From positions 2,081,501 to 2,145,500 of the forward strand of contig NZ_CP010834.1 of assembly GCF_001548675.1 (NCBI RefSeq): a DNA stretch of 64,000 bases, in the 5' to 3' direction. The stretch is from Methanobrevibacter sp. YE315 (lineage in GTDB: Archaea; Methanobacteriota; Methanobacteria; Methanobacteriales; Methanobacteriaceae). The translations under genes were made by a program, and so were the position numbers. Below, piece after piece: positions 1-64,000 of this stretch. Under the pieces are notes generated by a model that was not told the origin of the DNA, made no database searches, and worked only from the letters and a program-made list of their open reading frames with translations. The first letter of the stretch is position 1, and each line of letters starts with the position of its first letter.

Positions 1-1098
1 TCTGCTGATGAAAAGACAATTAAAAAAGCTTATCGTAACTTAGCTAGAAAATACCATCCAGATGTTTGTGATGAACCAGATGCGGAAGAAAAGTTCAAAG
101 AGGTTAGTGAAGCTTATGCCGTCTTGTCTGATGATGAAAAACGTCAAAGATACGATAAATTTGGTCATGCCGGAATGGATGGATTCACTGCAGAAGACTT
201 CTATCAAAACGTAAACTTTGAAGACATATTCCAAGGATTCGATATAGGAAACATCTTTGATATATTCGGTTTTGGTGGAGGAAGCCGTAGCAGAGGCAGA
301 ACCGGGCCTCAAAGAGGTTCAGACATTTATACTGAAGTTCCAATTACATTGGAAGAAGCATTTAACGGATGTGAAAAAGAAATTAAAATCACAAGAAGCG
401 AGCTATGCCCTGTATGTAAAGGATCCAAATCAAAACCGGGCGTCGAACCTGAAACATGTAGGACATGTGGAGGTACTGGCCAAATCAAAGAAGTCAGCAA
501 TACATTCTTAGGCCAAATGGTTAATGTAAGAGCATGTAGAGAATGTGGCGGTACCGGTAAAATCATTACTGATCCATGTGATAACTGTCATGGCAGAGGT
601 AGTGTAAGAAAAACAAAAACCATTAAGATTGAAATTCCGGAAGGAGTTAATGAAGGCAACCACCTAAGAGTTTCAGGTGAAGGAAACTGTGGAGATGCGG
701 CTGGACTTGAAGGTGATTTAATTGTTACAGTCCATATCAAAAAACACAAGAGGTTCGTGCGTGAAGGAGATCATTTGTATTTAGATCAGCAAATTAGTTT
801 CCCTCAAGCAGCGCTAGGAGACTTAATCAGTATTCCAACCATTGAAGGAAAAGAGGTTGAATTTAAAATTGCTCCTGGAACACAAAGCGAAACTGTTTAC
901 AAATTAAGAGGACAAGGTATGAACTCTGTTAGACATAACGGCAGAGGAAATATGTATGTAACCGTTAAAGTTGTCGTTCCTAAAAAATTAAATACAAAAC
1001 AAAAAGATTTACTTAAACAGTTCGCTGAAATCAGCGGCGATGAAATCAAACATGTTGAAAAAGGACTTTTCGACAGGGTAAAAGATGCGATGAAGTAG
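1..1098 (+). CDS. dnaJ: Chaperone DnaJ (Hsp40), 5' end outside window
   Basis: Co-chaperone that delivers unfolded proteins to DnaK and stimulates its ATPase. The frame is open from base 1, so the true start lies upstream; probably about 14 residues are missing. Visible in order: J-domain with the HPD tripeptide at codons 20-22, a Gly/Phe/Arg-rich linker (about codons 75-105), four CxxCxGxG zinc motifs (CPVCKGSK, CRTCGGTG, CRECGGTG, CDNCHGRG), then the two C-terminal beta domains. An internal ATG at 124 falls inside the J-domain and is not the start. Full-length type I DnaJ. The partner dnaK is expected just upstream but is not visible. T-rich runs at 1129-1157 after the stop may end transcription. 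Confidence 0.97.
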   Translation, partial: SADEKTIKKAYRNLARKYHPDVCDEPDAEEKFKEVSEAYAVLSDDEKRQRYDKFGHAGMDGFTAEDFYQNVNFEDIFQGFDIGNIFDIFGFGGGSRSRGRTGPQRGSDIYTEVPITLEEAFNGCEKEIKITRSELCPVCKGSKSKPGVEPETCRTCGGTGQIKEVSNTFLGQMVNVRACRECGGTGKIITDPCDNCHGRGSVRKTKTIKIEIPEGVNEGNHLRVSGEGNCGDAAGLEGDLIVTVHIKKHKRFVREGDHLYLDQQISFPQAALGDLISIPTIEGKEVEFKIAPGTQSETVYKLRGQGMNSVRHNGRGNMYVTVKVVVPKKLNTKQKDLLKQFAEISGDEIKHVEKGLFDRVKDAMK

Positions 1099-1341
1099 AT
1101 TAGTTGAAATACTAATTTACTTTCCAACTTATTTTTTGAAATAAACACTATTTTTTACAGGGCAAATACCCTATCAAATAATTGAAAGATGCATAAATTA
1201 AATTGTACTTGTTTTGGTGAAACATTATAATAAATAAAGTAACTTTGATTATAGTTAATGGATATTTTAAAAATAAGATAAATGGATTTGATTATCTACA
1301 TCAGATGATATTAATTATAAATTTTTTAAAAAAAAGAAGTT

Positions 1342-1369
1342 AATAAAAGGATAAAAATACCCTTTTATT
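1342..1369 (-). terminator. Hairpin terminator of the 5122-aa adhesin gene
   Basis: A 9-bp stem (AATAAAAGG / CCTTTTATT) lies just downstream of the stop of the minus-strand gene ending at 1391, and is followed on that strand by a T-rich run. A closely related hairpin ends the neighbouring paralogue (16928-16955). The remainder of 1099-1341 is A+T-rich; I see no gene in it. Confidence 0.6.
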
Positions 1370-1390
1370 GTTTTAAATAATATTTTATGC

Positions 1391-4300
1391 TTATTTTACA
1401 ACCTTAAGTGTTGTGGTAGCAGTGTAGTTCTTGTATTTTGCATCTCCACTGTATGCAACATCCAATGAGTAACTACCAGCAGGCAATTTAGAAATAGTAA
1501 TTGAAGCACTTCCACCTACAATATTAGCCTTGTAATTATTGCCATTCACTGAAGTAGAAACTGTACCTGTTGCATCATCAGATAAGGTTACACTGACAAT
1601 TGAGTAATCTTTATCTGAGTAGTATTTAGCTGTTGCTTTCATTCTGACGTTGTACTTGTTGACGTTGAATTTTACAGTTGTGGATTGGTTTTTGTACTTG
1701 TCGTCACCACTGTATTTTACAGCAAATGAATATTGACCAGCAGGCAAGTCAGGAATAACAATACTTGCAACACCATCAACAACAATACCAGAGTAATCAA
1801 CACCATCAATAGTAATAACAACTTCACCAGAAGCATCACTTGCTAAAACAACATTGACAGTTGCATCATCACCGACTTTAACAGTACGAGCAGTCGCCTT
1901 CATAGTTGTGGATTGTTTGTTTACATTAAATGTTACTGTAGTGGTTCTGGTTTTATACTTGTCATCTCCACTATATACAACATCAAACTCATAACTACCA
2001 TATGGCAAGTCTGGAATGATAACGCTTGCAGCACCATCAACAACAGCACCAGTATAAACAACACCATTAACATCAATGGAAACCTCACCAGAAGCATCAC
2101 TAGCAAGCACAACATTAACAGTCACATCATCACCGACTTTAACAGTACGAGCAGTCGCTTTAATTGTAGTGGTCTGTTTATTGACATTGAATGTTACGGT
2201 TGTATTACCTGAATTGTATTTGCCATCTCCGCTGTATTCAACAGGCAATGCATATTGACCAACACCTAAGTCTGGAATAACAATAGTTGCAGCACCTTTT
2301 GAAACAGCACCAGTATAAACATTACCATTAACAGAAATGGACGCCTCACCAGTTGCATCTTTAGGCAATACAACATTAACTGTTACATTATTTCCTAATT
2401 TAACTGTACGTGCGGTTGCCTTAATAGTAGCATCAACTTTAAGAGTATTGAATTTAACAGTAGTGGACAGTGCTCTGTATTTGTCATCTCCACTGTATGA
2501 TACAGTGAATGATTGTGCTCCTGCTTTTGAAATCACTGGAAGCTCAACAGTTGCAGTTCCATCAACTACATCACCAGTATAATCAACACCGTTGACAGTA
2601 ATGCTTGCAGTACCTGTTGCATCACTAGGTAAAACAACATTTACAACAGCATTCTCATTAACATGCACATCATCAGCAGTTGCTTTTATACTTGGGTAAT
2701 ATTTGTTTACGTTGAAAGTAATTGGAGCAGTGTTGTTTTCATATTTAGCATCACCACTGTAGATTACATCAAAGTTGTATGTGCCAGCAGGTAACAATGG
2801 AGCATAGATAACTGCTTTACCGTTAACAAGCTCAGCAGAATAGTCAACACCATCAACAGTAATGTAAACAGTACCAGTAGCATCACTTTCAGATAAGACC
2901 ACATCAATAGTAGCGTTTTGATCAACCCTACCAGGGTGTCCTTTAGCTTTAGTGAATTCTATAGCATTCTTCTCAACAGCAAATGAAACACTAGCAACAG
3001 CCTCATTGTATTTCTCATCACCAGCATAAATTACATCAGCAGAATATTCACCAGCAACCAAATCTGGAATAACAATAGTTGCAGCACCATTTTTGACAAT
3101 ACCAGTATAAACATTGCCATTAATAGAAATTGATGCTTCACCAGTTGCATCTTTAGGCAATACAACATTAACTGTTACATCATTTCCTACTTTAACTGTA
3201 CTTGCAGTAGCCTTAATAGTAGCATCAACTTTAAGAGTATTGAATTTAACAGTAGTAGATAATACTCTGTATTTGTCATCTCCACTGTAGGATACTGTGA
3301 ATGATTGTGCTCCTGCTTGTGAAATCACTGGAAGCTCAACAGTTGCAGTTCCATCAACTACATCACCAGTATAATCAACGCCGTCGACAGTAATGGTTAC
3401 AGTACCTGTTGCATCACTAGGTAAAACAACATTTACAACAGCATTCTCATCAACATGCACATCAGCAGCAGTTGCCTTCATTGTTGGATAATATTTGTTT
3501 ACGTTGAAAGTAATTGGAGCAGTGTTGTTTTCATATTTAGCATCACCACTGTAGATCACATCAAAGTTGTATGTACCAGCAGGTAACAATGGTGCGTAAA
3601 TTACAGCAGCACCGTCAACGAGTTCGGCAGAATAGTCAACACCATTGACAGTTATGTAAACAGTACCAGTTGCATCACTTTCAGATAAGACCACATCAAT
3701 AGTAGCGTTTTGATCAACCCTACCAGGGTGTCCTTTAGCTTTAGTGAATTCTATAGCATTCTTCTCAACAGCAAATGAAACACTAGCAACAGCCTCATTG
3801 TATTTCTCATCACCAGCATAGACTACATCAGCAGAATATTCACCAGCAACTAAACCAGGAACAACAATAGTAGCAGCACCATCCTCAATTGCAGCAGTAT
3901 AACTATTGCCATCAATAGTGATGGACACATCACCAGTAACATCCACTTTATCAAATGTTACATTAACGATAACATCATCACCAACAATAACAGACTCTGC
4001 AGCAGCTTCCATAGTAGCATCAACTTTAAGAGTATTGAATTTAACAGTAGTGGATAGTGCTCTGTATTTGTCATCTCCACTGTATGATACAGTGAATGAT
4101 TGTGCTCCTGCTTGTGAAATCACCGGAAGTTCAACAGTTGCAGTTCCGTCAACTACATCACCAGTATAATCCACGCCGTCGACAGTAATGGTTACAGTAC
4201 CTGTTGCATCACTAGGTAAAACAACATTTACAACAGCATTCTCATCAACATGCACATCGGCAGCAGTTGCCTTCATAGTTGGGTAATATTTGTTTATATT

Positions 4301-7300
4301 GAAAGTAATTGGAGCGGTGTTGTTTTCATATTTAGCATCACCGCTGTAGATTACATCAAAGTTGTATGTACCAGCAGGTAACAATGGAGCATAGATAACT
4401 GCTTTACCGTTAACAAGCTCAGCAGAATAGTCAACACCATCAACAGTAATGTAAACAGTACCAGTAGCATCACTTTCAGATAAGACCACATCAATAGTAG
4501 CGTTTTGATCAACCCTACCAGGGTGTCCTTTAGCTTTAGTGAATTCTATAGCATTCTTCTCAACAGCAAATGAAACACTAGCAACAGCCTCATTGTATTT
4601 CTCATCACCAGCATAGACTACATCAGCAGAATATTCACCAGCAACTAAACCAGGAACAACAATACTTGCAACACCATTCTCAATAGCAGCAGCATAACTA
4701 TTACCATCAACAGTGATGGACACATCACCAGTAACATCCACTTTATCAAATGTTACATTAACGATTACATCATCACCAACAATAACAGACTCTGCAGCAG
4801 CATCCATAGTAGTATTTGCTTTAAATACAGCAAATGAAACACTAGCAACAGCATCATTGTATTTCTCATCACCAGCATAGACTACATCAGCAGAATATTC
4901 ACCAACAACTAAACCAGGAACAACAATAGTAGCAGCACCATTCTCAATAGCAGCAGCATAACTATTACCATCAACAGTGATGGACACATCACCAGTAACA
5001 TCCACTTTATCAAATGTTACATTAACGATTACATCATCACCAACAATAACAGACTCTGCAGCAGCATCCATAGTAACGTTTGCTTTAAATACAGCAAATG
5101 AAACACTAGCAACAGCATCATTGTATTTCTCATCACCAGCATAGACTACATCAGCAGAATATTCACCAACAACTAAACCAGGAACAACAATAGTAGCAGC
5201 ACCATTCTCAATAGCAGCAGCATAACTATTACCATCAACAGTGATGGACACATCACCAGTAACATCATCCCTATCAAATGTTACATTAACGATTACATCA
5301 TCACCAACAATAACAGACTCTGCAGCAGCATCCATAGTAACGTTTGCTTTAAATACAGCAAATGAAACACTAGCAACAGCATCATTGTATTTCTCATCAC
5401 CAGCATAGACTACATCAGCAGAATATTCACCAACAACTAAACCAGGAACAACAATACTTGCAGCACCATTCTCAATAGCAGCAGTATAACTATTACCATC
5501 AACAGTGATGGACACATCACCAGTAACATCATCCCTATCAAATGTTACATTAACGATTACATCATCACCAACAATAACAGACTCTGCAGCAGCATCCATA
5601 GTAACGTTTGCTTTAAATACAGTAAATGAAACACTAGCAACAGCATCATTGTAGTTTCCATCACCAGCATAGACTACATCAGCAGAATATTCACCAGCAA
5701 CTAAACCAGGAACAACAATACTTGCAGCACCGTCTTCAATAGCAGCAGTATAATTATTGCCATCAATAGTGATGGACACATCACCAGTAACATCCACTTT
5801 ATCAAATGTTACATTGACAATTACATCATCATCAACTACCACAGACTCTGCAGCAGCTTCCATAGTAGTGTTTGCTTTAAATACAGTGAATGAAGCATTA
5901 GCATTACTATCTAAGCTGTAAATGCTGTCAGGTGTGAAAGTAGCAGTTACTTCGTAATCTTTAGCAGCTAAACCAGGGATGATTGCACTGCTTTGACCTT
6001 CGGAAGTAATGTTTACTGTGTAATCAGTACCATCAATGGATACAACGATTGTACCAGTTGCTTTAGGATTGAATTCAACATTTACAACAGCATCTTCACC
6101 ATAAGTGATATTTTCTACGGTGATTGCTAAATCAGAGGTAACTGGATAGTTGTTTTCTACAATATTAGTTTCACTAGCAGATTTAACAGCGCTGTCACCT
6201 TTTAACTCACTAGCAATTAATAAGTTATCGGTTACGTTGTTTCCTGTTTTTGTTTTCAAGTCCACAGCATAATCGCCAGTAGTGGTAATGTTGTTTGCTT
6301 TAATTACATTGTCATTTGAGTTAACAGTTACGGTAGCGTTCACATCATTGCCGATGAAAGTAACACCAGCACCACTGATAGTTACTGCACCACCGAAAGT
6401 GTTGTTTTCAACAACAGCATTTTTACCACTGATAGTAGCGGTAGTAGCAATAGTGTTGTCATAAGCAATAGCACCAGCGCCGCTGATAGTAGCGGAAGCA
6501 GCAGTGTTGTTATAAGCAACAGCACTTGCACCAACAGTAATTGCTTTTCCAACAATGTTATCATAAGCGACTGACTCTTTACCAGTAGACAAAGCACCAG
6601 TTACATTGTTATTGTAGATAATTGAACCAGCTTGAGCAGTCAAACCAGAACCATCAGTCATGGTGTTTCCAACATAAGTGTTGTTGTATGGATTTACACC
6701 ACCGAATGAGGTACTGATTGAAGATTTATACAATGTATTGTTTTCAATTAAGTTGTTTTGACCTTCTACCATAAGACCTACAGAAATAGCAGAACCTTCT
6801 TTACCATAAATCCTATTGTTAGTAACTTTGTTGTAATTGTTTAAAGGTACACCACTTGGAGCGCCAGGAATATTGAAGATGTTTAAGTAAATCAAGTTTC
6901 CAACGTTTCCTTCAGCTTTAACAGTACAATTGTCAATAGTACAGTTGGTTGTCCAAGACATTGTGAAAGTGGTTGATCCACCGTTGTTTCTTGTGTACAA
7001 GTAACTGTTTTTAAGGATTACATTGGTTGAATTTTCTCTGATACTGGTTGCTCCTACTCCGGAACCTACTCTTTGGTCTTCAACAACTACACTGATGTTG
7101 TCTAAAACAACATCATGAGTATTTGCAATCCATACTTGAGTGTTGTGGAAGTAGATACCGGTTACATTGGATCCTGAACCACCAGTAGTTACAGCAAAAC
7201 TGTTACCCGGACTTTCACCAAGTAAACTACCCGCAGTAGTGTTCAAGTCAACATAAGCATCATGAGTAGTTGAAATGATGTTTACAGGCTTGTTGACATT

Positions 7301-10300
7301 CATTTGAACAATAATATTAGTATCAGGATTGATTATGCTTCCTTGGAAGTCTAAAGTAGCTCCATCAGGGATGTAATCAAATAATTTACCATTATCAGCT
7401 TGATTGAAGTAATATAAGTAAGTATCTTGAGTTACAACACCATCAGCAACATATAATACTCCGGTTGCGGTTTCAGATGCAAAGTCAGGGCCTGCGTAAG
7501 CAGCAGTGATGACATTTTCACCAGCAACTAAATCTTCAGCAGGAATCACAACAGAACCATTACCCTCAGTTAATTCAACAGTGTATGATTTACCATTGAT
7601 TTCAACAGTTACAGGACCTGTGGCATTAGGAACAGCAATATTAACAGTAGCATCAGAACCAATCCAGACAGATTCGGCCACAATACTTATTTCAGCTTTA
7701 GGCAAGTTGTTTTCTACAATGTTGGTTTCACTAGCAGATTTAACAGCTAAATCACCTTTATATACGTTAGCAATCAAGTAGTTTCCAGTGACATTGTTGC
7801 CTGTAGTGGATTTTAAATCTACAGCATAAGTGCCGGTAGTAGTAATGTTGTTTTCTTTAATTACATTATTATTGGAGTTGACAGTTACAGCATTAGCAAC
7901 ATCATTTCCAACGAAAGTAATGTTGGTTGCAGCTTTAGCAATAGTAACAGCACCAGCAACAGTGTTGTTTTCGACAACAGCATCAGCACCATTAATATTT
8001 AATTTACCGCCAACAGTGTTGTTATAAGCTACTACTCTTGCTCCAAGAGTTAAAGCACCGGATACATTATTGTTGTATGCAGTTGAGTCCGGTAAAACAT
8101 TCATGGATCCACCATTAATGATTACATTGTTTATGTAAGTGTTATTTGGTGAAACGGATGTACCAGATTGAACAGTAATTCCAACACCTTTATAATCAAC
8201 AGTGTTATTTTCAATTAAGTTGTTGTTTCCTGAAAGTACAAGACCCCAGCAGATTGCTGAAGATGAAGCAGGGCCTTTAATCTTATTGTTTGTTATATTA
8301 TTGTAAACGTTTGCAGTAACACCAGAAGGAACATTTACATTGAAAGTGGTTAAGTAAATCATGTTTCCAACATTTCCTTCTGCAACTATAGTATTGTTGT
8401 CAAATGTGCAGTAATCAGCCCAAGCCATTACTAATGAAGAGGAACCACCATTGTTTCTTGTGTAGAAGTAACTGTTTTTGACTGTAACATAGGTACAGTT
8501 TTCCCTTACACTTGTAGCTCCAACACCGGAACCTACCCTTTGGTCTTCAATCACATTACTGATGTTGTCTAGAACAACATGATGAGTATTAGCAATCCAT
8601 AATTGAGTGTTGTGGAAGTTAATACCAGTAATATTTGATCCGGAACCTCCGTAGCTTACAGTGAAGCGGTTACCTGGGTTTTCACCAGAGAGTGAACCAG
8701 CAGTTGTGTTCAAATCAATGTAAGCATCTTTAGTAGTTGATACAATGTTTACAGGTTTGTTTACATTCAACCAGATTTTTACACTTTGATCAGGATTTAT
8801 GATTGAACCTTGGAAGTCTAAAGTAGCTCCTTCAGGGATGTAATCAAAGAATTTTCCGGAATCAGCTTGGTTGAAGTAGTACATGTATGTATCTTGAGTT
8901 ACAACACCATCAGCAACGAACAATACGGCAGTAGCATTATTAGAAGCAAAGTCAGGACCGTTATAGGTAGCAGTGATGATATTTTCGCCGTTGACTAAGT
9001 CTTCAGCAGGAATCTCTTTTGCAGCAACGCCATCGACTAACTCAACATCATAAGATTTGCCGTTTACTTCAATAGTTACAGTACCGGTTGCATTAGGAAC
9101 AGCCACACTGACAGTGCCATCGGAACCAATCCAAACAGGATCAGCAGTTATAATGACTTCAGCAGCCCTTACGATTGGCATTACAACACTGGCATCGGTT
9201 GAAGTTGCGGTAATTTCTTTATCATTAGCATCAATAGTGTAAGTAGTGCTTGCTTGAGCTCCTACAGTACCAACAACAGTATTTAAATTGCCACTAGTGG
9301 ATGTGAAAGTCACATTAATACCATCAGGCAAGTTAGGATTATCAAATGTAGCAGTTACATTAATTTCACCTTCATATGCACCTTCAGGAGTGTAGGAAGC
9401 ATCCATTTTAGCCCAAGAATCGACAGTGACGTTAACTGCTTTGTCAGCAGGTTCGTCATTAGTACCCCACCAGTTGTCATTAGCGACATAAGTACCGTTA
9501 GTAGAATCAGCGATAATTGCGACACCATCGTTTAAGATGATGGAATTACTGATTTCTAAGGTATTTACTTCTTCAGGGTGTAATTGACTGTTGTAGTATC
9601 TCATGTAGATTTCAGGACCTTGTGTAGCACTGTTGTTTTTAAAGATTGATTTATTGATTATGACTTTACCAGCTGAAGCGTAGATTGCACCACCTTGAGA
9701 AGGTTTGTAGTCATCGCCAGTATTGTCAGTACATGTGTTGTTTTCAAATATACAATCGTTGATGAACATTGTCACGTTGTTGTTTACGTAGATTGCACCA
9801 CCTTGACCCGCGTATAATCTGGCTCCTAAAGCAGAGTTGTTGATGAATGAACATCCTTCAACCAATACATAAGAAGCAGAACCATTTATTTGGTTTCCGC
9901 TGTAGCTGCTAACGGATGTTGCAGTACCTGAAACATAAATAGCTGCACCGGAACCTCCGCTTGAGGAAGTTGCATTGTTTCCTATGAATGAAGAGTTATA
10001 AACAGTAGCAATAGAACTGGACAAGTACAATACACCATACTTATTATGATTGTCTGTAAAGTTACAATTATCTACATATAAAGTACCTGTACCTACATTA
10101 ATAATACCATTGCTAGTAGAAGTTTTATGACCTGTGTTTCCTTTAAATTCAGAGTTGGTTATAGTCAAATCAGCGTTCCTTACATAAACAATTGAATCTC
10201 TAAATTCTCCACCATTTTTAATAAATTTAGTACCGTCAAGAGTTAAGCTACCACCAGCAACACGGATAACAGATCCAGTGTAGCTTGCATTGAAGTTGGT

Positions 10301-13300
10301 GAATGTTAAGTTGGAAATGCTTACATCTCCGGATTTAATCCAGAATGCTTTTTTGGTTGCATCTTGAGCTTTCAATATAACTTCGCCAACAGTACTAATG
10401 TTTAAATCGGAAGTAATTTCAATTTGAGGAGAATCATAAGTACCTTCATCGATAATAATTATGCCAGATCCAGCTTGTGCCAATTCTACTGCTTTTGCAA
10501 TAGTAGCGACAGGAGTGTCAATAGCACCATTATTGTTATCGTCACCAGTCAAGTTTACATAAATAATACCGTCATATGCTTTAGCTGGAAGGTTGTCTTG
10601 TATAATGTTGTTTTGACCTGCAGCAATTACAGCTGCTTCATCACCTTCTAATTCATGAGCATATAATGTGTTTCCGGTTACATTGGTGTTTACTGCATTT
10701 ACATAGTAGACAGCGTATTTACCGTCAACGGTAATAGTATTGCCTTTAATATCGGCAGCAACATCTCCAGACATGTAATCAGAGGACATACTTACACCGT
10801 AAACTGGATTGCTATCATCATAGGTTGCAAAGTTTGCAACATTAATTGTGTTGTTGTAAACTCTTGTCATGTCTATTTCGGTTTCAATACCCGCAACCAA
10901 TGCATAGCCGCCAGCAGTAGCAGAACCAGTAATATCAATTGTGTTGTCTGTTACAGTTAAATCACCGTATCCGCCCCAATTAGATGCATAAATACCGCAA
11001 GTAGGACCTTTGGAAATAGCAGTCAAATTGTTATTTGAAACAGTAACGGTGAAAGGACCGGTTAATTGGATAGGATATGCAGCGCCTGTACGGTCAATAC
11101 CAGAAGTAGTGTTTACAATGATGTTGTTTTCTTCAACAATACCAGTTGATGTGTAAATATCAAGAGCGTAGTAGTATCTTGCTTCATTTGATGTTGTTTC
11201 ATCAGTGAGAGTAATGTTATTTAAGTTTACTAAAGCATTATCAACATTTTGAACCATTACAGCATCAATAGTAGGATAACCGCCAATAGCACCATTAGTG
11301 TTTACAGTTACAGTATTTAGGGTGAAGGTAACATTGTTTCCGCCTTTAATATGGACACCCAATACTAAATCAATACTATTAGAACCATCATATACAACAT
11401 CAACAGCAGGGAAAGTAGCGTCAATAGTGTTATTCTCAATTAAAGCATTTTCACTGTCGCATACTCTCAAACCATAATTGAGTTTAGTTCCAGGATTGGT
11501 ACTTACATAACTAATTGTAGAATTGGTTAATTTGAAGTTGTTTGCAGCATTTGCATAAATTCCGATTGCTTCTACTTCACTAGGAGCAGCGTAATCAACA
11601 AATACATCGCTGATTTCAATGTCTGAACCGGTTGCATAGATTGCCGCACCATCATTGTCTGCAAACTCTTTGTCTGCATAAATGGTGAAACCGGATAATT
11701 TCACATCGTCAGCAGCGAGTTTAACAGCAATGTTTTCTAATACAGCTTTATCGGATGTTACATTGATTGGCCTGTTAAAGGTAATGACATCCACTAAATC
11801 AGAGAATGGACCTTCAAAGATTAACTCATCGAATGTAATGCTATCTAATAATATTCCATTTGCATCGAAGAAGTTATAGAATGTATCATTAGTCACAATA
11901 TTGGTTAACTCTTCAGCTGGAAGGTTGTCTTGTACAACATTATTGTCACCAGCAGCAGATACTGCTTCGTCACCTTTCAATTCGTGAGCAATTAAGTAGT
12001 TTCCAGTTACAGTTGATTCACTTGGAGCGTAAAGGAATTCTACAGCATATTTTCCATCAGGAACATATATTTCATTATCTTTTACATCGAAAGTTAAAGT
12101 TGGTGCACTGTATTGGATTGCGCTTACACCAGAAACAGGATAATTATCAGCATATCCGCCTTTATTTTGTACGTAGATTGTGTTGTTGTAAATAGTAGCA
12201 TAACCAGTTTGTATTTCAATACCTGAAATTAATGCAAAGTCATTTGATCCGGTTGCTAAACCAGTTACATTAATGAAGTTGTCTTTAATTACTAAATCTT
12301 TAGCTGGTCCGAAACCATACATTGAAGCGATACCTAAGTTAGGGCCGTTGGATTCACAGGTAATGTTGTTTCCAATGAAAGTAGCCTCAGAGGTAGCGGT
12401 TTGTATAGCATATGCTGAACCAGAACCGGATTGACCACCAGTTGTTGAAATGTTGAAGTTATTATCAATGAATTCTACTCCTTCACTGAATCCGCATTCA
12501 ATAGCGTATAAGTAGATTGCAGTTCCAGCAGGGGTAAGCTCATCAACCATAGTGAAGTTGTTTCCTTGAACCAAGATATCTTCACTTCCTACGATGTATA
12601 ATGCTTGAACAGTAGGGAAACTTGCATCATATGAATTAACTGATACATCTATATTGTTGTTGGTTAATTCAACAGTATAAGCTTCATATACTCTGATTGG
12701 GTTTACATAGCATAATCCCATCATGAAGTAATCATAGTCATAAGTTCCAACTAATAAACTTGGATAATCTGCGGTTATGTTGTTGCCGTCTACGATTACA
12801 TCTTCAACATTATTCAAGTTGATTACAGTGACTAAATTTTCATCATCAGTTACATGGTTTTCGAAGTAAATTCTGTTGTTTAAGATATTTACATCAGTAA
12901 TAACCTTATTTTCGTCACCTGCAACATTAATTACATTTGCACTTTCATCATCAACTATGTATGAGATTATTAAGTTGGTCAAATCAACATTTGAAGCACC
13001 GACATTAATTAAATCGCCTAATGAAGTAGTGGCAATTAAGGTCAAGTTATCTATTGCAACATCTTCAGAATCAATCATGATACCAAGATCATTTAAAACA
13101 GCCCCTTCACCAGTGATAGTGATAGGTCTGTTGATAATTATATAACCAGCTGCCAAATCAGAGAATTCTCCTTGGAATATCAATTCATCGAATGTAACAG
13201 TATCCAATAAGAAACCGCTTTCATCGAAGAAGTTATAGAATGTATCGTTGGTTACAATATTGGTTGTAACCGGACTAGTGATAGGCATTACAATAGTTGC

Positions 13301-16300
13301 TTCGCCGGAAGTTGCAGTGATAGCCTCATCGTTAGCGTCAATTGTGTAGGTTGTGCTTGCTTGTGCATCCACAGTTGAAACAACAGTGTTTAAACCGCTG
13401 GTAGAACCGAATGTTACTTCAATTCCATCAGGTAAGTTAGCGTTACTGAATACAGCAGTCACGGTTACTTCATCGCCAGCTTGAGCATCATCAGGTGCGA
13501 AACTTGCGTCCATTGTTACCCAATTGGATACGTCAACTTCAGGACAGTCATATTCTTCCCACTCATCATCTTCATAGTATCCGACACCGTTTAAATCTTT
13601 AGGGTTATCGTTAGTTCCCCACCAGCAGTTTTGAGCAGTTACAACATTGTCTTCACCATCATTGTAAATGAGATAGTTCTTAGCATCACCTAATAATACG
13701 GAGTTGTTTACAGTGAGTTTGTTTCCGTTGTATATTGCATCACCGTAATAGTCATCATCCATAGTGTTAGCGGTGTTGTTTATGAACATACATTTATCAA
13801 CATTTGCGGTTACGCGATAGCCTAGATAAATAGCACCACCGCTTCTATAGGCTTTGTTGTTGACGAATATGGAATCAACCACAGTCATAGTACCGCCGGA
13901 AGAAAAGATTGCACCACCATATGCAACAGTGTTGGTGTTATCAATAAATTCGCTTCCTTTTACATCAATATTATAATTGAAGTTGCCTTTGATGACACCT
14001 TGTCTTGCGGTGTTGTTGATGAATTTGGAATCTTCAATAACCATGTTTCCGCTTCCGGAGTTGATGTTGACAACAGCCATTACAGAGGTTGTATCAACAA
14101 TGGAGTTGTTTACAAATACTGTATTATTGATTAAGATGTCTCCAGAAGCATCTTGTTGAATTACATTTCCACTCATACTGTTTGTAATGTTTGAGTCTTT
14201 GATGGTTAATTTACCATTGCTTTTTATGAGATATCCGTCAGCTTGGTTGTTGACGATAGTTACATTATCTAAAATCAATTCATTAGCGAAACTGTAGACA
14301 GCAGCTCCGTAACCGTTTGCATTTGTTAAAATTAAATTAGACAATTCAATTTTACTTGCGGTATCACCATATTCCATGAAGAATAATCTTCCTTCATTAT
14401 TGGCATCAAGAGTAACTTTACCTTCACCAGTGACGGTTAAATCACCAGATACATGGTAACCGTTTCCAGTATAAGTTCCTTCATTAATTATAATTTCATG
14501 AGATCCCATCTCAGCAAGTTCAACAGCTTTGCCTATAGTTGCCACAGGAGCATCAATGGAACCGACATTGTCATCGCTACCTGCAGTGCTTACATAAATA
14601 ATTCCAGTGTATCTTTCTTTAACAGTAATAGGAATTACAAATTCTTCAGCAATTATGTAAACTTTAACTCTGTCATTGCGAGCAACATCGCTTGTGTAAG
14701 TTACTTGAGCAAATCCGTTTTGAAGAGCCAATTGAGTTTGGCTTAAATCACCATCAGCAGTTAACATCACTTCAATTGGATAAGCTGGAAGATGGCTGCT
14801 TGCATCACTACCGTCATTTAAGGTAGCTTTCATTGTAATTTTAGCAGATTCGTCAGTGTAAATTTCAGAAGCATCAGCGGTTGCATCGAATATGACCCAA
14901 TTGTCAATTTCTAATGAGGTAGCAGGAGTACTGGATCCCCAGTAGTTGTAATTAGCATCAATAACACCCTCGGTTTCGGCAGCAACTACATCTGCACCAG
15001 CATCAAGGGTTATGAACAGATTATCATTGATGACTGCATTCCAACTGCCTACAACTAAAATAGGATCCATATTAGAAGTCAAGATATTTTTCTTGAAGTT
15101 TAAAGTACCTGATGTTTGTATAGGTTCGCCCAATAAGTTAACGCCGACAGCTACAAAATTATTGCTTGGAGCCATCATACAATCGGTTATGCTTAGTTCA
15201 TTCATACTTATTGGAACTTGAATAAAGGAAGTTGGATCGCCGGTGAATGTTAATTTTGAAAATGAAACAGAATCAACAAAATAAGTATCATCCATCGGTT
15301 CTGTAGGATTTGTAATAAGGAAAGCACCATTGACCGCATTAATTATTGCACCATCACGGCTCTCACCAATGAAATTAACAGATTTACCAACCATTATTGC
15401 ATCAAGAAGAGTATATTCTCCATTGCAAAGGAAAATGGTTCCTCCTTCAGGTACAATTGCTAAAGCATTTTCCAAAGTGGTTGGAGTGTCTTTGGATGAA
15501 CCGTCACCAGTACCGTCCGGTGAAGCATAAACATAATCAGATCCTTCTTCAGGAGTAAGACCTGGAACTTCTTTTTCTAAAGCGTCACCATTATTTAATG
15601 TGTATTCACCATTGTTTTCAATTATCCAAGTGTTTGCAGTAATGCCTTCAGGTAATGTATTTGAACCCCAGTAGTTTGCATCTAAAGTGTAAACTCCATT
15701 GTCAGCATTAGTAAATGCAGTATTGAAAGCATTATTTTGAATATTGTTATAATTTAAATCAAAAGTAGCACTTGCACTATTAGCAGTCAAAATGTGATTT
15801 GGCTGAGTATTGTTAGCAATGAGACTTGATTCAATGGTCACTGTTTTTGCACCATTGACAAATATGAAACCTGCTATTGCAAGATCCCTGTAGACATAAT
15901 TGTCTACTAATTTGGATCTTTTAATATTCATGTTTCCTTTAGTGGCGATGAGACCACTTGATTTATCTAAATTACAATTGCAAATAGTCACATTATCTAA
16001 AGTAACAGTACCACTAGTTCTTTCATTGTAAATTGCACCGAAGATGTATGATGCAGTGCTTGCACTTGAAATTGATGAACCGTCAATGACAGTATTTTTT
16101 ATAGTCCATTCACTAGTAGAACTACCACCAAAATCAATAGCACTGGAATAAGCACCATTAGAAGATTTTGTATCTAATAGTTTACAGTTATCAATTGTTA
16201 CGGTTCCAGAAGTATAGATACGTATTGCACCATATCTGGAAGCACAATTATCAAAGGTACAGTCAGTTATATTTACATTTCCGTCTCCACCGATGAATAT

Positions 16301-16759
16301 TGGAGTTTTTGCACCAGTCATTGAGATATCTTTAAAGGTTAAACCGCTAATGACCAATGAAGAATAGCCAGAAGTGGTTGTATAGAATAAATCATTGTCA
16401 GCAGATTTAATTATTACACCCTCTTGGCTTTCACCAATGAATTTTAACTGTTTTGCACCGATATCAATTTTTGCAGTTTCGGTGTATTCACCGTTCTTGA
16501 TGAAGATTGTTTCACCACCAGTAGCAGCGCTAACAGCGGATGAAATTGTCGTATAATCTCCACCCCCATTCGCATCGACAACAAATGTGTCTCCACTCGC
16601 ACTTAATGCATCATCAGATTCCCCATCCAATGCTATTATCCCTGCATCAGATGTTTCCAACGTGTCATTAAGTGGTTCTGCCGCACTAGCCGCATTAATG
16701 CAACAAATAATCATTAACACGAGTAATGCACATATAAAAATCTTCTTATTAAATTTCAT
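1391..16759 (-). CDS. Giant adhesin-like protein (ALP1): beta-helix blocks plus 18 Ig-like domains
   Basis: Secreted cell-surface protein of 5122 aa of the Methanobrevibacter adhesin-like type; its ligand is unknown. Residues 1-27 are a signal peptide (MKFNKKIF, hydrophobic core, cut near AASAAEP). About residues 55-3500 are successive right-handed beta-helix blocks, starting near 60, 405, 720, 1176, 1630, 2065, 2620 and 3110. The two blocks near 1176 and 1630 share a TNDTFYNFFD cap, those near 2620 and 3110 a VTQDTY(M/L)YYFNQ cap, and several end in a (W/Y)WG(T/S)N motif. From about 3540 to the end are 18 Ig-like domains of about 88 aa with recurring DATGTV.I.VDG and YSGD.KY motifs. There is no transmembrane anchor or sortase motif; the last domain (ending LKVVK) resembles the last one of the 2969-aa paralogue and may attach to the wall. 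The start is ATG with a weak SD (gagtggt). Paralogue of the next gene. Confidence 0.93.
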   Translation of the reverse strand: MKFNKKIFICALLVLMIICCINAASAAEPLNDTLETSDAGIIALDGESDDALSASGDTFVVDANGGGDYTTISSAVSAATGGETIFIKNGEYTETAKIDIGAKQLKFIGESQEGVIIKSADNDLFYTTTSGYSSLVISGLTFKDISMTGAKTPIFIGGDGNVNITDCTFDNCASRYGAIRIYTSGTVTIDNCKLLDTKSSNGAYSSAIDFGGSSTSEWTIKNTVIDGSSISSASTASYIFGAIYNERTSGTVTLDNVTICNCNLDKSSGLIATKGNMNIKRSKLVDNYVYRDLAIAGFIFVNGAKTVTIESSLIANNTQPNHILTANSASATFDLNYNNIQNNAFNTAFTNADNGVYTLDANYWGSNTLPEGITANTWIIENNGEYTLNNGDALEKEVPGLTPEEGSDYVYASPDGTGDGSSKDTPTTLENALAIVPEGGTIFLCNGEYTLLDAIMVGKSVNFIGESRDGAIINAVNGAFLITNPTEPMDDTYFVDSVSFSKLTFTGDPTSFIQVPISMNELSITDCMMAPSNNFVAVGVNLLGEPIQTSGTLNFKKNILTSNMDPILVVGSWNAVINDNLFITLDAGADVVAAETEGVIDANYNYWGSSTPATSLEIDNWVIFDATADASEIYTDESAKITMKATLNDGSDASSHLPAYPIEVMLTADGDLSQTQLALQNGFAQVTYTSDVARNDRVKVYIIAEEFVIPITVKERYTGIIYVSTAGSDDNVGSIDAPVATIGKAVELAEMGSHEIIINEGTYTGNGYHVSGDLTVTGEGKVTLDANNEGRLFFMEYGDTASKIELSNLILTNANGYGAAVYSFANELILDNVTIVNNQADGYLIKSNGKLTIKDSNITNSMSGNVIQQDASGDILINNTVFVNNSIVDTTSVMAVVNINSGSGNMVIEDSKFINNTARQGVIKGNFNYNIDVKGSEFIDNTNTVAYGGAIFSSGGTMTVVDSIFVNNKAYRSGGAIYLGYRVTANVDKCMFINNTANTMDDDYYGDAIYNGNKLTVNNSVLLGDAKNYLIYNDGEDNVVTAQNCWWGTNDNPKDLNGVGYYEDDEWEEYDCPEVDVSNWVTMDASFAPDDAQAGDEVTVTAVFSNANLPDGIEVTFGSTSGLNTVVSTVDAQASTTYTIDANDEAITATSGEATIVMPITSPVTTNIVTNDTFYNFFDESGFLLDTVTFDELIFQGEFSDLAAGYIIINRPITITGEGAVLNDLGIMIDSEDVAIDNLTLIATTSLGDLINVGASNVDLTNLIISYIVDDESANVINVAGDENKVITDVNILNNRIYFENHVTDDENLVTVINLNNVEDVIVDGNNITADYPSLLVGTYDYDYFMMGLCYVNPIRVYEAYTVELTNNNIDVSVNSYDASFPTVQALYIVGSEDILVQGNNFTMVDELTPAGTAIYLYAIECGFSEGVEFIDNNFNISTTGGQSGSGSAYAIQTATSEATFIGNNITCESNGPNLGIASMYGFGPAKDLVIKDNFINVTGLATGSNDFALISGIEIQTGYATIYNNTIYVQNKGGYADNYPVSGVSAIQYSAPTLTFDVKDNEIYVPDGKYAVEFLYAPSESTVTGNYLIAHELKGDEAVSAAGDNNVVQDNLPAEELTNIVTNDTFYNFFDANGILLDSITFDELIFEGPFSDLVDVITFNRPINVTSDKAVLENIAVKLAADDVKLSGFTIYADKEFADNDGAAIYATGSDIEISDVFVDYAAPSEVEAIGIYANAANNFKLTNSTISYVSTNPGTKLNYGLRVCDSENALIENNTIDATFPAVDVVYDGSNSIDLVLGVHIKGGNNVTFTLNTVTVNTNGAIGGYPTIDAVMVQNVDNALVNLNNITLTDETTSNEARYYYALDIYTSTGIVEENNIIVNTTSGIDRTGAAYPIQLTGPFTVTVSNNNLTAISKGPTCGIYASNWGGYGDLTVTDNTIDITGSATAGGYALVAGIETEIDMTRVYNNTINVANFATYDDSNPVYGVSMSSDYMSGDVAADIKGNTITVDGKYAVYYVNAVNTNVTGNTLYAHELEGDEAAVIAAGQNNIIQDNLPAKAYDGIIYVNLTGDDNNNGAIDTPVATIAKAVELAQAGSGIIIIDEGTYDSPQIEITSDLNISTVGEVILKAQDATKKAFWIKSGDVSISNLTFTNFNASYTGSVIRVAGGSLTLDGTKFIKNGGEFRDSIVYVRNADLTITNSEFKGNTGHKTSTSNGIINVGTGTLYVDNCNFTDNHNKYGVLYLSSSIATVYNSSFIGNNATSSSGGSGAAIYVSGTATSVSSYSGNQINGSASYVLVEGCSFINNSALGARLYAGQGGAIYVNNNVTMFINDCIFENNTCTDNTGDDYKPSQGGAIYASAGKVIINKSIFKNNSATQGPEIYMRYYNSQLHPEEVNTLEISNSIILNDGVAIIADSTNGTYVANDNWWGTNDEPADKAVNVTVDSWAKMDASYTPEGAYEGEINVTATFDNPNLPDGINVTFTSTSGNLNTVVGTVGAQASTTYTIDANDKEITATSTDASVVMPIVRAAEVIITADPVWIGSDGTVSVAVPNATGTVTIEVNGKSYDVELVDGVAAKEIPAEDLVNGENIITATYNGPDFASNNATAVLFVADGVVTQDTYMYYFNQADSGKFFDYIPEGATLDFQGSIINPDQSVKIWLNVNKPVNIVSTTKDAYIDLNTTAGSLSGENPGNRFTVSYGGSGSNITGINFHNTQLWIANTHHVVLDNISNVIEDQRVGSGVGATSVRENCTYVTVKNSYFYTRNNGGSSSLVMAWADYCTFDNNTIVAEGNVGNMIYLTTFNVNVPSGVTANVYNNITNNKIKGPASSSAICWGLVLSGNNNLIENNTVDYKGVGITVQSGTSVSPNNTYINNVIINGGSMNVLPDSTAYNNNVSGALTLGARVVAYNNTVGGKLNINGADAVVENNTVAGAVTIAKAATNITFVGNDVANAVTVNSNNNVIKENNITTTGTYAVDLKSTTGNNVTGNYLIANVYKGDLAVKSASETNIVENNLPKAEISIVAESVWIGSDATVNIAVPNATGPVTVEINGKSYTVELTEGNGSVVIPAEDLVAGENVITAAYAGPDFASETATGVLYVADGVVTQDTYLYYFNQADNGKLFDYIPDGATLDFQGSIINPDTNIIVQMNVNKPVNIISTTHDAYVDLNTTAGSLLGESPGNSFAVTTGGSGSNVTGIYFHNTQVWIANTHDVVLDNISVVVEDQRVGSGVGATSIRENSTNVILKNSYLYTRNNGGSTTFTMSWTTNCTIDNCTVKAEGNVGNLIYLNIFNIPGAPSGVPLNNYNKVTNNRIYGKEGSAISVGLMVEGQNNLIENNTLYKSSISTSFGGVNPYNNTYVGNTMTDGSGLTAQAGSIIYNNNVTGALSTGKESVAYDNIVGKAITVGASAVAYNNTAASATISGAGAIAYDNTIATTATISGKNAVVENNTFGGAVTISGAGVTFIGNDVNATVTVNSNDNVIKANNITTTGDYAVDLKTKTGNNVTDNLLIASELKGDSAVKSASETNIVENNYPVTSDLAITVENITYGEDAVVNVEFNPKATGTIVVSIDGTDYTVNITSEGQSSAIIPGLAAKDYEVTATFTPDSIYSLDSNANASFTVFKANTTMEAAAESVVVDDDVIVNVTFDKVDVTGDVSITIDGNNYTAAIEDGAASIVVPGLVAGEYSADVVYAGDGNYNDAVASVSFTVFKANVTMDAAAESVIVGDDVIVNVTFDRDDVTGDVSITVDGNSYTAAIENGAASIVVPGLVVGEYSADVVYAGDEKYNDAVASVSFAVFKANVTMDAAAESVIVGDDVIVNVTFDRDDVTGDVSITVDGNSYAAAIENGAATIVVPGLVVGEYSADVVYAGDEKYNDAVASVSFAVFKANVTMDAAAESVIVGDDVIVNVTFDKVDVTGDVSITVDGNSYAAAIENGAATIVVPGLVVGEYSADVVYAGDEKYNDAVASVSFAVFKANTTMDAAAESVIVGDDVIVNVTFDKVDVTGDVSITVDGNSYAAAIENGVASIVVPGLVAGEYSADVVYAGDEKYNEAVASVSFAVEKNAIEFTKAKGHPGRVDQNATIDVVLSESDATGTVYITVDGVDYSAELVNGKAVIYAPLLPAGTYNFDVIYSGDAKYENNTAPITFNINKYYPTMKATAADVHVDENAVVNVVLPSDATGTVTITVDGVDYTGDVVDGTATVELPVISQAGAQSFTVSYSGDDKYRALSTTVKFNTLKVDATMEAAAESVIVGDDVIVNVTFDKVDVTGDVSITIDGNSYTAAIEDGAATIVVPGLVAGEYSADVVYAGDEKYNEAVASVSFAVEKNAIEFTKAKGHPGRVDQNATIDVVLSESDATGTVYITVNGVDYSAELVDGAAVIYAPLLPAGTYNFDVIYSGDAKYENNTAPITFNVNKYYPTMKATAADVHVDENAVVNVVLPSDATGTVTITVDGVDYTGDVVDGTATVELPVISQAGAQSFTVSYSGDDKYRVLSTTVKFNTLKVDATIKATASTVKVGNDVTVNVVLPKDATGEASISINGNVYTGIVKNGAATIVIPDLVAGEYSADVIYAGDEKYNEAVASVSFAVEKNAIEFTKAKGHPGRVDQNATIDVVLSESDATGTVYITVDGVDYSAELVNGKAVIYAPLLPAGTYNFDVIYSGDAKYENNTAPITFNVNKYYPSIKATADDVHVNENAVVNVVLPSDATGTASITVNGVDYTGDVVDGTATVELPVISKAGAQSFTVSYSGDDKYRALSTTVKFNTLKVDATIKATARTVKLGNNVTVNVVLPKDATGEASISVNGNVYTGAVSKGAATIVIPDLGVGQYALPVEYSGDGKYNSGNTTVTFNVNKQTTTIKATARTVKVGDDVTVNVVLASDASGEVSIDVNGVVYTGAVVDGAASVIIPDLPYGSYEFDVVYSGDDKYKTRTTTVTFNVNKQSTTMKATARTVKVGDDATVNVVLASDASGEVVITIDGVDYSGIVVDGVASIVIPDLPAGQYSFAVKYSGDDKYKNQSTTVKFNVNKYNVRMKATAKYYSDKDYSIVSVTLSDDATGTVSTSVNGNNYKANIVGGSASITISKLPAGSYSLDVAYSGDAKYKNYTATTTLKVVK
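2441..4820 (-). repeat. Three copies of a 792/795-bp three-domain super-repeat
   Basis: Inside ALP1, three Ig-like domain types follow each other in fixed order three times: a MEAAAES- or IKATAS-type domain, a KAKGHPGRVDQN domain and a KATAADVHVDEN domain. The landmark ACCAGGGTGTCC recurs at about 2930, 3722 and 4517, giving periods of 792 and 795 bp. Copies are nearly identical in DNA over long stretches. Boundaries are approximate. Confidence 0.85.
4556..5880 (-). repeat. Tandem 264-bp Ig-like repeat (five units)
   Basis: Five consecutive 88-aa Ig-like domains with DAAAESV.VGDDVIVN and VDVTGDVSITVDG motifs. Units differ at only a few codons (DKVD or RDD, SYTAA or SYAAA, VAGEY or VVGEY), which points to recent expansion by unequal crossing-over. 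Boundaries are approximate. Confidence 0.85.
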
Positions 16760-16809
16760 TTAACCACTCGATTTTTGTGTTATAAAGTTAAGTTTAAAAT
16801 TATACAACT

Positions 16810-16826
16810 TTACATTAATAAATTAT
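16810..16826 (-). promoter_or_regulatory. Probable promoter box of ALP1
   Basis: On the minus strand this reads ATAATTTATTAATGTAA, about 51 nt before the start codon. The same box with one change lies 49 nt before the start of the paralogue (25924-25940). Position and A+T-rich TATA-like core suggest a TATA/BRE element with a short leader. Confidence 0.5.
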
Positions 16827-16927
16827 ATAATATCTACTATATAAATCCACATAATTTGATAAAAAATAAATTGTATATGATTAAATTTTTTATATAATAA
16901 ATTTTGAATTGATAAAAAAAGAATTGA

Positions 16928-16955
16928 ATAAAAGGATAAAAATCTATCCTTTTAT
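16928..16955 (-). terminator. Hairpin terminator of ALP2
   Basis: A perfect 11-bp stem (ATAAAAGGATA / TATCCTTTTAT) with a 6-nt loop, directly after the stop at 16966, followed by a run of T on the minus strand. It is homologous to the terminator at 1342-1369. Confidence 0.65.
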
Positions 16956-16965
16956 CATTTAAAGT

Positions 16966-19900
16966 TTATTTATCCACTTTAAGAGTTTTTGTAACAGTGT
17001 AGTTTTTGTATTTGTCATCACCACTATATCTAATGTCCAATGTGTAGTCTCCAGTCGGCAATTTAGGAACTGCAATCAATGCACTGCCATCGACAATTTC
17101 AGCAGCATATTCATTAGAATTAATTTCTACTGCAATAGTTCCTGTTGCATCATCAGACAGGATTGTACTGATCATTGCAAAGTCATCCTTATAATTGTAA
17201 TTAGCTGTAACTTTCATTCTTACATTGTGTTTGTTGACATTAAATTTGACATATGTTGATTGGTTCTTATACTTGTCATCACCACCGTATTTTACATCCA
17301 ATGCATATTGACCTGCAGGCAATTCTGGAATGACAATGCTTGCAACACCATCTTCAACTGCAGCGGTGTAATCTGCACCATTTACAGTAATAATTACTTC
17401 ACCTGTTGCGTCACTTGCCAAGGCAACATTGACTGTTACATTGTCTTCAACTTTAACTGTACGGGCTGTTGCCTTCATTCTTGTGCTTGCCTTGTTGACA
17501 TTGAATGTGACAGTAGTGTTTCTAGCCTTATACTTATCGTCACCACTGTATTGTACTTTCAAAGCATATTTACCGACAGTCAAATCAGGAATTGTGATTC
17601 TAGCGGCGCCTCCAGTCACTTCTGCAGTATATTCAACATCATCAACATTGATTGTTACATTTCCGGTAGCATCGCTTGATAAGGCAACATTTACGATAAC
17701 ATCATCACCTACATGAACTGTGCGTGCAGTAGCTTTTAGAGCTGAGTTCTGTTTGTTCACGTTGAATGTTACAATAGTGTTTTTGGCTTTATATGTATCA
17801 TCTCCACTGTATTCAACTGTTAAAGCATATTGCCCAATCGGCAAGTCTGGAATGACAATGCTTGCAGTTCCGTCTTCAATTTCAGCTGAATAAAGATTAT
17901 CACCATATACGATTGAAACAGAACCAGTTGCATCACTGGATAATACTACATTAACTGTTACTTCATCACCCACCCTTACTGTACGGGCGGTAGCTTTCAT
18001 ATCAACACTGTTTTTGATAACACTGAATGTTACTTCAGTAGTATATGGTCTGTATTTGTCGTCTCCACTGTATACAATCTCAAATGTATGTTCACCTGCC
18101 TCTGACATTATTGGAAGTTCAACAGTTGCAGTTCCGTCAACTACATCACCAGTATAATCCACGCCGTCGACAGTAATGGTTACAGTACCTGTTGCATCAC
18201 TAGGTAAAACAACATTTACAACAGCACTCTCATCAACATGCACATCAGCAGCAGTTGCCTTCATAGTTGGATAATATTTGTTTACGTTGAAAGTAATTGG
18301 AGCAGTGTTGTTTTCATATTTAGCATCACCGCTGTAGATTACATCAAAGTTGTATGTACCAGCAGGTAACAATGGAGCATAGATAACTGCTTTACCGTTA
18401 ACAAGCTCAGCAGAATAGTCAACACCATCAACAGTAATGTAAACAGTACCAGTAGCATCACTTTCAGATAAGACCACATCAACAGTAGCATTTTTATCAA
18501 CCCTACCAGGGTGTCCTTTAGCTTTAGTGAATTCCACAGCATTCTTTTCAACAGCAAATGAAACACTAGCAACAGCATCATTGTATTTCTCATCACCAGC
18601 ATAAATTACATCAGCAGAATATTCACCAACAACCAAATCTGGAATAACAATAGTTGCAGCACCATTTTTGACAATACCAGTATAAACATTACCATTAACA
18701 GAAATGGATGCTTCACCAGTTGCATCTTTAGGCAATACAACATTAACAGTTACATCATTTCCTACTTTAACTGAAGGTGCAGTAGCCTTAATAGTAGCAT
18801 CAACTTTAAGAGTATTGAATTTAACAGTAGTGGACAGTGCTCTGTATTTGTCATCTCCACTGTATGATACAGTGAATGATTGTGCTCCTGCTTGTGAAAT
18901 CACTGGAAGCTCAACAGTTGCAGATCCGTCAACAACATCATCAGTATAATCCACGCCGTCGACAGTAATGGTTACAGTACCTGTTGCATCACTAGGTAAA
19001 ACAACATTTACAACAGCATTCTCATCAACATGCACATCAGCAGCAGTTGCCTTCATAGTTGGGTAATATTTGTTTACGTTGAAAGTAATTGGAGCAGTGT
19101 TGTTTTCATATTTAGCATCACCACTGTAGATCACATCAAAGTTGTATGTACCAGCAGGTAACAATGGAGCATAGATAACTGCAGCACCATCAACCAACTC
19201 AGCTGAATATTCAATGCCGTTAACATTGATTGAAACAGTTCCAGTAGCATCACTTTCAGATAAGATCACATCAACAGTAGCATTTTTATCAACCCTACCA
19301 GGGTGTCCCTTAGCTTTGTTAAATTCTACAGCATATTTGTCAACAGCAAATGAAACAGCAGCAGTATTAGATTCGTATCTATCATCACCGCTGTAGATTA
19401 CATCAAAGTTGTATGAACCTGCAGGCAATAATGGTGCGTAAATTACGGCAGCACCGTCAACGAGTTCGGCAGAATAGTCAGTACCATCGACAGTTATGTA
19501 AACAGTACCGGCAGCATCACTTTCAGATAAGATTACATCAACAGTAGCGTTTTGATCAACCCTTCCAGAGTGTCCTTTAACTTTGTTAAATTCTACAGCA
19601 TATTTGTCAACAGCAAATGAAACAGCAGTAGTATTAGACCCGTATCTATCATCACCACTATAGACAACATCAAATGTGTAATTACCTGCAGGCAACAATG
19701 GAAGAACGATAGTTGCACTGCCCCCAACAACAGGAGCAATGTATTCTGTACCATCAATTGTAATTGACACATTACCGGCAGCATCGCTTTGAGATAAAAT
19801 AACTTCCACCGTAGCATTCACATCAACTTTAGTGTTATTTGCACTAGCATTAATTATAACATTAAAGAGCGGCTTATTATCTTTAACAACATTATTGTCA

Positions 19901-22900
19901 CCAGCAATATGAACTGCATCGTCAGCTAACAATTCATGTGCATATAATGTATTATCGGTCACATTAGAGTTTACTGCCTCCAATAAATATACGGCATATT
20001 TACCGTCAGTATAAACGGTATTGTCCCTTATGTCAAACATATGTGTACTGCCGATATCCTGAGCATAACTAATACCATATAATGCATTTTTATCGGAATA
20101 TGCCCCTACACTATCTGTGTAAATTGTATTGTTGTATATTTTTGCATAGGTATCCTGAAGTTCAATACCTGATACTAAAGCATAAACGTCTGGTGTAGCC
20201 AAACCTGTAACATTAATGCAGTTATTTGTTACAACAATGTCAGTTCCGCCTTCATAGTTTTGTGAGTAGATACCTAATGCAGGACCATTGGAAACTGAAG
20301 TTAAATTGTTATTGTCAATTAAAAGACCATTGTATGGTCCAGTAGCCTGAACTGGATAAGCAGTTCCTTTAGCTTCAATACCTGCGGTAGAATTAATTAG
20401 CACATTATTGTTCATGACAGTTATACCATCAAAATTGTATAAGTCAATGGCATTGGAGTAACCCGCATTTCCCGCATTTACGGTGTCAAGATGAGTGATG
20501 TTGTTGTAGCTAATCTCCAAATTATTAACTCCATCAACCATAATGGAATCGATTGTTGGGAAATCACCTACAGCGGATTTTGTTAAAACATTGATTTCGT
20601 TTTGAGTCAATTTGCCATTATCACCATTTTGAATACCAATAGCCAATACTAAATCCTGATCAATTCCCACTCTTTCAGAATAATAATAGGTATAAGCAAC
20701 ATCCCTTGCAGGCAAAGTGGCATTGATTACATTTCCACTAACTAAAAAGTCATTGGAATCACGAATCTGCAGTGCATGTTGATTGACAATAGATCCATCA
20801 TCATTATTGGAATCAAAGATTATAGTTGAATTGATTAGATTGAATTCGTCTGAAGTAACCAAAACGGCAAATGCATCAACAGCCTTTGGAGTGGTATAAT
20901 TGACTGCAATGTTATTTAATTCCACAGCATTTGCACTAACTAGAATAAGTGCACCTGAATTTTCGGCAAATGAAGCCTTATCGGCAACGAAAGATATGTT
21001 ACTTACTTTAATATCATCAGCCAGAAGCTTAAATGCAATGTCATAAATTTTAGCATTATCTCCACTAATAGAAATACTTTTAGGGATACTTATAACATTA
21101 ACATCAATTCCGGAAAATTCACCATGGAACACAAGCTCTTCCTCACCAATAGCGTTTCTTAAAACACCTGTATCATCAAAGAAGTTGAAGAATGTTGAAT
21201 TCCATAATTCACATATTCCAGTGACATTCAATGTAGCATGACTTTCATTACCATCAAATAAACCGGATTCATCGACAAATTTGGCAATTAAATCATAAAT
21301 TCCAATATCAGTTGGTATGACAACATCCTTAATCGCTTTTCCTTGGCTGACCGGGATGGTGTCGAGTAAAGTATCATCCGCGTATAATTCCACTACTCCA
21401 CTGTTCACTTCACTTTCGGCAGTCACATTGATAACAACATTCACCATATCATATTTTCTAGCGGTGATGTTGTTGACTTCAACTTTCACTTTTGAAGAAA
21501 TGACAAGTAATTCAACAGTTTCATCATCAACATTGATTGCCACATATCTGATATTTTCAGGTACTTCATAATCATATGCGAATTCACCGTTTTCTAAAGT
21601 CCCATTAATGTTTCCGGCTGTTGTTTTAATAGTTACATCACGTTTGACTGTTATCGGTTTGGACATTGTACCATTTACAGTACCTGTGGTGTAATTGTTG
21701 ATGCTTGCTGTTAACCTAATGGTGTTTCCATCCTGAATGGCGGAATCATTATTGGCAGTTAAAATAGCCCATCTGTTAAGAGTTGGCTTGTACCTGTTGT
21801 TTCCACCTGTAAGGTCTTTCGGACTGTCATTTGAACCCCACCAGTTGTCATTCAATGTGATCGAAGGAGATGCTGAATCTGTTTTATAACCATAGACCGC
21901 CAAACCGTTGGCATCAGCATTATCAATCAATACTGAGCTTGAAACTGTTATGGTAGTGACCCTTCCATAGATTGCTCCACCGTTTGCACCGCATGTGTTG
22001 TTTTCAAATAAACTACCTGTAATGGTCATTGTACCGTATTTATAGTAGTTGCTTGCACTTGAAACATAAATCGCTCCACCACCATAGCCCTCTTTTCCAT
22101 TAGCATGGTTTGCAATGAATTTGGAGTTGGATATTTTAGCAGTGGCATCCAATTGTACAAGAGCGATTGCACCACCTGAAGATGTGCCTTCTGCCCTATT
22201 GTTTATGAATGTTGAATTGTCAACATTTAAAGTAAACTCATAAAATGCGCTGTTGCGTTGAGTATAGATTGCTCCACCACCATTCATGTCATAACCAGTA
22301 GCAATGTTATTTTCAAATGTTGAATTTATCACTTCCAAACTTGTAATATCACTATCGCATTGAGAGAAGATTGCTCCACCCTGTTTTGCAGAACAGTTTG
22401 CAATAGTGGTGTTGATTATAGTCAATTTACCTACATTGAAAATTGCCCCACCATTGTTTGTGCCGGCAGAGGAATTGGCTAATGTACAATTAATCAATGT
22501 CAATCGATTGCTATTTCCTAAAAGCGCACCGCTTTCATCAGCAGTGTAACCATTAATCATGATAACGTTTTTAATTACAACACTTGCTTCAGAGCCGACA
22601 TAGAGAATTCTATTATTATTGTTAGCATCAATTACTGCCTTACCTTGACCAGTAATGTTTAAATCTTCATAAACACTTCCCAAATCACCTGTTGTGTGGA
22701 CACCGTTTAAAAGAACTATTTGGCCTTTGGTAGCTATTTCCATAGCATGGGCAATTGTTTTGACAGCGTTTTTCTTGGTCAAACCATCGTTGGAATCATC
22801 ACCATTTGGTGATACATAAATTATTCCTTCTTCAGGGGATACATCAACATTTATAGGGATTAAAGCAGTAGCGTCTGAAGAAGTGATGTTAACAATGTCT

Positions 22901-25875
22901 TCTGCTGAAACTGCTGCACCATAAACAAACTCTGCAACGTTACCAGATGTTGTTTTAAGAGAACTATCCAAATCACCATAAATTGCACTTGCAGACACAT
23001 CTACTTCAGGAATTCTTTCAGATAAAGGCTTCAAAGCATTGTCTGAATCGATATAATTAGTGAAGTCAACAGTAATCTCTACACTGTCACCCACCAATAC
23101 GGTATCATCAACCATATCGGTTGTAACATTCATGTAGACCCAATTTGATGAGTCTATTACGCAGTCCGCATCATCACCCCAGTCGTCTTCGTAGGTTCCG
23201 ACACCATTCAAGGATGAAGGATCTTCATTTGTTCCCCACCAGTTGTATTGTGCATTCACATCATTTTCACTTTCTGAGTAAACAAGTGAATTTTCAGCAT
23301 TTGTCAACAATACGCAGTAGTTAAGAGTGAGCCTGCCCTTGTTGTATATTGCATCACCATGATTATCGCCTTGTTCAAGGTTGGCTGTGTTGTTGATGAA
23401 TGTGGATTTTGTAATGGTTGCAACCCTATTATATCCTACACTAATGGCACCTGCGTCCTTATTTGCTTTGTTGTTAATGAATGTAGTGTTTGTTACAGTC
23501 AATGAATCAGAATCGCTGATTGCACCACCATAACCTAATTTATTTGTATTATTGATGAATTTAGAGTCTTTAATAGTTGTCCTTTTGTTTACTTTGAATA
23601 TTCCCAATTGTCCTGTGTTGTTTATGAATGCAGTATTTTCGACAATTGCGCTTCTACTATCATATGAACTGGAATAAACAATAGCATTATTGGTTACGGT
23701 GTTGTTTTCAAACAGAGTATTGTTTATTATCAAGTCCCCATTTCCTGAAAAGTCAATTACGGTTGCCCCGTTATGGTTTGCGATTACGCAGTCGTTCATG
23801 GTAAGCTTGCCTGACTGGATGATGAGGCTACCGCTTCCAGGGTTGTCGGTAATTGATACATTGTTTAAGATCAATTCACTTGCATAACTGTTGATTGCCT
23901 GACCATAGTTGGCATCTGCACCAGCGAGAATCAAATTATTCAATATGATTTTGCTAGCTCCAGAAGGATAACCTGTAGCGAACAATCCTCCTTGGCCATC
24001 TGCATCAAGTGTAACTTTACCTACACCTGTAATGTTCAAATCATTAGTTACTTGATAGCCGTATCCTATGTAAGTGCCTTCATCAATGAAAATCCGGCCG
24101 GATCCTGCACTTGCAATTTCAATAGCCTTTGCTAAACTTGCTACGGGAGCATCAATTGTTCCTTCATTATTGTCATCACCTGTTTTATTAACATAAACAA
24201 TTCCATCATAGGAAGAAGGGTCCTCGCCTTCAATTCCAATCTCTACATTATCACCGTCGCAAGTTACAGTGATTACATCATTTACATTAGTTACTGTGAA
24301 AGTCTGTGATTTGACTTGACTTTTGTTAACAACTATGCTTGCAGGAGTTATTTCACCGTTTTGGGCAGATACTTCAACAACATAATAATCTTTATGAATT
24401 TCTCCACCGGCCAACACTTCGATATTTCCGGAAGATGTTTTGACATGATTAAAGTCAATTGTTAAAGTTATTTCATTTTTTTCAGATAACTCAGAGTCAT
24501 CCACCTCAACATTCATTATGACCCATTTGTCAACATTGGCATCCGGTTGGTCATTGGTTGCCCACCAATTGTTGTTGGCGGTTATTGTTCCTGTTGAACC
24601 TATGAACTTGTCCACACTGTTTTTACTGAGGTCTGAGTATTCCACATTGATACTTCCTCTCTGGTTGTAGAATAGACCTTTACCTGATTTGACAATTGTG
24701 TTTCCTGTAATTATACATTGAGTTATATTGATATTTGAATTATCGTTGTTAGCCCAAATTAAATTGTCTCCCCCATTTGCACCGTTGAGAGAAGCATTCA
24801 CAACATTATCAGAAATTGTAGTGTTTACAATAGTTAATTTAGACCTGGATTCTATTAAACTCATCATAGGTCCATTATTATCAATAATTTTAGAGTTGGA
24901 CAATGTGATATCCGCACCATAAGTGTTTACATAGAGAATTGTCCTTAGATATGAAGCAGTTGTTGAAACAGCAACACTTTCATCCAGTTTACAGTTTTTA
25001 ATTTCAATATTGTCCAAAATAAGTTTACCATCATCATTAACAGTTAAAATTACTGTATTTGAAGTGGAACCGGTTACATCCTCAATGATACAATTTGTAA
25101 CATTTGTATTTCCATTTTCATTTCCTATTGCAATAGCGCCTAATTTGGAATTTATGTTTCTGAAGTTACAGTTATCGATAGTGAAATTGCCGTCTTTGCT
25201 GTACAATACCAAAGCGGCAGAAGTTCTGGCTGTAGAATCAAGGCCGTCAAAAACAAGGTTTTTGAAGTTCCATACCAGATTGTCTCCATAAATGTCAAAG
25301 ACATATGCACCGGTTCCATGAATGATAACTCCGTCTTTTTCCTGACCAACGATAGATAATGATACTCCCTCATCATCACCTATATCAATGGCACCAGTTG
25401 TATAATCACCATTCAACACATAAACGGTAGCAGTTTTGTTTTCCCTAGCCTTAACCATGTCAACTGCATGTGAAAAAGTAGCAATTGCATTTTCTTCAGA
25501 CAAACCGTCATTTTCATCATTACCAGAGTCAGATAAATAAATTGTTCCTTCAGGAAGAACAACAGATTCCCCATCACCAGTTCGTTCAGGAACAGTTTTT
25601 TCCAAAACCTCTCCTGCACTTAAGGCGTACTCACCGTTCTTGACGAAGACTGTTCCTCCACCAGTAGCGGCACTAACAGCAGAAGAAATTGCATCATAAT
25701 CTTCGCACCCATTCGCCTCAACAATAAAATTGTCCCCACCGGGAACATCATATACATCCACCTCATCAATTGTATCTGTTCCCAATGTTTCATTAAATGA
25801 ATCTTCAGCACTGCATGTATTAATGCATGATACAACCATCAATACAAGCAGCATTGTAAAAATAACCTTCTTCAT
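16966..25875 (-). CDS. Giant adhesin-like protein (ALP2): beta-helix blocks plus 11 Ig-like domains
   Basis: Secreted surface protein of 2969 aa, paralogue of ALP1. The signal peptide is MKKVIFTMLLV onwards, cut near NTCSAED. Beta-helix blocks begin near residues 125, 560, 1015 and 1555; the last opens with an NSTFFNFFD cap. WWATN/WWGTN/WWGSN motifs close three blocks. About residues 2005-2969 are 11 Ig-like domains, including the KAKGHPGRVD and KATAADVHVDE types also found in ALP1, with near-identical DNA. The C-terminal domain (ends KYKNYTVTKTLKVDK) matches the ALP1 terminus. Near residue 50 the first beta-helix is missing relative to ALP1, with a junction at NGEY. The start is ATG with a weak SD (tgtgat). 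Ligand unknown; role in adhesion is inferred from family and architecture. Confidence 0.92.
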   Translation of the reverse strand: MKKVIFTMLLVLMVVSCINTCSAEDSFNETLGTDTIDEVDVYDVPGGDNFIVEANGCEDYDAISSAVSAATGGGTVFVKNGEYALSAGEVLEKTVPERTGDGESVVLPEGTIYLSDSGNDENDGLSEENAIATFSHAVDMVKARENKTATVYVLNGDYTTGAIDIGDDEGVSLSIVGQEKDGVIIHGTGAYVFDIYGDNLVWNFKNLVFDGLDSTARTSAALVLYSKDGNFTIDNCNFRNINSKLGAIAIGNENGNTNVTNCIIEDVTGSTSNTVILTVNDDGKLILDNIEIKNCKLDESVAVSTTASYLRTILYVNTYGADITLSNSKIIDNNGPMMSLIESRSKLTIVNTTISDNVVNASLNGANGGDNLIWANNDNSNINITQCIITGNTIVKSGKGLFYNQRGSINVEYSDLSKNSVDKFIGSTGTITANNNWWATNDQPDANVDKWVIMNVEVDDSELSEKNEITLTIDFNHVKTSSGNIEVLAGGEIHKDYYVVEVSAQNGEITPASIVVNKSQVKSQTFTVTNVNDVITVTCDGDNVEIGIEGEDPSSYDGIVYVNKTGDDNNEGTIDAPVASLAKAIEIASAGSGRIFIDEGTYIGYGYQVTNDLNITGVGKVTLDADGQGGLFATGYPSGASKIILNNLILAGADANYGQAINSYASELILNNVSITDNPGSGSLIIQSGKLTMNDCVIANHNGATVIDFSGNGDLIINNTLFENNTVTNNAIVYSSSYDSRSAIVENTAFINNTGQLGIFKVNKRTTIKDSKFINNTNKLGYGGAISDSDSLTVTNTTFINNKANKDAGAISVGYNRVATITKSTFINNTANLEQGDNHGDAIYNKGRLTLNYCVLLTNAENSLVYSESENDVNAQYNWWGTNEDPSSLNGVGTYEDDWGDDADCVIDSSNWVYMNVTTDMVDDTVLVGDSVEITVDFTNYIDSDNALKPLSERIPEVDVSASAIYGDLDSSLKTTSGNVAEFVYGAAVSAEDIVNITSSDATALIPINVDVSPEEGIIYVSPNGDDSNDGLTKKNAVKTIAHAMEIATKGQIVLLNGVHTTGDLGSVYEDLNITGQGKAVIDANNNNRILYVGSEASVVIKNVIMINGYTADESGALLGNSNRLTLINCTLANSSAGTNNGGAIFNVGKLTIINTTIANCSAKQGGAIFSQCDSDITSLEVINSTFENNIATGYDMNGGGAIYTQRNSAFYEFTLNVDNSTFINNRAEGTSSGGAIALVQLDATAKISNSKFIANHANGKEGYGGGAIYVSSASNYYKYGTMTITGSLFENNTCGANGGAIYGRVTTITVSSSVLIDNADANGLAVYGYKTDSASPSITLNDNWWGSNDSPKDLTGGNNRYKPTLNRWAILTANNDSAIQDGNTIRLTASINNYTTGTVNGTMSKPITVKRDVTIKTTAGNINGTLENGEFAYDYEVPENIRYVAINVDDETVELLVISSKVKVEVNNITARKYDMVNVVINVTAESEVNSGVVELYADDTLLDTIPVSQGKAIKDVVIPTDIGIYDLIAKFVDESGLFDGNESHATLNVTGICELWNSTFFNFFDDTGVLRNAIGEEELVFHGEFSGIDVNVISIPKSISISGDNAKIYDIAFKLLADDIKVSNISFVADKASFAENSGALILVSANAVELNNIAVNYTTPKAVDAFAVLVTSDEFNLINSTIIFDSNNDDGSIVNQHALQIRDSNDFLVSGNVINATLPARDVAYTYYYSERVGIDQDLVLAIGIQNGDNGKLTQNEINVLTKSAVGDFPTIDSIMVDGVNNLEISYNNITHLDTVNAGNAGYSNAIDLYNFDGITVMNNNVLINSTAGIEAKGTAYPVQATGPYNGLLIDNNNLTSVSNGPALGIYSQNYEGGTDIVVTNNCINVTGLATPDVYALVSGIELQDTYAKIYNNTIYTDSVGAYSDKNALYGISYAQDIGSTHMFDIRDNTVYTDGKYAVYLLEAVNSNVTDNTLYAHELLADDAVHIAGDNNVVKDNKPLFNVIINASANNTKVDVNATVEVILSQSDAAGNVSITIDGTEYIAPVVGGSATIVLPLLPAGNYTFDVVYSGDDRYGSNTTAVSFAVDKYAVEFNKVKGHSGRVDQNATVDVILSESDAAGTVYITVDGTDYSAELVDGAAVIYAPLLPAGSYNFDVIYSGDDRYESNTAAVSFAVDKYAVEFNKAKGHPGRVDKNATVDVILSESDATGTVSINVNGIEYSAELVDGAAVIYAPLLPAGTYNFDVIYSGDAKYENNTAPITFNVNKYYPTMKATAADVHVDENAVVNVVLPSDATGTVTITVDGVDYTDDVVDGSATVELPVISQAGAQSFTVSYSGDDKYRALSTTVKFNTLKVDATIKATAPSVKVGNDVTVNVVLPKDATGEASISVNGNVYTGIVKNGAATIVIPDLVVGEYSADVIYAGDEKYNDAVASVSFAVEKNAVEFTKAKGHPGRVDKNATVDVVLSESDATGTVYITVDGVDYSAELVNGKAVIYAPLLPAGTYNFDVIYSGDAKYENNTAPITFNVNKYYPTMKATAADVHVDESAVVNVVLPSDATGTVTITVDGVDYTGDVVDGTATVELPIMSEAGEHTFEIVYSGDDKYRPYTTEVTFSVIKNSVDMKATARTVRVGDEVTVNVVLSSDATGSVSIVYGDNLYSAEIEDGTASIVIPDLPIGQYALTVEYSGDDTYKAKNTIVTFNVNKQNSALKATARTVHVGDDVIVNVALSSDATGNVTINVDDVEYTAEVTGGAARITIPDLTVGKYALKVQYSGDDKYKARNTTVTFNVNKASTRMKATARTVKVEDNVTVNVALASDATGEVIITVNGADYTAAVEDGVASIVIPELPAGQYALDVKYGGDDKYKNQSTYVKFNVNKHNVRMKVTANYNYKDDFAMISTILSDDATGTIAVEINSNEYAAEIVDGSALIAVPKLPTGDYTLDIRYSGDDKYKNYTVTKTLKVDK

Positions 25876-25923
25876 ATAATCACATGATTTATTTTATAAA
25901 GTAAAACTTAATAAAAATAAAAT

Positions 25924-25940
25924 TTACATTAATAAGTTAT
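25924..25940 (-). promoter_or_regulatory. Probable promoter box of ALP2
   Basis: The minus strand reads ATAACTTATTAATGTAA, 49 nt upstream of the start, matching the ALP1 box at 16810-16826. The sequence between box and start is also alignable with the ALP1 leader. The rest of the 304-bp gap 25876-26179 is A+T-rich, apart from the ALP3 terminator; no gene seen. Confidence 0.5.
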
Positions 25941-26138
25941 GTTGGAACTCATATTTAAAATATTAATTACATATTGGCGAGAGAAAAAAGTATCAAAATA
26001 ATTTAAACAACAGTTAATTAAATTAAATTTTAAATACAATTCACTAAAATAAACGATGAAACATCATCAATACTGATTAATATTGAGAAAATGCAAAAAT
26101 ATTAATTTAGAAATGTAGATGAAAAAATAAAAAAAGTA

Positions 26139-26158
26139 TAGAGATTGAAAAATCTCTA
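26139..26158 (-). terminator. Hairpin terminator of ALP3
   Basis: A perfect 8-bp stem TAGAGATT / AATCTCTA with a 4-nt loop, 22 nt after the stop of the minus-strand gene, followed on that strand by ACTTTTTTTATTTTTT. A classic intrinsic-type layout. Confidence 0.7.
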
Positions 26159-26179
26159 TTTCAACATGATTTTCCACAG

Positions 26180-29100
26180 CTATGGGCTGTTGTTTTTAAC
26201 TGTCGCACTACCAGTGAAGCTAACACTTTTATTTCCAGATAATTTTTTAGCATATAAAGTGTTGTAAGTCACTGAAGACTTAGTATTTTTCAAATCAACA
26301 GAATATTTACCTGTAGTATTTACAGTGTTATCCTTGATAGTTGCAACACCGGCAACAACTTTAATACCAATAGTTTCTATACCAAATTCCTCCCAAATGG
26401 ATTCATTACCAATATTAGAACCTTTAGCATTAATATTACAACTATATACAGCTAATTTAGATGCTCTTGAAGCAATACCTGTTGTGTAATTACCCTTAAG
26501 ATCAATATTATTTCCGGAAACCTTGCTTTCAACATCACCAAGGGACATACCGAAAGTGGAGTAAGCTTCAGCATAAATAATATTGTCTATGTAATCGGCT
26601 TTAACATCAGCACCGTTCATACCTGAATAGATACCATAAGCGGAAGTGACACCATAGATATTTAATGTATTGCCACTGATTACACCGGTAGCAGGACCTT
26701 CAACATCAATACCATCTGCATAATAAACATCAGAGACGATATCCAAATTATTATTGGTAATTGTGAAATCATCACCTGAAATTATAATACCATAAATGTA
26801 GGTATGGCCATTGGCTGCAATATCGTTGTTTGAAATCCTAGCATTAGCAGAATTCTTAAAGTCTACAGCATAGATGGTATCATAACTACCGCAAACACCC
26901 TTATAGTTAACGGTGATTAAATTAGCATCGAATTGGATATCATCGGAGTCTTGCACTACAACACCTTCAGAAACAGGGAAGCTTACCCAATTACCAGATC
27001 CTTCAGGAATTTCAGCCCAAGGAACATAACAGGAAACCAACTTAGCTGTTATGGTGTTGCCACTAACAGTTGCTTTTTTAGCATTGGAAATTAAAACCGC
27101 ATTATTTATAGCAGTACCTTTAGTAGCACCAACATACTTAACATTGTTCTTAAGCATGTTCAATTTTTTAACACCTTCAATAGCAATAGCATATGCATCC
27201 TTATCCTTATTTCCAGTGAGTTTAACAACATTACGTGAAACTGCCATATTTCTACCGGAAACAGCAATACCTACACCAGGGCCAGTGATTTTATTATATG
27301 CCAAATTAGCATTACCTGAAACGACTTTAATACCAACGGTTTCAATTCCGAACTCTTCCCAAATGGACTCATTACCAACTTCAGAGGAAGTCATGGTAAT
27401 CTCATTATACTTAGCAGTCAACTTATTAACTTTAGAAGCAATACCAGTAGTATAATTAGCTTTAAGAATAATCTCGTTGTTTAAGATAGTGCTTTCAACA
27501 TCACCAAGACTCATACCGAAAGCAGAATAAGCTTCAGCATAAATTTTGTTTTGAGTATAATTTGCTTTAACGTCAGCACCATTCATACCTGAATAGATAC
27601 CATAAGCAGAAGTGACACCATAAACATTAATAGCATTATTCTCAACTACACCAGTAGCAGGACCTTCAATATCAATACCGTTAGCATAATACACATCAGA
27701 CTCGGAATCAATATTATTACCGGTAACATTGAAATTGTCACCGGAAATGATTAAGCCGTAAATGTAGGAGTGACCTTTAGCATCAATATTATTACCAGAA
27801 ATCACAACATTATCAGAATTCTTGAAATCAACAGCGTAAATAGTATCATAACTACCGCAAACATTAATATATTTAATATTAATTATGTTAGAGTCAAATA
27901 CAAGATTATCAGAATCTGATACTACAACACCTTCAGAAACAGGGAAACTTACCCAATTACCAGATCCAGACGGAATTTCAGCCCAAGGAACATAACAGGA
28001 AACCAAATCAGCCTTGATAGTGTTGCCACTAACAGTTGCTTTTTTAGCATTGGAAATTAAAACCGCATTGTTAATACCAGTACCTTCAGTAGCACCAACA
28101 TACCTAACATTATTTCTAAGCATGTTCAATTTGGTTACTCCATCAACAACAATAGCATAAGCATCTTTATCCTTATTAGCGGTTAATCTGATTACATTAC
28201 GTGAAACCGCCATGCTTTTACCGGAAACAGCAATACCTACACCAGGGCCAGTGATTTTATTATATGCCAAATTAGCATTTCCAGAAACGACTTTAATACC
28301 AACGGTTTCAATTCCGAACTCTTCCCAAATGGACTCATTACCAACTTCAGAGGAAGTCATGGTAATCTCATTATACTTAGCAGTCAACTTATTAACTTTA
28401 GAAGCAATACCAGTAGTATAATTAGCTTTAAGAACGATATCATTGTTTAAGATAGTGCTTTCAACATCACCAAGACTCATACCGAAAGCAGAATAAGCTT
28501 CAGCATTGATGACATTGTCAGTATAGGTAACCTTAACGTCAGCACCATTCATACCAGAGTAAATGCCATAAGCGGAAGTGACAGCGCAAGCTTTGATTGC
28601 ATTAAGCTCAATTACACCAGTGGCAGGACCTTCAATATCAATACCATTAGCATAATACACATCAGACTCGGAATCGATATTATTGCCGGTAACATTGAAA
28701 TTGTCACCGGAAATGATTAAGCCGTAAATGTAGGAGTGACCTTTAGCATCAATAGTATTACCAGAAATCACAACATTGTCAGAATTCTTGAAATCAACAG
28801 CGTAAATAGTATCATAACTACCGCAAACATTATTATATTTAATATTAATTATGTTAGAGTCAAATACAAGATTATCAGAATCTGATACTACAACACCTTC
28901 AGAAACAGGGAAACTTACCCAATTACCAGATCCAGACGGAATTTCAGCCCAAGGAACATAACAGGAAACCAAATCAGCCTTGATAGTGTTGCCACTAACA
29001 GTTGCTTTTTTAGCATTGGAAATTAAAACCGCATTGTTAATACCAGTACCTTCAGTAGCACCAACATACCTAACATTATTTCTAAGCATGTTCAATTTGG

Positions 29101-30592
29101 TTACTCCATCAACAACAATAGCATAAGCATCTTTATCCTTATTAGCGGTTAATCTGATTACATTACGTGAAACCGCCATGCTTTTACCGGAAACAGCAAT
29201 ACCTACACCAGGGCCAGTGATTTTATTATATGCCAAATTAGCATTTCCAGAAACGACTTTAATACCAACGGTTTCAATTCCGAACTCTTCCCAAATGGAC
29301 TCATTACCAACTTCAGAGGAAGTCATGGTAATCTCATTATACTTAGCAGTCAACTTATTAACTTTAGAAGCAATACCAGTAGTATAATTAGCTTTAAGAA
29401 CGATATCATTGTTTAAGATAGTGCTTTCAACATCACCAAGACTCATACCGAAAGCAGAATAAGCTTCAGCATAAATTTTGTTTTCATTATAATTTGCTTT
29501 AACAGCAGCACCGTTCATACCTGAATAGATACCATAAGCGGAAGTGACACCATAAACATTAATGGCATTATTCTCAACTACACCGGTAGCAGGACCTTCA
29601 ATATCAATACCATTAGCATAATACACATCAGACTCTGAATCAATATTATTGCCTGTTATATTGAAGTTATCACCGGAAATAATTAAACCGTAAATGTAGG
29701 AGTGACCTTTAGCATCAATATTATTACCAGAAATCACGGCATTATCAGAATTCTTGAAATCTACAGCATAGATTGTATCATAAGATCCACAAATGTCTGT
29801 ATAAGTAACATTTACATTATTATCCGCAAATTCAACATCATCTGAAGAATCCACAACAATACCTTCAGAAACAGGGAACATCACCCAATTACTGGAACCC
29901 GGCGGAATTTCCATCCAAGGGACATAACTAGAAACTAATTTTAAATTAAATTTGTTTCCATTGATTTGTGCACCGCTGGAATTATAAACACGAATTCCAT
30001 TATTAATACCAGCACCTTGGGTTGTACCGACATAATTAATTTCATTATTAATAAGTTTTATTCCTTTTGAGGAGTCTGCATCTATTGCATAACCATAAGA
30101 ATCAGTTATAGCCTTAAAATTAATAATTGTATTTTCTATTTGAACATCAGATGCATCTAAAATGGAAATAGCGTATTCACCATTATTTTGATTAATAGTA
30201 AAATCAGTGATGATTACATCATCAGATTCAATATCAATAGCAATATTTTCAATTGTAGCATTATTACCGACGAATTTTATTGGACGGTCAACCACAATTG
30301 TATCAACACCAACGCCGGAAATATCTCCTTTAAAAGTCAATTCATTTGAAGTGACATTTGATAACAATGATCCTGTACTATCGAAATAGTTGTAAAAGGT
30401 ATCATTAGTTACGACATTGGCACTATTTACACTTACTACCTGATTATCATCAATAGCAAGAGTTTCAACATCCATTACTCCATCATCTAAAGCAATGACA
30501 TCTGTATTATCATCAGCAGCAAAAGAAGCGCTCAATGACAACATCAAAACACAAAGCATGATGAATGGAATAATAAAACCTTTTGCCTTAAT
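26180..30592 (-). CDS. Adhesin-like beta-helix protein (ALP3) with 966-bp repeats; probable ATT start
   Basis: Secreted protein of about 1470 aa consisting of one long right-handed beta-helix. After the signal peptide comes the TNDTFYNYFD cap also found in ALP1, then four 322-aa units, each with a YVPW.EIP motif and a (V/I)CGSYDTIYAVDF motif, and a short end (residues ending VKNNSP) like the ends of ALP1 helix blocks. There is no Ig-like tail and no anchor. The first ATG in frame (30559) has no SD and would give a signal peptide without its basic region. A GAGGTG SD at 30603-30598 is followed five bases later by ATT (30592), which restores a basic n-region (IKAKGFIIPF). I therefore place the start at this near-cognate codon; that choice is inference. 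Units 2 and 3 are almost identical DNA. Confidence 0.88.
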   Translation of the reverse strand: MKAKGFIIPFIMLCVLMLSLSASFAADDNTDVIALDDGVMDVETLAIDDNQVVSVNSANVVTNDTFYNYFDSTGSLLSNVTSNELTFKGDISGVGVDTIVVDRPIKFVGNNATIENIAIDIESDDVIITDFTINQNNGEYAISILDASDVQIENTIINFKAITDSYGYAIDADSSKGIKLINNEINYVGTTQGAGINNGIRVYNSSGAQINGNKFNLKLVSSYVPWMEIPPGSSNWVMFPVSEGIVVDSSDDVEFADNNVNVTYTDICGSYDTIYAVDFKNSDNAVISGNNIDAKGHSYIYGLIISGDNFNITGNNIDSESDVYYANGIDIEGPATGVVENNAINVYGVTSAYGIYSGMNGAAVKANYNENKIYAEAYSAFGMSLGDVESTILNNDIVLKANYTTGIASKVNKLTAKYNEITMTSSEVGNESIWEEFGIETVGIKVVSGNANLAYNKITGPGVGIAVSGKSMAVSRNVIRLTANKDKDAYAIVVDGVTKLNMLRNNVRYVGATEGTGINNAVLISNAKKATVSGNTIKADLVSCYVPWAEIPSGSGNWVSFPVSEGVVVSDSDNLVFDSNIINIKYNNVCGSYDTIYAVDFKNSDNVVISGNTIDAKGHSYIYGLIISGDNFNVTGNNIDSESDVYYANGIDIEGPATGVIELNAIKACAVTSAYGIYSGMNGADVKVTYTDNVINAEAYSAFGMSLGDVESTILNNDIVLKANYTTGIASKVNKLTAKYNEITMTSSEVGNESIWEEFGIETVGIKVVSGNANLAYNKITGPGVGIAVSGKSMAVSRNVIRLTANKDKDAYAIVVDGVTKLNMLRNNVRYVGATEGTGINNAVLISNAKKATVSGNTIKADLVSCYVPWAEIPSGSGNWVSFPVSEGVVVSDSDNLVFDSNIINIKYINVCGSYDTIYAVDFKNSDNVVISGNNIDAKGHSYIYGLIISGDNFNVTGNNIDSESDVYYANGIDIEGPATGVVENNAINVYGVTSAYGIYSGMNGADVKANYTQNKIYAEAYSAFGMSLGDVESTILNNEIILKANYTTGIASKVNKLTAKYNEITMTSSEVGNESIWEEFGIETVGIKVVSGNANLAYNKITGPGVGIAVSGRNMAVSRNVVKLTGNKDKDAYAIAIEGVKKLNMLKNNVKYVGATKGTAINNAVLISNAKKATVSGNTITAKLVSCYVPWAEIPEGSGNWVSFPVSEGVVVQDSDDIQFDANLITVNYKGVCGSYDTIYAVDFKNSANARISNNDIAANGHTYIYGIIISGDDFTITNNNLDIVSDVYYADGIDVEGPATGVISGNTLNIYGVTSAYGIYSGMNGADVKADYIDNIIYAEAYSTFGMSLGDVESKVSGNNIDLKGNYTTGIASRASKLAVYSCNINAKGSNIGNESIWEEFGIETIGIKVVAGVATIKDNTVNTTGKYSVDLKNTKSSVTYNTLYAKKLSGNKSVSFTGSATVKNNSP
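26270..30130 (-). repeat. Four tandem 966-bp units within ALP3
   Basis: The landmark GGAACATAAC (GGGACATAAC in the last) occurs at 27021, 27987, 28953 and 29919, exactly 966 bp apart each time. The stretches 28081-28505 and 29047-29471 read identically by eye, while the outer units are more diverged. Outer boundaries are approximate. Confidence 0.9.
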
Positions 30593-30800
30593 AATTACAC
30601 CTCGTTTTAATAAATATCAAAAATTATCATAGCCTATGAAAATAAAATACTTGACTATTATTTAATAGTATATGATTTAAAAATATTTAAAGATAATTAA
30701 AGAAAAATTGAATAAAAAATAAAACAAAGATTATAAAATACAATTTAATTGAAAATCTGTTTATAAAATTAAAAAAAATTGGAAAAAAATATTAAAAAAG

Positions 30801-30840
30801 CAACACATTAAGCATTATTTAATTTGCTTAAAATGTGCTC
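30801..30840 (-). terminator. Hairpin terminator of ALP4
   Basis: An imperfect stem (ACACATTAAGCA against TGCTTAAAATGTG) just past the stop at 30848, followed by TTGCTTTTTTAATATTTTTTTT on the minus strand. The rest of 30604-30800 is A+T-rich and holds no visible gene. Confidence 0.55.
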
Positions 30841-30847
30841 ATTCCAA

Positions 30848-33800
30848 TTATTTAACAACGATTTTATTAGTCACTTGTGTGCCCTTCCATTTTGTAATGA
30901 TTTTGTAGGTGCCTGCAGTATTGAATTTAGCAGTGTATGTTACATAACCATTACTGTCTGTCTTAGCAGTAGAGGATACTCCATTAACAACAAATGTGAT
31001 TACTTTGCCTGCACCAACATATTTTCCATCAGTGCCAACAATACGCACCTTATGTGTTACAGCAGATCCTACACTTGCGGATAAATCCTTGCTACCCTCA
31101 ATCAATGGTTTTACAGTAATTGTCTTAATAGCAGTTGCCACATTATAATTGTTTTGGCCATTGGTGTAGATTTTTATCGAATACACACCATTTGTAACAG
31201 AACTTGGCAAGTAGATATAACCATTTTTATCAGAAACAAGAGAATGCCAATTTTTACCAATTTTAACATCTACTGCTTTATTTTTAATAACAACACCATT
31301 TGAATATTTTATCATGGCTAAAATACCACCAGGCCCAACATAATCAAAAATACTTATTATAACACCTGTGCCTGAAATTACAGACAATTTGGAAGTGGTT
31401 TCAGCATCTTTATAATAAGGCACCTGTTTGACACTTGCGACAACATCATACTCACCTAAATCCAATGCGTTTGTCACATCATAACCAAAAGTAGCCAAAC
31501 CATCTTTATTGGTTGTAGCAGAACCCATAAGAGTCAATCTGCCTACGGAATTTTTCCTGTTAAATTCGACAGTAGCACCTTTAATCGGATTTCCTAATTC
31601 ATCTTTTACAGTTGCAGTGAATTTGGCAGTTTCACCTTGGAATCCTGAAAGTGCAGGAACGGATACGACAAGATTTCCTTTGACTATTGTGGATAAAATG
31701 TCAAATGTAGTAGTTTTGTAATTATTTTTAGTAAATACTCCAGTAAATGTATAAGTAGCAGGAATGTAAGATTCGTCAAATTTATAATCGAAATTAGCTA
31801 CACCATATCTGACTTTTGTATTGGTTATCAAATTACCTTCAATATCATAAACTTTTAGGAATCCACCATTTGCTTGACTACCAAAAGTTACCTCAAAATT
31901 GCCTGTTCCCAAATATGGAACTCTGACATTATTGGTTGTTGGATTGACAACATATTTGTAATTACCAGAGACATTATTGTTTTTAGCATTATTTACAGCT
32001 TTGTCCCCGATTCCTTTTTCAGAATCCAAAAGATTATTTGAAATTACATTATTAACAGCAATAGTGTTTTGAAGTACTGCATATCCTTTTTTAGAATAAA
32101 CTTCATTATCTTCTATGTAGTTATTGCAAGAATTTGATTTGAGATGAATTCCAGCATTTCCAGTGCCGATAGAATCCAGAACAGTGATTGTTAAATCTCT
32201 ACCATCACCATTTGAATTAATCTTATTTGATATAATCCTATTGTTGTTACCATTGCAGAATATGACAGCATAGGTTTGTCTTCCGTTTGCATTAACGACA
32301 TTGTTGGATACTATATTATTGTCAGACATATATCCTTCAATACCGTAAACAGCCTGTCCTTTTATAATGACTGTATTATTATCGATTGTAGAGTTGCTGC
32401 AGGTTTCTAAGTAGATTCCATATACGACAATACCATTATCATCAATTACATTATTTTTGATAATTGTATTCCATGATTCATGACCTACAATAATACCTTC
32501 CTGACAATATGAAGTACAATTGATAGTTATCTTGTTACCGTCAAAGACTGTGTTGGTTGCACCTTGGCCTTCTGGAGCGCTGTGTCCAGTATTATATCCT
32601 AAAACACCCATACCATAAATATAATTATCCTTACCGCTTACGAAAACATTATTGTTGGATAATGTGTTGTTATGGGAGTTAAAGTATACGTCAATTCCAA
32701 CCAAGGAATTAGTTGAAGATGTTGGACTGTATTTTTTAGCCAATTTGGAAGTCACTTTAACATCATTGCCAGAAACATTGTTGTTTGATGAGTATAATAA
32801 TAAAATTCCGTATGTTCTATAAATTTCTGAAACGACATGTGCAGTTCCCATATTATAAGCTTTTCCATCAATACAAAGCTCTCCACCATCTACACAGTAA
32901 GATTTACCATCGATTACAAGCTCATTACCATCAATACAATATCTGGTACCGTCAATGACAATTTCATTGCCGTCAATACAATAAGATTTACCATCAATAG
33001 TTATCTCATTACCATCAATACAGTATCTTTTACCATCGATTACAAGCTCATTACCATCAATACAATATCTAGTGCCCCCGATTACAATCTCATTGCCGTC
33101 AATACAATAAGATTTACCGTCAATAGTTATCTCATTACCATCAATACAGTATCTTTTACCGTCTATAACAACTTCATTACCGTCAATGCATACTTCAGGC
33201 CTAAAGCTATAAACTTCCCCGGTACCACTGGTGGTAATTGTGTTGTTTGCAAAATTACAATCCTCGGAAGCATATGAAAGTAATGTATAAGTTAAATAAT
33301 CACCGTCAGAGCTAAGCTTATTATTAAATACATCCACAAAGGTTGATTCCAAGATATAAATCGCATAAGCCGCTTTTGAATCTTTTACTGAAATATCATT
33401 ATTAACTATTCTGACACCCGGAGCCTGATTTACATAGATACCCCAAGCATTTACCCTATTGGTAGCGTCATTAACTATTTTCAAGTTTTCAATCAAAACA
33501 TTTCCGGAAGTCACCTTAAAGGTGGAATTTGAGAACAATGCATTTTTCTTGTTACTTGTGATTTTGACAGCTTTGTTCACAAGGATGATTTTGTTTTGGA
33601 AATTGCCTCTGAAATCTAAAATATCCCCATCTTTTACCTCGGAAGTCAAACCACCGTTAGCATCGATATATTTAGCATAATTACTGGCAGTGATAACAAA
33701 TGTATTTCCGTTGAAAATGTAACTTGGTTTTGAACCATCATAAACTCCAGCCGGCAAACTGATTAATCCATTGCCGATGATGGTATTGTCCTTAGGACCG

Positions 33801-35176
33801 ATTGTACATGTGTCAGCCTGAACACCACTTACATCTATTGCATATTTATTTCCTGTTTTGATTGTGTTTCCAATAACTGTAACATAGGAAGGCATTCTTT
33901 TTGAACTTAGCTTTTCAACTAAGACTCCGACACCGCTGACTGAAGTAATATTGTTTTTTGTAACATAAAGACCAGCCACTTCCATTTTCTGGTTGATACC
34001 GGAACCATATTCTGTGACAATGACATTATTTTTGATAGTAACATTAGCACCTGGAGCAAAAATACCTCTACCGTCACCGGTTATTGTAACTTTATTATTG
34101 TTTATAATGGTATTGTCAGTACCTGAAATTCCAGCACCTGTATTAATGACTTTAGAGTTGATGATTTCATTACCAACAATCTGTGACTCATAACTACCTA
34201 CAATACCAAATTCTCCACCGGTTACCACATTAAGATTATTGTAATCAGCACCTGTGAGATTAACAATTGTATTGTAAAATATTTTATTAGCAGTACCATC
34301 GGTTGATATTCCTCTATAAGCACCGATTACAGTATTGTATTTAATTGTATTCCTATCACCCATAACCTGAATTCCATAACACCATGATGTAGGGATTACG
34401 TTAATGTGGACTGTGTTTCTCATAATGGTATTGTAATTTGAATTTCCACCCATTGGGGAAGTACCAAAGTTTGATAAATAAATACCGTTTGCATCGTCAG
34501 CTTCAACATTATTGCTTATCAAATTATTGTGGTGAGAACCTGTAACAAGCAATGGAGTAGTTGACCTGGATCCATGACCATAAGTCACCCCATATGCAGT
34601 CAACTCATTGTTTGTTACGTTATTGTAATTGGAGTTGTTGGCTAAACAAATACAATATGCGGCTTCTCCTGTATTTTTAATTACACAATTGCTTATTACA
34701 CAGTTTGAAGCTGAATTTAAAAATATTCCTACAGCCCTTTGACCGTTATTCTGAATATTCAAATTGGATACTGTACTTCCTGAAGCTCCACTAAGCAGAG
34801 TAATCTTTGAATTTTTTAAATTGGATGAGACTCCAATGATATTTAGAGACTTATCAAAAATAAAGTTGCAATCGGAAAAAGCACCACTTAATTTAATAGT
34901 ATCTCCAGGATTTACACCTTCTCTTATAAAATTACCTTCATTATCGAAATTACTTGCATAATTGCTTGAACTGACCGTGTAAGTTTTCGGAGCAGACAAG
35001 ACCACCTCATCCGAACTTTGTTCTAAAACGTTATCGTTATTGTCAGATATCTCCAACGTATCTGAAATAGAATTATCACTACTTAATGTCGTATTTATAT
35101 CATCAGCAGCGCTGACTGCACCAATAGATAATAATATAAGTAGCAATAAAACAAAAATCTTAATCTTTTTGCTCAT
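30848..35176 (-). CDS. Adhesin-like protein (ALP4): beta-helix, Cys 14-mer repeat, Ig-like tail
   Basis: Secreted surface protein of 1442 aa. The signal peptide is MSKKIKIFVLLLL onwards, cut near GAVSAADD. Residues about 70-1070 are NosD-like right-handed beta-helix repeats rich in NN.I..N. These are interrupted at residues 663-774 by eight 14-aa repeats of the type CIDGNEITIDGKSY. Residues about 1090-1442 are Ig-like domains of a different kind (Big_1-like: GNPIKGATVEFN, TNKDGLATF, TDSNGYVTY), probably stalk domains. Start: ATG at 35176 lies 5 nt after a GAGGT SD; an in-frame ATG at 35188 precedes the SD. The gene follows the CobN-like gene on the same strand but has its own 130-nt leader region. 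Ligand unknown. Confidence 0.92.
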   Translation of the reverse strand: MSKKIKIFVLLLLILLSIGAVSAADDINTTLSSDNSISDTLEISDNNDNVLEQSSDEVVLSAPKTYTVSSSNYASNFDNEGNFIREGVNPGDTIKLSGAFSDCNFIFDKSLNIIGVSSNLKNSKITLLSGASGSTVSNLNIQNNGQRAVGIFLNSASNCVISNCVIKNTGEAAYCICLANNSNYNNVTNNELTAYGVTYGHGSRSTTPLLVTGSHHNNLISNNVEADDANGIYLSNFGTSPMGGNSNYNTIMRNTVHINVIPTSWCYGIQVMGDRNTIKYNTVIGAYRGISTDGTANKIFYNTIVNLTGADYNNLNVVTGGEFGIVGSYESQIVGNEIINSKVINTGAGISGTDNTIINNNKVTITGDGRGIFAPGANVTIKNNVIVTEYGSGINQKMEVAGLYVTKNNITSVSGVGVLVEKLSSKRMPSYVTVIGNTIKTGNKYAIDVSGVQADTCTIGPKDNTIIGNGLISLPAGVYDGSKPSYIFNGNTFVITASNYAKYIDANGGLTSEVKDGDILDFRGNFQNKIILVNKAVKITSNKKNALFSNSTFKVTSGNVLIENLKIVNDATNRVNAWGIYVNQAPGVRIVNNDISVKDSKAAYAIYILESTFVDVFNNKLSSDGDYLTYTLLSYASEDCNFANNTITTSGTGEVYSFRPEVCIDGNEVVIDGKRYCIDGNEITIDGKSYCIDGNEIVIGGTRYCIDGNELVIDGKRYCIDGNEITIDGKSYCIDGNEIVIDGTRYCIDGNELVIDGKSYCVDGGELCIDGKAYNMGTAHVVSEIYRTYGILLLYSSNNNVSGNDVKVTSKLAKKYSPTSSTNSLVGIDVYFNSHNNTLSNNNVFVSGKDNYIYGMGVLGYNTGHSAPEGQGATNTVFDGNKITINCTSYCQEGIIVGHESWNTIIKNNVIDDNGIVVYGIYLETCSNSTIDNNTVIIKGQAVYGIEGYMSDNNIVSNNVVNANGRQTYAVIFCNGNNNRIISNKINSNGDGRDLTITVLDSIGTGNAGIHLKSNSCNNYIEDNEVYSKKGYAVLQNTIAVNNVISNNLLDSEKGIGDKAVNNAKNNNVSGNYKYVVNPTTNNVRVPYLGTGNFEVTFGSQANGGFLKVYDIEGNLITNTKVRYGVANFDYKFDESYIPATYTFTGVFTKNNYKTTTFDILSTIVKGNLVVSVPALSGFQGETAKFTATVKDELGNPIKGATVEFNRKNSVGRLTLMGSATTNKDGLATFGYDVTNALDLGEYDVVASVKQVPYYKDAETTSKLSVISGTGVIISIFDYVGPGGILAMIKYSNGVVIKNKAVDVKIGKNWHSLVSDKNGYIYLPSSVTNGVYSIKIYTNGQNNYNVATAIKTITVKPLIEGSKDLSASVGSAVTHKVRIVGTDGKYVGAGKVITFVVNGVSSTAKTDSNGYVTYTAKFNTAGTYKIITKWKGTQVTNKIVVK
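32855..33190 (-). repeat. Eight 42-bp units encoding a Cys-containing 14-mer
   Basis: Exactly 336 bp in frame inside ALP4. Units read CIDGNE, then VV/IT/IV/LV, then I(D/G)G, then KRY/KSY/TRY; the last is CVDGGELCIDGKAY. Units 1-3 and 4-6 repeat the same order of variants (KRY, KSY, TRY), so a 126-bp three-unit block was itself duplicated. Confidence 0.95.
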
Positions 35177-35309
35177 ATTATACCTCATCAAATTGAATTT
35201 ATAAAAATATTTTAAAGTTTAATTAAAATATACTTTAAAAATTTTCTAATATATTATTAGTTTTGATAAAATACAATATTTAAAAATTTCTAAAAAAAGT
35301 AAAAAATAT

Positions 35310-35334
35310 ATGATGACTAACTAGTAATCATCAT
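35310..35334 (-). terminator. Hairpin overlapping the stop of the CobN-like gene
   Basis: A 7-bp stem ATGATGA / TCATCAT spans the stop codon at 35321-35323 and is followed on the minus strand by TATATTTTTTACTTTTTTT. Probable transcription end. Confidence 0.45.
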
Positions 35335-38300
35335 AATCATCATCGTCAGTTTTAGCATATCCAACCAAGAAAATTGCAATTAGAATGATAACTGCAATAA
35401 TTACGAATATAGGCATGCTTGACTCTGTTGGAGCTGCAGCGGATTTGGATGCTGATTTTTGTGAAAGTTCATAGGCTTTAGCACTGGCACTAGCACCAGA
35501 TGAATCCTGTGAAGTTTGAGGGTCTGCAACTTTTGCATCACCTGTTTCACCTTGATCTGCTCCGAAAGCAGTTTTGCCCCCTTCACTTGAACCGTCAGAT
35601 TGTTCCTGAGTGGTTCCATTAACAAGTATCTCTTCGGTTGCATCATCATTTCCATTGTCATTGGCTTCACCTTGACTGTCCCCATTATCATCCATAACGA
35701 ATAGTGGGTTAGTATTTGTAGCCTGAGCAAGAATTTCGGCGAATTTTTGCTTTTGAGCTGCAGTCAAAGAGCTCATTTGAATAAGCTGTGAATTGAAAGC
35801 CAAATTCTTACATGTGTGGTGACAACATGCAACACCATAGTCAATAACATTATCTATATAGGTGTCTACTAATTTCTGAACCCTAGACGCATCAATGTCA
35901 CAGAGTCCTTGTTGAGCCATATAAATTAACCATGCAGTGGAAGATTGTGCACCTGCCGCTGTGGAAGAACCTGTCACTCCGCTGGCGATACCAGTTATTA
36001 CATCCGCCAATTGATTACCTAACTCGCTGTTTAGCTTTTCACCACTTAAAACTTGGGTAACATACATATTCTGATATCTGGCTGCAAGAGAATTACTACC
36101 TGCAGCAGTACCGACTAATGAATTGAAATAATTAGGATTCAACAACATGCTACGAATCTCAAATTCGACTTCTTCATTATAATTTCTTGAAACGTAATTG
36201 TTCTTATTCCTAATATCGACGAATGCAGTGTCTGGTTTATCCTTACCGGATTTTTCCTTCAAGATATTAGCTGCATTATACAATCCACCAAACCAGTCAT
36301 AGTAATCATCAGAGTCAAATAATCTCCATGAACTGTCAAAGTTTTGGGAAATCAAATCAACATTATCAAGTAAATGTTTATAGTTTTCCTTTTGCTTATT
36401 GATAACAATATTGCCTTTTTCATCCAATGTCCAGGAGTAGGATACCTTATTTAGATAGATATCTGATGCAACTTCATTTACAGTGGATATGTTCCAGTCT
36501 GCAGTATTTGGAATGAAAGTGGACATACCAGTTCCTTCCAATACATTACCCGGAAGACCAAACAACCTATCCAACATTGGGTTTTCTGCATAATGTTTTA
36601 TGACATAATTGTTAGTTTCATCTTCGCCGGTAGCATTTAAAGCTAAGTTGACTGAAGTCAACATCCAAGTAATCCAATCCTTATTATTTGTAACCATACT
36701 AGCAAATACGTCAACTCTAGGCCTGTTTACAACACTGCCATTATTCAATTTTACAGTTAGATTTTCTAATGGAAGCTGTTCAACACCTAGAACTTTTCCG
36801 TTATCCGCCCATACTGGTTTACAACCTAATAAATACATGAATTCAGCAACACCAATACCTTCTGTTCTGGAGATTTCTGTACCCCATAAGATTAATGAAG
36901 TCAATTCCGGCCATTTGCCGTGTTTTTCAAAGTAATCTGCTAAAAGCAAATCTACAATTTTAACAGCAGATTCATAAGCCGCATGAGATGGCATCCTTGT
37001 TGGGTCAGAAGCATAACCGTCATAACCAACAGGTATAGAATCACCATAAGACGGGTCAGCGAACAATCCTGCTTTTACATAACGTCCGGATAATGCGAGC
37101 AAAATTGCATTCCATTCATTATTTCTTTGAATGTTTTCAATAATGCTTCGACAATATACTGTTGAATTATATAAAGCAGTGCCTTCTTTAATATCCAATT
37201 CTTTATTTAATTCTTCTACACTAGTTCCATTAACAAGACGGACTGCATAATCTTTCAAGAAGGATTTAATAGCTCTAACTTCATTATCATATTTAAGATT
37301 GCCCTGCAAGTCATCATAGAATTTCAAGCCTTTTAAATCAGGATATAAGAATTCAGTTAATTGATCATAAATCCTAGTTTGGGAAGTAACAATTGTAACG
37401 ACCTCTTCAGAGAGTTCATAACCGGATAAGATTTTACCTATTGTATGGAGACCATACGTATTGAAATCGTCTTCCATAGCATCTAAATAAATGTGTAGTT
37501 CATCTATCCAATCGGAAAAAGATTCATTTTCGGAAAGGTTTCTGAAACCTAACTCCGGAGCTAATTTTAAAATCTTATCCCTGTAAGATTCCGCATTTGA
37601 AGTTACATTAAGACTTAACTGTTCTTTATAGTAATTAATATAATTTTTCAATACAGTATAATTACCGTATAATTCAGATGAAACCATTGCTGGAGTCATG
37701 TGGGTAATTACTAAAGCAGAACTTCTGTCTCTTGCAACCATTGCTTCACCGGGGTTGGATACAATATAAGGATATACAGTAGGGATTAAAGACAATTCAA
37801 AAGTCCAATCTCCAGGGAATGCACCTAAGTTTACACCAGGCAACCACTCCACTGTTCCGTGAGTTCCCATACTAACAATAGCGTTCATATTAGCGGTTTT
37901 TTCCATCCACTCGTAAAATGTCACATATTGCTGGTGTGGAGGAATGGTTAAACTGTGATAATCCTTAACTTCTTCCCAACCTCTACTTGGCTGGAAGGTT
38001 ATGAATACATTACCGAACCAGATTCCAGGGATTACAATATACTTATCTTTATAAACCATTGCAGGGCCTAGGTTATCCCCCCAATAGCTAATCATTTCGT
38101 TATATAATTCATCTCTAACATCAGCAGTCAATTGTTCAAATTCTTTAAGAGAAATCAATTGATGATGTTTCATTAAATAATCCCAATTATCTTCAACATA
38201 TTTTTCAAGCAATCCTGATGCCCAAGACCCTTTGTTGTTCATGTCAAAAATTAAATCGGTTAAATTTTGTAATGTTATTTTATTAATTGTAGTTCCGTTT

Positions 38301-40234
38301 ATCTTAAATCCTTCATTTGAATTTATAATAAACTCATTGTAATCATCAGAATATTCTACAGTTCCGCCAATATCATATCCCTGAGCATATAACTTTAAAA
38401 GCAAATCAAAAGTACTGCTAAATACATCCAAATATGAAGCACCGATTTCTGCCTTACCCGGCGGATAATTATACAACATTATGGAAATATTCTTATCAGA
38501 ATTATTTAAATCATGCAAATCGGCCCATTTACAATTTAATTGCACCATCTTATCGACACCTTCCTGGATAACATGAGTTTTACCATAGACGTCAACATAA
38601 GTTAATGCAACTTGGCCAAAAACACCCTCAAAACTTGGATAAGTAACCATGAATGTCCATTCAGCTTGAGGACCTAAATCACTATTGTAACTGTATTCTG
38701 AAATCTCAACAATACCTTTCAATACATGCAAATCAATGTCAGTTAAATCCGGTTCTGCAGTACCATTAGCGTAATCTAAAGACCAGCTGCATAATGAGTT
38801 TATCGCAGATATGCCTACTGTTGAAATATTATTAATCTTATTTATAATCTCTGACATAGGAGGCTGAGTTCCTGTTTTAAATACGTTAAAAGCAGGTCTG
38901 CCTTTAGCTTCATAGCCTCTAATTAATGCTTCGCTTACTTCTTCACCACCATAGTAAGAAGCTATGGCTATGAATGGCTTATCAGGATGGAACATTTCAA
39001 TATAATCGTGCTCAAATGTTTTAAATAAACCGGTTGGATCCAATTCCTCTGTTAACCAGTCCACATAATTTTCTGTCATCCAATTTAGACTACCATCAGA
39101 ACTATGAGTGTAACCGGGATTTTCATGAATCCATGAATTAATCAATGTTCCGTTAGGTGTTAAACTGTACAAACCTAAATCCGGATGGTAAAATCCACAT
39201 TCAGGAGACATTAAAGGAGCATTATTCTCATCTAAAGTCGGATCAGAATACTTTTGAGGATTAATCAAATAGCAGACATAAGCTAAATAATTCTTCATGT
39301 TACTTATTAGAATATCAGACTCTGCAATATCACGGGCTTGGAAATAAGAACCTATGTACGTATTTTCAATAGTGTCAAAGGTATTGTTTTTTGCAGAAGC
39401 ACCGACAACATGCAAACCGGTATTGTCTAAAATCTGCTTTGAATAAACACTGAATGTATATGCGACATTATACTCGGCATTGGCTGGTGACCTTGCTAAC
39501 AATTCCTTTAAATATTTGGCTGTCAGAACGCTGTATGCGGATTCAGAGAACATGTCAATGTGCATAAACTTTGCATATTCAACTAACCAGGATCTAGATG
39601 TATCAAAATCAGTTGTACTGATAAAAGCAACTCTTCTGGACATATTCATTAATACATCAACCTTCTCATTGTGGGAATTATAATCTACCAATAGCAATAT
39701 GTCGGGAACAAACATTACATCGTCAATATTAACAGTTCCGCTTTTATGAGTAAAATCAATCTCATCCAATTTGATTGGTTCATAAGTTAAATAGCTAACC
39801 TCTAAATAATATTTGCTTGATCCCAAATTTTTAATTGCAACATTACCCTTTGAATCGGTTTTATGTGTTGAAATCAATTTATTTGAAGAGTCGAATACCT
39901 TGACTGTAGCTCCGGCCAGATCAAATCCGTCTTCATCCCAAGTTTTGCCTGTTTCGTTATAAGAGTCAGTTACATGAACATTAATTACATTACTGCCTGC
40001 TGTTAAATTCCCCTCATCTGATTGAGAGCCTATAACTTTTGGAATTAGATGATTCTGCGTCAATCCATCCTGTTCTATTGGAGTACCCACTACATCAGAT
40101 ATTGTTTTACTATCTCCTGCAAATACTCCGTTTACAGAAAATATAAGCAATATAGATATAATTAATGCGAATAATAACCTTTTATTAATTTTTACCGTAT
40201 TTTCACCTCCTTTCAAATTAATCATGTGAAACAT
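35321..40234 (-). CDS. Extracytoplasmic CobN/Mg-chelatase-H-like protein with C-terminal anchor
   Basis: A 1637-aa member of the CobN/ChlH large-subunit chelatase family, which normally inserts Co or Mg into tetrapyrroles. An N-terminal signal peptide (KRLLFALIISILLIF, cut near VFAGD), a carboxypeptidase-regulatory-like beta domain (about residues 75-130) and a C-terminal membrane helix (about 1606-1628) with a KTDDDDYDDY tail place the catalytic domain outside the cytoplasm. Family motifs are present: MGTHGTVEWLPG near residue 790, YPYIVSNPGEAMVARDRSSA, and WGTEISRTEGIGVAEF near 1115. A Ser/Gly/Gln-rich spacer precedes the anchor. The substrate is unknown. Known cytoplasmic members need ATPase partners, which cannot act outside, so removal of metal from a tetrapyrrole, as proposed for HmuS-type homologues, is an alternative. 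The start is uncertain: a strong GGAGGTGA lies downstream of the ATG and points to an ACG at 40198. Confidence 0.85.
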   Translation of the reverse strand: MFHMINLKGGENTVKINKRLLFALIISILLIFSVNGVFAGDSKTISDVVGTPIEQDGLTQNHLIPKVIGSQSDEGNLTAGSNVINVHVTDSYNETGKTWDEDGFDLAGATVKVFDSSNKLISTHKTDSKGNVAIKNLGSSKYYLEVSYLTYEPIKLDEIDFTHKSGTVNIDDVMFVPDILLLVDYNSHNEKVDVLMNMSRRVAFISTTDFDTSRSWLVEYAKFMHIDMFSESAYSVLTAKYLKELLARSPANAEYNVAYTFSVYSKQILDNTGLHVVGASAKNNTFDTIENTYIGSYFQARDIAESDILISNMKNYLAYVCYLINPQKYSDPTLDENNAPLMSPECGFYHPDLGLYSLTPNGTLINSWIHENPGYTHSSDGSLNWMTENYVDWLTEELDPTGLFKTFEHDYIEMFHPDKPFIAIASYYGGEEVSEALIRGYEAKGRPAFNVFKTGTQPPMSEIINKINNISTVGISAINSLCSWSLDYANGTAEPDLTDIDLHVLKGIVEISEYSYNSDLGPQAEWTFMVTYPSFEGVFGQVALTYVDVYGKTHVIQEGVDKMVQLNCKWADLHDLNNSDKNISIMLYNYPPGKAEIGASYLDVFSSTFDLLLKLYAQGYDIGGTVEYSDDYNEFIINSNEGFKINGTTINKITLQNLTDLIFDMNNKGSWASGLLEKYVEDNWDYLMKHHQLISLKEFEQLTADVRDELYNEMISYWGDNLGPAMVYKDKYIVIPGIWFGNVFITFQPSRGWEEVKDYHSLTIPPHQQYVTFYEWMEKTANMNAIVSMGTHGTVEWLPGVNLGAFPGDWTFELSLIPTVYPYIVSNPGEAMVARDRSSALVITHMTPAMVSSELYGNYTVLKNYINYYKEQLSLNVTSNAESYRDKILKLAPELGFRNLSENESFSDWIDELHIYLDAMEDDFNTYGLHTIGKILSGYELSEEVVTIVTSQTRIYDQLTEFLYPDLKGLKFYDDLQGNLKYDNEVRAIKSFLKDYAVRLVNGTSVEELNKELDIKEGTALYNSTVYCRSIIENIQRNNEWNAILLALSGRYVKAGLFADPSYGDSIPVGYDGYASDPTRMPSHAAYESAVKIVDLLLADYFEKHGKWPELTSLILWGTEISRTEGIGVAEFMYLLGCKPVWADNGKVLGVEQLPLENLTVKLNNGSVVNRPRVDVFASMVTNNKDWITWMLTSVNLALNATGEDETNNYVIKHYAENPMLDRLFGLPGNVLEGTGMSTFIPNTADWNISTVNEVASDIYLNKVSYSWTLDEKGNIVINKQKENYKHLLDNVDLISQNFDSSWRLFDSDDYYDWFGGLYNAANILKEKSGKDKPDTAFVDIRNKNNYVSRNYNEEVEFEIRSMLLNPNYFNSLVGTAAGSNSLAARYQNMYVTQVLSGEKLNSELGNQLADVITGIASGVTGSSTAAGAQSSTAWLIYMAQQGLCDIDASRVQKLVDTYIDNVIDYGVACCHHTCKNLAFNSQLIQMSSLTAAQKQKFAEILAQATNTNPLFVMDDNGDSQGEANDNGNDDATEEILVNGTTQEQSDGSSEGGKTAFGADQGETGDAKVADPQTSQDSSGASASAKAYELSQKSASKSAAAPTESSMPIFVIIAVIILIAIFLVGYAKTDDDDYDDY

Positions 40235-40386
40235 AGCAATTCATACTATGATATTTAAGTTATATTTGACAACTTATAAAACTTACTAAATTTTTTTGTA
40301 ATATACTAATTTTCAAGCAATCTTAAAATTAATAAGATAGATTTAAATAATCATTTGACTAAATAAAATGTACTAATATAATAGAG
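40235..40386. promoter_or_regulatory. Divergent promoter region
   Basis: Very A+T-rich gap between divergent genes. TATA-like AGTTTTATAAGTT near 40271-40283 (minus strand) is about 40 nt before the CobN-like start, and ATTTAAATAATC near 40341-40352 (plus) is about 45-55 nt before the DUF1002-like start. Assignments rest on position and composition only. Confidence 0.35.
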
Positions 40387-40395
40387 GTGAGATTG

Positions 40396-41241
40396 ATGCG
40401 CAAGATTAGTATTGGTATGATTATTTTATCAATAATCATTATAGGAATGCTTATCCCGGTAGGCTTTTCAGGTCAAGTCGATCCGGTTGTAATAACCTAC
40501 GGCGAGACCACACATGCAAATCATGAATACAAAGCCACTGTAGATAATTTCTTTAAAACTCAATCAAATGCAGATTTAAGCAAAGCAAACTCAAAAATAA
40601 TAACTGCTGATGACGTGAACAAAATTTCAAGCTCAATAACTGGAAAGACTTACAGTTCAAGCCAAATTTTCTCCTCAGCATTAGTTGACTTAAACGATAA
40701 TGACAAACTGGAAGTTAGTGTTGACAAATCAACAATCACAACAATAACTGGGGATATGTACCTATCAGCATTAAAATCCTCTGGAATTACAAGCGGACAC
40801 GTATATGTAACAAGCCCTGTTGTAGCAACCGGTGAATCAGCTTTAGCCGGAATCATGAATTCATATGAAGTTGCTACCAATGTTGAAATTCCAGATACCG
40901 TGAAAGAAGCAGCTAACAATGAAATTTATACTGAAGCTGAAATCGTTGAAAATTCAAATGTTAGCGCAGATGACTTATCCAAATTAGTGGATGACGTGAA
41001 AGAAACAGTACAAAAAGAAAACGTTACAGACCACACAACAATTGTAAACATAATTTACAATTACACTGTTGTGAACAATATAAATATCACAAACAATGAT
41101 ATTGAAAACCTCGCAAGCTCCATTGAACAAATACAAAACGTTCAAGGAGACATCAACAATTATGAAACAGAAGTAAACAATGTTTTAAACAGCAGCGAGG
41201 TTAACTCTGCAAAAGGACTTTTAGATGGATTATTCGGATAA
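40396..41241 (+). CDS. DUF1002-family secreted protein
   Basis: 281-aa protein resembling the DUF1002 (YpuA-like) family, function unknown. The N-terminal hydrophobic segment (ISIGMIILSIIIIGMLI) is a signal peptide or single anchor. The mature part has the family-like region VVITYGETTHANHEYK, an ITADDVNKISSSITGKTYS stretch and a VTSPVVATGESALAGIM stretch, and ends in a helical Asn/Glu-rich tail. The start is ATG at 40396, five bases after GAGGTGA; an in-frame GTG at 40387 lies within that SD. It diverges from the chelatase-like gene, so a shared extracytoplasmic role is possible but unproven. A T-run after the stop (41255-41262) may end transcription. Confidence 0.8.
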   Translation: MRKISIGMIILSIIIIGMLIPVGFSGQVDPVVITYGETTHANHEYKATVDNFFKTQSNADLSKANSKIITADDVNKISSSITGKTYSSSQIFSSALVDLNDNDKLEVSVDKSTITTITGDMYLSALKSSGITSGHVYVTSPVVATGESALAGIMNSYEVATNVEIPDTVKEAANNEIYTEAEIVENSNVSADDLSKLVDDVKETVQKENVTDHTTIVNIIYNYTVVNNINITNNDIENLASSIEQIQNVQGDINNYETEVNNVLNSSEVNSAKGLLDGLFG

Positions 41242-41315
41242 TAATCCATTTTATACTTTTTTTTAATTAATAATATATTTCCCAAAAGACATATTATTTT
41301 TATATAGTGATTTTT

Positions 41316-42290
41316 ATGAAGTGGAATATCGGAACTGTTGAAATAGATAATCAGGTTGTTTTAGCGCCAATGGCTGGAATATGCGATTCCCCATTTAGAA
41401 CCATCGCCAAATCAATGGGCTGTGGACTCATATGTACTGAAATGGTATCCGACAGGGGCCTCATATATGACAATACCAGAACACAGGACATGCTGCAGAT
41501 GACAGATTACGAAAGGCCAATTTCCCAGCAGATATTCGGATCGACTCCCGAGACAATGAAAAACGCATCGGCCTACATCTACGAGCATATGCATCCGGAC
41601 ATCATCGACATCAACATGGGATGTCCCGTTCGAAAAGTCGCCATAAAAGGCCAATCCGGAAGCGCACTTTTAAAAGACCCTGACAAAGCATATAAAATAG
41701 TATGTGAAGTAGTAGATACGGTTCCAGTACCAGTTACAGTAAAAATCAGAAGCGGATGGGACAAGATAAACGCTTTAGAGATGGCCAGGCTTATTGAAGA
41801 TGCCGGCGCATCAGCCATTACAGTCCATCCACGTACCAAAGAGCAAAGTTATTGTGTTGATGCCGATTGGTCAATAATCAAAGACGTTAAAAATGAAGTT
41901 TCTATCCCAGTCATTGGAAATGGTGACATCAGAACCTGTTTTGATGCAAAAAGAATGCTTGATGAAACATCATGCGATGCAATAATGATTGGAAGGGCTA
42001 CACTTGGAAATCCATGGCTCATCAAACAGTGCGTTGAATACCTGGACAATGGAACAGAACCTAAAAAGGTAACAAAGGAAGAAAGGTTTGAAATGATAAA
42101 AAGGCATACGGAATTGCTTTTTGAAAGAAAACCCGAAAAGGTGGCCATTTCCAAAATGAGAGTTCATGCTGCATACTACTTAAAGGGATTATATAGAAGC
42201 GTGGAAATAAAACCCAAACTATTTAAAACAACCACAAAAGAAGAACTGTACGATTTGATTGAAGATTACCTGAAAATATTAAATTATTAA
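41316..42290 (+). CDS. dus: tRNA-dihydrouridine synthase (DusB-like)
   Basis: FMN- and NADPH-dependent enzyme that reduces uridine to dihydrouridine in the tRNA D-loop. 324 aa with the TIM-barrel family motifs: VVLAPMAGICDSPFR at the N-terminus, DINMGCPVRK with the catalytic Cys, KIRSGWD, ITVHPRTKEQ, PVIGNGDI and IMIGRATLGNPW. The start ATG at 41316 follows GTGAT; a GTG at 41307 would add three residues. It is a single gene, convergent with the next. Length and motifs are normal for the family. Confidence 0.95.
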   Translation: MKWNIGTVEIDNQVVLAPMAGICDSPFRTIAKSMGCGLICTEMVSDRGLIYDNTRTQDMLQMTDYERPISQQIFGSTPETMKNASAYIYEHMHPDIIDINMGCPVRKVAIKGQSGSALLKDPDKAYKIVCEVVDTVPVPVTVKIRSGWDKINALEMARLIEDAGASAITVHPRTKEQSYCVDADWSIIKDVKNEVSIPVIGNGDIRTCFDAKRMLDETSCDAIMIGRATLGNPWLIKQCVEYLDNGTEPKKVTKEERFEMIKRHTELLFERKPEKVAISKMRVHAAYYLKGLYRSVEIKPKLFKTTTKEELYDLIEDYLKILNY

Positions 42291-42326
42291 ATAGGCTGTT
42301 AAGAGCAACCTGCAAAAACAGGCAGA

Positions 42327-42968
42327 TTATGCTCCTATAAGCATTGTAACCATATTTTCAGCGCCAATAGTAATGGACAGCAACATCATAGCTACAGCAA
42401 TGACAAATATAACAATCCAATATTTTGGATTCCATTTTAAAACTTTAATTCCGTCCAAACTATAAAGAGGCAATAGGTTAAATGCTGCTAAAAAGCTATT
42501 GACAGAAAATCCTACAGTACAAATTAAATATATTAATTCAAGAATTTTTGAGTGTAATGAAAAAGGATATACTAAAGCTGCAATTCCTATAAACACTAAT
42601 GCAAGGACCATATTAGACATCGGCCCGGAAATTCCAATTTTACCATCTATTTCATCGGTAACCTCATCAGGATTGGTTCTGATTTCCCCAGGCATTGCAA
42701 ATACAAAACCGAAAAATGATGTTGCAAACGCAAACAATAATCCAATAGGCCATAATCTAAATTCCGCCTCGCAGCCATATTTCATTGCCATGTATTTCTG
42801 TGCGATTTCACGCAATATAACTCCTATTCCTACACCAACCATAACAATAGGTAAAATTGAAATGATTCCATGAAGATCTAGTTTAACAACTGATATTGCA
42901 AAACAAAATGAAAGTACGACAAATGCAATTGTTAAACCAATTATTTCCCTTCTTGTATATTCAAACAT
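42327..42968 (-). CDS. Site-2-protease (M50)-like membrane protein lacking HExxH
   Basis: 213-aa integral membrane protein with about six hydrophobic helices and the fold signature of the M50 family of intramembrane metalloproteases. The zinc-binding HELAHK of active members is replaced by REIAQKYMAMKYGCEAEF, so both His ligands are gone while Glu is kept. The distal motif NLLPLYSLDGIKVLKW retains its Asp, and GKIGISGPMSN is also family-like. It is therefore probably a pseudoprotease with a binding or chaperone role, unless the alignment is wrong. No clear SD precedes the ATG. Converges with dus; a hairpin between 42310 and 42343 may terminate both. Confidence 0.75.
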   Translation of the reverse strand: MFEYTRREIIGLTIAFVVLSFCFAISVVKLDLHGIISILPIVMVGVGIGVILREIAQKYMAMKYGCEAEFRLWPIGLLFAFATSFFGFVFAMPGEIRTNPDEVTDEIDGKIGISGPMSNMVLALVFIGIAALVYPFSLHSKILELIYLICTVGFSVNSFLAAFNLLPLYSLDGIKVLKWNPKYWIVIFVIAVAMMLLSITIGAENMVTMLIGA

Positions 42969-43135
42969 AATATTAATTATATTTTCAATATATTAAATTT
43001 TTTTCCATAGGAAATTGAATTTATGGCATTTATCCAAAAAAACATCATCGTTAATGTAATATATATCTGGCAATATGTGACAGAATGGATGAAAAACTGA
43101 AAATAAGTAAAAACAAGAAAATAATTAATATTCAT

Positions 43136-43420
43136 GGCCTGTTAAGAGTAACCCACCTTCTGTTTAACAGCATTCATCTTAGCGAACTACCTTGCCTACA
43201 CAAGCGATTATCGGCAGCTTTGCTCTTGCATCCTATGGAATGGCCGTTTCACCGATTCTTTTAATGTCCTCAATTAAATATCATCGTCAACCATTAAAAG
43301 CCGTGTCGTTTCTGCTCCAGAGTCATACTTCTCAGTATACGTTTTTCAACGCCATAGTCTTGTTTGATGGGCGGAGTTTCCTTAGTTTAATAAAAAACCA
43401 GCAGCTGTCTTTAACTTGCC
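43136..43420 (-). ncRNA. rnpB: RNase P RNA
   Basis: Catalytic RNA that removes tRNA 5' leaders. Read on the minus strand, the region has the conserved GGAAACTCC of the 5' P4 strand and, near the 3' end, ACAGAAGGTGGGTTAC matching the ACAGAANNNGGYTTAC P4/CR-V signature. In between is AGAGCAAAG, in the place expected for the CR-II/III core. The ends pair as helix P1 (GGCAAGTTAAAG with CTTAACAGGCC), which sets the limits at about 285 nt. It lies 20 nt downstream of tRNA-Met on the same strand and may share its transcript. Confidence 0.88.
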
Positions 43421-43440
43421 ATGAAAAATTAATTAAAAGT

Positions 43441-43514
<74 letters not shown>

Positions 43515-43540
43515 ATACGAACAAAAATAGTATTACACTA

Positions 43541-43550
43541 TTTATATAAT
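43541..43550 (-). promoter_or_regulatory. TATA box of the tRNA-Met/rnpB unit
   Basis: The minus strand reads ATTATATAAA, 27-36 nt before the tRNA 5' end, the usual distance for an archaeal TATA box with a short leader. Confidence 0.6.
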
Positions 43551-43608
43551 TATATTAAAGATTATATATAAATCTTTCTATAAAAGAGAAAAAATCAAAG
43601 AAAATAAC

Positions 43609-44130
43609 TTAATTATTTTCTAAAGATTCTATTCTTTTATCTAAATCATCTAATTTTTCTTCAGTGACTTTTTGGAATTCTTCAGATGATTTTCTAAATT
43701 CCTCTAAATTTTTCTCCAAATTATCTACATTGCTAGTGGTCTCAGAAAACTTGGCTTGAAGTTCATCCAAATCATCAGTGGTGGCCAAAGACCAGTCTTT
43801 AATTAACTGATCGCTTTTTTGGTCTAAAAATGCATCAATCTTATTGGAAAATGCATCGGTATTTAAACTAGACATGTCAATATCACTTAATTTGACTTTG
43901 ATTCTTTTGCCCATAGATTCAGAATCTTCAACTTCAGAAACATCATCTTTAGTTAAATCATACGCAGGTTCAGAATTTTTCAATACCTCATCCATGTGAG
44001 CATCGCCACTAGTTGGAACATAATTGCGTATTTTATCCATAGTTTGAGGACTATTCAATAAATAATAATATACTAAAATAACAATCGCGACAATCAAGAT
44101 TAAAATTGCAATTGCTTCCATAGCATCCAT
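43609..44130 (-). CDS. Membrane-anchored coiled-coil protein, unknown function
   Basis: 173 aa, family not recognised. One N-terminal membrane helix (AIAILILIVAIVILVYYYLL) is followed by a soluble acidic region and a long C-terminal coiled coil (about residues 115-173: DELQAKFSETTSNVDNLEKN, continuing with heptad-like spacing). The start ATG at 44130 follows GGTGGT. The gene lies 12 nt downstream of another gene with the same layout and is probably cotranslated with it. The pair may form a membrane-bound heteromeric coiled-coil complex; this is inference from architecture. Confidence 0.8.
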   Translation of the reverse strand: MDAMEAIAILILIVAIVILVYYYLLNSPQTMDKIRNYVPTSGDAHMDEVLKNSEPAYDLTKDDVSEVEDSESMGKRIKVKLSDIDMSSLNTDAFSNKIDAFLDQKSDQLIKDWSLATTDDLDELQAKFSETTSNVDNLEKNLEEFRKSSEEFQKVTEEKLDDLDKRIESLENN

Positions 44131-44142
44131 ATTACCACCCTA

Positions 44143-44562
44143 CTATTTCATTTTTTTGAGTTTGTTCTCTTTTGCTTCAATTTCCTTAAGCATTTTCTCT
44201 AATTTTCTTTGTTCGGTTTCGGCCTCAAGTCTAGCTAACCTTTCATTGATTTCAGAATGAAGATAACCTACATTACTTCTTACTTCAGTAGTAGATTGCC
44301 TGATAGCTGAAAGGCTGTCTTGTTGCTCTTGTGGTAATGGAATTGGATTGTCCATTAATCTTTTAGATTCAATGTCTTTTTCAACCATTGACATTTTTTT
44401 AAGTTCAATTTCTTTTTCAAGGATTAAAATTGAATTTTTGGATTGTACAACTTTTCTCCATTGATAAACAATTATAATTAACACAATTGCAATAATTATA
44501 ACAATTAGCAATAGCATTACATCACTTGATAATGATGTGGCCTCCATTGTAGGAACTTCCAT
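44143..44562 (-). CDS. Membrane-anchored coiled-coil protein, unknown function
   Basis: 139 aa, family not recognised. A short N-terminus, one strongly hydrophobic helix (MLLLIVIIIAIVLIIIVY) followed by basic WRKVVQSK, then almost continuous charged helix to the end, including LARLEAETEQRKLEKMLKEI. The basic residues after the helix suggest the coiled coil is cytoplasmic. A GGAGGT SD lies 8 nt before the ATG. First gene of a two-gene operon with the 173-aa protein; divergent from methionine aminopeptidase. Confidence 0.8.
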   Translation of the reverse strand: MEVPTMEATSLSSDVMLLLIVIIIAIVLIIIVYQWRKVVQSKNSILILEKEIELKKMSMVEKDIESKRLMDNPIPLPQEQQDSLSAIRQSTTEVRSNVGYLHSEINERLARLEAETEQRKLEKMLKEIEAKENKLKKMK

Positions 44563-44666
44563 TTTTATTAACCTCCAATTATATTTATAGAGTAAATCAA
44601 TATATAATATTATTAAATTTAATCAAATATAAAATTAATTATATTATTATTAGAAGGTATATATTT

Positions 44667-45584
44667 ATGATGGAATCATATATAAAATCTGGAAAAATCG
44701 CTTCAAAGATTCGTGAAGAAGCTTCAAAGATGATTAAAGATGGAACTTTAGTTATTGATTTGGTTGAGTATGTAGAAAGCGAAATTTTAAAAAGCGGAGC
44801 TGAAATTGCCTTTCCTTGCAATGTATCATTGAATGAAATAGCTGCACATTACACATCCCCTGCAGGAGATAAAACCCCTATTAGGGCAGGCGATATGGTA
44901 AAATTAGATTTAGGTGCAATGGTTGACGGATATATTGCAGATACCGCCGTTACCGTAATAGCTGATGGAAACATGGATGAATATTACACACAGGATGAAA
45001 TCAACTTACATGAAGAAATCAAAGAGGCATCAGCAGCAGGCCTTGAAGCGGCAATAGCCACTGTCAGGGCGGGAATCGAAGTTTCAAAAATAGGAGCTGC
45101 AGTTCATGAAGCCATATCCGAATATCATTTAAACCCAATATTCAATTTAACAGGCCACAGCCTAGAACAATACAACTTGCATGCTGGAATTTCCATTCCA
45201 AACTATGACAATCATGACAATTATGTTTTGGAAGAAGGCCAGGCCATTGCAATCGAACCATTTGCAACCAATGGAGAAGGTCTTGTAAATGATGCCCCAG
45301 GACATTATATCTTTTCATACATGGCAAACAAACCATTTAGAATGAAAAGCACACAAAGGATTTTGAAATATATACAGCACAATCACACATATGTTCCATT
45401 TTCCGGAAGATGGATTACAGATGAATTCGGCGAAAGGAAAGGTGCAATAGCTTTAAAACAATTGTCCGAAGCGATGGCTATCTATCCTTATGCTCCACTT
45501 CGTGAAAAACAGGATTATTTTGTAAGTCAAAAGGAACATACAGTCATTGTTGAAAAAGAAGGCTGTACAGTTACAACCATTTAG
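44667..45584 (+). CDS. map: Methionine aminopeptidase, type II
   Basis: Cytosolic metalloenzyme that removes the initiator Met from nascent proteins. 305 aa, normal for archaeal type II. The metal ligands can be seen: Asp residues in KLDLGAMVDGYIADTAVTV, His in NLTGHSLEQYNLHAG, Glu in IAIEPFATNGEG and the final Glu in TVIVEKEGC. ATG at 44667 follows AAGGT by 8 nt; a second ATG directly after it is equally possible. Single gene with a good terminator at its 3' end. Confidence 0.96.
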   Translation: MMESYIKSGKIASKIREEASKMIKDGTLVIDLVEYVESEILKSGAEIAFPCNVSLNEIAAHYTSPAGDKTPIRAGDMVKLDLGAMVDGYIADTAVTVIADGNMDEYYTQDEINLHEEIKEASAAGLEAAIATVRAGIEVSKIGAAVHEAISEYHLNPIFNLTGHSLEQYNLHAGISIPNYDNHDNYVLEEGQAIAIEPFATNGEGLVNDAPGHYIFSYMANKPFRMKSTQRILKYIQHNHTYVPFSGRWITDEFGERKGAIALKQLSEAMAIYPYAPLREKQDYFVSQKEHTVIVEKEGCTVTTI

Positions 45585-45601
45585 AAGAGAGCAATCTCTT
45601 C
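45584..45601 (+). terminator. Hairpin terminator of map
   Basis: A perfect 7-bp stem GAAGAGA / TCTCTTC with a 4-nt loop begins at the last base of the stop codon and is followed by ACTATTTTTTT. Confidence 0.7.
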
Positions 45602-45680
45602 AAAACTATTTTTTTATAAAACTATCAAATAAAATAAGAATAACTATTTTTTAAAAAAAAAAAGAAAAAAAGAAAGAAGA

Positions 45681-46532
45681 TTAGTAGATTGTAGGGACTT
45701 TAACTCCCATTTTAGCTCTTCTTTCACGTTCTGCATTGTTTTTGTCTTTTTTACCTTTAGCTAATTTTTCAAGTAAAGGAAGACCAGGTTTTACTTCGTC
45801 CATTGGTTTGGTTTCAATTAAACCTGCTTCAACAGCAGCATTGAATACACTAGCACCATCGTCGGTTCTGGTTAAAACAGTAGACCAACCGTCAGGAGAT
45901 CCTACAGAACCAGTGGATACGTCAGCCCATTCACAAACGTAATCATTACAGATGTTACATCCAGCTTGTTCGTAACCGTGGGTTTCTTTAATAGCTAAAC
46001 CGTTGTCTTCGCCATCTTTGGTTAACCAGAATTTACCTTTACCAATGTCCATTTTAGTTGCATCTTGTAAGCTGTCAAATCCTAATTTAGCTGTTGCAAA
46101 GGTATCAAGAGAAGCCATAGGGAAGTTTTCCATACAGTAGATACCGATGATTAATTTAACTTTTTCAGCGACGAATCTAGTAAATGGATATGCTTGTGCT
46201 TTTCTTAAACCTTGGGTTTGACATGGAGTTGCTACTACACCAACTTTTTCTAATCCGTATTGACGTGTTGCTTCTTTTAATGCAGATAAAGTTGGGGACA
46301 TGGAGTATTTAGTTCCTGCAGCTGCAATTACTTCATCAGCGGAAGTTACTACAGTAGGAACAGGTCTCCAGTCTTCATCAGGAGTTCCAGCTACAACAGC
46401 ACCTTCAATGATACCTTCATCGAGTGCGTAACAGAGTAATGCAGATACAATACCACCATCTTGTGATACATCTAATATTTTACTATCAGTAGATCTTGCA
46501 GATACTGCTTCTTTATAAGTACCTAATACCAT
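45681..46532 (-). CDS. frhB: F420-reducing [NiFe]-hydrogenase beta subunit
   Basis: Flavoprotein subunit that passes electrons from the hydrogenase to coenzyme F420, producing F420H2 for CO2 reduction to methane. About 283 aa, beginning [12 protein letters not shown] as in other FrhB proteins. Visible are the flavin/Fe-S region [15 protein letters not shown], the [14 protein letters not shown] stretch, and a Cys cluster [20 protein letters not shown] for the [4Fe-4S] centre. An ATG two codons upstream sits only 1 nt after the AGGAGG, so the second ATG is preferred. Last gene of frhADGB, 11 nt after frhG. The T-rich sequence just past the stop (45650-45676, minus strand) may terminate the operon. 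Confidence 0.96.
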
Positions 46533-46543
46533 ATTCATTCCTC

Positions 46544-47392
46544 CTAAAGTCCTGTTTCCTTTTTAATTCTTCCTTCAGGTAACCATGACCTTGGACACAT
46601 CATATAACAAGATCCACATTTAATACATCTGTCTCTATCACAGCTAGGTCTACCTTCGGAAAAGCCCATTGCTCTAGTTGGACAAGCAAGAGCACAAGTT
46701 CCACAACCAGTACATAATCCTTGGCGGATTACGTTAGTTAATACATCACAGCCACAGCCTTTATCACATGCAGCCCAATCCATTGCTGGTTTTAAGTAAT
46801 CTAAGTCTCCTTCGCATAATGCAACAACTGCTTTTGCGATAACTTCAGGAGCTACAGGACAACCAGGAAGTGCTAAATCCACTTTGACTAAAGAACTAAT
46901 TGGTAAGAAAGATTCGTGTTTAGGTTGAGCTTGTTGTCCACCACGAGCAAAGGTAGTGAAACAACCGGTTACAGCACAAGAACCAAATGCGGCGATTAAA
47001 CCGGATTTTTTCCTTGCTTCTAAGAGTTCGTGAACACTGTGTTCATCTTGTAAACAAACTGAACCTTCAATTAAACATAAGTCCATTTCTGGCATTTCTT
47101 CAGCGTAAGTACCGTGAATCCATTTATCTACCAAAGTTTGTCCGTAAACAATATCAATCATATCAGTTAAAACAGTGGATAAAATGTCGTAGTTTTCAGT
47201 TAAAGACATTGCATCCCCAGTACAACCACTTAAGTGTATGTAACCAATACGTGGTTTTGCAGGAGCAGCTTCAGGAGCAGCTTCAGGAGCAGCTTCTACA
47301 GGTGTTTCTACAGCTGCTTCAACTTTTTCTTCTACTTTTGGTGCAGCTTCGTCTTTGGAGCCGCCAAAAGCTTTTTTCAATTTTTCAAACAT
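46544..47392 (-). CDS. frhG: F420-reducing [NiFe]-hydrogenase gamma (small) subunit
   Basis: Small subunit carrying the Fe-S relay between the NiFe site in FrhA and flavin in FrhB. 282 aa. An Ala/Glu/Pro-rich linker (about residues 17-47, with repeated [13 protein letters not shown]) precedes the core [12 protein letters not shown], where the first proximal-cluster Cys lies. Later motifs are FGSCAVTGC and LPGCPV, then a CDKGCGC motif and two ferredoxin-type motifs [12 protein letters not shown] and [12 protein letters not shown]. The start codon overlaps the frhD stop by one base (TAATG), so translation is coupled. Confidence 0.96.
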
Positions 47393-47961
47393 TATTTTAC
47401 CCCGATTTCATTTAAAATAATATCTATAGCTTCAGGAATTGCCTTTTCTACGGGTTCTGTTAAACCCATATCCACATCCGGAGTTGGAATCTCAGCTGGT
47501 TTACAACCAACAACAACCACTTCACATTTTTCTGAAATTTTTTGAAGAGGTTCTTCGACAGTCATTCCATGGGGATTGTCATATTTTCCTATTTTCATAA
47601 TATTAGGATTAAATGTGTCAACAGTTCCAGGTTCTGCGTTGAATTCTACAACATCAACAACAATCAATTTTTTCCAATCATATTCTGAATACAACGGGAA
47701 GAAATTGGTAGGAGCTGCTGTACCTCCATCTATAAATTGAACACTGTCAGGTAAGGTGATATTTTCAAATTTCCCTTTAATATCATCTAAAATATCCTTA
47801 TTAAATTCATCTTCAACATAAGCGGTAACAGCCGGATCATAATAATCGTTTTTATCATCTGCATATTTTTGTAAGAGATTAATAATTATTGGACCGAAAC
47901 CATCATCTTTAAATAAGATATTTCCACATCCAATTACGATTATATCCGAATTATAAGGCAT
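47392..47961 (-). CDS. frhD: F420-reducing hydrogenase maturation endopeptidase
   Basis: Protease of the HycI/HybD family that trims the C-terminus of FrhA after nickel insertion. 189 aa. [18 protein letters not shown] near the N-terminus carries the GxGNxLxxDDGxG signature with the metal-binding Asp; FIDGGTAA and [13 protein letters not shown] are further family features. Located between frhA and frhG, the usual frhADGB order, 17 nt after frhA and overlapping frhG by one base. Confidence 0.95.
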
Positions 47962-47978
47962 TATTTAACCCTCACTAC

Positions 47979-49193
47979 TTAGATTCTCACCATTTCATTT
48001 TTGAGAATGGATTTGTCTTCATCGTCAACTACCATTACATGAGTTGCACAGGATAAACATGGATCGTAAGCTCTGATTACATGTGGACCTAACTCATGGT
48101 GGAATCCTTCAGTTGCAGGACCCATGGTTGGAATATTCCAAGTAGTTGGTACAATTGCTGAGTAGAATTGAGTTTTTCCTTCAACAACTTTTGCCATATG
48201 TACATCAGTTCCTCTAGGACCTTCAATGACACCAAATCCAAGTTCACCAGTTCCTCTTTTATCGTAAGATACATTTGCAGGTGCTGCAGGATCAATTGCA
48301 TCTAATGCTTCCATACAAGCATCAAAGTTTTTCAACATTTCGTCAGCACGAGCTGCGTGTTGAGCAACTACACCTTTGTCTTTAAATCCAGAGAATTTTT
48401 CCATTCTTGCTCTTGGACCAGTTTCGACATTAGTACCTTCCCATAATGGAATTACTGAACATCCTCTTTTACCTATTTCTGGGTCATCATACCATGCTTC
48501 AGGTAATACTTCTGAGAATTTGTCCATATCGAAATCGTTGCTACCATAAGTTGCATCAACTGCCATTAATGGTTGATTAACAACACCTAAATCTTTAGGT
48601 AAACCAGCTTCAAGAACACAGTTTTTAATAAATTCAACATGTGCTTCAAGTTTTGGTTTTAAAGCAGTCATTCTTTCAACTAATCTTTCTTTGGTGAATG
48701 GTGTAATGTTTCTTGCCATTCCTCCAACCCTAATATCGGATGGGTGGATACCTTCACCGGCAATCATGTCTACAACATATTGAACATTTTTTCTTACTTC
48801 ACTTACACTGTTAACTGCATCTACGAATTTGTCCTCAGGGACAACATCCGGAGCAACTAAGAAGTGGTGAATTGCTGCACTGTTAATACCGTGTGCTGCA
48901 GCGACAGCTTTTCTTAACAATTTACCAGCTTTAGGAATTTCAATTCCTAATGCCATGTCCATAGCTTCTGCAGATGCTAAAGTGTGTGGAATTGGACATA
49001 CTCCACAAATTCTTTGACATAAAACAGGTGCTGTTTCAGGAGCTTTGTTAAGAACCATCTTTTCTAAACCCCTAACAGGAGTTATACTAAAATACATACC
49101 TTTTGTAACTATCCCTTCATCATCAACTTCCATGACGAGTTCGGCATGGCCTTCTTGACGAGTGGTAGGAGATATAACTACTCTATCTTTCAA
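47979..49193 (-). CDS. frhA: F420-reducing [NiFe]-hydrogenase alpha (large) subunit
   Basis: Catalytic large subunit holding the NiFe site that splits H2. 404 aa. Ligand motifs: [10 protein letters not shown] near the N-terminus and [12 protein letters not shown] near the C-terminus. FrhD should cleave after the His of CATH, releasing the last tail. All four ligands are Cys (no selenocysteine codon). Start: GAGGTGA lies five bases before a TTG at 49193, giving [16 protein letters not shown], which agrees with the N-terminus remembered for FrhA of Methanothermobacter. A GTG at 49202 lies inside the SD and would add three residues. First gene of the operon. Confidence 0.96.
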
Positions 49194-49352
49194 ATATGTC
49201 ACCTCAATTAAGAAATTAGAAACTAACGTTATATTATATATTTCTAAACATTAATAAGTAATACTGTAAAAATTCATATAGAAATATATATAAGCTATAA
49301 AAAACTAAGTTATATTATTATAATTAAATAATAATTTACAGGAGGATAAAAC

Positions 49353-49850
49353 ATGGATAAATCAAACATAATTATTTCAATTATAATCGTTTTATGTGTT
49401 GCCGCAGCTGTTGCTGCATATGGTCTTACAAATAGTAACAATCCAATATTCTCTGATTTATCAAGTATGTCTGCAAATCCTACAGGACACGGCCCTGGAA
49501 ACAATACAACCCATGGCAATCATTCTGGAATGTCTGTAAATTCTGGCGGTTCAGGAGGATCAGGCTCCGGATCAGGAAGTGGTTCAGGAAGTTCTGACTC
49601 AGGATCCGGAAGTGGATCAGGTTCCGGCGGCGGATCTGGCGGTGGATCAGATGGCGGTGGATCAGGTACACACTTATCCTATTCAACTGCACAAAGTATT
49701 GCAAGTAGTGCAATCTCCCAATCAGGATGTTATATCGGAAGCGGATACTACTCCGGAGGAGTTTGGTATTTCATAGTTTATAATGCAGATGGCGAAAATG
49801 TAGATACCATTAGTGTTGATGACGCTACAGGCGCTACTGGAAGAGGATAA
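49353..49850 (+). CDS. Small secreted Gly/Ser-rich protein with PepSY-like C-terminus
   Basis: 165 aa, function unknown. An N-terminal hydrophobic helix (IIISIIIVLCVAAAVAAYGL) serves as signal or anchor. A His/Asn/Gly region follows, then about 45 residues of almost pure Gly/Ser (residues about 63-107), and a C-terminal globular domain of about 55 residues (AQSIASSAISQSGC ... VWYFIVYNADGENVD ... ATGATGRG) that resembles a PepSY domain. The Gly/Ser tract looks like a flexible spacer holding that domain away from the membrane. AGGAGG lies 7-8 nt before the ATG. Stands alone, divergent from frhA. Confidence 0.8.
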   Translation: MDKSNIIISIIIVLCVAAAVAAYGLTNSNNPIFSDLSSMSANPTGHGPGNNTTHGNHSGMSVNSGGSGGSGSGSGSGSGSSDSGSGSGSGSGGGSGGGSDGGGSGTHLSYSTAQSIASSAISQSGCYIGSGYYSGGVWYFIVYNADGENVDTISVDDATGATGRG

Positions 49851-49892
49851 ATTTTCTCTTCAATCCTTTTTTTATTTTTATCAAATAATAGA

Positions 49893-49906
49893 TAAATATA
49901 TATAAT
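49893..49906 (+). promoter_or_regulatory. TATA box of tRNA-Arg(TCT)
   Basis: AAATATATATAATA, about 33-46 nt upstream of the tRNA 5' end, consistent with an archaeal TATA element and a short leader. Confidence 0.45.
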
Positions 49907-49938
49907 ACGAAAAATATAATTATTATTGTTGTATACGA

Positions 49939-50012
49939 GGGCCCGTAGCCTAGCTGGATAGGGCGTCGGACTTCTAATCCGAAGACCCCGGGTTCAAATC
50001 CCGGCGGGTCCG
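49939..50012 (+). tRNA. tRNA-Arg(TCT)
   Basis: 74 nt. The acceptor GGGCCCG pairs with CGGGTCC, and G is the discriminator. Anticodon loop CTTCTAA with anticodon TCT, reading AGA. T-loop GTTCAAATC. No intron and no encoded CCA. A T-run follows at 50029-50035. Confidence 0.96.
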
Positions 50013-50067
50013 CTCTCAATATACTGACTTTTTTTATTAATATTTTTATAAAATTTAAAATGTTTAT

Positions 50068-50141
50068 GGGCTTGTAGCCTAGTCTGGAAGGGCGTAAGAC
50101 TCCTAATCTTAAGATCGAGGGTTCAAATCCCTCCAAGTCCG
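50068..50141 (+). tRNA. tRNA-Arg(CCT)
   Basis: 74 nt. The acceptor GGGCTTG pairs with CAAGTCC, G is the discriminator. The anticodon loop CTCCTAA gives anticodon CCT, reading AGG. It probably has its own promoter (TATTTTTATAAAATTT just upstream) and a T-run after the 3' end. With the preceding tRNA it covers the AGR arginine codons, preferred in A+T-rich genomes. Confidence 0.95.
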
Positions 50142-50144
50142 TTT

Positions 50145-51332
50145 TTAAAAATTATCCAAAGTTGTGATTTTTTCTGCTTTTTTATCGTTCAATTCATTAT
50201 CAAACAATATTTTCCCGTATTGACCCCCTCCACCGGGAATGACATCAATAGAATTATTTCTAAATGATTCGATGACTGAAGCTATATTCTGGTCAATTCT
50301 TTTTATACTGTCCAATGAAACATTTATTAAAACATCGATTTCTGTTCCAAATTCATCGACCAGCCTTTGCCATTTGCCTTGAACCGTTTTGGTTGTTACC
50401 CCCTTATCATAAACAGTTGATATCAGTTCGGCTAACGGCATTAAGTGAACATATTTCGGTCTGAAATCCGGATGATGAGGTTCATTGAAATCGGCAATTT
50501 CAGAAATTCTAAAATCCACACCTTTTTTGATTGTTCCTCCGCAACTGCATTTCATCCTGTTTTCCTTGGCCAGCAACGGATCAATTAATTTATAGCATTT
50601 AGTGCATGCAGTCATGTGATACTTTCCCAAATTAGGTATTAGTCCATAGTTTGCTTTAATATCCTTATGCTTAAATGCTTTCTTAATTGAAGAAAAGGAC
50701 ATGTCTTCAAGTTCTATTTGGTTGAATTCCCTTCCCAATCTATGCGGCCAGGGGGAATGTGCATCAGAATTAGTCAAAAATGGGAAGTCCTTAAGTTCTT
50801 CGACACAATCCGCCATGAACGTATCGGCGGACAGACCCAATTCAACAAAGTCGACCTTTTTTTCATAGCAGTCATAAATGCTGTCATATGACTTATACAT
50901 TCCAGTCCATGGAGTGAATGCATGTGCAGGACCTATTAGACAATCATATTCCTTAACAAGCTCAAAAAGTTCAGCACCATCCAATCTTGTTTTAGGTCTT
51001 CCATCAATGTCCTTGTTTTTAGAAGGCAATTTTTGTGACAGTTCGCGGGCAATATCCATATCCGGAATGATAATTACATGATGAATCCTGTTTTTTCCTT
51101 CCACTTCGGTTGTCAAAACAAAATCCATGTCATCAAATGTGTAGATTCCATCTCCCGAATATTCTGTTGTTTCATCAATAATATCCAGCCATCCAGGATG
51201 GAAGGCATCTCCTGTGCCTAAAAGCTGCAATCCCTTCAATTTGGATTTTGGAGCCATGTTTTTTATCAGCATATCCTTTGAGGATGCCATTGAAAAGCAG
51301 CTGTGAACATGAAAATCTGCATTTACTAACAT
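50145..51332 (-). CDS. PHP-domain nuclease, endonuclease Q-like
   Basis: 395 aa, best matching EndoQ, an archaeal nuclease that cuts DNA 5' of deaminated bases. The PHP metal site is shown by DFHVHSCFS (residues 6-14), GTGDAFHPGW, GPAHAFTPW and NSDAHSPWPHRLGREF. A zinc ribbon, CTKC followed by CSCGG, lies in the middle, as in EndoQ. The very end, KITTLDNF, resembles a PCNA-interacting (PIP) box, and PCNA is encoded 4 kb away. The start ATG has no clear SD. Its stop is 3 bp from the convergent tRNA-Arg(CCT) gene. A generic PHP phosphoesterase is the alternative. Confidence 0.85.
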   Translation of the reverse strand: MLVNADFHVHSCFSMASSKDMLIKNMAPKSKLKGLQLLGTGDAFHPGWLDIIDETTEYSGDGIYTFDDMDFVLTTEVEGKNRIHHVIIIPDMDIARELSQKLPSKNKDIDGRPKTRLDGAELFELVKEYDCLIGPAHAFTPWTGMYKSYDSIYDCYEKKVDFVELGLSADTFMADCVEELKDFPFLTNSDAHSPWPHRLGREFNQIELEDMSFSSIKKAFKHKDIKANYGLIPNLGKYHMTACTKCYKLIDPLLAKENRMKCSCGGTIKKGVDFRISEIADFNEPHHPDFRPKYVHLMPLAELISTVYDKGVTTKTVQGKWQRLVDEFGTEIDVLINVSLDSIKRIDQNIASVIESFRNNSIDVIPGGGGQYGKILFDNELNDKKAEKITTLDNF

Positions 51333-51354
51333 ATATTATTGTTAGAAACTAAAA

Positions 51355-51915
51355 TTATATTAAATTATCCAATGTCTTTTTAACATCGATAACAGATGCT
51401 TTCTGTTTTTTAACAGATAAATCTGCACTTAAATTATCACAATTAACAGTTCCCTGGATGTTTTCTAAATTTTTCAAAAAATGATTTGTTTTATCTATTA
51501 GATCTATCAATTCCTTTTGATTTGTTGGAAAAGCCAATTTTAAAGTGGGAATATTTAAATCTTCGACTATTTTAACTTCAAGACTATGGGCATTATTGCA
51601 GGCATTTCCCCCAAACAGAATCAAATCATTCAAAGAATCATACATCCTTTCACGATATCTAGGCCTTTTTCCGATAATTATGGCCGCATCGGCATCAGGT
51701 ATTATTTTTGAAAATAAAAAAAGTCTTCCCCTAACACCTGAAGGAAGTTCGCTTGAAGAATATTTGGTAATTAAATTATCAAAAGTAAAATTGCCCTCAC
51801 ATATATCCATATTGTCATATCTGGAAAAATTTGAAGGGGATAAGTAAGTATGTCCATTCTTTTCGATTAATGGAATTACAATCATTGAAGCGTCGGGCAC
51901 TACTATAACGTTCAT
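51355..51915 (-). CDS. Conserved methanogen protein of unknown function
   Basis: About 186 aa, starting MNVIVVPDASMIVIPLIEKN. No catalytic motif is evident. There is a Rossmann-like alternation with a PDADAAIIIGKRPRYRERMYD segment and LFGGNACNNAHSLEVKI in the middle. It may be one of the methanogenesis-marker proteins, but I cannot confirm this. Start uncertain: ATG at 51915 has no SD. A TTG at 51951 overlaps the end of the upstream gene, sits 3 nt after AAGGT and would add a Phe/Ile-rich stretch. It follows the PAC2 gene and probably shares its transcript. Confidence 0.7.
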   Translation of the reverse strand: MNVIVVPDASMIVIPLIEKNGHTYLSPSNFSRYDNMDICEGNFTFDNLITKYSSSELPSGVRGRLFLFSKIIPDADAAIIIGKRPRYRERMYDSLNDLILFGGNACNNAHSLEVKIVEDLNIPTLKLAFPTNQKELIDLIDKTNHFLKNLENIQGTVNCDNLSADLSVKKQKASVIDVKKTLDNLI

Positions 51916-51943
51916 GAAAATAAAAAAAATAATATATTGGAAT

Positions 51944-52714
51944 TTAACCAATATACCTTAAATCATCTGCATTTCCTGCATTAGCTTTATTAATCAAATC
52001 CTGTTCCATTTGTTGAGCTTTTGCAATCATTTGTCTGGTTTCTTCAGCCCTTTCATCCAATTTATCAGTATTGATTTCAAAATTAAGCAATAATGATAAC
52101 TTTTTCAATATGGCTTCGGCAGATTCTGCATCAATGAAATAACCTGGAGTTTCACCCATAAGGCAAGACCCTTGAATTCCTTGACGAACCCCTAAGCCTA
52201 AAAAGAGTCCTGAAGCACCCACGATTCCACCATCATTGGACCTGATTTCAATATCAGCTTCTTTTAGCAGTTCAATATTGGCTTCATCTGTAGCGGCACC
52301 AAAAACCCTAGGATTTTCAACAGGCTGTGGAATAGCCATTCCACCAAGTGTGAAGATTCTAGTAATGCCAAATCCTTTAACGAATTCCAATATATCCTTG
52401 CAAATCAGATATTGGCCTTCAGGAGATAATGCCTGAGTATTGCCGACAAGAATAATTAAATCCAAATTGTCTTCACCAACATCCTTCAAATAATATAACT
52501 CATTAAGCATATTCTTAATTATTCCATCCTCTTTGATAATGACTTGAGGAGGGAAAGTTGGAGAATAAATTTCAGCAAATTTAGTAGCTTCCAATTCATC
52601 AATCATATGATCGGCGGCCAATTTACCAACATGTCCAAGACCAGGTAATGCTTCAATGAAAATAGGGTTTTCCAGCTCAATTTCTTCTAAAATGTTTATT
52701 TCAGCAGCATTCAA
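51944..52714 (-). CDS. PAC2-family proteasome assembly chaperone (PbaB-like)
   Basis: 256 aa. PAC2 proteins such as archaeal PbaB bind the 20S proteasome alpha ring and help assembly. Family features: [54 protein letters not shown] and [17 protein letters not shown], followed by a C-terminal helix and the tail DDLRYIG, which resembles the HbYX-like tails used to dock on the proteasome. Start is TTG at 52714, 9 nt after GGAG, which lies in the end of nop10; no in-frame ATG is available. Part of the translation-gene cluster. Confidence 0.9.
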
Positions 52715-52720
52715 TGTGTA

Positions 52721-52888
52721 TTACTCCTTCATTGATTCTTTTTTTAATATCCTACGGTATTTACCGTATTTATCCTCAACTGAAAATTTGGGAGGATAGA
52801 TTACCTTAAGTTCGCCGCCACATTTAGGGCAGGCATCCTTTAAAGTATAAATCCCACATTCAGGACATTTATTCATTTTCATTTTCAT
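52721..52888 (-). CDS. nop10: H/ACA RNP protein Nop10
   Basis: 55-aa zinc-ribbon subunit of the H/ACA pseudouridylation complex. It binds Cbf5 and is needed for guide-RNA-dependent pseudouridylation of rRNA. The sequence contains NKCPECG and ACPKCGGE (zinc ligands), the conserved IYPPKFSVEDKYGKYRR stretch and a basic end. Three in-frame ATGs (52888, 52882, 52876) are possible starts. The gene begins 6 nt after the aIF2-alpha stop and its end carries the SD of the PAC2 gene. Linkage to eS27, eL44 and aIF2-alpha is the usual archaeal order. Confidence 0.95.
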   Translation of the reverse strand: MKMKMNKCPECGIYTLKDACPKCGGELKVIYPPKFSVEDKYGKYRRILKKESMKE

Positions 52889-52894
52889 AAGAAT

Positions 52895-53695
52895 CTAATT
52901 ATTATCTAACTCTCTTAGAAAAGAACCATTACCATTAGATTCCTCAACAACTGCAATACACCTATCAGCTGCTGCCTTAAGAGCTTTTTCAGCTAATATA
53001 TAATCAGTTGATTTGACTGTGATTCTGTATCTTGGTGCACCAACGCATTGGACTTTAATCTCTTCTTCAGCATCACCGTTATCTTCAGCAGCTTTAAGAG
53101 CAGCAATAATGATTTCAACACCATTCGGAACAAAAGTTTCAATATCAACATACCCGCTGATGTGAACTTCCGGAGGAGTGATGTTCTTCTTAGCCACTTC
53201 GGTAATAGCATCTGCCCATTCTTGAGGGATGCCTTCTTCGGTAAGAGATTCAGCACCTTCATCAGAAGCGGTTTCAAAAGCGCCATAAACATCACCGAAG
53301 ATATCCATAAGCTCATAACCTACTTCATCATAAGCCTCATCTAAAGTTTTATCTAATGATTTTGCAGATAATTCTAAGAATTTCTCAGCTTTTTGTTCAA
53401 TTTTCCAATGTTGGATTTTTTTAGTTCTTTGGTCTTCACGGATTCTTTTTAAGGAAGCATCAACATGCCCCTTTTTAGGATTTACTCTGAGAACACGACA
53501 AACGATTTTTTGATTTTCCCTCACATGATCTCTGATATTTTTAACCCAACCAGAAGATACTTCAGAAATGTGAATAAAAGCTTCTTTGCCCTGATATTCT
53601 TCTAATTTAGCAAAAGCCCCATAATTAAGAACTTTGTAAACGGTACCAACAATAAGTTCTCCTTCATCAGGCCATTCTTGACTTTTTCTTACCAT
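52895..53695 (-). CDS. Translation initiation factor aIF2 alpha
   Basis: 266-aa alpha subunit of the heterotrimeric factor that brings initiator Met-tRNA to the ribosome. The N-terminal S1/OB domain shows [40 protein letters not shown] and [13 protein letters not shown] helical middle domain and a C-terminal alpha/beta domain ([12 protein letters not shown] to the end) complete the normal architecture. GGTGAGAAT precedes the ATG. Upstream are eS27 and eL44, downstream nop10 after 6 nt. Confidence 0.96.
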
Positions 53696-53755
53696 ATTCT
53701 CACCAACATCAATAAAAATTATAAAAAATAGTAAATAAGTTGAAAACTAGAAAAT

Positions 53756-53935
53756 CTAGTTTAAAACTTTTTCAATGTGTGCTGTGATTTTAGCTTTTGC
53801 ACCACGAGATTTAACGAGTGTTTTACCACAGATGATACATTTAACATCAGATGCTGCACGATCAAAAATCACTTGTTCATTATCACAATCTAAACATTTA
53901 ACTTTTAAAAAGTTTCCTCTACCTTTACTAACCAT
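53756..53935 (-). CDS. rps27e: Ribosomal protein eS27 (S27e)
   Basis: 59-aa zinc-ribbon protein of the small subunit, with ligands in VKCLDCDNEQ and VKCIICGKTL. ATG at 53935 lies 5 nt after GGTGAT; the in-frame GTG at 53944 is within that SD. It begins just after eL44 (9-nt gap). Confidence 0.95.
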   Translation of the reverse strand: MVSKGRGNFLKVKCLDCDNEQVIFDRAASDVKCIICGKTLVKSRGAKAKITAHIEKVLN

Positions 53936-53944
53936 GTTAATCAC

Positions 53945-54223
53945 CTATTTAGATACGAATTCAGGTTTTCCTGTTCTGAAAGATTGTTTGATGTGAGATT
54001 TACCACATTCTTTACATTTAAGTCTTAAATCTAATTTTTTAACTGGTTTATTTCCAGCAGGTAAAGGTCTTGGGTAACCTCTATATCCAGCAGTTACACG
54101 TCTAAATTGTCTTTGTCCCCAGGTCAATTCACTTGCTTTTCTTTTCTTTGCAGTATGTACTTCGTGAACTGTGTGTCTTTTACAGTGAGGACAGTATGTT
54201 CTTTTTTCTTTTGGTATTTTCAT
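53945..54223 (-). CDS. rpl44e: Ribosomal protein eL44 (L44e)
   Basis: 92-aa zinc-binding large-subunit protein near the ribosomal E site. Zinc ligands in [10 protein letters not shown] and KCKECGKSH; a basic stretch with [20 protein letters not shown] is typical. ATG at 54223 is 5 nt after GGTGA; the GTG at 54232 is part of the SD. First gene of the eL44-eS27-aIF2alpha-nop10-PAC2 run. Confidence 0.95.
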
Positions 54224-54383
54224 ATTTTTCACCGTAATTAATAAATCATTGTAAATCTATCTATGAATTTATCTAAATCTAATTTCTATCAAAAAACGTA
54301 GAGATTGAAACTGTATTGTAACGCATCAAGTCTACACACAGCAAAAATCCAAATTATAATAAAATATAATTTTTTATTATCAC

Positions 54384-54410
54384 AAATAGATACGATTAGT
54401 ATATCTATTT
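54384..54410. promoter_or_regulatory. Inverted repeat between the GINS and eL44 genes
   Basis: Perfect 9-bp arms AAATAGATA and TATCTATTT around a 9-nt centre. It lies 32-58 nt past the GINS stop and about 160-190 nt before eL44. There is no T-run, so it may be an operator rather than a terminator. Apart from this, 54224-54441 is A+T-rich, with a TATA-like TTTAGATAAATT (minus strand) near 54270. Confidence 0.35.
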
Positions 54411-54441
54411 ATCAAGTTATTTAAATGTAATGGAAAAATAG

Positions 54442-55293
54442 TTAAATTTTTACCTGGCGGCCTTTTCGATTTTTGAAAAATATCTTTGCATTAACCAAAG
54501 GTAGAGTCACTAAATCCTGCGGCCTGAACGGACCGTAAACCTTTTCATCAACGCCTACAATAGGCCCCACTTCATCAAACACCAGCATGGTAACCAATTC
54601 TGTGTCCTTAGCTACCCTTTTTGATTCGAAATCAAAAAATTCATCCTGATTGTCCAATACGTTGGGATTGTCTTCAATAGCTGAATTTACTTGAGGCTTA
54701 ACCTCTTTTTTAACAGGAGTTTTAGGAATTTCCTTTTCAGCAGGTTTTTGTGAATCATCGGTGATGATTTCCGCTTTATTGATTTCATCCAATCTTTTTA
54801 AAACTTCATCATCCTTATCTTCGGGAGCAGGTGGAATTAAAGTATTTGATTGGGTTTCTTTAGATTTGACAATCTTTTCAGTTTCATTATCATCATCGGA
54901 TAATTTTTCCAGGGAGATATTTCCCCTATGATTTCTCAAAGTGTCAATCAATGAAAAATAGAACTTTTCCTCTTCGGGAGTTAAGTTCAATGGAGTGGTA
55001 TCAACTAAATCAAATTGAGGTTTTCCGGTGAACAAGTGATAGGACCTTTGAATATTGACTACAGCGGCTTCGGAAATCTTTTTCTCACGCCTTTCACAAA
55101 TTTCGGTAGCAATAATCTGGGCCTGCTTAAGCATCCCTGAAACATTTGAAAATGGATCCCTCATTGCCTCTTCCTTAAGCTCATCCAAATACTGATGAAT
55201 CTTATTGTAGAAATCCTCTTCTACACGAGCTAAAGTACCATTATTACGTTCTTTTTTCTGAACTCTGCGCAATTCCTGATAAAATTGATCCAC
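54442..55293 (-). CDS. GINS complex protein (archaeal Gins51/Gins15 type)
   Basis: 283 aa. GINS links the CMG-like replicative helicase to other fork proteins. The N-terminal helical A-domain (DQFYQELRRVQKKE to about residue 115, with LTPEEEKFYFSLIDTLR) is followed by a low-complexity charged linker (about 120-225). A small C-terminal beta B-domain follows (TMLVFDEVGPIVGVDEKVYG to the end). This A-linker-B order is typical of the 51-type subunit. The start is GTG at 55293. It lies directly downstream of pcn, a common arrangement in Methanobacteria. Confidence 0.88.
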   Translation of the reverse strand: MDQFYQELRRVQKKERNNGTLARVEEDFYNKIHQYLDELKEEAMRDPFSNVSGMLKQAQIIATEICERREKKISEAAVVNIQRSYHLFTGKPQFDLVDTTPLNLTPEEEKFYFSLIDTLRNHRGNISLEKLSDDDNETEKIVKSKETQSNTLIPPAPEDKDDEVLKRLDEINKAEIITDDSQKPAEKEIPKTPVKKEVKPQVNSAIEDNPNVLDNQDEFFDFESKRVAKDTELVTMLVFDEVGPIVGVDEKVYGPFRPQDLVTLPLVNAKIFFKNRKGRQVKI

Positions 55294-55351
55294 TTAATAC
55301 CATCTCTAAAATAATTTTTAAAAATAAAAAAAGTTAAACAAATGAAAAGAA

Positions 55352-56086
55352 TTATTCATCTGTTTCTAATCTAGGAGCAAGCAAGAAACTGAGCTTACCG
55401 TCGCCAGTAACCATATTAAGGGTTAGACTTAATGGCATGTCAGTACCTAAACTAATTTCAGCTTCCTCTGAAAATTTATCTGCTTTAAGCATTTCCCTAA
55501 TCTTATCTAATGAGAATAAAGATTTTGCATGCTCTTGAATATTTTCACCGTGGAGATATTTGATGCTTGCATCACCAAACTCACCATCAGCAGATGCGAT
55601 GAAGTAATCTTCATCAACTTGCAAAGCGATTTTGTCTGAAAATATGTCAATATCATTGATACAATCTTTTAAGATTGAGAAACGAACTTTGAATGTGGTT
55701 GGATGATTAATTTGAGGAGGAACAGGATTATCATATTCCATATCAATTAATCTTATTTTGAAAGTTCTAGTAGCATCTCCTTCAAATGTAATAATGAAAT
55801 TACCTTCATCAACGGTCATCAATACTCTGTCTTGAGATTTTGCCCTTTTGAGAACTCTCATAAATTCATCAGTATCAATATTAATTTTTTCAGGAACATC
55901 ACAAATATATTCATCAAATAAGCTAGCTTTAAGCTCTAAATGTACGAAAGTTATGTGACTACGGTCTAAGGCATCTAATCTCATGCCCTCACTATCAGTT
56001 TGAATTTGTACTTCATCAACAATAGATGAAATAGCATCAAAACTGGTTTTTAGTATACTAGAATCACTTAATTCTGCTTTAAACAT
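55352..56086 (-). CDS. pcn: DNA polymerase sliding clamp (PCNA)
   Basis: 244-aa ring-forming clamp that tethers DNA polymerases, ligase, FEN1 and repair enzymes to DNA. Motifs: [18 protein letters not shown] in the first domain, the interdomain connector around [18 protein letters not shown], and a second-domain [12 protein letters not shown] segment. The C-terminus [11 protein letters not shown] is the usual PIP-docking end. AGAGGAT precedes the ATG. It is followed by a GINS gene with a 58-nt gap. Confidence 0.97.
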
Positions 56087-56125
56087 AAATAATCCTCTTA
56101 TTAATAATGTGATTATATTTGTTTT

Positions 56126-56139
56126 TTATATATTATAAG
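56126..56139 (-). promoter_or_regulatory. TATA box of pcn
   Basis: The minus strand reads TTATAATATATAAA, 40-53 nt before the pcn start. Good TATA match and spacing. Confidence 0.5.
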
Positions 56140-56275
56140 TTTATCTTTTCAATAAAAAATCATTCAAAAGTATAATTGAACATCACTTTTTGATACTTAA
56201 TTTTTCATGAAAATTACCATAGAAATTTCTTCAATCAATTCCACTCAAACATTGTTTTAAACATGGCTAAAGTAT

Positions 56276-57346
56276 TTAAAATTCATAATCTTTACAAAAA
56301 CCTCCATAGGATATAGAATGACCTAAAGAACAATAATCCTCAACATACCCTCCGTCGGAATACTCACCAACTATAGATCCTTCACTATCTATAATTTCTT
56401 CGCAATAATGTCTACAAGAAGAACCACAAATTCCTCCACCACTTGCTTTTCTTTCAGTCCTTTTGGGTTCAGTCTTTTTGGATTCTTCAAAATAGGAATT
56501 ATGGAGTGCATAGGCCTTTTCTCTATTTATAAGCTCCTTACGATAAGTGTTTTCTGCAAATTCCCACTTAAGCCTCTCTCTGTATTCAAATTGAGTTTCT
56601 CCGATTGAAGGAGCTAAAGAATTGAGATAACGCTGGTCATCTCTTTTGGAAGTCCATTTTGATTCTGCCATATCAAATGGGGGTTGGACATAATTATTTT
56701 TTTCGCTCTTCAAGTATTCTACTCTCTTTGTCATCCGCATAAATTTGACTCCGCATTTCGGGCATGAACATAATTGCGGATTTATTTCATATGGTTTTAA
56801 TATGCTAAGACAATTTATGCAATAATTAGGTGATACAATCATCCATCTTGAACATATTTCATCCAACCTCTTATAGGTTTTATACTCTTCAGATTCGAGT
56901 TCTTCTAAACTCCTACCTACACTATTCCTGATGGTGCTTGAATCATATTTAGCGAAGCCTAATTTGTAAATAAGGTATACTGAAATATTGCGTAAATCAG
57001 ACGGCAACCTCTTTTCCAGAAAGTGACGTCTAAAAAGTTCTTTGTCATATACATAGTCATAGACATTGGACCTCCAAAGCTTTTCTCCACATGAAGTGCA
57101 AAACCTATTTGCATATGCATTTTCAGTTCCACATTCCGGACATTTAATATCTCTAAATTCATATCCGCAGTCGCATTTTTCCTGGCCTATTTCAACAGGC
57201 CTTCCGCAATTAAGACAGTATGGTTTAGGAGTATCAGTAATCAGTTTTAACTCATCATCACTGAACAACTGGTTCCCGCAATAAATGCAGAACTTATTTA
57301 TGTCATTTAGTCTAAGGCATTTAGAACACCTTTTCTTATCTTTCAT
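56276..57346 (-). CDS. Multi-zinc-ribbon protein, unknown function
   Basis: 356 aa, family not recognised. The N-terminal 95 residues hold a string of zinc-ribbon pairs: CSKC/CIYC, CLNC/CDC, CPEC/CTSC. A helical middle (about 100-170) precedes another ribbon (CINC/CSCPKC, about 175-200). A charged helical region and a Lys/Arg/Ser linker follow. A C-terminal Cys/His cluster (GGICGSSCRHYC ... DYCSLGHS ... GFCKDY) ends the protein. The many ribbons suggest nucleic-acid or protein binding. Start ATG at 57346. Located between trpA and pcn with its own gaps; no sign that it belongs to either operon. Confidence 0.8.
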   Translation of the reverse strand: MKDKKRCSKCLRLNDINKFCIYCGNQLFSDDELKLITDTPKPYCLNCGRPVEIGQEKCDCGYEFRDIKCPECGTENAYANRFCTSCGEKLWRSNVYDYVYDKELFRRHFLEKRLPSDLRNISVYLIYKLGFAKYDSSTIRNSVGRSLEELESEEYKTYKRLDEICSRWMIVSPNYCINCLSILKPYEINPQLCSCPKCGVKFMRMTKRVEYLKSEKNNYVQPPFDMAESKWTSKRDDQRYLNSLAPSIGETQFEYRERLKWEFAENTYRKELINREKAYALHNSYFEESKKTEPKRTERKASGGGICGSSCRHYCEEIIDSEGSIVGEYSDGGYVEDYCSLGHSISYGGFCKDYEF

Positions 57347-57423
57347 AATATCATCCTAAACTTACCCCACCACACTCCATTCTCAATATCCGAATATGGA
57401 TTTCCCTAAAATGTGTGTTTTAA

Positions 57424-58194
57424 CTACAAGCATGCATTTTTCATGCTTGAAACATATTCTTTTAAGGCCTCGCTAGCGTTTTCACCATGCTCTTCAATTA
57501 TTTTAACAATGGCGCTGCCAACAATGACCCCGTCAGCGATTTTGGAAATATCCGAAGCCTGCTCTGGAGTATTGATACCAAAACCAACTGCCAACGGCAA
57601 ATCAGTGACTTCACGAATGTCTGATAAGATTGATTTCAAATCTGTTTTTATTTCAGAACGCATTCCGGTAACCCCCAGTGAAGAAACTACATAAATGAAA
57701 CCTGTTGCATCACGGGCTATCTTTTTGATTCTCTCACTTGAAGTTGGAGCGATTAAAGAGATTACGTCAACACCATTGGATTTGGCAATTTCTGAAATTT
57801 CGCCTTTTTCTTCATAAGGCAAATCGGGAGATATGATTCCATCAATTCCCAATTCCGCGCATCTTTCAAAGAATTTCTCATATCCGTAAAAGAACACAGG
57901 ATTGATATAAGTTAAAAACACTAAGGGGATATCTGTCTTTTCTCGGACTCTTGCCACAATGTCAAACACATCGTCAGTAGTTGTATTGTGCTTTAAAGCC
58001 CTTACGTTAGCATCCTGAATTACGACTCCTTCAGCCATAGGATCTGAAAACGGAATGCCTATCTCAATCAAATCGCATCCTGCCTCTTCCATGGTCAGAA
58101 TGTATTCTACGGTTTTGTCTATTGTAGGGTCTCCTGCAGTCAAAAATCCTATAAATGCTGTTCCATCCTTAAAAGCATTAGCAATTTTACTCAT
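57424..58194 (-). CDS. trpA: Tryptophan synthase alpha chain
   Basis: 256 aa. Cleaves indole-3-glycerol phosphate to indole and glyceraldehyde-3-phosphate, passing indole to TrpB through a tunnel. [26 protein letters not shown] (catalytic Glu), [11 protein letters not shown] (second catalytic Asp) and the phosphate loop VGFGIN. Last gene of the operon; its start overlaps trpB by 8 nt. A short imperfect inverted repeat lies after the stop near 57378-57403. Confidence 0.97.
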
Positions 58195-59371
58195 TTAAAT
58201 CAACTCCCCTGTATTCTGCAATTGATCTGACATCCTTGTCTCCCCTTCCGGAAAGACATATCATTATAATCTCATCCTTATCCATTTCCGGAGCCAATTT
58301 CATCGCATAAGCAACGGCATGTGCACTTTCGATAGCGGGTATGATTCCTTCCATCTTTGACAAGTATTCAAATGCTTCAACAGCCTCCTCATCGTTTACC
58401 GGGACATATTCTGCCCTTCCAATATCCCTTAAATATGCATGTTCCGGACCTACACCAGGATAGTCCAGGCCTGCTGAAACGGAATAAACCGGTGCAATCT
58501 GGCCGTAATCACCTTGATTGAAGATTGATTTCATTCCATGGAATATTCCGATTTTACCGTTTGTCAATGCAGCCGCATTATATGGTGTATCCACACCTTT
58601 TCCTCCGGCTTCACAACCTATTAATTTAACATCTTCATCATCAATGAAGTTATAGAATGCACCCATTGCATTACTTCCCCCTCCAACACAGGCAATGACT
58701 GCATCAGGCAATTTTCCCTCTTTTTCAAGGAACTGTTCACGTGCTTCTGCACTGATGACCGCCTGGAAATCACGGACAATCATCGGGAACGGATGAGGTC
58801 CCATTGTGGAACCGATTACATAATTGGTATCATGAACGCGCGCAATCCAATCTCTGAAAGCATCATTTACCGCATCCTTTAATGTCTTAGTTCCTGATTT
58901 TACAGTGTGGACTTTAGCGCCCAGCAATTCCATCCTATAAACATTCAATGCCTGCCTTTTGGTATCAACTTCTCCCATGAACACTTCACATTCCATGTCC
59001 AAAAGCGCTGCAGCAGTAGCAGTTGCAACTCCGTGTTGTCCCGCACCTGTTTCGGCAATTACTCTTGTTTTTCCCATTTTTTTAGCAAGCAAAACCTGGC
59101 CTAAAACATTGTTGATTTTGTGAGCTCCCGTGTGATTTAAATCTTCACGCTTCAAATATATTTTAGCCCCGCCAAGGTCTTCTGTCATTCTTTTAGCATA
59201 ATACAATAAGGATGGCCTTCCAGCATACTCTTTCAATAGTGTATTGAGCTCTTCTACAAACTCAGGATCATTCATATAATGATTGTATTGCTCTTCCAAA
59301 TAGAGCAGCTCATTCATTAATGTTTCAGATATGTACTGGCCACCATATTCACCATATCTCCCGTTATTCAA
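58187..59371 (-). CDS. trpB: Tryptophan synthase beta chain
   Basis: 394-aa PLP enzyme joining indole and serine to tryptophan. The PLP lysine is in [13 protein letters not shown]; the phosphate-binding loop is [10 protein letters not shown], and [10 protein letters not shown] and LSGRGDKD are family motifs. The length fits TrpB1, the partner of TrpA, rather than longer TrpB2. The start overlaps the trpF stop by 4 nt. Confidence 0.98.
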
Positions 59372-59967
59372 TTTATAACCTCCATAATCTCTTTAATTTT
59401 ATTTTCATCTTTAAATCCGTCAGTTTCAAGACCTGAACTTAAGTCAACAGCATAAGGGTCAAATTCAAGGATAGCCTCCTTAATATTTGAACTATTCAAT
59501 CCCCCTGCTAGGAAAAATTCCTTTTTTAAATTTTTTCTAATCAGCCGCCAGTCAAAAGTTTTTCCGCTTCCCTTGCCACTATCCAAAAGTAAAAAATCGG
59601 CTTGAGAACGTTCATAATCATTTAAATTAGTGTCTTTCGACATTTCAATGGCTTTAATAATCTTTAAATTGTTATCAGTTTTTTCTTTTAATTCTTGGAT
59701 AAATTCTTCACTTTCATTTCCGTGAAGCTGTGCAACCTCAATTATTTTATCATTGAATAAGTTTATTATTTCATCTTTGGGAGCATCGACAAAAACCCCT
59801 ACTGAAACTATATCGGAATCAAGATAATTCTTTAAATCTGCAGCCAATGAATGGGATACTTTCCTTTTGCTTTCTGCAAATACGAAACCAACATAATCGG
59901 GTTTGTATTTGTTTACAATTTTTATATCCTCCAATCTCCTGAGTCCACAGATTTTGATTTTAACCAT
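59368..59967 (-). CDS. trpF: Phosphoribosylanthranilate isomerase
   Basis: 199 aa. Catalyses the Amadori rearrangement of phosphoribosylanthranilate to CdRP. The catalytic Cys is in KIKICGLRR, and family motifs are [35 protein letters not shown] (general acid Asp), AGGLNSSNI and [13 protein letters not shown]. Overlaps trpC by 8 nt at its start and trpB by 4 nt at its end. A separate protein here, not fused to TrpC. Confidence 0.97.
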
Positions 59968-60736
59968 TCTTCAACTCCGAAATCATAGCCTTCTTATCAT
60001 CACTTTTCATTAAAGTTTCGCCTATTAAAACTGCATCAACATCGTTTTCTTTTAATCTGGCAACATCTTCCTTTGTTTTAATGCCGCTTTCTGAAATAAA
60101 TATTACATCACTACTAACACATCTACGTAAACTGATACTATTATCGATATCTACTGTAAAATCATTCAGATTTCTGTTATTTACACCGACGATTTCTGCG
60201 CCGACAGTCATAGCGCGCATAATCTCATCCCCGTCATGAGTTTCAACAATTGCAGAAAGCCCCAGGTCATGGGCCAAATCCAGATATTTCTTAAGCTGAA
60301 CAATATCCAAAATGGATACTATAAGTAAAATAGCTGATGCCCCAAGCAGTTTAGCTTCCCAAATCATATATTCATCGACGATAAAGTCCTTTCTCAAAAT
60401 CGGGATATCGACTGTTTCGGCAATTTCCTTCAGATAGGAATCATCACCCTTAAAAAAGTATGGTTCAGTCAAAACAGAAATTGCATTGGCTCCTGCTTCC
60501 TCATATTCCTTTGCAATGGCTATGTAATCAAAATCTTCAGCAATTACACCTTTAGAAGGTGAAGCTTTCTTAACTTCAGCGATGATTGCTATTTCAGGAT
60601 CTGACAATGCCCTCTTAAATGGAAATTCATCAGAAATATCCATTGCTGAAACTTCCTTTTTAAGTTCGTCCAACGGCAAAATGTTTTTAGCAGCCTCTAC
60701 TCTTTCTTTTGTTTTTTCCACTATTTCATCCAACAT
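59960..60736 (-). CDS. trpC: Indole-3-glycerol-phosphate synthase
   Basis: 258 aa. Closes the indole ring on CdRP with loss of CO2. Motifs IIAEVKKASPSKGVI (catalytic Lys), ILRKDFIVDEY, GVNNRNLNDF and FISESGIKT, normal for the family. Begins 5 nt after trpD and overlaps trpF. Confidence 0.97.
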   Translation of the reverse strand: MLDEIVEKTKERVEAAKNILPLDELKKEVSAMDISDEFPFKRALSDPEIAIIAEVKKASPSKGVIAEDFDYIAIAKEYEEAGANAISVLTEPYFFKGDDSYLKEIAETVDIPILRKDFIVDEYMIWEAKLLGASAILLIVSILDIVQLKKYLDLAHDLGLSAIVETHDGDEIMRAMTVGAEIVGVNNRNLNDFTVDIDNSISLRRCVSSDVIFISESGIKTKEDVARLKENDVDAVLIGETLMKSDDKKAMISELKNG

Positions 60737-60741
60737 AATAA

Positions 60742-61749
60742 TCAGCTATTTGTAAATTCAATAAATTTTTCAAGTTGCTCTAAAGCCTTACCGGAGTCAA
60801 TTATTTCACTAGCCAAATCAACACCTTCCCTTAATGAATCGACTTTTCCTGCAACATACAATCCTGCAGCGGAATTCAAGAGAACAGCATTCCTTCTCGG
60901 ACCTTTTTCACCATTCAATATTGACAGAGTAATTTCAGCATTCTCTTTTGCGTCCCCACCGACAATATCCTCTTTGGATGCCAACTCCATTCCGAAAAGT
61001 TCCGGTGAAATTTCATAAGACATTGTTTTACCATCTTTAAGTTCACATACAAATGTTTTATCACTGACTGAAATTTCATCCATGCCGTCCATACCGTATA
61101 CGGATACTGCAGATTTTACACCCAGATTATTTAATACATTGATTAAAGGTTCTACTAATTCTTTTTCATAAACACCGAGAACCTGCATTGTAGCCCCGGC
61201 AGGATTTGTTAGCGGGCCTAAAATGTTAAAGATTGTTCTGATTGAAAGCTCTTTTCTAACATTTGCCACATATTTCATGGACAAGTGATAATTTTGAGCG
61301 AATAAGAAACACAGATTAATTTCATCTAGACATTTCAAGCTTTTTTCTGGTTCAATGTAAATGTTTACTCCAAGTTGTTCCAAAACGTCTGCCGCCCCAC
61401 ATTTGCTGGATGCTGAACGATTTCCGTGTTTTGCAACGGGAACACCTGCAGCCGAAATGACAATTGATGAAGTGGTTGATATGTTGAATGTGTTTGAACC
61501 GTCTCCTCCGGTTCCGACTATTTCCAAAACTTCCTTGTCGTTCAATAACCTTACACAATGAGCCCTCATAGCTTCTGCAGATGCTGTGATTTCATCTATT
61601 GTCTCTCCTTTCATGGACATTGCGGTTAAATAGGCACTCATTTGAACTTCACTTGCTTCACCGCTCATGATTTCATCCATGGTCTGATATGCTTCATCAT
61701 AAGTTAAATCTTCATGTTTATATACTTTTAAAATAGCTTCTTTAATCAT
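60742..61749 (-). CDS. trpD: Anthranilate phosphoribosyltransferase
   Basis: 335 aa. Transfers phosphoribose from PRPP to anthranilate. The PRPP loop IVGTGGDGSNTFNIST, KHGNRSASSKCG and NILGPLTNPA are diagnostic. It is not fused to TrpG. The start overlaps the trpG stop by 4 nt. Confidence 0.97.
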   Translation of the reverse strand: MIKEAILKVYKHEDLTYDEAYQTMDEIMSGEASEVQMSAYLTAMSMKGETIDEITASAEAMRAHCVRLLNDKEVLEIVGTGGDGSNTFNISTTSSIVISAAGVPVAKHGNRSASSKCGAADVLEQLGVNIYIEPEKSLKCLDEINLCFLFAQNYHLSMKYVANVRKELSIRTIFNILGPLTNPAGATMQVLGVYEKELVEPLINVLNNLGVKSAVSVYGMDGMDEISVSDKTFVCELKDGKTMSYEISPELFGMELASKEDIVGGDAKENAEITLSILNGEKGPRRNAVLLNSAAGLYVAGKVDSLREGVDLASEIIDSGKALEQLEKFIEFTNS

Positions 61750-62330
61750 AAAATCCCTTTATCAGTTTTTTCTATAAAATTCTTAATAATTGTCAACCCA
61801 TCAGGTGTCAAAATTGATTCCGGATGAAATTGAAGGCCATATACATTAAAGTCCTGATGCTTTACAGCCATGATTTCGCCGTCATCCAATGATTTTGAAA
61901 TGACTTCAAGACAGTCCGGAAGAGTATCTTTGACTAAACTCAGTGAATGATACCTGCCGACAGTAATCTCACTCGGCAAGCCTTTGAAAATATAATCATA
62001 ATCCAGTGAAATGTTTGAAGATTTTCCGTGCATCAATCTTTTGGCATGGGATATCCTGCCGCCGAAGGCTGTGCAAATCGCTTGATGGCCCAAGCAAACT
62101 CCCAAAATAGGAATGCTGTCATGGAACTCCTTTACAATATCAACGCACATCCCCGCATTTTCAGGCTTTCCAGGCCCCGGAGACAATATGATGCATTCCG
62201 GATTTAAATCCCTTATCTCTTCTATAGTTATCTTATCGTTCCTATAGACCAAAATATCTGAATTCACCTCACCTATCAGCTGAAATAAATTATATGAAAA
62301 ACTATCATAATTGTCAATTAAAAGAATCAT
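61746..62330 (-). CDS. trpG: Anthranilate synthase, glutamine amidotransferase subunit
   Basis: 194-aa class I amidotransferase that supplies ammonia to TrpE. The catalytic triad is visible: Cys in LGVCLGHQAICTAFGG, His and Glu in LQFHPESIL. It starts LLIDNYDSFSYNLFQL as usual. Overlaps trpE by 4 nt (ATGA-type) and trpD by 4 nt. Confidence 0.97.
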   Translation of the reverse strand: MILLIDNYDSFSYNLFQLIGEVNSDILVYRNDKITIEEIRDLNPECIILSPGPGKPENAGMCVDIVKEFHDSIPILGVCLGHQAICTAFGGRISHAKRLMHGKSSNISLDYDYIFKGLPSEITVGRYHSLSLVKDTLPDCLEVISKSLDDGEIMAVKHQDFNVYGLQFHPESILTPDGLTIIKNFIEKTDKGIL

Positions 62331-63823
62331 TCAATACCTCCATCTGCAATATTTAATGCATTGATAACCGCTTTGGCCTTATTCAAGCATTCATCAAATT
62401 CCTTGTCCGGAACGCTGTCGGCAACGATTCCCGCTCCTGAACGGATGAATACCTTATTATTTCTGGCAAACGCTATTCTTATTGAAATGCAAGTATCAAT
62501 ATTTCCGCTTAAATCTATATATCCAATAGCTCCGCCGTAAATTCCTCTTTTGTTGTTTTCAAGTTCATTGATTATTTCGCATGCTCTTATTTTTGGAGCA
62601 CCGGACAATGTTCCTGCAGGCAATATTGAATCGATAGCTGAAAGCGAATCCAAATCGCTTCTTAATGTTCCTGTTACAGTAGATCCAATATGCATTACAT
62701 GGGAAAACTTTTCAATTGACAAATACTTCTCCACACTTACAGAGCCTATTTCTGATATCCTTCCGATATCGTTGCGCCCCAAATCAACAAGCATATTATG
62801 TTCCGCCAATTCCTTTTCATCAGCCAGCAATTCTTCCTGTAATTTCAAATCTTCCTCTTCGCTCTCTCCGCGAGGTCTGGTTCCGGCTAGCGGGAATGTA
62901 TACAGCTTATCTCCATTCAACTTAACTAAGGTTTCCGGTGATGCTCCAGCAATCTCAATATCATCGCTTGAGAAATAAAACATGTAAGGAGAAGGGTTGG
63001 TGGTTCTTAAAACCCTATATGTATCAAATAGGCTTCCGGAAATGTCTGCTTCAATTCTATTCGAAAGCACAACTTGAAATATATCCCCCTCATAAATATA
63101 ATTTTTTGCCTTTTCAACCATTTCACAATATTCCTCGCGTGAAAAAACAGGTTTAAAATCTGATTGTAAGCTGAGTGGTATAATTTTAGATTTTTTACCG
63201 TTTTTGATTAATTCAGCAATGTCTTTCAACTCCTTACATGCCTTTTCATAATTAATCTCCAAATTATCAGTTTTGATATTAGAAATTAGAATGAGCTTCT
63301 GTTTAAAATTGTCAAAGGCAATGACCTTATCAAACAGCATCAAATCAATATCCTTAAAGCAGTCTTGATTTTCAGCATCTAAATTAAGTGACGGCTCTAC
63401 ATATTTTATATAATCGTATGCAAAATAACCAACAAAACCTCCGGTAAATGGTGGCAAATAATCAAATTTTGGAGATCTGTTTTCATTTACCAGACTTTTT
63501 ATGATTTCACTGGGATTATCGGTTTTGATTACTTTTTCATCATCATTCAATCCGTTGAACTCTTCATCGCCCCTAATGCATACAACACCGTCCTGACATG
63601 TGAACTCCAATATAGGATTAAAACCTAAAAAGCTGTATCTTCCCCATTTCTGTGAATCCTCAACACTTTCCAACATGTATGTATGCTTACTAGTAGACTT
63701 TAAAATCCTTAAAACTTCTATTGGAGTAACCATATCTGAGAATAACTCATAAGATATGGGTATTCGCTTATATTCTTTATTTTCTGCAATTTTTTTAACT
63801 TCATCTAAACTTGGGGAAAACAT
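62327..63823 (-). CDS. trpE: Anthranilate synthase component I
   Basis: 498 aa. Makes anthranilate from chorismate with ammonia from TrpG. The N-terminal MLESVEDSQKWGRYSFLG matches the Trp-feedback pocket (LLES element). The catalytic half contains EGDIFQVVLSNR, PSPYMFYF, GASPETLV, PLAGTRPRG, LVDLGRNDIGRI and GTLSGAPKIRA. A GTGAT-type SD precedes the ATG. First gene of trpEGDCFBA; overlapping reading frames suggest one polycistronic mRNA with coupled translation. Confidence 0.98.
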   Translation of the reverse strand: MFSPSLDEVKKIAENKEYKRIPISYELFSDMVTPIEVLRILKSTSKHTYMLESVEDSQKWGRYSFLGFNPILEFTCQDGVVCIRGDEEFNGLNDDEKVIKTDNPSEIIKSLVNENRSPKFDYLPPFTGGFVGYFAYDYIKYVEPSLNLDAENQDCFKDIDLMLFDKVIAFDNFKQKLILISNIKTDNLEINYEKACKELKDIAELIKNGKKSKIIPLSLQSDFKPVFSREEYCEMVEKAKNYIYEGDIFQVVLSNRIEADISGSLFDTYRVLRTTNPSPYMFYFSSDDIEIAGASPETLVKLNGDKLYTFPLAGTRPRGESEEEDLKLQEELLADEKELAEHNMLVDLGRNDIGRISEIGSVSVEKYLSIEKFSHVMHIGSTVTGTLRSDLDSLSAIDSILPAGTLSGAPKIRACEIINELENNKRGIYGGAIGYIDLSGNIDTCISIRIAFARNNKVFIRSGAGIVADSVPDKEFDECLNKAKAVINALNIADGGIE

Positions 63824-63850
63824 CTTATCACATTTTATCCTTTTTCATAA

Positions 63851-63863
63851 TATACTTAGTATA
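63851..63863. promoter_or_regulatory. Palindrome TATACTTAGTATA in the trp leader
   Basis: A 5+3+5 inverted repeat 28-40 nt upstream of trpE, between the probable TATA element (minus strand TTTTAAATAG, about 63867-63877) and the start codon, near the expected transcription start. A possible repressor site. Confidence 0.4.
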
Positions 63864-63894
63864 ATGCACTATTTAAAACCTTGTTGTCATAATT

Positions 63895-63900
63895 TGTACA
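63895..63900. promoter_or_regulatory. TRP-box-like TGTACA upstream of trpE
   Basis: TGTACA lies about 20 nt upstream of the probable trpE TATA element. In Methanothermobacter the repressor TrpY binds TRP boxes with a TGTACA core. Only one copy is visible here, and a TrpY gene is not in the window. Confidence 0.45.
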
Positions 63901-63923
63901 TTATTGGAAAAAATAAAAAAAAT

Positions 63924-64000
63924 TTAATTAATCTTATCCTGTTCTTTGCTGAACTGGATAACAATTTTTTTAATAGACCTGCTATCCAAATAAGGGAGTT
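63924..64000 (-). CDS. Possible C-terminus of another minus-strand gene
   Basis: An open frame enters from the window end and stops with TAA at 63924; it would encode LPYLDSRSIKKIVIQF and KEQDKIN at the end. The residue mix looks protein-like, and the stop lies 100 nt upstream of trpE, a plausible gene spacing. Only about 24 codons are visible, so identity cannot be given. Confidence 0.35.
   Translation of the reverse strand, partial: LPYLDSRSIKKIVIQFSKEQDKIN

Follow-up and report, generated by a model that had tools for sequence, protein, structure and literature searches.

The analysed window, a stretch of 64,000 nucleotides from Methanobrevibacter sp. YE315 (NZ_CP010834.1, positions 2,081,501 to 2,145,500), encodes an adhesin-like surface protein of 1447 amino acids on the minus strand (30848..35191), as defined by its ORF, its domain matches and Foldseek. 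The ORF starts with a TTG at position 35191, and the next codon is an ATG. An N-terminal hydrophobic segment, read from the sequence, is followed by a right-handed beta-helix and C-terminal Big-type Ig domains; PF13229 matched with an E-value of 2e-19, and in the copy of the window Big_1 and Big_3_5 fell slightly short of their curated cut-offs. When the whole model of aa 501-1000 was compared with the PDB using Foldseek, the matches were right-handed beta-helix proteins. A signal or anchor combined with a right-handed beta-helix and archaeal Big domains is the architecture described for the Methanobrevibacter adhesin-like proteins (ALPs) (PMC11532034, PMC2812497), among which the host protein belongs; however, a search of the paper on ALP domains turned up no mention of metal, disulfide or CobN and no Cys array. 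The surface location proposed in an earlier note on this DNA is supported. The helix was described there as NosD-like, and the Pfam NosD model (PF05048) indeed matches it; however, TIGR04247 reaches 29.6 bits against a cut-off of 300, and the host protein was rejected as a NosD maturation factor. No Nos operon genes were seen among the neighbours of the array gene.

The beta-helix region (32192..33691, minus strand, aa 501-1000 of the AlphaFold model) carries an inserted loop, which is formed by a Cys array of eight contiguous units of 14 codons each (CIDGNEIVIDGKRY; 32855..33190, minus strand, aa 668-779), as determined by Tandem Repeats Finder and by reading the units. Each unit opens with a Cys, and a ninth Cys, aa 773, lies in unit 8, so that the units, the fixed place of the Cys and the extra Cys are exactly as first described. 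The three-unit order KRY-KSY-TRY is found twice, Tandem Repeats Finder reports a period of 126 bp with 2.4 copies and 89% matches, and units 2 and 5 are identical in 41 of 42 bases; the repeated order and the 126-bp period bear out the suggested expansion by duplication. Synonymous differences between the units far exceed nonsynonymous ones (dN/dS ~0.10), and the array is therefore not low-complexity noise; purifying selection is strongest in the C, D and G columns (dN/dS ~0.01). Elsewhere in the window, at 4563-5903, five near-identical (96%) tandem repeats of 264 bp show signs of recent duplication. The claim that the repeat belongs to no named family holds for NCBIfam, where the full host protein matched just NosD and generic beta-helix models, and has to be qualified for Pfam, where PF21300 scores above its cut-off with the 14-mer form only. 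The repeat is without a named family of its own, on a known kind of protein; no earlier description of the Cys array was found in the papers searched, and nothing in a phage collection matched the region.

A search of 67 genomes of the genus gave matches in 48, and the same insert site was read in the fetched loci, which yielded about 50 orthologues. The relatives, which include records named M. thaueri, M. millerae, M. cuticularis and M. curvatus, are Methanobrevibacter of the rumen, the gut and termites. A Methanobrevibacter-type gene was also seen on a contig of an Acholeplasmatales genome (L133), probably due to a binning error. The insert is old and conserved throughout the genus. Its flanks are constant: the helix rung that precedes it ends in GTG, and H.V.E[IV][YF]RTYGI follows it. 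The insert itself holds between one and about 25 Cys. At least one Cys is kept in all of the approximately 50 genus orthologues read, and the proposal thereby passed the test of Cys conservation in homologues that the earlier note had named beforehand. The smallest form of the loop is one C-[IL]-D-G beside a rung ending in EI[YF]RTYGI, and L077 and L080 contain a single KCIDGKND. Units are 4, 5, 6, 7 or 14 residues long, for instance (CIDGNELVIDGRSY)n in L034, (CLDGDSA)n in L053, CPEGNTV-type heptads in L056, CVDGSS-type hexads in L059, (CLDGN)n in L069 and (CLDG)11 in L102; in L164 (L164:16292-19900), a (C-x-G-G-T)n array is preceded by HHVGNCTEC, and Asp is mostly replaced by Gly, with the Cys retained. 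Genome G099 encodes a large heptad array of the ICPDGT/ICADGT type (L104:11576-15400), with 34 Cys in the ORF.

Across 51 loci, 7.9% of the insert residues are Cys, compared with 0.74% in the remainder of the same region. Gly is found at position +3 of 387 of the 389 insert Cys, and Asp or Glu at position +2 of 374 (C-x-[DE]-G); like metallothioneins, the insert is thus a Cys-rich segment with a conserved Cys pattern. The spacing between Cys is most often 14 (154 cases) or 7 residues (127), followed by 6 (16), 5 (14), 28 (11) and 4 (10). On a tree built from the flanking sequence with the insert left out, the deep part of which is unsure owing to long branches, the spacing or unit-length class changed at least 15 times, with the class 'u4' lumping L102 together with a CIGQCLGD-type clade. 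The 14-residue class arose once, by a single change (support 93), and the classes 7, 6 and 5 recur. From the heptad forms of the orthologues it follows that the 14-mer of the window combines two heptads, with every second Cys replaced. The underlying element is a shorter C-x-D-G, of which the 14-mer is the version found in one clade, a point overlooked in the earlier note. A minimal loop has been expanded repeatedly to C-x-[DE]-G arrays with a spacing of 4 to 14 residues, and the Cys was kept every time. Since unit length varied and the Cys stayed, selection keeps the Cys rather than a stacked 14-residue coil; most simply read, what counts is the thiol together with the acidic residue next to it, and not the spacing. 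The idea that 14-residue stacking into a ladder of Cys, Asp and Tyr is the point of the repeat does not agree with unit lengths of 4 to 14 residues in orthologues, and the Tyr and the IDG half-unit are confined to one clade.

The fold of the insert was addressed with an AlphaFold2 run on aa 501-1000 with 30 homologues. The beta-helix was modelled with pLDDT values above 90. The insert, with values of 47-63, forms a loop that connects two strands within a single turn of the helix; modelled alone, it reached 50. The structure prediction suggested in the earlier note therefore returned no confident fold of the repeat. Both models contain short strands in the insert with DG turns between them, which makes a beta-meander or beta-roll possible, if unsupported. 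The insert could in that case be a two-stranded solenoid of 14-residue coils similar to the grass ice-binding protein; this solenoid would act as a stalk, a spacer or a face for binding and be stabilised by a Cys ladder. PF21300 (LbR_Ice_bind), the family of the grass ice-binding beta-roll, shares the 14-residue period and two short strands per unit with the array and scores 40.3 bits in the window and 45.5 bits in L034 (gathering cut-off 30); its structure, PDB 3ult, was matched by sequence with an E-value of 2.9e-6. However, the residues differ, with Cys and Asp in the array, and the period varies among array orthologues: units of 4, 5, 6, 7 and 14 residues cannot share one coil geometry, the fixed coil of 14-15 residues is not kept in homologues, and none of the 7- or 4-residue arrays tested matched PF21300. 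The low pLDDT values also speak against a beta-roll, and the PDB search with the repeat matched unrelated repeat proteins as well, so that these matches reflect period and composition. We consider a beta-roll unlikely. The PDB sequence matches to clostridial toxin repeat regions, which involve IDGK..Y-type repeats and are weak in their individual stretches, were put down to composition, and a match of L104 to DUF6799 (PF20606) was taken as heptad resemblance. It is likewise improbable that the arrays arose because a single conserved CIDG loop expanded in tandem, neutrally or by phase variation, with no function for the number of copies. Such an expansion would account for the wide variation in copy number and unit length, even inside clades, and for the three-unit duplication in the window, and slippage alone could explain the arrays that diverge most; however, Cys is present in nearly every unit where other positions drift, dN/dS between the units of the other arrays is 0.04-0.41, and the same motif was arrayed repeatedly and independently.

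The array gene is paired with a gene for a surface CobN-like protein, a pairing that had also been overlooked. This gene lies directly upstream (35321..40234, minus strand) and encodes a secreted CobN/Mg-chelatase-type protein of 1637 amino acids (PF02514, E 3e-164) with an N-terminal signal or TM segment and, at the other end, a C-terminal TM helix that leads into an acidic tail. It combines the two features of class I chelatases, the CobN-Mg_chel domain and the motif GTHG..E[WF].PG; the conserved chelatase motif (MGTHGTVEWLPG, approximately 37835..37870, minus strand) is intact as GTHG..E[WF]LPG, in the genus in the EWLPG form, in every genus copy scanned. Its relatives in the PDB are ChlH, CobN and HmuS (HmuS 9d26, E 4e-51). 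The protein is thus homologous to the HmuS/BtuS/CobN/ChlH class I chelatases and has kept their motif; however, it is by prediction membrane-anchored and surface-exposed. To our knowledge, the Cys array has no counterpart among these class I chelatases. HmuS strips iron from heme, and archaeal CobN-like sequences, which are mostly found in Methanobacteriota, are of unclear function and not associated with other cob genes (PMC12583661). The homologue in M. ruminantium is annotated as BchH (mru2047), numbered beside the adhesin-like mru2048 and mru2049, and served as a surface antigen candidate (PMC2812497).

The conserved gene order consists of a divergent DUF1002 gene, the CobN-like gene, the array gene and a gene for a second adhesin-like protein. 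The DUF1002 gene (40387..41241, plus strand), located upstream of the CobN-like gene, is conserved in most genus loci and may belong to the same system. The second adhesin-like beta-helix protein (26180..30559, minus strand), encoded by the next gene downstream, lacks a Cys array; it contains three near-identical long beta-helix repeats, and the same order is found in many relatives. In genus loci with both genes on one contig, the CobN-like and the array gene are separated by 73-262 bp, typically 110-180 bp, and a promoter and terminator scan between them revealed nothing resembling a terminator on the coding strand. An alignment of 33 loci upstream of the CobN-like gene, which was poor and gappy, contained no clear conserved block that could represent a regulator site. 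G059 has a second pair of a CobN-like protein and a Cys-loop adhesin directly upstream of the first (L047:2-2785, L111:7375-12231); this second CobN-like copy is 72% identical to that of the window and has one in-frame stop.

The CobN-like gene is present in 57 of the 67 genus genomes. Of these genomes, 55 contain both genes, 4 contain a single one of the two and 8 lack both (Fisher p 3e-7). This figure needs discounting because adjacent genes tend to be lost jointly where a genome is fragmented; in G027, G024 and G045, the gene concerned is at or close to a contig end, and G026 has a fragment only. Several cases depart from the pairing: G099, which is 99% complete, encodes two Cys-bearing homologues, one of them with 20 CxDG, and has no match to PF02514; in L092 and L096, the CobN-like gene is 2-2.5 kb away and the loop of the helix homologue is without Cys; and in G085 the Cys-bearing genes are more than 20 kb from CobN. 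The array may therefore have a role of its own, such as a general metal buffer or thiol contact, and may have been joined to the chelatase in the genus.

Conservation of the Cys despite the changed repeat length suggests a metal-binding tail beside a chelatase-related enzyme. We put the probability at about one half that the insert is a flexible array of thiol and acidic groups, which stores metal for a surface chelatase or accepts metal from it. A metal-binding role, already raised in the earlier note, is plausible, and the idea is strengthened and given a partner. The array would be an expanded, probably flexible element exposed on a surface protein of the beta-helix type, and this protein would cooperate with the membrane-anchored CobN-like chelatase, with which we infer physical contact. 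Outside the cell, where conditions are anoxic, the Cys of the array would, together with Asp or Glu, bind a soft divalent metal, perhaps Fe, Co, Ni or Zn. Transfer might run in either direction: the array could receive metal that the CobN-like protein pulls from tetrapyrroles by HmuS-like de-chelation, or it could hold and supply metal for the CobN-like protein. Metallothioneins and phytochelatins bind metal by thiols. The array shares repeated thiol and acidic groups, a variable copy number and, probably, the lack of a fixed fold in the absence of metal with metallothioneins and with phytochelatins, (gamma-Glu-Cys)n-Gly; however, it is made by ribosomes, extracellular, built of spaced C-x-D-G and embedded in a beta-helix, and a sequence relation is not expected.

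Two other uses of the thiols have to be weighed against metal binding. Methanobrevibacter lives in anoxic, reducing habitats, which argues against disulfides as the purpose of the Cys. In disulfide or thiol adhesion, the Cys would cross-link surface proteins to one another, to the chelatase or to foreign partners, and the exposure of the array on the cell surface as well as the tolerance of odd and even numbers of Cys, from one to about 25, would fit such a role; however, disulfides do not need a strict C-x-[DE]-G context, and single-Cys forms are common. This explanation is doubtful. Far less probable still is redox or mineral contact, by which the array would bind FeS or metal-sulfide surfaces for the uptake of metal or sulfur. 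It draws on the response of CobN-like BtuS to the iron and sulfur source in Methanosarcina barkeri, in which two such proteins are up in FeS2 and Fe(II)/Cys media compared to Fe(II)/sulfide (PMC10846266). However, these data are not from Methanobrevibacter, and all inserts together contain 0 CXXCH and 1 CXXC, a count on which a multiheme cytochrome or Fe-S protein was also rejected.

If the array does bind metal, a further, tentative step would be that gut methanogens have a surface system of two parts: a CobN-type (de)chelatase, anchored in the membrane, strips metal from external tetrapyrroles or inserts it into them, and the Cys-array beta-helix protein serves as its tunable metal reservoir; the odds are rather against this full form. 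If true, such a system would represent a hitherto undescribed archaeal mechanism for scavenging metal or tetrapyrroles, and it would give a function to the orphan archaeal CobN-like proteins. The array motif, whose chemistry was kept while its periodicity was remade repeatedly, provides a natural series for metal-binding work, from one to about 25 Cys at spacings of 4-14 residues. The conserved Cys-array partner is a testable lead on the function of the CobN-like proteins, which points to extracellular handling of metal or tetrapyrroles in methane-producing gut archaea.

Follow-up and report, generated by a model that had tools for sequence, protein, structure and literature searches.

A predicted surface-anchored class I chelatase with a CobN-like cleft in Methanobrevibacter sp. 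YE315 and related Methanobacteriales

An extracytoplasmic enzyme of the chelatase family is already known. HmuS of Bacteroidota (2025; PDB 9d26 and 9p4s) is membrane-anchored and, according to the sections of its description used here, converts heme to protoporphyrin IX in an NADH-dependent manner; its facing ligands are His538 and His1209, and a Met79/His254 heme site lies between head and neck (PMC12583661). No AAA+ motor is named for HmuS. ExbB and DUF2149 are neighbours in its operon, as stated in the part of a report dealing with hmu operons of Bacteroidota (PMC10434189) and as seen in Aureibacter (L108), where HmuS is accompanied by an unnamed membrane protein, ExbB and DUF2149. The other two described members work inside the cell: the cobaltochelatase CobN (PDB 7c6o, 9fpc, 9uk9) is cytoplasmic and acts with CobS and CobT, and ChlH/BchH (PDB 4zhj, 6ysg) is cytoplasmic or stromal and needs ChlI and ChlD. 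In the HmuS paper, as far as the sections used here go, the role of archaeal homologues of the three proteins is called unclear (PMC12583661). Genes of this kind in M. thermautotrophicus and M. marburgensis appear, in the relevant part of PMC3087415, as CobN or as guessed nickel chelatases. In M. ruminantium the product of mru2047 ('BchH'), which has transmembrane helices at both termini, was treated as a surface protein in 2010, as were the adhesin-like products of the consecutive genes mru2048 and mru2049, and it was picked as a surface vaccine peptide; the part of that account concerned with these genes proposes no function, family analysis or partner for mru2047 (PMC2812497). Judged by description alone, mru2047 is probably the same locus as the one analysed here, and a surface site beside adhesins is to that extent already on record.

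This locus lies in a window of 64,000 nt from Methanobrevibacter sp. YE315 (NZ_CP010834.1, positions 2,081,501-2,145,500, forward strand). Our preferred reading, to which we assign a probability of about one half, is that it encodes an extracytoplasmic class I chelatase of the Methanobacteriales which acts on an external metallo-tetrapyrrole. If this is true, dominant rumen methanogens would compete at their surface for corrinoids or metal, and an enzyme class thought to need cytoplasmic ATPase partners would have a surface role. With respect to the open-access literature, the definition of a clade with a CobN-type cleft and the link to ExbB and DUF2149 in methanogens are new; a shared anchor motif and a non-AUG start are also put forward as new, the literature comparison having covered the first two points.

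The chelatase gene (CobN/ChlH/HmuS family) was placed by the original prediction at 35321-40234, and an open reading frame on the minus strand has exactly these ends. Read from its ATG it encodes 1637 aa, of which residues 312-1392 match PF02514 (CobN-Mg_chel) with an E value of 3.1e-164 and 549 bits (Pfam cut-off 24.5). The host genome (2.27 Mb, one contig, 99.96% complete) contains exactly one copy of this family. All three motifs first noticed, GTHGTVEWLPG, YPYIVSNPGEA and WGTEISRTEG, were found in the translation. The gene is not a chance reading frame, because its orthologues show 60-80% identity (19 matches) and dN/dS against five of them is 0.08-0.16, with dS near saturation in these pairs. 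By hydropathy, the single method applied, two membrane segments are predicted: an N-terminal signal-like one with a peak near aa 20, belonging to the signal peptide (M)VKINKRLLFALIISILLIFSVNGVFA (40118-40198, minus strand), and a C-terminal membrane anchor at aa 1607-1626 (35357-35416, minus strand). The chelatase is thus equipped for export and anchoring in the way expected of a surface protein, and it is predicted to be exported and to lie outside the cytoplasm, as had been proposed.

The predicted structure comprises all six domains of class I chelatases and one additional N-terminal domain of the transthyretin type, which is not part of HmuS. This fused carboxypeptidase-regulatory-like domain (aa 81-179; 39698-39994, minus strand) had been recognised from the sequence, yet its Pfam match falls just under the threshold (30.9 against 32.3 bits). 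It is nevertheless real, because in a model of aa 81-335 (pLDDT 94.4) residues 1-99 match transthyretin/CnaB folds with Z scores of 10-12. Residues 97-253 of the same model correspond to the head of CobN 7c6o (residues 4-133; Z 10.7, 122 aligned), so that chelatase domain I can be assigned to aa 177-333 (39236-39706, minus strand). Neck and body, domains II-VI, follow at aa 342-1465 (35840-39211, minus strand). For the AlphaFold model of aa 335-1534 (pLDDT 90, pTM 0.90) the best Foldseek matches were HmuS 9p4s (3.9e-55) and CobN 7c6o (1.6e-54). In VIA-align CobN 7c6o was the closest fold (Z 37.5, 962 aligned), followed by ChlH (Z 36-37) and the two HmuS structures (Z 30.1 and 29.7, with the fold shared over 1027 and 1022 residues). 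The alignment with HmuS reaches residue 1172 of the model and those with CobN and ChlH end at 1131-1144; the extra tail contains a CCHHTC motif (aa 1470-1475; 35810-35827, minus strand). This motif aligns with the C-terminal Cys pair of HmuS and is present in 21 of 22 rows of the clade to which the protein belongs (clade A, described below), and no counterpart was seen among the cytoplasmic homologues aligned.

The cleft is complete except for the second histidine of HmuS. His792 of the GTHG motif (37859-37861) is equivalent to HmuS His538, Glu796 (37847-37849) and Glu830 (37745-37747) correspond to Glu625 and Glu660 of ChlH, residues with variant structures among the PDB matches, and Glu1120 (36875-36877) belongs to the WGTE motif; the position of HmuS His1209 is taken by Asp1310 (36305-36307; all minus strand). 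Each of these five residues is invariant in the 22 rows of clade A, and the cleft residues are under strong purifying selection. The active site, on whose loss the original prediction would have been given up, is therefore intact. A cleft with Glu and His and with Asp at 1310 is shared with CobN: this position was Asp in all aligned CobN sequences that reached it (7c6o, Kovacikia, Haloarcula and Halococcus, whose CobN gene sits within a B12 gene cluster). BchH, HmuS, ChlH from cyanobacteria and plants, and all cytoplasmic archaeal homologues but one (cyt_G138) have His at this place. The comparison covers few and related sequences, the row of Sinorhizobium CobN being incomplete at this point and giving no residue, and on this footing it suggests a cleft of the corrin type; the assignment is a residue-based prediction. 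The metal and the macrocycle are not fixed by sequence, and these organisms make and shed coenzyme F430, so the substrate could instead be F430 or a product of its breakdown, or siroheme, set free by dead methanogens. Since the CobN-type Asp points to a corrin, we regard this as very unlikely.

In a tree of 59 rows the protein falls into clade A (22 rows, support 100), which extends to two other families of the order Methanobacteriales; one member, sec_G143, appears to belong to a Methanothermobacter group. The nearest named relatives come from Methanobrevibacter at 17 of 18 loci, the remaining record (Acholeplasmatales) probably being a mis-binned contig. PF02514 itself is widespread: of 138 genomes from the family, 105 contain it (66 of 78 when only the good genomes are counted), and the set for the phylum gives 118 of 151. 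The archaeal homologues split into several secreted clades, and clade A is separate from these as well as from the group formed by CobN, BchH and the cytoplasmic proteins. The phylogeny that had been suggested as a check thus sets clade A apart from CobN and BchH; HmuS lies outside clade A, but the deep branches are unresolved and a constraint joining HmuS to the clade was retained by the AU test (p 0.25).

Databases name such proteins after CobN or BchH. A standard CobN that serves cobalamin synthesis in the cytoplasm, or a ChlH, would agree with the Pfam family name and with the matches to nine NCBIfam equivalog models of CobN or BchH/ChlH. All nine scores are far under their cut-offs (for CobN 408.6 against 1619 and 330.3 against 822, for ChlH/BchH 354.9 against 829), and the names are therefore over-calls. 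Searches of the host genome at E 0.001 gave no match to CobT and none to a BchI/ChlI-type ATPase, the latter model finding matches in 11 of 14 control genomes; the claim that no CobS/T-type motor is available to this protein agrees with these results. An aerobic-type cobaltochelatase is not needed, because the anaerobic B12 gene CbiD is present. Between its export signals, the missing partners and the NCBIfam scores, a cytoplasmic CobN or ChlH is rejected, and we consider it extremely improbable.

The kinship with HmuS which the original prediction had raised is borne out for the fold and for the extracytoplasmic setting and does not extend to HmuS proper. Orthology is rejected because of two features. 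The HmuS motif LSLDHxxEFMGG, which includes His1209, has Asp in its place in all 22 rows of clade A, and the Met-rich insertion in domain IV is absent (185 aa with 1 Met, against 417 aa with 11 Met in Aureibacter HmuS). A dechelatase of the HmuS type, stripping iron from external heme, would fit the fold, the side of the membrane, the retained GTHG histidine and the aligned Cys pair, and one related clade adjoins FeoB; ExbB and DUF2149, moreover, are common to the hmu operons and to modules found beside other secreted archaeal chelatases. The two deviations just given and the absence of hmuTUV genes next to the chelatase speak against it, and we hold it to be quite unlikely. Heme is also less likely than a corrinoid because of Asp1310 and the other missing marks of HmuS, an argument from residue type. 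Two-piece profile matches had given the impression that the FeoB-linked clade carries the Met-rich insertion, but its sequences lack the insert and carry the Asp motif typical of CobN.

Energy coupling was considered in a survey of 44 chelatase genes in 40 regions, which looked within 3 kb for DUF2162, ExbB and DUF2149 together. The complete set adjoins 12 of the genes, 1 of 16 in clade A (L092) and 11 of 28 elsewhere. The host genome has two sets, at 994 kb and 2.21 Mb, and the chelatase is at 2.12 Mb; it is hence not part of an ExbB operon, in which it again differs from HmuS. One of the two sets adjoins a gene for an FmdE-domain surface protein and CbiM. By family, U and V of hmu alone are common to the methanogen modules; HmuT is without a Pfam match and was not identified with DUF2162 (hhalign probability 0.1). 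DUF2149 had no match in the plasmid collection. Secreted paralogues adjoin FeoB (L070, L102), CbiM (L081, L083, L084), ModA-like binding proteins (L065, L069) or the ExbB modules, which are all transport genes. The clade A chelatases (16 loci) had no metal transporter next to them.

The preferred reading may be put in mechanistic terms as follows. The cleft, on the outer side of the membrane, would bind an externally supplied metallo-tetrapyrrole, more probably a corrinoid than heme. Like HmuS in the periplasm, the protein would act with neither CobS/T nor ChlI/D. Its action might be removal or exchange of the metal, or the macrocycle could be held for uptake; binding of external tetrapyrroles with possible demetallation is most likely. 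The DUF2162-ExbB-DUF2149 modules at other sites of the genome might serve in trans as its energy-coupling partners, a proposal which for this clade is made by analogy with paralogues, since a module adjoins the gene at just 1 of 16 loci. The CCHHTC motif could hand on metal or form disulphides.

Downstream on the same strand lies a gene for a right-handed beta-helix (NosD-like) surface protein (30848-35191), followed by one for a second large adhesin-like repeat protein (26180-30559), with homologues of which the loci of relatives also continue. The flanking 'adhesin' of the original prediction is more exactly a beta-helix protein of the NosD type, a neighbour not shared with HmuS. A homologue of it follows the chelatase at 16 of 18 orthologue loci of Methanobrevibacter, that is at all which have downstream sequence (L050 and L051 end earlier), and in L052 the pair is present twice. 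Over the family's genera as a whole, a homologue on the chelatase's own strand lies no more than 3 kb away for 13 of 14 clade A genes, compared with 0 of 18 other chelatases (Fisher p 4e-8, a value that is too small as the loci are related); the two clade A loci from other families are without it. On the other side a secreted DUF1002 protein is encoded divergently (40387-41241, plus strand). This gene is syntenic within Methanobrevibacter, being found at all 14 orthologue loci whose sequence extends far enough upstream; of five further regions of the genus, three have it (L076, L077 and L097) and two do not (L079 and L099). Both this protein and the beta-helix protein could be partners of the chelatase at the wall.

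The large beta-helix neighbours also allow a different explanation, in which the protein is a scaffold: a structural or tetrapyrrole-binding surface protein that is displayed with these adhesins as a trap for corrinoids or heme and carries out no metal chemistry. It is consistent with the 15 of 16 clade A loci that have no adjacent energising partner, and several secreted paralogues have lost cleft residues (in some clades Glu796 is replaced by Ala, in others GTHG is missing), suggesting that the family tolerates non-catalytic forms. Conservation of all five cleft residues across the order would not be needed by a scaffold alone, and we think this explanation unlikely.

The C-terminal anchor of the chelatase is preceded by a K-x-Y-E-[VL]-S motif (YELS at 35462-35473, minus strand), which is not a feature of HmuS. 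Among 72 chelatases that have a membrane segment at the C terminus, 60 show the shorter pattern [YF]E[VLI] within their last 75 residues. It might be thought that the anchor is specific to chelatases, but a profile covering the motif with its linker, anchor and tail found carriers in 8 of 8 genomes searched, and ten carriers that were scanned comprised six FmdE-domain proteins, one chelatase, one NosD-like protein, one with a weak beta-helix match and one DUF11 protein. A carrier lies near a DUF2149 gene in four genomes, and one may guess that the ExbB complex recognises the motif. This leads to a wider scheme, which as a whole is tentative and rather improbable: anchored chelatases and FmdE-domain proteins with their common K-x-Y-E-V-S motif would be ATP-independent surface machines of the Methanobacteriales, driven by proton- or sodium-motive force through an ExbB/DUF2149/DUF2162 complex which recognises the motif in the manner of a TonB box in cells lacking an outer membrane. 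The chelatase described here would be the corrinoid branch, drawing on cobamides of the rumen for cobalt or for the entire corrinoid, and a conserved non-AUG start would keep its output low.

As regards this start, a perfect Shine-Dalgarno sequence, GGAGGTGA (40203-40210, minus strand), which is conserved in the clade, is followed after 4 nt by an ACG (40196-40198). Reading from this codon gives an ideal signal peptide, and translation probably begins there rather than at the ATG of the open reading frame, the coding sequence then being 35321-40198. We surveyed 28 clade A genes with GG[AG]GGTGA, taking the codon 4 or 5 nt downstream. Unexpectedly, 27 of them have a non-AUG codon at this position (ACG in 19, ATC in 3, ATT in 3, ATA and CTG in one each, and ATG in the last), and nine of the 28 lack any ATG, GTG or TTG in the stretch from the preceding in-frame stop codon to the hydrophobic core. 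Near-cognate starts are not unique to chelatases: among 23 other Shine-Dalgarno sites in these regions 12 had no fitting reading frame, six were followed by ATG, GTG or TTG and five by ATT, ATA or CTG, and at least four of these five precede signal-like segments.

In 27 of 28 chelatase genes of clade A, the tree clade that holds the secreted chelatase of the window and its Methanobacteriales orthologues, a strong Shine-Dalgarno sequence is followed by a non-AUG codon where the start codon would be expected. The codons seen there were ACG, ATC, ATT, ATA and CTG, and for nine of the genes no standard start codon was available. This comparison covered positions 40196-40210 of the window and the fetched loci L045-L062, L017, L019, L021, L024, L026, L030, L031, L043 and L063. 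This pattern suggests a conserved weak or regulated initiation of these chelatases. ATT or ATA behind GGAGGTGA was also present in further secreted proteins of these methanogens: at L081 12379 and 15466, L083 8656, L099 1777 and, as judged from its translation, L107 9827-12829.

At L083 (3542-19366) and L084 there were three consecutive secreted chelatases, flanked by DUF2162-ExbB-DUF2149 and CbiM on opposite sides; the middle chelatase of the row has lost the cleft motifs. In the window's own genome a gene cluster at about 2.21 Mb (L107 7504-14803) comprised CbiM, two small secreted proteins, an FmdE-domain surface protein of 1000 aa carrying the K-x-Y-E-V-S anchor, DUF2162, ExbB and DUF2149. 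It has the appearance of a machine for uptake or for the handling of metals. A second DUF2162-ExbB-DUF2149 set was located at about 994 kb of this genome (L105 18030-19729); the first large surface protein to follow it downstream belongs to the papain family.

A Methanobrevibacter chelatase-adhesin locus was also found on a contig titled Acholeplasmatales (L053), which is probably mis-binned. Within the beta-helix neighbour of the window chelatase (30848-35191), a short tandem repeat region of CIDGNE-like units at 32837-33277 represents a possible variable stretch.
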